A stretch of DNA of 25,062 bases from positions 1 through 25,062 of IMG/VR virus record IMGVR_UViG_3300021079_000033. The stretch is one strand, 5' to 3'. The stretch comes from a virus. Under the pieces are notes generated by a model that was given only the letters and a program-made list of their open reading frames with translations, did not search any database and was not told the origin of the DNA. Positions 1 through 25,062 of this stretch are shown piece by piece (within the stretch, counting starts at the first letter, position 1; every line of letters starts with the position of its first letter). The translations under genes were made by a program, and so were the position numbers.

Positions 1-48
1 GTGTAGGGGTTGGTGTAGGGGTGGGAGTAGGGGTCGGTGTTGGGGTTG
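1..48 (-). repeat. Thr-Pro codon repeat at left edge
   Basis: Degenerate 6-bp units (ACN CCN on the minus strand) encode alternating Thr-Pro at the truncated end of the tail gene. Low-complexity repeats like this commonly break short-read assemblies, which probably explains why the window stops here. Confidence 0.8.
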
Positions 49-2095
49 TCGGATCGGATCTCAGTAAGGATCCATTAGTTTCGGTGTACACGCTGTATGA
101 GTTTGTTTTGTAAAAGTTTGGTGTTGATGCCTGCGGTTTTCTTGCGTCTGAGTAGCTGCTGTAGAAAAGCGTAATTTCGTTACTCGGTGCGCCAGAACTT
201 AGATACTTTTCATAGTAAATCTGGTTAGATGAGTTCACTTTCCAGTTAGGTAGTGATGAATTAAGGAATCTTTTACCACTAGCTACCGTAGGCAATAACC
301 CTGCTGGCATCGATAATCTGCCTGGTATGTTGAAATAGTTCGCAACAGGCCCATAGTAGGTGCTGCTTGCTGCGTCGTAGGTCAGCGTAACACTAATCGT
401 GCCTAGTGCGATATCATCGCCGGAAGGGATGTCTACAGTCGTGCGCTGGAATACTGCATCAATCAGATAACAGGATATTGTTGGCGGTATTGTTTGAGCA
501 TATTGAATATCGAAACTTAAAAGGTATGGTGCGCCACCTACTGGATATGTTGATGTCCATGTTGGCGGACTTAGTGCTGTGTTATAGCTTGTCCATTGTC
601 TAGGTGATGTTTGGTAAAATTCAAATTCTGAGTAGGAAGGTAATGAAACTGGAGTTTCATAAGAATAATTTTCATTGCTGCGCCATACTCGATAAAAGTA
701 ATCTGAATAATAAGCCCAAGAGGAAGCGCAAGTATCAGCCCCAGACCCTAGTAAATATTCTAAAATCTGCGCTTGGTAGGTGCCGCTGCCATCGGCCATT
801 CTGAATTGGAAAGATCGCCTTAGATTGGTGCGTGAAACACCACTGCACATAATAGGGTCATCATATTCATAGTAAACAAAATAGCCTAACCCTGAGTAGG
901 TTTCCCCATCATAGGTGCTTACATAGGTAGAGGATGGATCGAACAGCTTTAAAACTATTGTTTCAGCATCATCAGGATATAAAGCTGCAAGGCTTAATTC
1001 CACATGGTCAGGAAAAGTTTGCAAGTATTCGGTAGGTGGCGGACAGCAATAGATATCCGCCACTGATGCTGCTGCCATCTCGATACACGCTATAGGTGTG
1101 TAAGGTTTTGTAATCCACTCGATATCAAAAGATGTTTTGTATGCTGGTATTAATGGGTTTGTTTCTGCGGTGGCGTCTTCCAAAGTAGGGTAAAGAATCA
1201 TAGATGTTAAATTGGATGTTGAACGAGCAACAAAAAAAATAGTTCTGCCACCATTTACAGTGCCATGGGAAACATACACAATCCATGCTAGAAAATAATT
1301 AAAGTAAGCAGATACTTCATACCATGTTCCAGAGCTTGCAACATAAAAACCATTTTGAAAAGGATTCGTTTGATTTTTAACTAAAACATAATCACCACTA
1401 ACAGTTAAAACTCCATCGATTGTTTGCAATCCGCTTAAAGTAATGTTTCCGGTAGTAGCTAGTTTTGGATTAATCAAATTGGTGTAGTTGTCGGTTGAAT
1501 AGTATTGCGGTGTTGCTGGAAAATCTTTAAACCGTAACCAGTAAACCGTCTGGCTTTCTAGCAAAACAGGATCTAAAACAAGGTCATAGCTTATCGCTGT
1601 CGTGCCTACGGTGATCGTTCCGGTGTTTTGTATTACTGCGTAATAGTTTGCGTTTACGGTGCCTGATGTGATCTTAAAAAACGATCTTACCTGTAGCTCT
1701 GTTCCAGTGTCGCTATCAAAAGGCCTAGTCCATGAATAAGACGCAACAGTGTAAATTCCGTTTTGCGTTGCCGTGGTTTGGTTCTTTACTAGTACCCTAT
1801 CGCCAGCAATCAAAACTATTCCATCAATCGTCTGAAGTCCGCTTAAGCTGATGTTAGCCGTGGTAGCTGCTCGGCATGGAGTTCCAAACGCTGGCGGTGT
1901 TACCATCACCTTGTTGATGTAAGGGTTGGAAAGATTGCTTGCCTCATCGTAGGTGGCGTAAGTTGCTCTAGAGAAGCCTGCCGATGTGTAAGCATCTGGC
2001 CGATAGCCAACAGCACTAGGTAAAAATAAACCGCCTAGCTCGCCTGTTGAGGTGACATTCGTTACGCTTCCATAGGTAAGTTTTGTTAGTAGCAT
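1..2095 (-). CDS. Distal tail or fibre-like protein, C-terminus cut off by window edge
   Basis: An uninterrupted minus-strand frame runs from an ATG at 2095-2093 to the left edge, about 698 codons with no stop. The start overlaps the stop of the upstream gene as TAATG. Residues about 77-172 and 214-290 are two copies of a repeat known from phage tail fibres, with core SGLQTIDG, then GDxVLVKNQT, then QNGxY. The rest is rich in Tyr, Ser and Thr, with no catalytic motif that I recognise. The last visible residues (about 682-698) alternate Thr and Pro, a typical extended linker to a further domain that is missing here. Its place at the end of the tail module, after the tape measure and two other tail proteins, fits a distal tail, fibre or receptor-binding role. 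The adhesin role is inference; the phage-structural repeat is a family resemblance. Confidence 0.75.
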   Translation of the reverse strand, partial: MLLTKLTYGSVTNVTSTGELGGLFLPSAVGYRPDAYTSAGFSRATYATYDEASNLSNPYINKVMVTPPAFGTPCRAATTANISLSGLQTIDGIVLIAGDRVLVKNQTTATQNGIYTVASYSWTRPFDSDTGTELQVRSFFKITSGTVNANYYAVIQNTGTITVGTTAISYDLVLDPVLLESQTVYWLRFKDFPATPQYYSTDNYTNLINPKLATTGNITLSGLQTIDGVLTVSGDYVLVKNQTNPFQNGFYVASSGTWYEVSAYFNYFLAWIVYVSHGTVNGGRTIFFVARSTSNLTSMILYPTLEDATAETNPLIPAYKTSFDIEWITKPYTPIACIEMAAASVADIYCCPPPTEYLQTFPDHVELSLAALYPDDAETIVLKLFDPSSTYVSTYDGETYSGLGYFVYYEYDDPIMCSGVSRTNLRRSFQFRMADGSGTYQAQILEYLLGSGADTCASSWAYYSDYFYRVWRSNENYSYETPVSLPSYSEFEFYQTSPRQWTSYNTALSPPTWTSTYPVGGAPYLLSFDIQYAQTIPPTISCYLIDAVFQRTTVDIPSGDDIALGTISVTLTYDAASSTYYGPVANYFNIPGRLSMPAGLLPTVASGKRFLNSSLPNWKVNSSNQIYYEKYLSSGAPSNEITLFYSSYSDARKPQASTPNFYKTNSYSVYTETNGSLLRSDPTTPTPTPTPTPTPTPT

Positions 2096-3273
2096 TAGCT
2101 TATTAGCCCCTGTGATCGAATGCGAGCTAAAAGCAAATTCACTTGTGATGTCAAATCATCAATGGCTGTTTGTGCGCTTGATACTGCCGTTGCTAAATCT
2201 ACACTGGATATGGTGTGCGCTGTCACATCTGCTACCGCTGCTAATGGCCCTGTGTACTGCAAACCAGTGCCACCACTGTTCACCTTTACAAATTTTCCAT
2301 TATGCCCAGTGGTTGAAGGAAAGTCTGTAAGTGCTGTTAGCTGTAAAGTTCTATAACCCTTGACCCCAGCAGATGTTGTTCCATACACCCGATTATTTCC
2401 TGGGCTTGTTTCATCATTTAATAAACTGAGTGCAACATAGGCAGGGTCGTTAGGGTTGCCACCACCTGCCAAACTTTTTGTAGTGGTGATGTTGTTGGCT
2501 GAGAATACTATTGATGCGCTACCACTAGCAACAGTTAGCACTTTATAGGGGTTGGTTCCGTAAACATTTGGTGTGTCTGATAAAGCAATAAAGGTGGTGT
2601 AATTTGCATCAACTATAGGGCCAAATTCCAGCGCAGTGGCCGCATCATTCACCTTTACTACTCGTCCTTGATTAGCTAAGTAAGATGATGGAGTGACATC
2701 GGATAAAGCTAAAAATTGCCGTATTACTGCGTTATCATAATCAGCACCTGACAAAGTAACTGTGGATACTTCTATTCCTGTGGGTGTACAAATAACATCC
2801 GTTACCACTTCTATGGTTGCGGAACCACCGCCAGGAGCTGGGGCAGGTGGTAACCCTATCAGCACCCTTGGTTGTTCGGATCCGTTGTACCCAAAGATTG
2901 TGCCCAAATAGAATCCCTTTCCAATGCTGGGTGCTGCCTGGCCTTCAGATAATTTAGGTGTGAAAGTCGTGCAGGTAATTCCACCTGTGACGATTCCATC
3001 AGAGTTGTTTTTTCCCCATTGCATTAGTCCATTTGCATCCACACCTGAGTTGATCGGATAACAGGTTACAGCACCAGGAATGATCCAAGCCTTCACTGTG
3101 CTGTCATAGGTGCAGGTTACTGTGGCTGGAACATAACTCCAAATCAATGCAGGTGCGTGATCCAAAGGAATAGTATCATCGATCTCTGCTGAGAAATTTC
3201 CATCCTTGGATTTCTTCAGGAGTCGCAGTAAGGATTTAGCTGTTTCAAATTCAAATGCTACTGGGTCTGGCAT
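2095..3273 (-). CDS. Tail fibre/tip-like structural protein with three LSD repeats
   Basis: 392 residues. A Pro-Gly-rich hinge near residues 141-150 separates two halves. The C-terminal half carries three degenerate copies of a roughly 30-residue repeat at 187-218, 228-257 and 312-341, of the form (F/L)xAL(S/T)D, then G(R/K)xVKVN, then a short hydrophobic strand. Such repeats are common in phage fibre and tip proteins. Residues about 355-388 are predicted to form a helical coiled coil, which suits trimerisation. The gene is coupled at both ends by TAATG overlaps. No enzyme motif is visible. The structural role is inferred from position and repeats; the exact tail component is not identified. 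Confidence 0.65.
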   Translation of the reverse strand: MPDPVAFEFETAKSLLRLLKKSKDGNFSAEIDDTIPLDHAPALIWSYVPATVTCTYDSTVKAWIIPGAVTCYPINSGVDANGLMQWGKNNSDGIVTGGITCTTFTPKLSEGQAAPSIGKGFYLGTIFGYNGSEQPRVLIGLPPAPAPGGGSATIEVVTDVICTPTGIEVSTVTLSGADYDNAVIRQFLALSDVTPSSYLANQGRVVKVNDAATALEFGPIVDANYTTFIALSDTPNVYGTNPYKVLTVASGSASIVFSANNITTTKSLAGGGNPNDPAYVALSLLNDETSPGNNRVYGTTSAGVKGYRTLQLTALTDFPSTTGHNGKFVKVNSGGTGLQYTGPLAAVADVTAHTISSVDLATAVSSAQTAIDDLTSQVNLLLARIRSQGLIS

Positions 3274-4241
3274 TAGAAGAATCCTAGTCCTGGTAAAGTC
3301 TTAAAGTTTACTGCGCCATAAACTGTGGCTGCAGGAAATAACAGATAGCTGCTACTATTTAGCGCACCCTTTTTCCCTAGTCCATTGAGCTTGACTGGTT
3401 GCGTGATTTTAACCCCACCTTCAAAAATAGGCGCGCGCTCCCCATCATCCTTTTTAATCCTATAGCCCATGTCCAACAGATACATATCCCAACCTATAAG
3501 AGTTGTCCCATCCCCTGGGTGCAGACTGGTGTTAACCTCTATCTCATAAGTTAATCGCCAGTATTGAAAGCTACCTTCTAAAAGCAGTTCGGTGTTGATG
3601 TTCTTAATTTTTCCAGTTTTTGCTGGAATGCTCAGAACACACCCAGTGCCTGTGGTGAAAGTAACACTGGTGCTGTTTACTTTGCCTATGTAGGTGGCAA
3701 GGGTGTAGCTATTGATGCTGCTAACATTGCAGCCGATGCTGAACACTGGCCGAAACTTTTCCACTGTAATGGGTGGCACAAAGGGGTCGCCCGCACTGTT
3801 AATAATGTTCGGCACTATGTAAGGAAAACTGACAAAGTTTACTTTGAAGTCGGGTGGTCTCAGGGTGGGGTTAGCCTCCCTAGATTCTGGCTTCTGCCCT
3901 GCCTGTTGGGTTTCCACTTGGGGTGGTGGAGTGCTGCCACCTGAGCTGGTAGAGGATGCATCAGGGTTGCTGCTGTACTCTATGGTGACTTTCCATGTCT
4001 GGGGATCGGACTGCTCAGGGGTGATGTTCACATTTTGGCAGTAGGTGTCAGAATCCCCAGGGTAATTATCCCCTATCTGTGGGCAGCTTGCGTGACCATA
4101 GATTGCATTATAGATGCTGATATCGGTCTGTTCGATGGTGTCGGTGTGAACGATGAAAGTGCGAGTGTAGGTGTTCTGATAACTCTTATCGAGTGTGCCT
4201 TTGCGCTCTTCCCACAGTTCCTCAAAAATATCAATAGCCAT
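3273..4241 (-). CDS. Unrecognised tail-module protein with Ser/Pro linker
   Basis: 322 residues, starting with an ATG behind AAGGA, 10 bases after the tape measure stop. I do not recognise the family. Residues about 92-130 form a low-complexity linker rich in Ser, Gly, Pro, Gln and Glu between an N-terminal part (with cysteines near 53 and 68) and a beta-rich C-terminal part. No membrane segment or catalytic motif is visible. Genes directly after the tape measure usually encode distal tail or baseplate hub proteins, so that is the best contextual guess. The protein shows no clear Dit or Tal signature by eye. Confidence 0.6.
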   Translation of the reverse strand: MAIDIFEELWEERKGTLDKSYQNTYTRTFIVHTDTIEQTDISIYNAIYGHASCPQIGDNYPGDSDTYCQNVNITPEQSDPQTWKVTIEYSSNPDASSTSSGGSTPPPQVETQQAGQKPESREANPTLRPPDFKVNFVSFPYIVPNIINSAGDPFVPPITVEKFRPVFSIGCNVSSINSYTLATYIGKVNSTSVTFTTGTGCVLSIPAKTGKIKNINTELLLEGSFQYWRLTYEIEVNTSLHPGDGTTLIGWDMYLLDMGYRIKKDDGERAPIFEGGVKITQPVKLNGLGKKGALNSSSYLLFPAATVYGAVNFKTLPGLGFF

Positions 4242-4251
4242 GGGAAGTTCC

Positions 4252-7200
4252 TTAGGGGTTCACTGCGACAGCAATTTGTTGGGGTCTGGGCATATTAGCT
4301 GGGAGGTTGTTGATGGCTTCTGCGATATCTTTGGCAGCTTGCAGTTGTTGAGCTTCTACCTCAGCAGCAGCTTCCATCAGTTGCCTAATTTCTTCTTGGA
4401 CATTTTTAGCTTTTCCCATCTGATCCACTTTGACTTGGAATTCTTCTGCGGATCCAGCCTGCACTGCGGATGCGAATTGCTGAGGACCGCCTAGGCCAGT
4501 GGCATCTTTGAGCTTCTTGATAGCATTGGCAGAACCAAGCGCAAAAGCCATGGCACCTTCTCTGGTTCCATCTAACATGCCCCTAAGTTTTGCTAGTTCA
4601 TCTTCATACTGTTGCAGGGGTGTAATGTTGTCGGCAAAAAATTTCTTCCACCCTGGTTCTTCTATGCGGAATGGCTTTTCTAGTTCTTTTCGGAATTGCT
4701 CCCATTCCATTTCCATCAACTGGACTTCCTCTTCCAGAGCTGTTAGCCAAGTACCACCACCACCAGATGCAGGTTGCAGCATGTCATTCATGTTTGCCCC
4801 TGCTCCAAAATCTCCCCCAATTCCATTAGAACTTGTATCAACTAAATTTTGGGCATTCTGCGCTGCAAGATCCAAAGCCCCTGCAAGGTTGTTAACACCA
4901 TCTGCTGAAATGTTTGCAGAATTGCCAATGGTTTGAATTCCATCCCACCATTCCCCTTGCAATGCAACAAAATTAACAGTTCCTGCAATGGCATCTGAAG
5001 TAGGGTCAAGAATATTATTCTGAATCCAGTTAGCCCAACCATTTCCAGATTTTAAAGCAGTTCCCCCAACCTTTATGAAATCCACTGTGAATCCAATGAT
5101 CGTTGAAAGCGCATCAATCATCGGCTTAAGATCTTCTAGCATTTGTGATGCTGCGTTTTTAACTGACTGCAACATTTCATCAATCGTCATTTTTTCAGTG
5201 AATATTACCCACTCATCAATCACACTAGAAAGATTATCCATTACCATTGCGGTGGTAGTGGAAACAAAGGCACCAATCTTCATGAGTAGGGGTTCTAGAT
5301 CCTCAGCCTTTTTAAATACCGCATCAAAAAAGTTGGTAACTGTGTCACCAAGGTTCACTAAACCAAAACCCTCTAGAAGACTGGTTCCCAGCTTCTGCAT
5401 CAGGACTTCAATATTATTGGTAACCCTGCTCCAAACCCCTGAAAAACTATTCGCAGATTCTGCTGCTGCTGCTGCAATCTGTGGCATATTAGCTGCATCA
5501 GCAATAGCCTGAGTCGCTTCTGCCACAGTGACTAGCCCTGCTGCCACTCTGCGTTTGGCTTCATCAATGCTGACTCCCATGCGTTGGGCCAACGCTTCAA
5601 ACACTGGGATCTGTTCATCTGCCAGTTTCCCCAAGGATGCCATATCAGCACTGCCATTGGTCGCCATATCTGCGATCTTATCAGTGATCAGTGCTACGAT
5701 CTTTTCGGGATTTCCAAGAGCGACACCCAACCTATTAAAATCTTTGATCAGTCCAGCAATCGCATCTGGTCGAAACTTCATCCCAGCTAATCGAGTAGCT
5801 GCTTCACCCAAAGCAGTAAAGCTGGCACTGGGGCCAGTCTTCATGATGTCTTGCAAACCTTTAGCGATGCCCTTGAATCCGGTCATGGCTTTTAATCGAT
5901 GATCCAGTTCCTGAAACTTACTGCCAGAATCAATAACCTTGGCACCTAGATCAATTACAGAAGATGTAATCTTAGTTACTAGATTTAAAGCACCATCAAA
6001 GATCTTGCTGAATGCACTAGTGAAGAATCCTATGCCTAGCATGTCGGTGATCTTCATCCCACCTTTAGATTCTTTAGCTTTTTTCTCTTCTGGTGGTTTT
6101 CTAATTCCTAATTTTATTTCAGTGTCATGCAGTTTCTTTTCAGCCTTTTCCAATGCCGATAATTCCCTGGCTAACTTAGCAGCACTACCATCAGCAATCA
6201 TCATCTGCCGAGATTGCATATCCAGTTTCTTATTAAGTATGTCCGTTTCTGCAGACATCTTCTTAGCATTGGTGACATAGGCAGCCGTATTTTTATTCTC
6301 TGGAATTGGTGGTGGCTTAATGGGTAGGGGTGGGGGAATTCCCCTGGCCTTATTCTCTGCAGCGATTAGCTTTTGTTCAGCTTGTTCTAATTTAAGAGTT
6401 TCATCATAAAGCTTTTTAGTTGCTCCACTGTCTAGGTTCATCTGTCTTGCTTGCAGCTCTAAAGCCTTGGATGCTAAGTCGGTCTTATTCTTTAGATTGA
6501 TTTGTTCCTGGACAAACTCAGGGGTGTTGGTATCCACCTTGGGTGGTTCAATGATAGGTACTGGCTGATTGATACCCTTAGCTTTATTCTCTAAATCGAT
6601 TAAGATTCTCTCTTGGGCTTCTAGCTTGACCATCTCATCATGAAGCCTTTTAGTTTCTCCACTATCTAGGTTCATTTGTCTAGCTTGAAGCTCTAAAGCT
6701 TTGGATGCTAGATCTGTCTTAGATCGCAGGGCCATCTGCTCTTGAACATAGGCAGGGGTATTGGTGTCAATCTTGGGAGGTTCAACTACTGGAGGTGGGG
6801 TAATGATCGGTACTGGCTGATTAATACCCTTAGCTTTATCTTCTTGCGCTTGCATGGCTTTTTCTTGCGCTTCAAGTTTTACTAACTCATCATGAAGCCT
6901 TTTAGTTTCTCCACTATCCAACATCATTTGCTTAGCTTGCAGTTCCAACTTCCTAGCATTGATGTCAAGTTCTGCGTTGAGTGTTTTGGTAGATGCTGCA
7001 AAGCCTATTGCCTGATCATCCACAGCAAGCATGGATGCAACCACATTCTTATTTTCTAATGCTAGTAGCTTTTGCTTCTGGGTGTTCAACTCAATTAGCA
7101 AGGTATTATTCTTGAATGCTGCATCAGTCTTCATCAGATTGTTTTCAAGCTCTTTATAGCCTGTCTGAAGTTTAGCAGTCTGGAATTGAAGTTCGTTTTC

Positions 7201-7509
7201 ATCCTTCATCAACAACAGGGTTGCGCCATCGAGCAAGACCATCTGATCCACTGCAAGCTTAGCTGCTGCAGATGTTTGTTTAAACATAGTGGCATTGATG
7301 GCACCAGACACGGCTGCTGCTTGAAGCTGCTCGAGCGAGAGCGTAACCTTTTCCGTTGCGGTGGTGATCTTGTTGGCATCCATAGCAGCAGCAACACTGC
7401 TATTTCCAAAGACCTGAACTTTTGCGGATGCCGTGTCTAAAGAAGATGTGAAGCCTGAAAGGTCTGCTGTAACACTTAGACTGGCTCGTCCTAAAGATGT
7501 ATCTGCCAT
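4252..7509 (-). CDS. Tail tape measure protein
   Basis: 1085 residues, the longest gene here, placed between the tail assembly chaperones and the distal tail genes as in most siphoviruses. The N-terminal half is helical and built on four imperfect repeats (residues about 175-475). Residues about 540-670 contain the conserved tape-measure region, including a GSADMASLGKLADEQIPVFE-type stretch and IDEAKRRVAAGLVT. Helical and Ala-rich segments follow (about 680-780), and the C-terminal end is Gln/Ala-rich. It sets tail length and probably enters the cell with the DNA. The start is an ATG two bases after the upstream stop, behind AAGGA. The antisense frames over this gene are shadows of its regular codon use. 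Confidence 0.92.
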   Translation of the reverse strand: MADTSLGRASLSVTADLSGFTSSLDTASAKVQVFGNSSVAAAMDANKITTATEKVTLSLEQLQAAAVSGAINATMFKQTSAAAKLAVDQMVLLDGATLLLMKDENELQFQTAKLQTGYKELENNLMKTDAAFKNNTLLIELNTQKQKLLALENKNVVASMLAVDDQAIGFAASTKTLNAELDINARKLELQAKQMMLDSGETKRLHDELVKLEAQEKAMQAQEDKAKGINQPVPIITPPPVVEPPKIDTNTPAYVQEQMALRSKTDLASKALELQARQMNLDSGETKRLHDEMVKLEAQERILIDLENKAKGINQPVPIIEPPKVDTNTPEFVQEQINLKNKTDLASKALELQARQMNLDSGATKKLYDETLKLEQAEQKLIAAENKARGIPPPLPIKPPPIPENKNTAAYVTNAKKMSAETDILNKKLDMQSRQMMIADGSAAKLARELSALEKAEKKLHDTEIKLGIRKPPEEKKAKESKGGMKITDMLGIGFFTSAFSKIFDGALNLVTKITSSVIDLGAKVIDSGSKFQELDHRLKAMTGFKGIAKGLQDIMKTGPSASFTALGEAATRLAGMKFRPDAIAGLIKDFNRLGVALGNPEKIVALITDKIADMATNGSADMASLGKLADEQIPVFEALAQRMGVSIDEAKRRVAAGLVTVAEATQAIADAANMPQIAAAAAESANSFSGVWSRVTNNIEVLMQKLGTSLLEGFGLVNLGDTVTNFFDAVFKKAEDLEPLLMKIGAFVSTTTAMVMDNLSSVIDEWVIFTEKMTIDEMLQSVKNAASQMLEDLKPMIDALSTIIGFTVDFIKVGGTALKSGNGWANWIQNNILDPTSDAIAGTVNFVALQGEWWDGIQTIGNSANISADGVNNLAGALDLAAQNAQNLVDTSSNGIGGDFGAGANMNDMLQPASGGGGTWLTALEEEVQLMEMEWEQFRKELEKPFRIEEPGWKKFFADNITPLQQYEDELAKLRGMLDGTREGAMAFALGSANAIKKLKDATGLGGPQQFASAVQAGSAEEFQVKVDQMGKAKNVQEEIRQLMEAAAEVEAQQLQAAKDIAEAINNLPANMPRPQQIAVAVNP
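6085..6987 (-). repeat. Four tandem ~80-codon repeats in the tape measure gene
   Basis: Four in-frame copies. The conserved glycine of the (L/I)xxG core falls at residues 200, 284, 362 and 441, so the spacings are 84, 78 and 79 codons. Each unit is a helix (QA(R/K)QM, then KRLHDE and KLE) followed by a Pro-rich hinge (KGINQPVPI in the first two, KARGIPPPLPI in the third). Copies 1-3 are also very similar in DNA sequence, while copy 4 has diverged. Confidence 0.85.
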
Positions 7510-7511
7510 GT

Positions 7512-7775
7512 CTAAGTCCTTTTTTTGGTAACCAGCCCACCTAACATTGCTGCTATCTGTGCGGGTGTTTGCTTTTGCTCTACCCTCTCACCCATCCAGT
7601 CAGGGATAAAATCAGATAGCTTATGTTTGCTAGTGCTGGTGCAAGCCACTTGAGTATGCTGAACGGATCCAGCTAAGAAATCTAACCTTGCATCCCCAAT
7701 GGGTTCGATCCGAGAGAAAGCCACCCACTCCATGAGTTCAGAGTGGCTCATCTCTTGCTCGATCTCACTGACCAT
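7512..7775 (-). CDS. Tail assembly chaperone, gpT-like part (made by -1 frameshift)
   Basis: The listed ORF starts at ATG 7775 (87 residues), but its frame is open upstream to 7832, where it joins the -1 frame of the slippery site at the end of the upstream gene. No good ribosome-binding site precedes ATG 7775, so this part is probably made mainly as the C-terminal extension of the upstream chaperone. The motif ELMEWVAFSRIEPIGDAR resembles the small T-type proteins (DUF4035-like) that follow the G protein in lambda-like tails. The fusion would recruit the tape measure, encoded immediately downstream. Family resemblance is by eye; the frameshift geometry is directly visible. Confidence 0.75.
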   Translation of the reverse strand: MVSEIEQEMSHSELMEWVAFSRIEPIGDARLDFLAGSVQHTQVACTSTSKHKLSDFIPDWMGERVEQKQTPAQIAAMLGGLVTKKRT

Positions 7776-7828
7776 CTTTTTCAGATGTCCGGCCAGCCTG
7801 AATAGAAATAATCTACTCGGGCTTTCCC

Positions 7829-8182
7829 TTAGTTTTTTTCCGCATCCTCTACTGCACCTGCACCAATGCGATTGATTTTCAGGATCGCATCAAAGATCTT
7901 TTCCAAGATCGTTGCAGGTAACACATTCACTTCTGAAATATCAGCCTCAGTGAATAAGGCTTTGCCCTGTTCATCGCAGCACCCTTTAATGAGCATCCTT
8001 GCTCTAAGGTTGTCAGGGGTTTTATTCTTGACTCGTGCTGCGTTGAATTCGTTGTCTATGCTGTCTCGTTCACCAACTGTCAGACTTCTGACCCAGACAG
8101 ATCCTTCCCACTCGGGTACCAAAACCTCTTGCCTGGGCAAGTTGTCTTTTTTAGCAAGGATCTGTGATCTCGATAAAGCCAT
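7829..8182 (-). CDS. Tail assembly chaperone, gpG-like
   Basis: 117 residues, ATG behind TAGGAG. It lies between the tail tube gene and the gpT-like frame, the conserved place of the G-type chaperone that binds the tape measure during tail assembly. The N-terminal half has a VWVRSLTVGERD motif seen in phage tail assembly chaperones, followed by a helical C-terminal part. The gene ends EKN-stop, with the last codons GAA AAA AAC TAA forming a slippery sequence. Most ribosomes should stop here and a minority should continue into the downstream frame. Confidence 0.8.
   Translation of the reverse strand: MALSRSQILAKKDNLPRQEVLVPEWEGSVWVRSLTVGERDSIDNEFNAARVKNKTPDNLRARMLIKGCCDEQGKALFTEADISEVNVLPATILEKIFDAILKINRIGAGAVEDAEKN
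7832..7838 (-). promoter_or_regulatory. Programmed -1 ribosomal frameshift heptamer A AAA AAC
   Basis: The minus strand reads GAA AAA AAC TAA at the end of the gpG-like gene. A AAA AAC is in the correct phase (X XXY YYZ) and abuts the stop codon. Slipping back one base continues through CTA AGG GAA into the gpT-like frame. Only weak pairing (GGG with CCC) is visible just downstream, so stimulation by a stem-loop is uncertain. Confidence 0.8.
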
Positions 8183-8197
8183 AACAAAAGACTCCTA

Positions 8198-8593
8198 TTA
8201 GTCTGGGTAACAAACACCCGAGACCTTAACAGTGAAAGTTGCCTTAATTAAATCGTCACCAACAGCAATGGAACTAATGCCCCTGCTCGTGATGAATCCA
8301 TTAACAGTAATCGAAAGAGAAATCGGTGCAGGAATGGCTATGACAAAATTGGATGCAGTCCTTGCCACAGCTAAGGCATTTAAAGCAGCAAAATTTGTTG
8401 CGTCTAGATTGCACTCAAAGGTCATTTCCCCACCATCTTCAAACCCTGCAATAAATGTGTGAGCATGATCTGTACTTGAAAGATTGGTAGTCTGAATCGA
8501 TCCAATTTTTGACACGGGTGGAGTGATGGAAATCACTTCAGCCACAGCAGAACCTGCTGTAAGAGTTACCCCATAAGTTGATTGAACAGCCAT
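8198..8593 (-). CDS. Major tail tube protein
   Basis: 131 residues, starting at ATG with GGAGG seven bases upstream; that site lies in the last codons of the preceding gene. The sequence is beta-rich, with conserved-looking DGGEMTFECNLD and a C-terminal IKATFTVKVSGV strand, and has the usual size of siphovirus tube proteins. Position between a DUF3168 tail terminator and the G/T chaperones supports the call. It would polymerise into the tail tube around the tape measure. The family match is by size, fold character and synteny rather than a single diagnostic motif. Confidence 0.75.
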   Translation of the reverse strand: MAVQSTYGVTLTAGSAVAEVISITPPVSKIGSIQTTNLSSTDHAHTFIAGFEDGGEMTFECNLDATNFAALNALAVARTASNFVIAIPAPISLSITVNGFITSRGISSIAVGDDLIKATFTVKVSGVCYPD

Positions 8594-8596
8594 AGC

Positions 8597-9019
8597 TTAA
8601 CCTCCAAAAAAGTCGGTGATGGATTCCGTAAACACAATAACTAGATCCACACTCGCAGTATGAATCCCAGTATCTTTTCCTGATTCAATATCCCATCCAT
8701 TCGATTCAGATTCTAATCTGACCTGATGGATAAAAGTGGTTCCCCAGTTTCCTTGGAATCCATTGAATCTAAGTCTAACTTGTTCGATGATGGATTCGCA
8801 AACCATACGGCTTGGTGCATACACATCGAGCTGGAACCTTGCGACACAGACCCCAGTTGCACCCCTAAGGTGCATCTCTCGGGTGGTGTCAATCTTGCTG
8901 TAAATAATAAATGGGTAGGCGCACTTTTCCGGTGCGGTATCGGGATAGATCCGAGTTCCAACAATGGTGGTGATGGATGCCTGGTCATTTAAATAGGAGT
9001 ACAAATCAGCTTCTATCAT
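8597..9019 (-). CDS. Tail terminator / tail completion protein (DUF3168-like)
   Basis: 140 residues. The N-terminus resembles DUF3168: an opening helix followed by IVGTRIYPDTAP and YPFIIYSKID. A middle strand set, FQLDVYAPS, leads to a helix, and the C-terminus is a final beta strand. These proteins cap the growing tail and join it to the head connector. The start overlaps the upstream stop as ATGA and has a GGGAGG site. The neighbours, gp10-like upstream and tail tube downstream, are the expected ones. Confidence 0.8.
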   Translation of the reverse strand: MIEADLYSYLNDQASITTIVGTRIYPDTAPEKCAYPFIIYSKIDTTREMHLRGATGVCVARFQLDVYAPSRMVCESIIEQVRLRFNGFQGNWGTTFIHQVRLESESNGWDIESGKDTGIHTASVDLVIVFTESITDFFGG

Positions 9020-9570
9020 TTTCGGCCTCCCATGCTCGAGATAATTTCCTTCATCTTCTCGGCAAACCGATTGAAGATCTGAGATCCCACCGCATCAAGT
9101 GCGGGCTTCATGAAGGGTTTTGCTTTTGCTCCTGGGTGCATCCAGCTAACTTCACCTGTTTTGGTTTTGCGTGTAATCCTATGGGGTGCTGCCCCTCTCT
9201 CAACAAGATGTGCATACTTGTGCGGTGGCAATTTCTTTTTACCATTTGGCCTAGTGCCAACATCACTGAACTTTGGCCCCACCAGACCCACGATTTTCTT
9301 ATTGCCACCCCTACTGTATTTCTTAGCTTTCACTGCTATAGCTTTTCTTAATAGGCCAGTCCTGCCGTCTTTATTTTTGTTCGACCTAAGCCTTGGTGCA
9401 TTGGCTTTCATCTGTTTTTGGAGTGGTACAAGGGCATAGCGCATCGCAGAAACCAACTTGGTATCACTCTTGTTACCAGTTAAATCCTTGAAGGTTTTAA
9501 CCAGGGCATCTAACCCCTCAATAGAAACCTTGCCAGCTTTAATCAGTTTGGATTGATCTAGCTTACTCAT
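9016..9570 (-). CDS. HK97 gp10-like head-tail component
   Basis: About 184 residues from ATG 9570. The frame stays open to a possible start at 9597, but ATG 9570 has GGAGG five bases upstream and a classic ATGA overlap with the preceding gene, so I prefer it. The sequence has the HK97-gp10 pattern: LDALVKTFKDL at the N-terminus, a basic middle part (GLLRKAIAVKAKKY), then HLVERGAAPHRI and a C-terminal GAKAKPFMKPALD. These proteins act at the head-tail junction or tail completion stage. The protein is strongly basic. Confidence 0.85.
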   Translation of the reverse strand: MSKLDQSKLIKAGKVSIEGLDALVKTFKDLTGNKSDTKLVSAMRYALVPLQKQMKANAPRLRSNKNKDGRTGLLRKAIAVKAKKYSRGGNKKIVGLVGPKFSDVGTRPNGKKKLPPHKYAHLVERGAAPHRITRKTKTGEVSWMHPGAKAKPFMKPALDAVGSQIFNRFAEKMKEIISSMGGRK

Positions 9571-9884
9571 GGAACCTCCACTGCATCGACCAGCCATGTT
9601 TTCTTAAGCTCGTTTTCGTTTATCAATCCAAGGATATTAAAAATCCTAGATCCCATCTTGAGCCTGTTTGCGCTGGTCAAGCCTGCAAAATACCTCATGG
9701 TAATTCGGTGGGTAGTTTCTGGCCTGACTGTTTTCGTAAAGTATAATTCGCGCGCTGTTAAAGGGAGGATCTGTGCCCAAGCTGATTGCGTTGTGCCCCA
9801 TGAAATCGTAGGTTGACCCATGGCATCAGGCGAGCTGGTAACCTCTTGGATTTCCACTCGGTGTCTCATCGGTCCACTTCTCAA
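9567..9884 (-). CDS. Head-tail adaptor/stopper (SPP1 gp16-like)
   Basis: 105 residues. The N-terminal RSGPMRHRVEIQ is the hallmark of the phage head-tail joining family (Phage_H_T_join), followed by the WAQILPLTARE and ETTHRITMRY strands expected for this small beta-barrel protein that closes the head channel. The start is a TTG at 9884, overlapping the upstream stop as TTGA, with AGGAG seven bases before it. The in-frame ATG at 9869 has a poorer site, and the family usually has the few residues before RHR, so the TTG start is preferred. Confidence 0.85.
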   Translation of the reverse strand: MRSGPMRHRVEIQEVTSSPDAMGQPTISWGTTQSAWAQILPLTARELYFTKTVRPETTHRITMRYFAGLTSANRLKMGSRIFNILGLINENELKKTWLVDAVEVP

Positions 9885-10522
9885 TGGTAGACTCCTGATG
9901 AGTACTGAAGGATGATCGATTCAACTGCTAAAGGGGTTTCTGTCAGGCTTCCAGTAGTGACTGCTTCTCTGTTTTCGTAAAGATGCGAGACATAAAAGAG
10001 GATGCCAGCCTTGAGCAATTTAGGCACTGCGCCATTAGCGAAACCTGCAGTGTAATTAACCCTAACTGAATTCGTTATCTTTGCGGTGGTGGGCCATGCT
10101 GCCCCATTGCTGGTGGTGATCCTTGCAGGACTGCTAATCAGATCCACCCGATAAGATCCAAGAGCTTGCTCAGCATTTGCTGTGTCGGTGTAGGCTACAC
10201 TCTCTACAGAACTAACTGGGCCAGTGAGGTAAATCGTTCCGTCAAACGGATAATACTTAGTTTGGAATGGGTAGTTGATGTTGCTAGTTACAGTGAGGTT
10301 GGGAACTGTCACTGGGAAACTGTCTAGGGCCAACTGCACTGTTTTGGATGCAATATGGATCTGGCAAGCATTTTCAAAGTATTGCCTAGATGCACCAATG
10401 CACAAACCGATGAGGGTATCATCATCTGAGCCATCAATCCTTAGATGACTTTTTGCTTCTGCCAGTGTTACTGGTTCTTGGCTGGGTTGAGAAACCACCT
10501 GATACGATCCCATTATCTGCAT
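9881..10522 (-). CDS. Head-tail connector, gp6-like / phiE125 gp8-like
   Basis: About 213 residues. The N-terminal EPVTLAEAKSHLRIDGSDDD and the helical stretch LIGLCIGASRQYFE are typical of the gp6/phiE125 gp8 connector family that forms a ring under the portal. The C-terminus has VRVNYTAGFANGAVPKLLKA, also typical. The frame opens with GTG 10525 then ATG 10522; ATG 10522 has GAGG six bases upstream and is preferred. The beginning lies inside the end of the upstream small gene by about 90 bases. Confidence 0.85.
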   Translation of the reverse strand: MQIMGSYQVVSQPSQEPVTLAEAKSHLRIDGSDDDTLIGLCIGASRQYFENACQIHIASKTVQLALDSFPVTVPNLTVTSNINYPFQTKYYPFDGTIYLTGPVSSVESVAYTDTANAEQALGSYRVDLISSPARITTSNGAAWPTTAKITNSVRVNYTAGFANGAVPKLLKAGILFYVSHLYENREAVTTGSLTETPLAVESIILQYSSGVYH

Positions 10523-10700
10523 CACGCACCTCAGGTGTTATTTTTGAATTGGCTTTCTCGAACACCACTGGGGGTGATGCAGGGATGGCATAACCAATCC
10601 TGCACCACTCAGCAGCGACATCATCAGGTATTTCAGTTATCTGGTTGACAGCTAAGCCACGGCCTAGGCCAACCAGATTTTTTAATATTTTTACTAGCAT
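10434..10700 (-). CDS. Small conserved-type protein after the capsid gene
   Basis: 88 residues, starting on a TAATG overlap with the capsid stop. The opening MLVKILKNLVG followed by EIPDDVAAEWCRIGYA resembles the short proteins of unknown function often found between capsid and connector genes, where the second part contains a (D/A)xxAxxWxxxGxA motif. The C-terminal third is polar, low in complexity and Ser/Lys-rich. The last 90 or so bases overlap the start of the connector gene in another frame, an unusually long overlap for this operon. A head-associated role is contextual inference only. Confidence 0.6.
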   Translation of the reverse strand: MLVKILKNLVGLGRGLAVNQITEIPDDVAAEWCRIGYAIPASPPVVFEKANSKITPEVRDADNGIVSGGFSTQPRTSNTGRSKKSSKD

Positions 10701-12070
10701 TAGGATGCAGCCATCTTAAGGTGCTTAAGTGGGTTCTGTGCGGTTGCGTTAGCAGCCAACAAAAGACCACCAGAACGATGAATAGCAACCCAACCAATCT
10801 GGCCAGAGGTTGCATAGGTTTCAGACTGACGGATGATCGTCAGACCACCATCACCTGCAACATCACGCACTAGGTAGCTAGAAAAGTCACCAAACAACAA
10901 CACTTTGTTGCCTGCAGCAAGGGTGCTGGCCATGTGCTGGTTGATTACCACAGGATAACCCATGATAGTCGGCACTCGGCCATCAGCCTGGTTATAGTTG
11001 TTGGACAAAACAGGATGACCATCTGCACCACGCAGCTTGGAAAGCGAGCTTAACACTGAACTGTGGCACATGAATGCACAGCCAGTGCTTTGCTTATAAG
11101 CTGGGTCCAGCGAGAAGAATAAGTCAAGCACTTCATCAATGGTGATTGCGTTAGTTGCTACACAGGTTGCGCCTGCATAACTACCGACAACGACCCCCTG
11201 GGGCTGACCACTGCCAGTTCCTATTGTGAAAAAATCTTCCTCTGCTCGGCCAATTCTTACCCCTGCGGACTCTGCAACAAGTGATTCCACATCAATCAAG
11301 GAATCTTGCAAAAGTTCGTAACTGGTCAGGATCTGACCCGATGAAAACTTATAGACTGTGGAGGTTTTGCTGCTGAAAGCTAAAGCTGTTTCAGTGATCG
11401 AACCATTTTCAGAAATGATGGTTCCAGCATTACTGGTGTCATCTAAGCATGGCATGGAAATATTAGAACCATTGCTGGTTTGCAAGATCTTAGCGATCTG
11501 GCGCACACCATTATAATCTTTCAAAGCACTGGTTAGAGTGCCATAGAAAGTAGGATTAACCAAAGCACCACCGATGCTGGTGGAACCAATACCCTGGGCA
11601 CGATCTTCAGACATGCCTTCAATGTTGATCGAGTTTGAATTCAAATCAAACCCAATGTCATTAGCTGCCTTGGCGAATTCAGATCTGAATCCCCTGGTGC
11701 CCTTGAGCATCCAGCCACGGATCGCATCACTACGATTTCTGGAAGCTTTTTTATCACCTAGATCAGTAACAAAATTGGCTGCACCTTGAAGGGGTGCTGA
11801 TTTGCGGGTAGACCTTTTGATGAGGTCAAGCTTAGCTGAATTCTGTTGTGCTGCTGCGGGTGCAGGAGCTGCTGCTGCGTCTGCGCTAGCGTCTTGTGCC
11901 ATTTCATCCTCCAGTGTTTTGACTCGTTCATCAATTCCAGAAACCTGAGTAACCAAACCATCAAATGCGGTTTGCTCCTCTGGTGTTAGGTTGCGCTTGG
12001 AAAGTTCTTCCAATTGGTTAACCAGTTCAACTCGGTCAGATGCGAGCTTTCGCAAATCGGCTATAGCCAT
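10700..12070 (-). CDS. Major capsid protein, HK97 fold
   Basis: About 456 residues from ATG 12070. The frame is open to 12172, but the extra N-terminus would begin inside a predicted promoter, while ATG 12070 has AGGGG upstream and gives a normal beginning for the family. Residues about 1-65 are a coiled-coil delta/scaffold region, followed by an Ala/Pro linker (AAAAPAPAAAQQ) where the protease may cut. The C-terminal body has the family layout: GGALVNPTF, a Ser/Thr-rich E-loop-like part, FFTIGTGSGQPQGVV and PVVINQHMAS, ending with a P-domain-like GDFSSYLVRD. Its neighbours are protease and connectors. Confidence 0.9.
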   Translation of the reverse strand: MAIADLRKLASDRVELVNQLEELSKRNLTPEEQTAFDGLVTQVSGIDERVKTLEDEMAQDASADAAAAPAPAAAQQNSAKLDLIKRSTRKSAPLQGAANFVTDLGDKKASRNRSDAIRGWMLKGTRGFRSEFAKAANDIGFDLNSNSINIEGMSEDRAQGIGSTSIGGALVNPTFYGTLTSALKDYNGVRQIAKILQTSNGSNISMPCLDDTSNAGTIISENGSITETALAFSSKTSTVYKFSSGQILTSYELLQDSLIDVESLVAESAGVRIGRAEEDFFTIGTGSGQPQGVVVGSYAGATCVATNAITIDEVLDLFFSLDPAYKQSTGCAFMCHSSVLSSLSKLRGADGHPVLSNNYNQADGRVPTIMGYPVVINQHMASTLAAGNKVLLFGDFSSYLVRDVAGDGGLTIIRQSETYATSGQIGWVAIHRSGGLLLAANATAQNPLKHLKMAAS

Positions 12071-12171
12071 GTCAAATCCCCTATAAAAATTGTTTGGTGG
12101 CTGCATACGCAGTGGCACCGATCCAGAATGCTCTGGGGCCACCATGCGTAAAAACTGCAGGGCTGGCACCA

Positions 12172-12199
12172 ATTTTCACATGGATCGTGAATGTGTCAA
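12172..12199 (-). promoter_or_regulatory. Candidate sigma70-type promoter for the capsid gene
   Basis: On the minus strand TTGACA (12199-12194) is a perfect -35 box. After 16 bases comes GAAAAT (12177-12172), which matches four of six -10 positions and is preceded by TGT, an extended -10 arrangement. It lies just downstream of a terminator and about 100 bases before ATG 12070. Prediction from sequence only. Confidence 0.5.
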
Positions 12200-12217
12200 A
12201 TCGTAGGGAATGAAACG

Positions 12218-12247
12218 AAAAAAGCCCCTAGGGATTAGCTAGGGGCT
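12218..12247 (-). terminator. Intrinsic terminator between membrane-protein gene and capsid gene
   Basis: The minus strand has AGCCCCTA, a 9-base loop, TAGGGGCT and then a T run (12223-12218). The 8-bp stem is perfect. It begins 17 bases after the stop of the 90-residue membrane protein gene and is oriented to stop or attenuate transcription arriving from the packaging genes. Confidence 0.85.
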
Positions 12248-12263
12248 AGATGATGAGGTGGGG

Positions 12264-12536
12264 TTATTGCCAAGGGAATCGGCCATTAGTAGTAAAATAA
12301 ATTCTAGAAAATATAGCAAACACTACAATGCCAACAATAAAAATCATCACCACACGAATGATCAATCCTATTAATCTCCCAATATTTTGTGGTTCTGATT
12401 TTCTGACAACACTGGGACTAGGTTTGTTAGTAGCAATGGCTGTGTAGATGACATGGAGTGGGATGGTGATAAACAACCCAAAGAAGCCACACAAGAATGC
12501 TAAAATATGAAGCACAAAAAAAATTAAATGACCCAT
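12264..12536 (-). CDS. Small membrane protein with two transmembrane segments
   Basis: 90 residues. Two hydrophobic segments, about residues 4-33 and 53-78, flank a polar stretch with Lys, Arg and Pro. GAGG lies eight bases before the ATG. It sits between protease and capsid genes, a place where morphogenesis genes are normally contiguous, and is followed at once by a terminator. That isolation suggests an inserted extra gene (moron) or a membrane-acting function such as holin or superinfection exclusion. No family is recognised, and the choice between these is open. Confidence 0.6.
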   Translation of the reverse strand: MGHLIFFVLHILAFLCGFFGLFITIPLHVIYTAIATNKPSPSVVRKSEPQNIGRLIGLIIRVVMIFIVGIVVFAIFSRIYFTTNGRFPWQ

Positions 12537-12597
12537 GGTTCCATCCTCAGTTAGAGTAATGAAACCATGGTAGCAGATGCTTTTTGCGATACCTAGA

Positions 12598-13167
12598 TTA
12601 TTTAAACTTTATAACTCTTACTAAATTCATTCGTCTCTGGACTTCCAGATCCTTTTCATGCTCTAGTTCTTGATAGTATTGCAGGGATCTCAGCCCTATC
12701 TCGGTATTTAAATAGGCTGGATAGGTTACTGCTGACACATCATGCAAATCGACATCGAGCAGGGTTCTGATGTTCTTTTCACCCTCTTTATCCCATGAAT
12801 CTTTTTTGGTCACAAAGGCGAATGACATCTGGGTAACATCTCCCCTAACCATCGAGACCATGAGATCCCTAGCATAGCTGGTGTCAGGTGGGGTGATCTC
12901 TACCAAAAGTCCTTCAGAATCCACTGAAAGATTAAGGGTGCCACTGGTAGACCTACCTAGGATTAGGTTCTGGTCATGGTTGATCAAAGCTCTGACATCT
13001 GCACCCTGTGCCAGTGATCGTGTAAAAGCTTTGGGATCTATCTGTTCTAAAAATCCACCCAAGTCCTGAGACCTATTAGGGCTGAACTTGGCAGCATAGC
13101 CTACTAACTTCTTTCCATCTTGCTCCACTCGGAATTCCGTAGTAAATCTTGTTTCTAGTTTAACCAT
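12598..13167 (-). CDS. Prohead maturation protease, HK97 type (U35)
   Basis: 189 residues. The herpesvirus/HK97 protease pattern is clear: GYAAKF at the N-terminus, the catalytic His in NHD (H64) after the ALI strand, GRSTSGTL, the catalytic Ser in MSFAF (S115), and the LHDVSAVTYPAY strand near 141-152 that carries the third catalytic-site position. It would remove capsid N-termini and scaffold inside the prohead. It overlaps the portal gene by 13 bases and starts at ATG behind GGGAG. Confidence 0.92.
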   Translation of the reverse strand: MVKLETRFTTEFRVEQDGKKLVGYAAKFSPNRSQDLGGFLEQIDPKAFTRSLAQGADVRALINHDQNLILGRSTSGTLNLSVDSEGLLVEITPPDTSYARDLMVSMVRGDVTQMSFAFVTKKDSWDKEGEKNIRTLLDVDLHDVSAVTYPAYLNTEIGLRSLQYYQELEHEKDLEVQRRMNLVRVIKFK

Positions 13168-15077
13168 GTGACTTTCTCCCAGTTAGCTTTGGTTTCAATC
13201 CAGTTTTCTAATTTAGCATCGGCCAAAAGTTTTAGATTTCTAGGTGTGGCACTGCCAGCTAAGTCCAACCATTCAGCCTTGAGACATTCACAGTGATCTG
13301 CAGCAGCTCGGACACCACCACCCGATTCAGGTTTGAGAAATTCCATCACAGGTTCAAGGATGATCTGGACCCTCTCCTGATGTGCTTCCAGAAACTTCTC
13401 AAGTGCTGGAATAAATTCCCCTGGCTTATTGGAAATCCTAGCAAGGTGGGATGCTTCAATCTTTCTGATTTGTTTTCTAGCAGCTTCCAAAAGTTTAGCA
13501 AAGCCAAAGTGATTTTGTTGGGGTGCAGGGATTGGCACTGGGATTAGTCCAGGCTCATCGTATGGCATTTTACCTAGGGTCTTGGACTGATCCACTGCTG
13601 GGGATGCTAGGGGTGCTACTGGTTTCAACCCTGAGAAGATGGAATCTAAAATAGTCTGATCCAAGAATGGAAAGGATGCCAACGCAATAGCCTTGGCTGA
13701 TTCCATTGGGATGGCACCTTCTCCAACCTTGGCCACTAGGTCAACCAGACTGGTGATCTGTGCGCCATTCAGCGCAGTGGCAGCAACAGTAGCACCACCT
13801 GCTGCTGGTGCTACTGTAGGGGCATCTGTGGAGCTTGTCGGAAGTTGGGTTTGCATTTGTGCAGCATCCACTGAGACCGCAGATTGTCCTGGTCCAAATG
13901 CTGGGTCCATGTTTTTGGGTGTCATATACGCATCACCAGCAGGGCCAGTGCTTGGTAGGTTCTCTAAAACTCTGACATCATTACGGCTTAACCATCCCCA
14001 GTTCAAAGCCTGTGCATAATAAGATGCTCTACCTGCACTATCACCTCTTAAAAGGGCATCACTGTTATGCTCGCAGTACATAGAATCCATGTCACTGATC
14101 AGCTTGTGCTGGATTTCCTGCTCCCACCTGACCATCCATGGTCTCAGGGTTTCCTGAAGGAATGCCAAGTTATCTTGTTCAAGGGACGAATAGGTCTTAT
14201 TTGCATTATCACCCAGCTTGGATGAAGGTATTTTGAACCATCTAGCGATTTCTTGGATCTGGAATCCTCTGGAAATCAACCACTGGGAATCATCTGGATC
14301 AGTGCCAATGGATTGGAAGGTCACGCCATTCTGAAGGATAGCTACTCGATGTGCATTCCTCTGGGATGAATGCATATCCTCCCATGATTTTCGCATGTTC
14401 TGCAATGCTTCTGCTGATAGTTTGCCTGGCACACTGATGACCCCTGCAGGCTTTGCGCCATTACCGAAAAAGGTACTGCCAAAGTTTTCAAGGGCCATGC
14501 CTAAGCCAATCGCATCCCTAGCCTGCGCTACCACCGAGTAACCTTTGACACCATCAAAACCTAAACCTTTAATGTGGAAGATTTCCTCAGGCAGAAAGAT
14601 CAAAGATCCATAGCGATAAAACAGATCCCCATTTTTATCACGCACAGGTTCCATGATATCTGGGCGCAAGGGCCAGAGTGCAACCACTCTGCCAGTGTCA
14701 GGGTCTCGTTCAATTTCTGCGTAACCATTTCCCCAGGTCAACACATGCCCCATGAGAGTTTCCCTAAAGATCATGCTGGACATCTCAGGGTTAGCACGAT
14801 CTTTAAGAATTAAATAAAGTGGATGGAAGTCTGCACAAACCCTAGCACCATCTGCACCTTTTTTGTAAAGGATCAGTGGTAAGCTTGAGACACCCTCTGA
14901 AATATGCCTGACAGCAGACCACACTGCGGATGATGTGAGTGCGGTGGCTTGGTTAACCTGTGCGCCCGCTGTAGATGTTGATGAATAGAACCATGAACCA
15001 TAGTTACTTAGGACACTGTACCCACCCCATTTGCCGATTGTTTGTGACACAAAGGATCTGAGGGCTTTAAATGGCAT
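13155..15077 (-). CDS. Portal protein, HK97 family, with long C-terminal extension
   Basis: 640 residues, longer than the roughly 400-450 of compact HK97 portals. Residues about 40-400 hold the family core: SAVWSAVRHISEGVSSLPL, GNGYAEIERD, LPEEIFHIKG and RWFKIPSSKLGD followed by the polymerase-clip-like LEQDNLAF. After residue 400 comes a Pro/Thr/Ala-rich linker and a helical extension with LNGAQITSLVDLV, a motif also found at the ends of other large portals. The portal forms the dodecameric DNA gate and binds TerL. The binding site before ATG 15077 is weak, so the start is slightly uncertain. Confidence 0.92.
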   Translation of the reverse strand: MPFKALRSFVSQTIGKWGGYSVLSNYGSWFYSSTSTAGAQVNQATALTSSAVWSAVRHISEGVSSLPLILYKKGADGARVCADFHPLYLILKDRANPEMSSMIFRETLMGHVLTWGNGYAEIERDPDTGRVVALWPLRPDIMEPVRDKNGDLFYRYGSLIFLPEEIFHIKGLGFDGVKGYSVVAQARDAIGLGMALENFGSTFFGNGAKPAGVISVPGKLSAEALQNMRKSWEDMHSSQRNAHRVAILQNGVTFQSIGTDPDDSQWLISRGFQIQEIARWFKIPSSKLGDNANKTYSSLEQDNLAFLQETLRPWMVRWEQEIQHKLISDMDSMYCEHNSDALLRGDSAGRASYYAQALNWGWLSRNDVRVLENLPSTGPAGDAYMTPKNMDPAFGPGQSAVSVDAAQMQTQLPTSSTDAPTVAPAAGGATVAATALNGAQITSLVDLVAKVGEGAIPMESAKAIALASFPFLDQTILDSIFSGLKPVAPLASPAVDQSKTLGKMPYDEPGLIPVPIPAPQQNHFGFAKLLEAARKQIRKIEASHLARISNKPGEFIPALEKFLEAHQERVQIILEPVMEFLKPESGGGVRAAADHCECLKAEWLDLAGSATPRNLKLLADAKLENWIETKANWEKVTWLN

Positions 15078-15081
15078 AATT

Positions 15082-16644
15082 TTACAGGAATTCTATCCCT
15101 GCTCCTGTGTTTTCTGTGTGTGTTTCAGCCCCTGCTGTCACCATCCACCTGCCTAGACCCATCACTAAAGCTATAATTCCATCTATTTTGTCACGAGATT
15201 TCTTTTTTGACAACTTGTAGTTATTATTGTCATCAAGGCTCACACTGATGTTGCCTAGATTCCACCTCAAAACAGGGTTTCCATCGTGCGAAATCTGGCT
15301 AGACAGGATCCATTCTTCTAGTTTTTTGGTGGGTGGGGATAAATTCAAAGGTGTCTGACCAAACTTGACCATGGTGAAGTCATCACTGAGTTCATGCACG
15401 ATCTGATCAGAGTGCCAAGGGTCGTAAGCGATCTCTTGAATCCTATAGATTTCACCCAGTGCCATGATGTCTCGTTTGATCTGTCGATAGTCCACCCGAT
15501 TGCCTGCGGTCGCTGTAATCTTTTTAGACTTCACCCATGGTCCAATTCTAAATCGGTTGAGTCTTTCCCGCAGTTTGTCAGCTTCTTCAGGTGCCCAATA
15601 AAATGGAAGCACATAGTGTGGCTCATCTTCATGAGTGCTGGGAAAAAACAAAGTCAGTGCTGTGAGATCCATGGTGGCACTGAGATCAAGCCCTGCCCAG
15701 CATTCCCTCCCAGTCATATCAGGTGCTGCTATCTCACACTCATCCCACTTAAGTGGACTGATCCATCGGACATCGGTTTCAATCCATTGATTTAAATGGT
15801 CTCTTCTGAAAGCTGCTTCAAGTGCTGGGTTGTCTTTGCACTCTTGAACTTTCTGGTGAAAGTAAGCTGGCTTAACGGTGATGCCATAGCCGGGATTTGC
15901 TTTCTTCCAAGTTTCCTCTGAGGTCCAGTCATCATCAAGATCCGCACTAAAGATTTTGCCGTAAAAAGTTTTATCTTTGATCGTTCCATCCAACCACTTT
16001 TGACAGTGGGAATGCATGTCGTGACAGAAGCTAGTGCGATCACTACCAGCAGTGGTGATCATCACGCAGAGTGGTTGCCGTCTTGCTAGTGTTCCAGTCA
16101 TCAAAGTGTCGTAAAGCTCTCTAGATTTCTGCGTATGCAGTTCATCGATTACGATTCCATGTGGGTTTCCACCATGCGCTGTGTGTGCGTCTGCACTGAT
16201 GGACTTGTAAAACGATTTTGTGTCAGGGTAAATGATGGTATTTTTAAAAGGTTGGAGCTTTGCAGCTAAGGGTGGACATGCTTCAACCATGTTTTTAGCA
16301 CTATCAAAACAGATGTGGGCTTGTTCTCTGGAAGCTGCTGCGCTGTAGATCTCTGCACCTGGTTCACCTTCTATCAGTAACCACAATGCAATAGCACTAG
16401 CTAAAGTTGTTTTGCCAGCTTTCCTTGGAACTTCCAAATAGACCTGTCTGATTATCCTGTTGCCATCCTTATCAACTTTCCCAAACACTTCACGCAGTAT
16501 TTCCTTCTGCCATTCTTGAAGGGCAAATCTCTTCCCTGCCCATTCACCCTTGTGATGTTTGAGTGCCCTTTCGATAAATGGAATGATCAATGGATCTGCA
16601 GCAGCAGGTTTTTTCTTTGGTTTCTTAATCAGGTGATGCCCCAA
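15082..16644 (-). CDS. terL: Terminase large subunit
   Basis: 520 residues with both terminase domains. ATPase: Walker A variant PRKAGKTT (73-80), Walker B GIVIDELH (163-170, D167 and E168), and a coupling motif ITTAGS around 196-201. Nuclease: first metal-binding acid in GLDLS (D320), a further Asp in IAYDPWHSDQ, and the final acid in KIDGIIALVMGLG. It cuts concatemers and drives DNA into the prohead. The start appears to be TTG 16644, overlapping terS by 20 bases with only a weak ribosome-binding site, which suggests coupling to terS translation. Confidence 0.95.
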   Translation of the reverse strand: MGHHLIKKPKKKPAAADPLIIPFIERALKHHKGEWAGKRFALQEWQKEILREVFGKVDKDGNRIIRQVYLEVPRKAGKTTLASAIALWLLIEGEPGAEIYSAAASREQAHICFDSAKNMVEACPPLAAKLQPFKNTIIYPDTKSFYKSISADAHTAHGGNPHGIVIDELHTQKSRELYDTLMTGTLARRQPLCVMITTAGSDRTSFCHDMHSHCQKWLDGTIKDKTFYGKIFSADLDDDWTSEETWKKANPGYGITVKPAYFHQKVQECKDNPALEAAFRRDHLNQWIETDVRWISPLKWDECEIAAPDMTGRECWAGLDLSATMDLTALTLFFPSTHEDEPHYVLPFYWAPEEADKLRERLNRFRIGPWVKSKKITATAGNRVDYRQIKRDIMALGEIYRIQEIAYDPWHSDQIVHELSDDFTMVKFGQTPLNLSPPTKKLEEWILSSQISHDGNPVLRWNLGNISVSLDDNNNYKLSKKKSRDKIDGIIALVMGLGRWMVTAGAETHTENTGAGIEFL

Positions 16645-17107
16645 TATCTACACCACAAAGATCCTTGATCCAGTTTCCTTGTGTCACTACAGGATCACTG
16701 ACCATCTTTGATCGGGCCATCGGTGATAACCCAAGAGATTTTCCAAGGGTGGAAAGTCGTGCTGATAAACTGGTGAGCTGATCCACTGCGGGATCACTTT
16801 TCTTTGGTCGGCCTTCCTCCTGGATGAATCCACCAGATTCATTAATCTGTAATTGGCATCTCACCACCTGCGAATACATCGCACAGTAAACAGCGATTGC
16901 ATCAGCATCAACTGATGAAAGAATTGCCATTGGTTTCAAACCTGTAAGAAGTTCGTGCCACTTTTTCTGACCTAATTTGTCCAACCAGTCAGGCATCATG
17001 GGATCGTTAACATCCCATGCAACAGGTGATGGGTTTACTGTTGATGGTCTTGGGTTTGGATTAAGAGACAATAGCTGTCTCTTATTAGGTTTTCTACCTC
17101 TAGTCAT
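16625..17107 (-). CDS. terS: Terminase small subunit, P27 family
   Basis: 160 residues. It begins with the basic, Pro-rich MTRGRKPNKRQ typical of P27-like small terminases, then a helical core (DADAIAVYCAMYSQ), a GGFIQEEGRPKKSDPA segment and the C-terminal LGKSLGLSPMARSKM motif diagnostic of the family. It recognises the packaging start site and hands DNA to TerL. ATG 17107 has GAGG seven bases upstream. Order HNH, terS, terL is standard for cos-type siphoviruses. Confidence 0.93.
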   Translation of the reverse strand: MTRGRKPNKRQLLSLNPNPRPSTVNPSPVAWDVNDPMMPDWLDKLGQKKWHELLTGLKPMAILSSVDADAIAVYCAMYSQVVRCQLQINESGGFIQEEGRPKKSDPAVDQLTSLSARLSTLGKSLGLSPMARSKMVSDPVVTQGNWIKDLCGVDIGASPD

Positions 17108-17249
17108 AACTGCACCTCATTTTGCCCTAAAAAATCATGCAAAAATCCTGATTTTCGCGAGTGGGTACTTCCGCCCCCCTTTTGGATTTCTCGATCCCCC
17201 CCTACCTGCCGTTGTGGCAGTTGGGTGTGCCCTGAAATTTTGAGGGTTT
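17108..17249 (-). other. Candidate cos/packaging initiation region between HNH and terS
   Basis: This 142-base gap has two runs of G on the minus strand (17173-17178 and 17196-17202, seen as C runs on the given strand), a GGAT/ATCC inverted repeat between them, and a CTGCC/GGCAG hairpin at 17206-17220. Phages with the HNH-TerS(P27)-TerL order usually carry their cohesive-end site in this gap, often G-rich. I cannot locate the nicks. The short frame across it is not convincing as a gene. Confidence 0.4.
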
Positions 17250-17543
17250 TCATTGTTTTTTGCCCCAAGTCTCATGCCATGTCTTGCTGTTGTGGCATGA
17301 TGCGCACAGGGGTTGCAGGTTGGGTCGGTGGTTTGTTCCACCATCCTTCAATGGCTTAATATGATCCACACAGGTGGCTGGCCCTTGGCATCCTCTGCAC
17401 AATGGTTCCTCTCTGAGGATGGCTAGCCTGATCTTTTCCCATGCTCGACCATAGCCTCTGCGGTGTGGTGATGGTCGGTCTGTGCGCCTGCCCTGGGCTG
17501 GTCTTGGATTGTGTTTCTTGTGGTCATGATCTGATGGCATCAT
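17250..17543 (-). CDS. HNH endonuclease next to terminase
   Basis: About 97 residues from ATG 17543, which overlaps the rusA-like stop as ATGA; the frame is also open to an ATG at 17567. Motifs: the basic RGYGRAWEKIRLAIL helix, CxxC in LCRGC, the HNH core VDHIKPLKDGG with catalytic His, NLQPLC and CASCH, the second zinc knuckle. These small HNH proteins are encoded beside cos and terS in many HK97-like phages and are needed with the terminase for cos cleavage. The position beside a G-rich gap fits that role. Confidence 0.88.
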   Translation of the reverse strand: MMPSDHDHKKHNPRPAQGRRTDRPSPHRRGYGRAWEKIRLAILREEPLCRGCQGPATCVDHIKPLKDGGTNHRPNLQPLCASCHNSKTWHETWGKKQ

Positions 17544-17902
17544 GCACCTGCTATCGTCAGGTGGCATTCTGCAGGTCTACCATCGCCCTTGGCATAGGTG
17601 ACTACCAATCGGGTGATGTGTTGGCAGTTATCTTCTTGGATGATTCCTATGTGCTGCAATAGATCCAGCACAGGTTTCCAGCAGTTGTCTATGTCTCGAT
17701 CCTTGCGCCATCCTGACCCACCAATGATTTCCATGGTGATGGCATAAGGTGGGTTGATTACCTTGCCCTTCTGGGTGAGCATTGCCATTAACTCTGCAGC
17801 TTTGTGCCAGTCTGTATATTTCTTGGACCTATAGACCTGACCCCTGCGGGATGCCCGAAAGATATGGTTTGCGCTCGGTGGTATTGGAAGCTCTAGCCTC
17901 AT
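17540..17902 (-). CDS. rusA: RusA-type Holliday junction resolvase
   Basis: 120 residues, the normal length. The N-terminus has PPSANHIFR, followed by a YxxW helix, then RKDRDIDNCWKPVLD with acidic residues D70 and D72 and K76, and D91 in QEDN. These match the acidic and Lys residues known to be essential in RusA. It cuts four-way junctions, resolving replication and recombination intermediates before packaging. It overlaps the zinc-ribbon gene upstream by ATGA and the HNH gene downstream. Confidence 0.9.
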   Translation of the reverse strand: MRLELPIPPSANHIFRASRRGQVYRSKKYTDWHKAAELMAMLTQKGKVINPPYAITMEIIGGSGWRKDRDIDNCWKPVLDLLQHIGIIQEDNCQHITRLVVTYAKGDGRPAECHLTIAGA

Positions 17903-18159
17903 GCCCCCATTTTTGCCGATAATGTGTTAGATACAAAATCTAAAGGACTGGATTTAGCCCTAGCCAGCTTAGCCTTGGCTGTCTTTAGCTGAAACTTTAG
18001 CAGCCTTCTTTCATGCCTTAGCTGTGCAATCATGATCTTTTGCTTATTTAGGATGACTATCATTTGGCTTGTGGTTCTTGCTTCAGATCCGCAGTACACA
18101 CACACACCATACCTAAGAAGCCTTATCCTTAAACAACTTCTGCAAGTTCCTGCTGTGAT
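17899..18159 (-). CDS. Small zinc-ribbon plus basic coiled-coil protein, unusual start
   Basis: With the first conventional start (GTG 18105) the protein has 68 residues and only one CxxC. The same frame is open upstream to a stop at 18180-18178, and the extra 18 codons from ATC 18159 add TCRSC, giving CxxC-x10-CxxC, a complete zinc ribbon. AGGAG lies seven bases before ATC 18159, overlapping the stop of the previous gene. No in-frame ATG, GTG or TTG precedes the first CxxC. The rest is a basic helix (QLRHERRLLKFQLKTAKAKL) suited to nucleic-acid binding. The family is not recognised. The gene is real with fair confidence; the ATC start is an inference. Confidence 0.55.
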   Translation of the reverse strand: MTAGTCRSCLRIRLLRYGVCVYCGSEARTTSQMIVILNKQKIMIAQLRHERRLLKFQLKTAKAKLARAKSSPLDFVSNTLSAKMGA

Positions 18160-18169
18160 AACTATTCTC

Positions 18170-18718
18170 CTACCATTTTAAAGTTTCGGGTGGGGTTAAA
18201 AACTCTTGCTCAATGGTAATCCGGTGCAGCCCTTCATGCCACCAGTGGTGCTTTAGTCGGTCAACAACTTCACCATGAATGCTGCCTATGATCTCAACGG
18301 ATATAGTCTCAGGTTTGCTTGGGTGTTCAGACTGGACTACACACAGTACATACCGAACTTTGGTATCTAATTTGTGTGGGGTGATAATTAGCCAGGGGAT
18401 TGGATCGGTGATAAGATCCCGAGTCTTAACATCCAGATTTCCCATATCGGTTCCACCATCGGTCAGGGATTGTGATTCATGAAGGTTTGCCTGTTGCTCC
18501 CAGAAGCCTGACAAATCACCGTATAGCCATTCCCATAAAGCTGCCTCACCAGCCAAGCCACAAAACTGGTTATAGGTTCTAGCTTGTTCCTCACTGATGT
18601 TAAACTTAGCCATCCTCTGAATATGAATCGGCCAGTTATTTTTCTTGAACCATAACGATTTAGCCTGACCAATTTGCCAAAGTAAATTTGTTGTGTGTGG
18701 ACCAAAATCAATTCGCAT
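18170..18718 (-). CDS. Putative PD-(D/E)XK-fold nuclease
   Basis: 182 residues, ATG behind AAGGA. Three motifs in order suggest the PD-(D/E)XK fold: a helix with GLAGEAAL (E58), then GGTDMG (D91), then the strand LDVKTR (D96 and K98). Core strands WLIIT and RYVLCVVQ follow. The spacing is plausible for a restriction-like or recombination nuclease. It lies among RusA, replication and zinc-ribbon genes, so a DNA repair or recombination role is likely. The exact family and substrate are not identified. Confidence 0.6.
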   Translation of the reverse strand: MRIDFGPHTTNLLWQIGQAKSLWFKKNNWPIHIQRMAKFNISEEQARTYNQFCGLAGEAALWEWLYGDLSGFWEQQANLHESQSLTDGGTDMGNLDVKTRDLITDPIPWLIITPHKLDTKVRYVLCVVQSEHPSKPETISVEIIGSIHGEVVDRLKHHWWHEGLHRITIEQEFLTPPETLKW

Positions 18719-18758
18719 GGATTCCTTTTCCGGTTGCGGGATCCATCCCTATCAGATC

Positions 18759-19427
18759 TCAGCCGTAAGTTCTTACAGATGCATCCACGATCATTCTTGG
18801 TGGTTCTTCCTCTGGTGCTTTAAATCGTTTGACGATCCTATCTAGAATCTCATTCAGTTCTTTGCTCGCATTGGGTGTCAGGTCATTGATTGTTTTAGCC
18901 AGGTTGCGTTCACTTTCTTCTGCCTGCGCCATGTGTCGCATCCAGTTTGGGTTCCTTAGTTCGTATAACTCCAAGGTCATGACTGATTTTTTTCCCTCAC
19001 CTGATGCAGTGGTTTTAAATGGCAGGGAGTTTATGCAGATGCAGCTCACCCAGCTTTTGATCTTAGAAGTCCAGATCCCATCTTTCACATGCGCTAGGAA
19101 TGGCACCAAAACCAAACCAGTGCCACGACACATCGAGCAGTCAGCCACCTCAGGTTTAACAGTCCTGCGGTAGTTATCCCTGCGGATTCTTAAAGCCTTT
19201 TCAAGTTCGTAAATGGTTTCTTCTCGTTTAAATATTTTGACCCCTGTCAAATCCTTGGAAGCCGCCAAAAGTTCCTCAGGTCCATAACCTTCACCTGCAA
19301 AGTAGGTTGACCAGGCTAAAAGCATCTTCAGTTCTCGTTCCTGATCCCAGCCGTAAAAGGTGGAATGAAACTGAATCCAATCTGGCCAATCGAAATAAGG
19401 TTGGTTTGCATCGATAGTAATATTCAT
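18759..19427 (-). CDS. Unrecognised replication-module protein with Cys motifs
   Basis: 222 residues, starting on an ATGA overlap with the replication-initiator-like gene and preceded by AAAGGA. The N-terminal half is helical and acidic. Residues about 118-160 contain CSMCRGTG (a DnaJ-like CxxCxG knuckle) and CIC about 36 residues later, which could together bind one zinc. The C-terminus is helical, then Pro/Glu-rich. A gene in this position after a phage initiator is often a helicase loader or replication accessory protein, but no P-loop is present, so I do not assign that. Confidence 0.6.
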   Translation of the reverse strand: MNITIDANQPYFDWPDWIQFHSTFYGWDQERELKMLLAWSTYFAGEGYGPEELLAASKDLTGVKIFKREETIYELEKALRIRRDNYRRTVKPEVADCSMCRGTGLVLVPFLAHVKDGIWTSKIKSWVSCICINSLPFKTTASGEGKKSVMTLELYELRNPNWMRHMAQAEESERNLAKTINDLTPNASKELNEILDRIVKRFKAPEEEPPRMIVDASVRTYG

Positions 19428-20218
19428 GGTTGAATCCTTTGTGGTAATTGAAATCCCCTGGGCATTGCTGACAATGCTGCCTGCAGATCAGGTTTGGCTT
19501 TGCCGTTGGTTTGGAAGCTTCTTGGTTGCGCTGGCCTATCTGTTTGGTTTGCCATCCATCTGGATAGGAATGCTGGCATTCCCTTTGCCGTCTTTCTCTT
19601 AGCTGGGGTTGTCTCTGACCAAAGCTTGGCCTTCTTAATCCAATCCAAAATAGGGGCATCTGGATAGGCTTCTTGGATCTGATTAAAAAGCTTTTGAGTT
19701 AGTGACCATGTCTTGGGATTTCCTACACATGGAAAGATCATTTCAGGTTGGTAAATTTCTGGGGTGGTTGGCTCAGAGATGGGAACCAGCTCAGAGCAGG
19801 TGTCTGCCTCTCCTCTACTCTCTCTCTCCTCTGTCTCTTCTCTCCTCTCCTCTTCTCTCTCTCTAGGCACTGTTTTGCGTACATTTGCTTGCATGTTGCT
19901 AGCATCTGCTTGCATGTTGCTAGCATCGACTTCAATAATTTTGAATAACCCTTTATCCAGTAAAGACTTAATGCCTTTAGAGCATTCTGCATCAGACACC
20001 CTCAGCACCACTGCTATATCCTCAATGTTGTAGGGTATGTGTCCATCTGTATAGGCACTGGCTAAAATCCACAACATGGGGCAAAGTGATCTCCCAAACA
20101 CATCAAGGCGCAAAAATGCAGGGTCCATCAGGCACCCTCTGTGCAGTTTTATCCAGGGTGGGTTCCTGTTCTTATAGTGTTGAAAGTTGGACCAGTTTTT
20201 AGGTACTAGGAATTTCAT
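19424..20218 (-). CDS. Phage replication initiator-like protein (winged helix N-terminus)
   Basis: 264 residues, ATG behind GGAG, coupled on both sides by ATGA overlaps. Residues about 20-95 resemble the N-terminal winged-helix part of phage replisome organisers: PPWIKLHRGCLMDPAF, a helical core, then GHIPYNIEDIAVVL and LLDKGLFKII. Next come a seven-residue tandem repeat (ASNMQAD) and a highly charged Glu/Arg linker. The C-terminal part has a helical WSLTQKLFNQIQEAYP segment and a disordered, basic end. By analogy with lambda O or DnaD-like initiators it would bind the origin, perhaps inside its own gene. Function is inferred from architecture and context. Confidence 0.65.
   Translation of the reverse strand: MKFLVPKNWSNFQHYKNRNPPWIKLHRGCLMDPAFLRLDVFGRSLCPMLWILASAYTDGHIPYNIEDIAVVLRVSDAECSKGIKSLLDKGLFKIIEVDASNMQADASNMQANVRKTVPREREEERREETEERESRGEADTCSELVPISEPTTPEIYQPEMIFPCVGNPKTWSLTQKLFNQIQEAYPDAPILDWIKKAKLWSETTPAKRKTAKGMPAFLSRWMANQTDRPAQPRSFQTNGKAKPDLQAALSAMPRGFQLPQRIQP
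19808..19945. repeat. Tandem 21-bp repeat, polypyrimidine tract and AT-rich palindrome (possible origin)
   Basis: Inside the initiator-like gene, two identical 21-bp units lie in tandem at 19886-19906 and 19907-19927. To their left is a nearly pure pyrimidine tract of about 57 bases (19808-19864). To their right is an AT-rich TTCAA/TTGAA palindrome (19931-19945). Iterons beside AT-rich DNA within an initiator gene is the lambda ori layout. The repeat also encodes a seven-residue peptide repeat, so a purely protein-level duplication is possible. Confidence 0.4.
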
Positions 20219-20508
20219 TTATTCTCCAAAATAAAAGTTTCTAATTTGTGAGCTAAGTCCTGTAAAAATACATATTTTTCTTGAATGGCTCTACATTTAG
20301 AGCTGTACTTAAGACAAAATGTAGGACTAAGGGTTTCCATTGCTAATTGTTTTAAATTTAGTACCTCAGTACCTGTATTGTTCGATCCATTTAATAAGTC
20401 AATCAAATGCCATATTTCATCCTTTGAAAGTTTGATTTCATGCTTAGATTTCTTTTTCAAAGCTGGTTGCGATTCATGCCTTAAATCCCAATTCAAATAA
20501 TAAGTCAT
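20215..20508 (-). CDS. Hypothetical protein, replication module
   Basis: 97 residues, mostly helical, not recognised. A Lys-rich stretch near residues 18-30 is followed by DEIWHLIDLLNG and a C-terminal helix ending LETFILENK. The translation signal is strong, AAGGAGG six bases before ATG, and its stop overlaps the initiator-like gene by ATGA, so it is very likely expressed. A 6-bp hairpin lies just upstream of the binding site. No functional motif is visible. Confidence 0.6.
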   Translation of the reverse strand: MTYYLNWDLRHESQPALKKKSKHEIKLSKDEIWHLIDLLNGSNNTGTEVLNLKQLAMETLSPTFCLKYSSKCRAIQEKYVFLQDLAHKLETFILENK

Positions 20509-20531
20509 AACTTTTCCTCCTTAGTTATGGG

Positions 20532-20547
20532 TGGGGTAAAAACCCCA
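20532..20547 (-). other. Hairpin upstream of a strong ribosome-binding site
   Basis: On the minus strand TGGGGT and ACCCCA pair around a TTTT loop, a perfect 6-bp stem ending about eight bases before the AAGGAGG of the 97-residue gene. There is no T run after it, so it is not a standard terminator; a leader hairpin is more likely. Confidence 0.5.
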
Positions 20548-20582
20548 TTGCAAATGTTAAACCCCAGCATCAACAACAAGTC

Positions 20583-20903
20583 TTAGCTGGCATCATTGCA
20601 ATGGGATTGCTCCTTTAAACTGTTGGCTATCGCCAGATAAGCTGCAGCATCTTCCAATGAATCCTGATGATGCCCTTTAGAAAGTCGCGCGATTTTAAGC
20701 AGTGCCATCATGATTGCAACATCATAGGGAGTGGTTTTGCAGTCGGTGTAGGTCTGCCAGTACAAAGCAATTTTAGCCAGGCTAATTGCTGGGGGTTCAT
20801 ACTCGCTGGCTCGTTCCCTAATCAGGTCATAGCACCTCTCAAAGAATGCGCTGATGTTTTCATGTTCATCTGGTGGTAGATGTGGGATGGATTGGTTAGT
20901 CAT
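20583..20903 (-). CDS. DUF6378-like phage protein
   Basis: 106 residues. The C-terminal half, TTPYDVAIMMALLKIARLSKGHHQDSLEDAAAYLAIA, carries the pattern (DVAxMMxLLKxAR, then DSxxDxAxY) seen in a family of small phage proteins of unknown function. The N-terminal half is helical. The conserved acidic residues in these helices recall all-alpha nucleotide hydrolases of the MazG type, but this is only a resemblance. The ATGA overlap with the upstream gene indicates co-translation. Confidence 0.65.
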   Translation of the reverse strand: MTNQSIPHLPPDEHENISAFFERCYDLIRERASEYEPPAISLAKIALYWQTYTDCKTTPYDVAIMMALLKIARLSKGHHQDSLEDAAAYLAIANSLKEQSHCNDAS

Positions 20904-21181
20904 TGTTTAGGCCTTTTAGTTTTTAGTATCTGACGATTGGTTCGATACTTTGCTTCAATCCATCTTTGAACATAGGCATCTATGTGTGCTGATACTTCTT
21001 GAAGAAGCAATCGCCTAGAAGAATACCTGATGTCCAGATAGGTTTCTAAGGCTCTCTTGATCACCTTCATCTGTCGTTCTTTTAAAATGTCTGGTTCATC
21101 TTCCATCTGGTGCTGGATGTTTTGTTTGATCGCTGAGCCATCACCTTTCATGAAGGGTAAGAAGGTTTGCTGGTCTTTCAT
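20900..21181 (-). CDS. Hypothetical basic helical protein
   Basis: About 93 residues from ATG 21181, one base after the upstream stop; a GTG at 21190 is an in-frame alternative. Strongly helical and basic in its C-terminal half (YSSRRLLLQEVSAHIDAYV, then KYRTNRQILKTKRPKQ), which may bind nucleic acid. Glu/Gln-rich in the middle. No family recognised. It overlaps the next gene by ATGA. Confidence 0.55.
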   Translation of the reverse strand: MKDQQTFLPFMKGDGSAIKQNIQHQMEDEPDILKERQMKVIKRALETYLDIRYSSRRLLLQEVSAHIDAYVQRWIEAKYRTNRQILKTKRPKQ

Positions 21182-21182
21182 G

Positions 21183-22031
21183 CTATGCACCTAGCACTTT
21201 CAAACACCAGTTTTTTAATTCTAAAAATTCTTCATCGCTTGCTGCTATGAGATTCTTCATATGCAGTTTTTGTGGGTTATATAAAGACAACACTGTCCTG
21301 CAAAGAAGTTGTCTGTCCCAAGATCCAATTTTTCTTGTTTCAATTTGTTTTAAAAGTGCAAGACCTCTTGAATTTAAAGTTCTTCTGTTCTCATAACTAG
21401 CTGAACACTTCACCAAGTCATCATAAAATGGAAGTAAAACATCATCCCTGCCAGTTTTATCAATCCAGTAAACAAGACAAATAACAGATATTGATGAGGA
21501 AATTATTTTTGCTCTGACCTTGTTTAAACGATTATCAATTAAATCTTCAATCGTTATTACACGATCATGCATATTATTTAATAAATAATTTCGAGCGTTA
21601 TCTATTTGAGTAAAAGTGCAATCTCTTTTCCATGTAATTTGAAAAAAGCTGCTAATTAATGCGCTCAAATTTTTCGACATTTTATGGATGTCACCATTGC
21701 TTCTTGAGGCTCCAACATCTAAATACTTAAAACTATCTTCTGGCAGATTGCGTGTCACAAATGATTTGATTGTGATGCCAGACAAAATGACAGCATTTAA
21801 TCTATGCTGACCATTTAACAAGCGACCATTAACATCAAAACTAATACTCTGGTCATTTAATATCCATTCTCCCTTTTCCATAAAAGAAGCATATTTTCTA
21901 ATTACATGTACCCGCAGTTTTCTATTATCTTTGTTTTGCAACAGATATTGTTTAGCCAGAGTAGGGGTAATTAACACCAATCTTGTGGATGGTTCAGTAG
22001 GTTCGCAATGGTCTTGAATTGAAGTTGACAT
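21183..22031 (-). CDS. ParB/DGQHR-like phage protein, AT-rich
   Basis: 282 residues, ATG behind AAGAAGGA. The N-terminal domain (about 20-100) has TPTLAKQYLLQN, then VHVIRKYASFMEKGEWILNDQ, a strand FDVNGRLLNGQHRLNAV, and GITIKSFVTRNL. The GQHR motif and surrounding strands match the ParB-like nuclease/DGQHR fold present in many phage proteins of uncertain function. The C-terminal two thirds is helical and unassigned. The gene is visibly richer in A and T than its neighbours, with many TTT and AAA runs, and lies behind the only sizeable gap in this part of the operon. Recent acquisition as an accessory gene is plausible. Confidence 0.7.
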   Translation of the reverse strand: MSTSIQDHCEPTEPSTRLVLITPTLAKQYLLQNKDNRKLRVHVIRKYASFMEKGEWILNDQSISFDVNGRLLNGQHRLNAVILSGITIKSFVTRNLPEDSFKYLDVGASRSNGDIHKMSKNLSALISSFFQITWKRDCTFTQIDNARNYLLNNMHDRVITIEDLIDNRLNKVRAKIISSSISVICLVYWIDKTGRDDVLLPFYDDLVKCSASYENRRTLNSRGLALLKQIETRKIGSWDRQLLCRTVLSLYNPQKLHMKNLIAASDEEFLELKNWCLKVLGA

Positions 22032-22094
22032 GGTAATTCCTTCTTTGATTGTTGTTGTAATTGTTTGTGTTTTTAAATATCAGGCTGGCTAGTT

Positions 22095-22109
22095 CTGACA
22101 ACAAGTCAG
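22095..22109. other. CTGAC/GTCAG inverted repeat in leader of the ParB-like gene
   Basis: A perfect 5-bp inverted repeat around five bases, about 65 bases upstream of the ParB-like start. It could be an operator half-site pair or a small RNA hairpin. A TGACA element is also found repeatedly in the early promoter region at 24.7 kb. No convincing promoter was found beside it: TTGTCA lies nearby but the matching -10 is poor. Confidence 0.35.
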
Positions 22110-22141
22110 GTGTGTTACTAAGCCAATCTCAACTGGCACAA

Positions 22142-22247
22142 ACCAACCTGATAAGCGCATGAATATTAATGATGCTGGTGGGTGGGTAACAGCATCCCCA
22201 TCGAAACCCCACAGAAGATTAACTGTGGCCACCCCAGATGGGTTGGT
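22142..22247 (-). ncRNA. Candidate structured RNA: three-stem multibranch fold
   Basis: This gap segment starts at the base after the SSB-like stop codon on the transcript. Pairings, all perfect: P1 ACCAACC (22247-22241) with GGTTGGT (22148-22142), closing the structure; P3a CATC (22240-22237) with GATG (22202-22199); P3b CCACAG (22228-22223) with CTGTGG (22214-22209); P2 GATGCTG (22196-22190) with CAGCATC (22177-22171). GGGTGG in the P3 internal loop can also pair with CCACCC in the P2 loop. No T run follows, so it is not an ordinary terminator. I cannot match it to a named RNA family. Confidence 0.45.
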
Positions 22248-22700
22248 CTAGAAGGGCAGGTCATCCAGTTCAGCCTGAAGTTCTGCATTGGATTCTGATA
22301 GTTCATCAAGACCAATGGCAGGGTAGCCATTAGAGGTGGTGCTTTTATGAAAACTCAGGATGTGATTAGTCAAGGTCTCACCTGCCTTGATCAACTCATT
22401 TTCGTAAGGCTTATTAAACTTTGGACCCCATGACTCAACATCAAAGCCAATCCTACCCAAGCTGGTTAGCAGTCTTCTGAAATCAGCATCAGTCTTTAGC
22501 CAATAAGTGATCTGAGTTTCAACCCCTGCCAACATCACTTTGATCTGGTAAGTCTGTTTTTTCTCACCAGTTTCCTTGACAGTTATTTCAACAAAACCAG
22601 CAAAAGAAATCTTGCCAGAGTATTTGCCATCAGCCAGATCATTAGCCTTGGCAAACTTTGATTGCTGTTTCAGATCTTGCTGCACATTCATAAAATCCAT
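22248..22700 (-). CDS. Single-stranded DNA-binding-like protein (DUF669-type)
   Basis: 150 residues, ATG behind TAGGAG. After a short helical start, the sequence has a beta-rich core (GKYSGKISFAGFVEI, then KKQTYQIKVMLAG, then TYWLK) that resembles an OB-like or DUF669 single-strand binding protein. The C-terminus ends ELDDLPF, a close match to the acidic DDIPF tip through which bacterial SSBs recruit partner proteins. It follows a RecT/Bet-like gene and a Gp157-like gene, the normal phage recombination cassette. The core resemblance is by eye; the acidic tip is clear. Confidence 0.7.
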   Translation of the reverse strand: MDFMNVQQDLKQQSKFAKANDLADGKYSGKISFAGFVEITVKETGEKKQTYQIKVMLAGVETQITYWLKTDADFRRLLTSLGRIGFDVESWGPKFNKPYENELIKAGETLTNHILSFHKSTTSNGYPAIGLDELSESNAELQAELDDLPF

Positions 22701-22711
22701 GAGTTATTCTC

Positions 22712-23236
22712 CTATTTAATTCTTAAAGAAGTTCCGCGCTGTAACAATTTGACACCCTCAATTTCAGTTCCCATTTCCAAAGCTTTCCTGATGCTTGCGT
22801 TATCAGGTTCAATCGTGACCTTCTGGAATTGGGGTGGTAGTTGATCTGCTGGCAAGTCCACCTGAAGTGGTTGGACCCCACCATTATTGGCAATTGAAAC
22901 CTTGAAGGTTTTGCATTCAAGCTTTTGAATTGATTGAGTTTCAAAGAAAAACTTTAATCGTTCCTTTAGACTCTTAACCATGTTTTCATTAGTAGTTGCA
23001 AGAGCTTTAATCCTTTTGGCTTCAGTCTGCCTAACTAAAGCCCTTGCCTCTATCTCCCTGATCAGCCAGCAGTAGTTTTCCACTTTGGATTCAATGGATC
23101 CTTCAAGCTCTTTCAACAGGTCATCAATGGTGGTATCAATTTCACCTGTCATTTCCCCTGCATCATCCGTCTTGGCTTCTGTTTCCATCCAAAACTTCAT
23201 AATGGCTGCGCTAGCAGATAAATCAAATAAGCTCAT
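22712..23236 (-). CDS. Gp157-like siphovirus protein
   Basis: 174 residues. A long helical region (about 35-105) with LIREIEARALVRQTEAKRI is followed by a KSLKERLKFFF helix and two C-terminal beta segments (ECKTFKVSIANNGG, then SIRKALEMG and GVKLLQRGTSLRIK). This is the layout of the Siphovirus Gp157 family, usually encoded beside SSB and annealing-protein genes; its biochemical role is not settled. The start overlaps the upstream stop as TAATG, with GGGAGG before it. Confidence 0.82.
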   Translation of the reverse strand: MSLFDLSASAAIMKFWMETEAKTDDAGEMTGEIDTTIDDLLKELEGSIESKVENYCWLIREIEARALVRQTEAKRIKALATTNENMVKSLKERLKFFFETQSIQKLECKTFKVSIANNGGVQPLQVDLPADQLPPQFQKVTIEPDNASIRKALEMGTEIEGVKLLQRGTSLRIK

Positions 23237-23964
23237 TATTTAGCCCCTCCCATCTTCTTGGCTATTAGCTTTTCAGCATCGATCCGTTGAGCTTCTACCA
23301 ATTCATCAACTGAATTAACTTTGTAATGTTTTAGCATCCCCTTCATGGTGCCAGGGAAAGCATGCTCCACTGCATTGCAAGCTTCTTGGAATGTTTCCAT
23401 GGGCTTCTGCTCATCCACTACCACTGCCACTGGTGCTGCCAGAGCTGGTAAAGCAATCCTAGTTTGTAGCTGTAACTGGGGTTCAACTTCAGTTTCATCC
23501 AACCAACCAAGACCGCAGATAGATAAAGTAACCCTGCGCTTAGCCTTAGTCTCAGCACACATAATCTTGTTAGATCTGGCTTCACCCTGCAAACCCTTAA
23601 GGGAAACCACCCCACAGGATTCATCATTCCTACCAGTCATGTCCTCTGCTCGAGCTGTTACTGTGTAGATGTCTTCAACCAGTTCCCTAGATAGGATCTG
23701 AATAGATACCCCATGAAGTTTCCTAAGCTGATCGCTGCAAGCTCGGGTTGCGTATAACTTCAACTTCCCACCCAAAGGGATAAACTCAAAGGGTTGGGTG
23801 TGTGGATTCAGGCCAAGACTTTCACAGACCCGCATATAGTAGGCACTGCGTTGGTCTTCACTCAGGGTGGATAGATCGCCCTGAATAAGAACTGCATCTG
23901 TTTTTACTGCCTCTAGCTCAGCAGGTCTCACACTGCTATTTTTTGTCTTCAAAATTGTTGTCAT
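23236..23964 (-). CDS. RecT/Bet-like single-strand annealing protein candidate
   Basis: 242 residues. The N-terminal two thirds contains a pattern common in phage recombination cassettes: YYMRVCESLGLNPHTQPFEF, GGKLKLYATRACSDQLRK, VTARAEDMTGRNDES, and AETKAKRRVTLSICGLGWLD before an acidic end. The early (C)xxLGLxPxxxxF and the late AxxKAxRRA-like helix resemble the RecT/Redbeta fold. The C-terminal third is an Ala/Val linker plus a small helical domain. It lies with Gp157, SSB and RusA genes. It starts at ATG behind AAGGA inside the end of the CsrA-like gene, a 29-base overlap, so the two are translationally linked. Confidence 0.6.
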   Translation of the reverse strand: MTTILKTKNSSVRPAELEAVKTDAVLIQGDLSTLSEDQRSAYYMRVCESLGLNPHTQPFEFIPLGGKLKLYATRACSDQLRKLHGVSIQILSRELVEDIYTVTARAEDMTGRNDESCGVVSLKGLQGEARSNKIMCAETKAKRRVTLSICGLGWLDETEVEPQLQLQTRIALPALAAPVAVVVDEQKPMETFQEACNAVEHAFPGTMKGMLKHYKVNSVDELVEAQRIDAEKLIAKKMGGAK

Positions 23965-24127
23965 CTAACATTTCCTTCCGAAAAATTTTAAAGTTTCTTG
24001 GCCCATCAAAACCTAATTGATAGGATCCATCCACTGCACGCTTAAGGGTGACCACCAGAATCTTGTTCGGGTCGGATTCATCCCAGATTAATACCGATTC
24101 ATTGAATTTTCTTTCTAGTATCAGCAT
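23936..24127 (-). CDS. csrA: CsrA-like RNA-binding regulator
   Basis: 63 residues, the normal CsrA length. The N-terminus MLILERKFNESVLI matches the first strand of CsrA (MLIL-R---E---I), with L4 and R6 in the RNA-contact positions. A middle strand set (ILVVTLKRA, YQLGFDGP) matches the IxVLxV and RIGxxAP elements, although the usual RIG is LG here and the loop at residues 16-22 is longer. FRKEM (R50) corresponds to the conserved HREE segment with its essential Arg. CsrA binds GGA motifs and blocks or promotes translation. In a phage it might reprogram host mRNAs or time phage genes. The start lies in CAAGGATG, near a CsrA consensus. Confidence 0.75.
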   Translation of the reverse strand: MLILERKFNESVLIWDESDPNKILVVTLKRAVDGSYQLGFDGPRNFKIFRKEMLDDNNFEDKK

Positions 24128-24143
24128 CCTTGCTACTCCTTGT
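24125..24143 (-). promoter_or_regulatory. Two CAAGGA motifs over the SD and start codon of the CsrA-like gene
   Basis: On the minus strand ACAAGGA (24143-24137) and GCAAGGATG (24133-24125) lie with their GGA cores 10 bases apart; the second contains the start codon. CARGGAUG is the core of the CsrA binding consensus. Bound CsrA would hide both the ribosome-binding site and the start, suggesting autorepression. AAGGAG alone is also a plain ribosome-binding site. Confidence 0.45.
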
Positions 24144-24333
24144 CTGTGGGTTCATCGTCATGTAAGACCGCCATGTACTCAGCCAAAACTTCTAGGTGTC
24201 GTTTCACCCTCCCTTCAATATGCTTCTGTTGTCGTTTTGTATTGTCTGGATGTAGCTGGCTAGAGAAATCCAACACCTTTGCCATCTGATCCAGCAGTAA
24301 ATTTTCCATCTGTTTGGTGATCTTGACTGCCAT
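24133..24333 (-). CDS. Small hypothetical helical protein
   Basis: 66 residues, ATG behind AGGAG, ending six bases before the CsrA-like start. Two amphipathic helices (KQMENLLLDQMAKVLDF and RVKRHLEVLAEYMAVLHDD) and an acidic tail; its last codons supply part of the CsrA-like gene's ribosome-binding site. Family not recognised. Small size and operon position suggest an early accessory function. Confidence 0.6.
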   Translation of the reverse strand: MAVKITKQMENLLLDQMAKVLDFSSQLHPDNTKRQQKHIEGRVKRHLEVLAEYMAVLHDDEPTDKE

Positions 24334-24341
24334 GCTGTCTC

Positions 24342-24647
24342 CTAGTGCAGATCGATCTGCGTGAGTGCTTTCGCAATCCGTTGCGCCATGCTCTTATCGA
24401 TCTTTTTGGTGGGTGCTTTGATGGCATCAGGGGTCTGGTTCTGAGCTTCTAGAAATGCAGCAGCATCGTCAGGGTGGACCAGATAACCACCACCTAATTT
24501 GGTGGACCTGAGATAGACAGTGGTTCCATTCACTAACACCCCATCATGGATGTAGTTGTAGATCGTAGCTGGGGTTCGGCTCCAACTAACTGCTAGAGCG
24601 TTCACGCTTAAAACTGTTTTCGGTATCAGACATTTATATGATTGCAT
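24342..24647 (-). CDS. DUF1580-like winged-helix (excisionase/MerR-type) protein
   Basis: 101 residues, the first gene after the early promoter, with AAAGGA before the ATG. Residues about 12-70 form a small winged HTH: LSVNALAVSW, the recognition-like TPATIYNYIHDGV, then a wing around LRSTKLGGGYLVHPDDAAAFLE. The pattern (helix, TxxxYxxxxxG, LxxxxxGGxxxxxxxxxxxFxE) resembles DUF1580 proteins, which I know mainly from planctomycetes, and also excisionase/AlpA folds. A basic helical C-terminus follows. It could be a transcriptional regulator or excisionase; the host hint is moderate. Confidence 0.6.
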   Translation of the reverse strand: MQSYKCLIPKTVLSVNALAVSWSRTPATIYNYIHDGVLVNGTTVYLRSTKLGGGYLVHPDDAAAFLEAQNQTPDAIKAPTKKIDKSMAQRIAKALTQIDLH

Positions 24648-24657
24648 TTAGTTTCCT

Positions 24658-24678
24658 TTCAGATGTTGTTCATCTAAA
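24658..24678 (-). promoter_or_regulatory. Leader hairpin before the DUF1580-like gene
   Basis: On the minus strand TTTAGATG pairs with CATCTGAA around a five-base AACAA loop, giving eight pairs including one G-U. The 3' arm runs directly into the AAAGGA ribosome-binding site of the first early gene, so folding could affect initiation. Confidence 0.4.
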
Positions 24679-24701
24679 AAGAATCTTAAGCAAGTGGTTG
24701 G

Positions 24702-24740
24702 ATTAAATCTGCTTGACAGCTGGCTAACATCTGTTTGACA
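24702..24740 (-). promoter_or_regulatory. Candidate early promoter with paired operator-like repeats
   Basis: Minus strand -10 TTTAAT (24707-24702, five of six matches), 17 bases from a weak -35 ATGTTA (24730-24725). On the given strand ATCTGCTTGACA (24707-24718) and ATCTGTTTGACA (24729-24740) are direct repeats 22 bp apart, two helical turns, overlapping both promoter boxes. A TGACATTGTCA palindrome (24736-24746) adjoins the second copy. This suggests repressor or activator control of the early operon. Confidence 0.4.
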
Positions 24741-24776
24741 TTGTCAGACTTTGCTAAATGTGTGGGAAATAGGCGT

Positions 24777-24808
24777 AAAAAAAGCCAGCAGGGGTTTTCC
24801 CTACTGGC
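24777..24808 (-). terminator. Intrinsic terminator ending the right-edge gene
   Basis: On the minus strand GCCAGTAGGG pairs with CCCTGCTGGC (one A-C mismatch), followed by seven T (24783-24777). It lies 19 bases after the stop at 24828 and before the early promoter, separating the two transcription units. Confidence 0.85.
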
Positions 24809-24827
24809 TATATTTAGGATAAAAATA

Positions 24828-25062
24828 TTAATTTATTATAACATAACCTTTGCGACTCTTGTTAAGGATCTGCCTTTCTACAAGGTTCGCTAAGATGGTT
24901 CGTAAGCTGCTGTCGTTATTGCGTTTTAACAACTTAGCTACAACAATCGCTTTGATATCAGGGCTATTTTTCATCACTACAAGTATCTCTTCCTCAGCTT
25001 GGGTGAAAAACTTCCAATTTTTTCCAGCATCCTTTGCAAATAAAATAGATAAGGGGGGGGGG
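24828..25062 (-). CDS. C-terminal winged-helix fragment, N-terminus beyond window
   Basis: An open minus-strand frame runs from the right edge to TAA at 24830-24828, about 77 codons. The visible part is a winged helix: TQAEEEILVVMKNS, then IKAIVVAKLLKRN, SSLRTILANLVERQIL, and a wing KGYVIIN ending the protein. Such C-terminal domains occur on phage regulators and on D5-like primase-helicases, so I do not assign a function. The edge codons come from a homopolymer and may be artefactual. Confidence 0.6.
   Translation of the reverse strand, partial: PPPLSILFAKDAGKNWKFFTQAEEEILVVMKNSPDIKAIVVAKLLKRNNDSSLRTILANLVERQILNKSRKGYVIIN
25053..25062. other. Terminal run of ten G
   Basis: A G-only run exactly at the end of the sequence is a familiar artefact of two-colour sequencing or contig trimming, so this end is best treated as an assembly break. 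Confidence 0.6.

Follow-up and report, generated by a model that had tools for sequence, protein, structure and literature searches.

Genomic location of the element

The DNA analysed here, referred to as the window, is the stretch of 25,062 nucleotides covering positions 1 to 25,062 of the IMG/VR virus record IMGVR_UViG_3300021079_000033, and the element described below and its two flanking genes lie on its minus strand. The upstream gene (22248..22700) encodes an SSB-like protein of 150 aa with a predicted OB-fold and the C-terminus DDLPF. The downstream gene (21183..22031), which is the first cargo gene of this phage, encodes a protein of 282 aa belonging to PHROG 5931 (function unknown), which had been called ParB-like in a preliminary description of the locus. 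The gap between these genes contains a real structured RNA, which is bigger than and folded differently from the structure drawn in that description. According to the placement by the covariance model, the whole element covers 22077..22244 (168 nt, minus strand), starts 2-6 nt past the stop codon of the SSB-like gene and consists of two domains and an unpaired linker. This folded RNA of about 170 nt between two phage genes was previously undescribed, and no report of it was found in the open-access literature; it probably acts as a regulatory device within the early message.

Collection of related loci and comparison with known RNA families

A search with the SSB-like protein yielded 14 viral contigs. 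In each of them the sequence behind the stop codon was highly similar, while the following gene differed in most. Pattern scans for the 3′ end, the P2 loop and the 5′ end increased the collection to a total of 41 loci, including the window. The patterns themselves prescribe some of the P2 loop and P4 sequence, and the loci retrieved by the protein alone served as a control for this bias; the P2 loop was equally invariant in them. A profile of the three lineages of SSB-like proteins detected 39 loci, all in contigs already carrying the element. Two alignments were used, A1 being generated with MAFFT and A3 being a model-based alignment of 40 rows, fitted to the model, of which 27 are distinct; the relatives comprise the same number of distinct full-length sequences (n = 27). 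The covariance model R1 gave 40 matches in 40 loci, and the window scored 174.1 bits (E 3e-50), a match by construction because the window is part of the training set. Each of the 41 viral contigs carries one copy of the element, and the extra weak matches overlap the element on the opposite strand.

The element was not found in isolated phages and plasmids, and no relative of the SSB-like protein was found in isolated phages. Phages that have Gp157 or the cluster 2 protein in common with these loci were devoid of the element in the stretches fetched. Moreover, the profile of the SSB-like protein gave no match in the sampled genomes of the phyla of loci L110, L118, L080 and L113 or in the order of L110, and the RNA model gave none in the latter order. 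A degenerate scan of genome contigs returned matches at about chance level, and none of the twelve loci that were checked with the model, among them five viral matches of the pattern scans, was confirmed.

The scan against Rfam 15 that had been proposed in the preliminary description resulted in no match at the gathering cut-off for the window and six relatives. With a threshold of up to E 10 the window again had none, and only unrelated matches far under the cut-off were obtained for L027 and L054. The element is thus without a match to a curated RNA family, yet no locus found for the phage SSB-like family lacks it. Positional analogues are the STAXI motif and the L17 downstream element (PMC2864571). 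The STAXI motif (RF01728) is likewise a structured RNA with pseudoknots close to SSB genes, but there the pseudoknot is repeated two to three times and occurs in Enterobacteriales, whereas the element described here is present in a single copy with another fold and without tandem repeat. The L17 downstream element (RF01708) is similar as a potential 3′-UTR right after a gene for a nucleic-acid-binding protein, with its strand assigned from G-U pairs; however, it belongs to the gene for ribosomal protein L17 of Lactobacillales and Listeria, was not matched here, and the present element is always followed by another gene. GOLLD and ROOL are structured RNAs known from metagenomes and often phage-borne; unlike the element, they have a length of several hundred nucleotides and form large oligomeric complexes, and they were not matched either.

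Secondary structure of the two domains

The first domain is composed of three helices. P1 (22197..22242, minus strand) pairs CCCAUC at 22237-22242 with GAUGGG at 22197-22202 and encloses the P3 hairpin; it is paired in 27/27 sequences, its last pair varies among the relatives between C-G, U-G and U-A, and its consensus across the alignment is CCCAU(C/U)/(G/A)AUGGG. The P3 hairpin (22209..22228, minus strand; CCACAG at 22223-22228 with CUGUGG at 22209-22214) has four of its five modelled pairs changed on both sides. The P2 hairpin (22171..22196, minus strand; GAUGCUG at 22190-22196 with CAGCAUC at 22171-22177) carries the invariant loop ACCCACCCA, is 100% paired and shows changes on both sides in 4 of 7 pairs. 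A possible pseudoknot (22180..22234, minus strand) would be formed by GGGUGG at 22229-22234 and CCACCC in the P2 loop at 22180-22185. The G tract (within 22197-22234) keeps two mutually exclusive partners in all relatives, namely the pyrimidine tract that would extend P1 and the P2 loop; these dual partners constitute a possible switch. Competing pairs (10-46, 11-45 and 12-44) were also seen by RNAalifold.

The domains are joined by the single-stranded linker AUUAAUAUUCAUGCGCU (22154..22170, minus strand), which is 17 nt long, unpaired and A/U-rich, and the UAUUNAUG part of which is invariant in the alignment. In the second domain (22078..22153, minus strand), P4 pairs UAUCAGGUUGG at 22143-22153 with CCAGCCUGAUA at 22078-22088 and closes a three-way junction formed by P4, P5 and P6. 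P4 is 100% paired, with double changes in 3 of 11 pairs as well as G-U and U-G variants. The P5 hairpin GCCAGU/AUUGGC (22122..22137, minus strand) has double changes in two of four modelled pairs and is 88.9% paired, at a position where the alignment is uncertain. The P6 hairpin CUGAC-UUGUU-GUCAG (22095..22109, minus strand) has double changes in 4/5 pairs and occurs in the allelic forms CUUGC/GCAAG, CGAAC/GUUCG and UUUGAC/GUCAAA. The unpaired regions of the element are also very well conserved in sequence in alignment A1.

The preliminary description had placed the RNA on the minus strand directly after the stop codon of the SSB-like gene, and this was borne out. Its 7-bp P2 and its 6-bp P3b, the latter corresponding to P3, exist in the window, and almost every one of the 27 distinct relatives is able to form them. 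The proposed loop pairing GGGTGG-CCACCC is pairable in 27/27 distinct sequences, but it never varies and therefore gains no support from covariation. The closing helix proposed as P1 (ACCAACC/GGTTGGT, 22241-22247 with 22142-22148) had to be abandoned: all seven pairs can be made in the window and in three near-identical relatives, no other sequence reaches more than five, and the true partner of GGUUGG is CCAGCC at 22083-22088. The limits 22142-22247 were too narrow as well, since the fold extends to 22077 and a P4-P6 domain of about 76 nt had been missed. The three-way junction as drawn was wrong, the RNA having two domains with the junction in the omitted part. Folding of the noted segment alone gave an MFE of −31.1 kcal/mol with a z-score of −0.15, no better than shuffled sequences, a value that is misleading because of the wrong boundaries. 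Together with the empty Rfam scan, this value would by itself have refuted the proposed RNA, and it was the comparison with the relatives that reversed the verdict.

Support for the fold and its coding strand

In alignment A3, the six helices pair in 98.5% of the cells, compared to 20-46% in controls with slid partners, and 17 of the 38 pairs are changed on both sides. For the same structure including the pseudoknot, 95.1% were paired in A1 versus at most 49% in the control, and RNAalifold recovered P1, P2, P4 and P6 unaided. Mapping onto a tree revealed 28 compensatory double changes in 15 pairs, while the slid versions had 0-1. In a tree-aware test of single pairs, 3/41 pairs passed E 0.05 across all column pairs, individually significant pairs being located in P6; the small number is due to the little power provided by 27 close sequences, and the covariation claim is carried by the tests at the level of helices and by the event counts. 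Regarding the covariation that the preliminary description had proposed to examine, compensatory changes are thus present in the fold, but its own P1 is broken in the relatives.

On the minus strand, 56 G-U wobbles were counted versus 2 A-C mismatches, and this excess indicates that the working strand is RNA of the coding strand. Folding of the sense strand with full boundaries gave a z-score of −3.1 in the window and values from −2.1 to −6.6 across the 27 relatives, all 38 of the 38 consensus pairs are present in the MFE structure of the window, and the sense strand is more stable than the antisense strand. Taken as a comparison of aligned sequences, a structured RNA on the coding strand is strongly supported by covariation.

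A coding role of the region was considered and rejected. In the window, the ssb reading frame continues beyond its TAG for about 52 codons without another stop, but it is closed after three codons in L027 and other relatives, and indels of 1-2 nt are frequent among them. Read-through of the ssb stop codon therefore has no support, nor does translation of a leader peptide from the invariant AUG.

Gene neighbourhood and the cargo slot

To the left of the element the gene order is conserved, with the cluster 2 protein, Gp157 and the SSB-like protein, and to the right it is conserved with DUF6378, replication genes and RusA. The number of genes between the RNA and DUF6378 varies from zero, as in L032, to four, and they represent some twenty families. 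Annotated cargo includes HNH, AlpA and GHKL ATPase genes, besides a MUG113 match that is weak and sub-threshold, and further cargo families are ParB-like as judged by eye only. In the window the slot comprises 20583-22031, and there and at the equivalent places of the 41 loci the genes are unrelated from phage to phage. Some cargo pairs travel together, such as the ParB-like and GHKL ATPase genes in L037 and L068. Judged by these gene orders, the element forms the left boundary of a slot occupied by unrelated cargo genes. The comparison of L039 with L048 revealed an identity of 54% for the upstream coding sequence, 98% for the element and 51% for the downstream sequence, so that by alignment the element is an island between flanks of chance-like identity. 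The neighbouring genes are exchanged freely while the element stays, which makes it a handle for finding accessory genes (endonucleases, ParB-like, AlpA-type and GHKL ATPase genes) and for studying how phages control acquired genes.

The high identity of the element between flanks that are not related, its place at a mosaic-exchange breakpoint and the recombinational look of the early region in these phages could also be read as signs of an element acting at the level of DNA, either as a recombination landing pad or as a site of single-strand replication or priming with hairpins. This reading is very unlikely, as the G-U bias of 56 to 2 on one strand would not arise from a DNA cruciform and a search of the slot's right edge revealed no noncoding element of this kind. 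The element may have an additional role as recombination homology.

On either side, the limits of the conserved island match those of the folded unit; in addition, the island does not depend on the neighbouring genes, and its unpaired regions are very well conserved. These features would also suit a phage small RNA cut from the early mRNA and acting in trans on host RNAs or proteins. Such an RNA seems improbable, since a conserved upstream promoter is ruled out by the ssb coding sequence being only 54% alike there, the 3′ end has no terminator and the place next to ssb is constant.

Leader sequence and transcription signals

Between P4 and the following gene lies the unstructured, G-poor leader AUUUAAAAACAC... 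(22032..22078, minus strand), which contains the Shine-Dalgarno sequence. UUAAA is present in 22/23 distinct leaders versus 58/337 other upstream regions, a contrast whose P value is inflated because the leaders are partly related by descent. The unpaired probability of the leader is 0.63 compared to 0.47 in controls; leader and Shine-Dalgarno sequence are unpaired and the ribosome binding site is not sequestered. This bears on the riboswitch-like leader put forward in the preliminary description, here taken as an RNA that would sense a ligand for the downstream gene. An elaborate conserved fold in a 5′ leader and a G tract with two always-available partners would be in line with it, but an expression platform is missing, the leader and Shine-Dalgarno sequence being unpaired and no terminator being present; moreover, different phages have unrelated genes at the next position and Rfam gave no match. 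A riboswitch is therefore scarcely credible.

No intrinsic terminator, i.e. a GC-rich hairpin with a T run, was detected at the element, and the earlier statement that it is not a simple terminator stands. A simple scan showed no promoter-like site near the element. Strong terminators on the coding strand of the window are located at 24783-24809, before the early genes, and at about 12.2 kb, after the early part of the capsid-portal stretch, with none between; relative to the element, the first is about 2.5 kb upstream and the second about 10 kb downstream. No strong intrinsic terminator was found in the cargo region of the 41 loci. As the element has no recognisable promoter or terminator of its own and a fixed place, it is probably a cis-acting RNA in the early mRNA. 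The two other roles considered in the preliminary description, a processed small RNA and a transcription control element, both keep some likelihood.

A control element of the latter kind could resemble HK022 put, whose nascent RNA binds RNA polymerase, acting on the zinc-binding domain of the beta′ subunit, and renders it resistant to pausing and termination, here through the cargo and later genes. Both would act in cis in a phage early transcript and serve any downstream gene, the independence of protein partners and cargo is compatible with this, and put acts on terminators 10 kb away, including Rho-dependent ones (PMC9378689). However, put is about 70 nt long with two stem-loops near the early promoters, whereas the element has 168 nt, six helices and two domains in mid-operon, about 2.5 kb past the terminator preceding the early genes and apparently not at a promoter; the cargo regions, in addition, hold no strong intrinsic terminators to read through. 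An analogue of put is accordingly judged unlikely.

The distance of about 10 kb to the next intrinsic terminator in the window has also been taken as an argument that the transcripts must be cut rather than ended. An RNase could cut the linker at UAUUNAUG and split the early mRNA, with domain 1, which begins 2-6 nt after the stop codon, capping the ssb message at its 3′ end and domain 2 shielding the message for cargo and replication genes at its 5′ end, so that both would be expressed independently of the cargo. The two compact domains with their 17-nt unpaired linker, the independence of SSB lineage and cargo, and the processing of the T4 gene 32 mRNA by RNase E, including a site near the stop codon (PMC3014915), are consistent with such segmentation and stabilisation of the mRNA. 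Simple hairpins would suffice for stabilisation, however, and a conserved fold this precise, with loops that do not vary, points to a specific partner; furthermore, the linker fits an RNase E consensus weakly, and such matches are frequent by chance. This explanation is conceivable but rather doubtful.

The SSB-like protein as a candidate regulator

The ORF upstream of the element belongs to the SSB-like family in 40/40 element loci having an upstream ORF. The family comprises three lineages that share about 40% identity; its members end in D(D/E/Q)LPF or NDLPF, and it has no Pfam or PHROG match (window 22248-22700). The predicted model resembles OB-fold ssDNA-binding proteins, with PrgE (8s4t, E 4.8e-5) as best Foldseek match, and the predicted OB-fold appears closer to this plasmid protein than to canonical SSB.

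In phage T4, a pseudoknot serves as the nucleation site for gp32, which then coats the adjoining UUAAA leader and blocks the ribosome (PMC535899, PMC3014915). The arrangement described here is similar in that an SSB-type gene is accompanied by a possibly pseudoknotted RNA and then by an unstructured UUAAA leader overlapping the ribosome binding site. An operator like that of T4 gene 32, acting on the next gene, is ranked first among the functions considered, although by analogy and only tentatively. The polycistronic early mRNA would carry the element, folded as two domains, from the ssb stop codon to the first cargo gene. SSB-like protein in excess of its ssDNA ligand would nucleate on the folded, probably pseudoknotted RNA and spread in 3′ direction across the unstructured UUAAA leader, and translation of whichever cargo gene follows would be blocked. 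The observed fold, conservation, strand, place, linkage to the SSB family and UUAAA leader argue for such an operator, and we infer the pseudoknot, the transcription as a single mRNA, the binding of the SSB-like protein and the repression. The independence of the element from the cargo gene would suit a general valve. It is a rather doubtful proposal that the element represents a new RNA family, a valve read by SSB, in which SSB exceeding ssDNA would lead to translational shutdown of any gene recombined into the slot.

Several observations speak against the operator. The element follows the SSB-like gene and precedes an unrelated one, whereas the T4 operator precedes gene 32; the T4 pseudoknot comprises only about 28 nt, compared to about 168 nt and six covarying helices here, which leaves the elaborate second domain unexplained. 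In addition, the P6 allele CUGAC was found with all three SSB lineages, the RNA helix alleles do not track the SSB lineage, and loci of lineages A and B share 98% identity in the element; assignments of P2 alleles were not used, as they are unreliable with labels that also match P6. The missing co-segregation of RNA and SSB lineages fits a common partner, such as host machinery, at least as well. If the SSB-like protein does read the RNA, this would add a second and independent case of translation under SSB control, a mechanism described in detail for T4-like phages, and the idea is testable with two small components.

Further features were noticed outside the cargo slot. In L020, L016 and L038, a second variable site downstream of the replication gene holds an inserted PAPS-reductase-like gene (cluster 40, assigned by sequence motif only). 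At positions 1-2095 of the window, a long tail-fibre-like ORF with a run of PT repeats runs off the window end.
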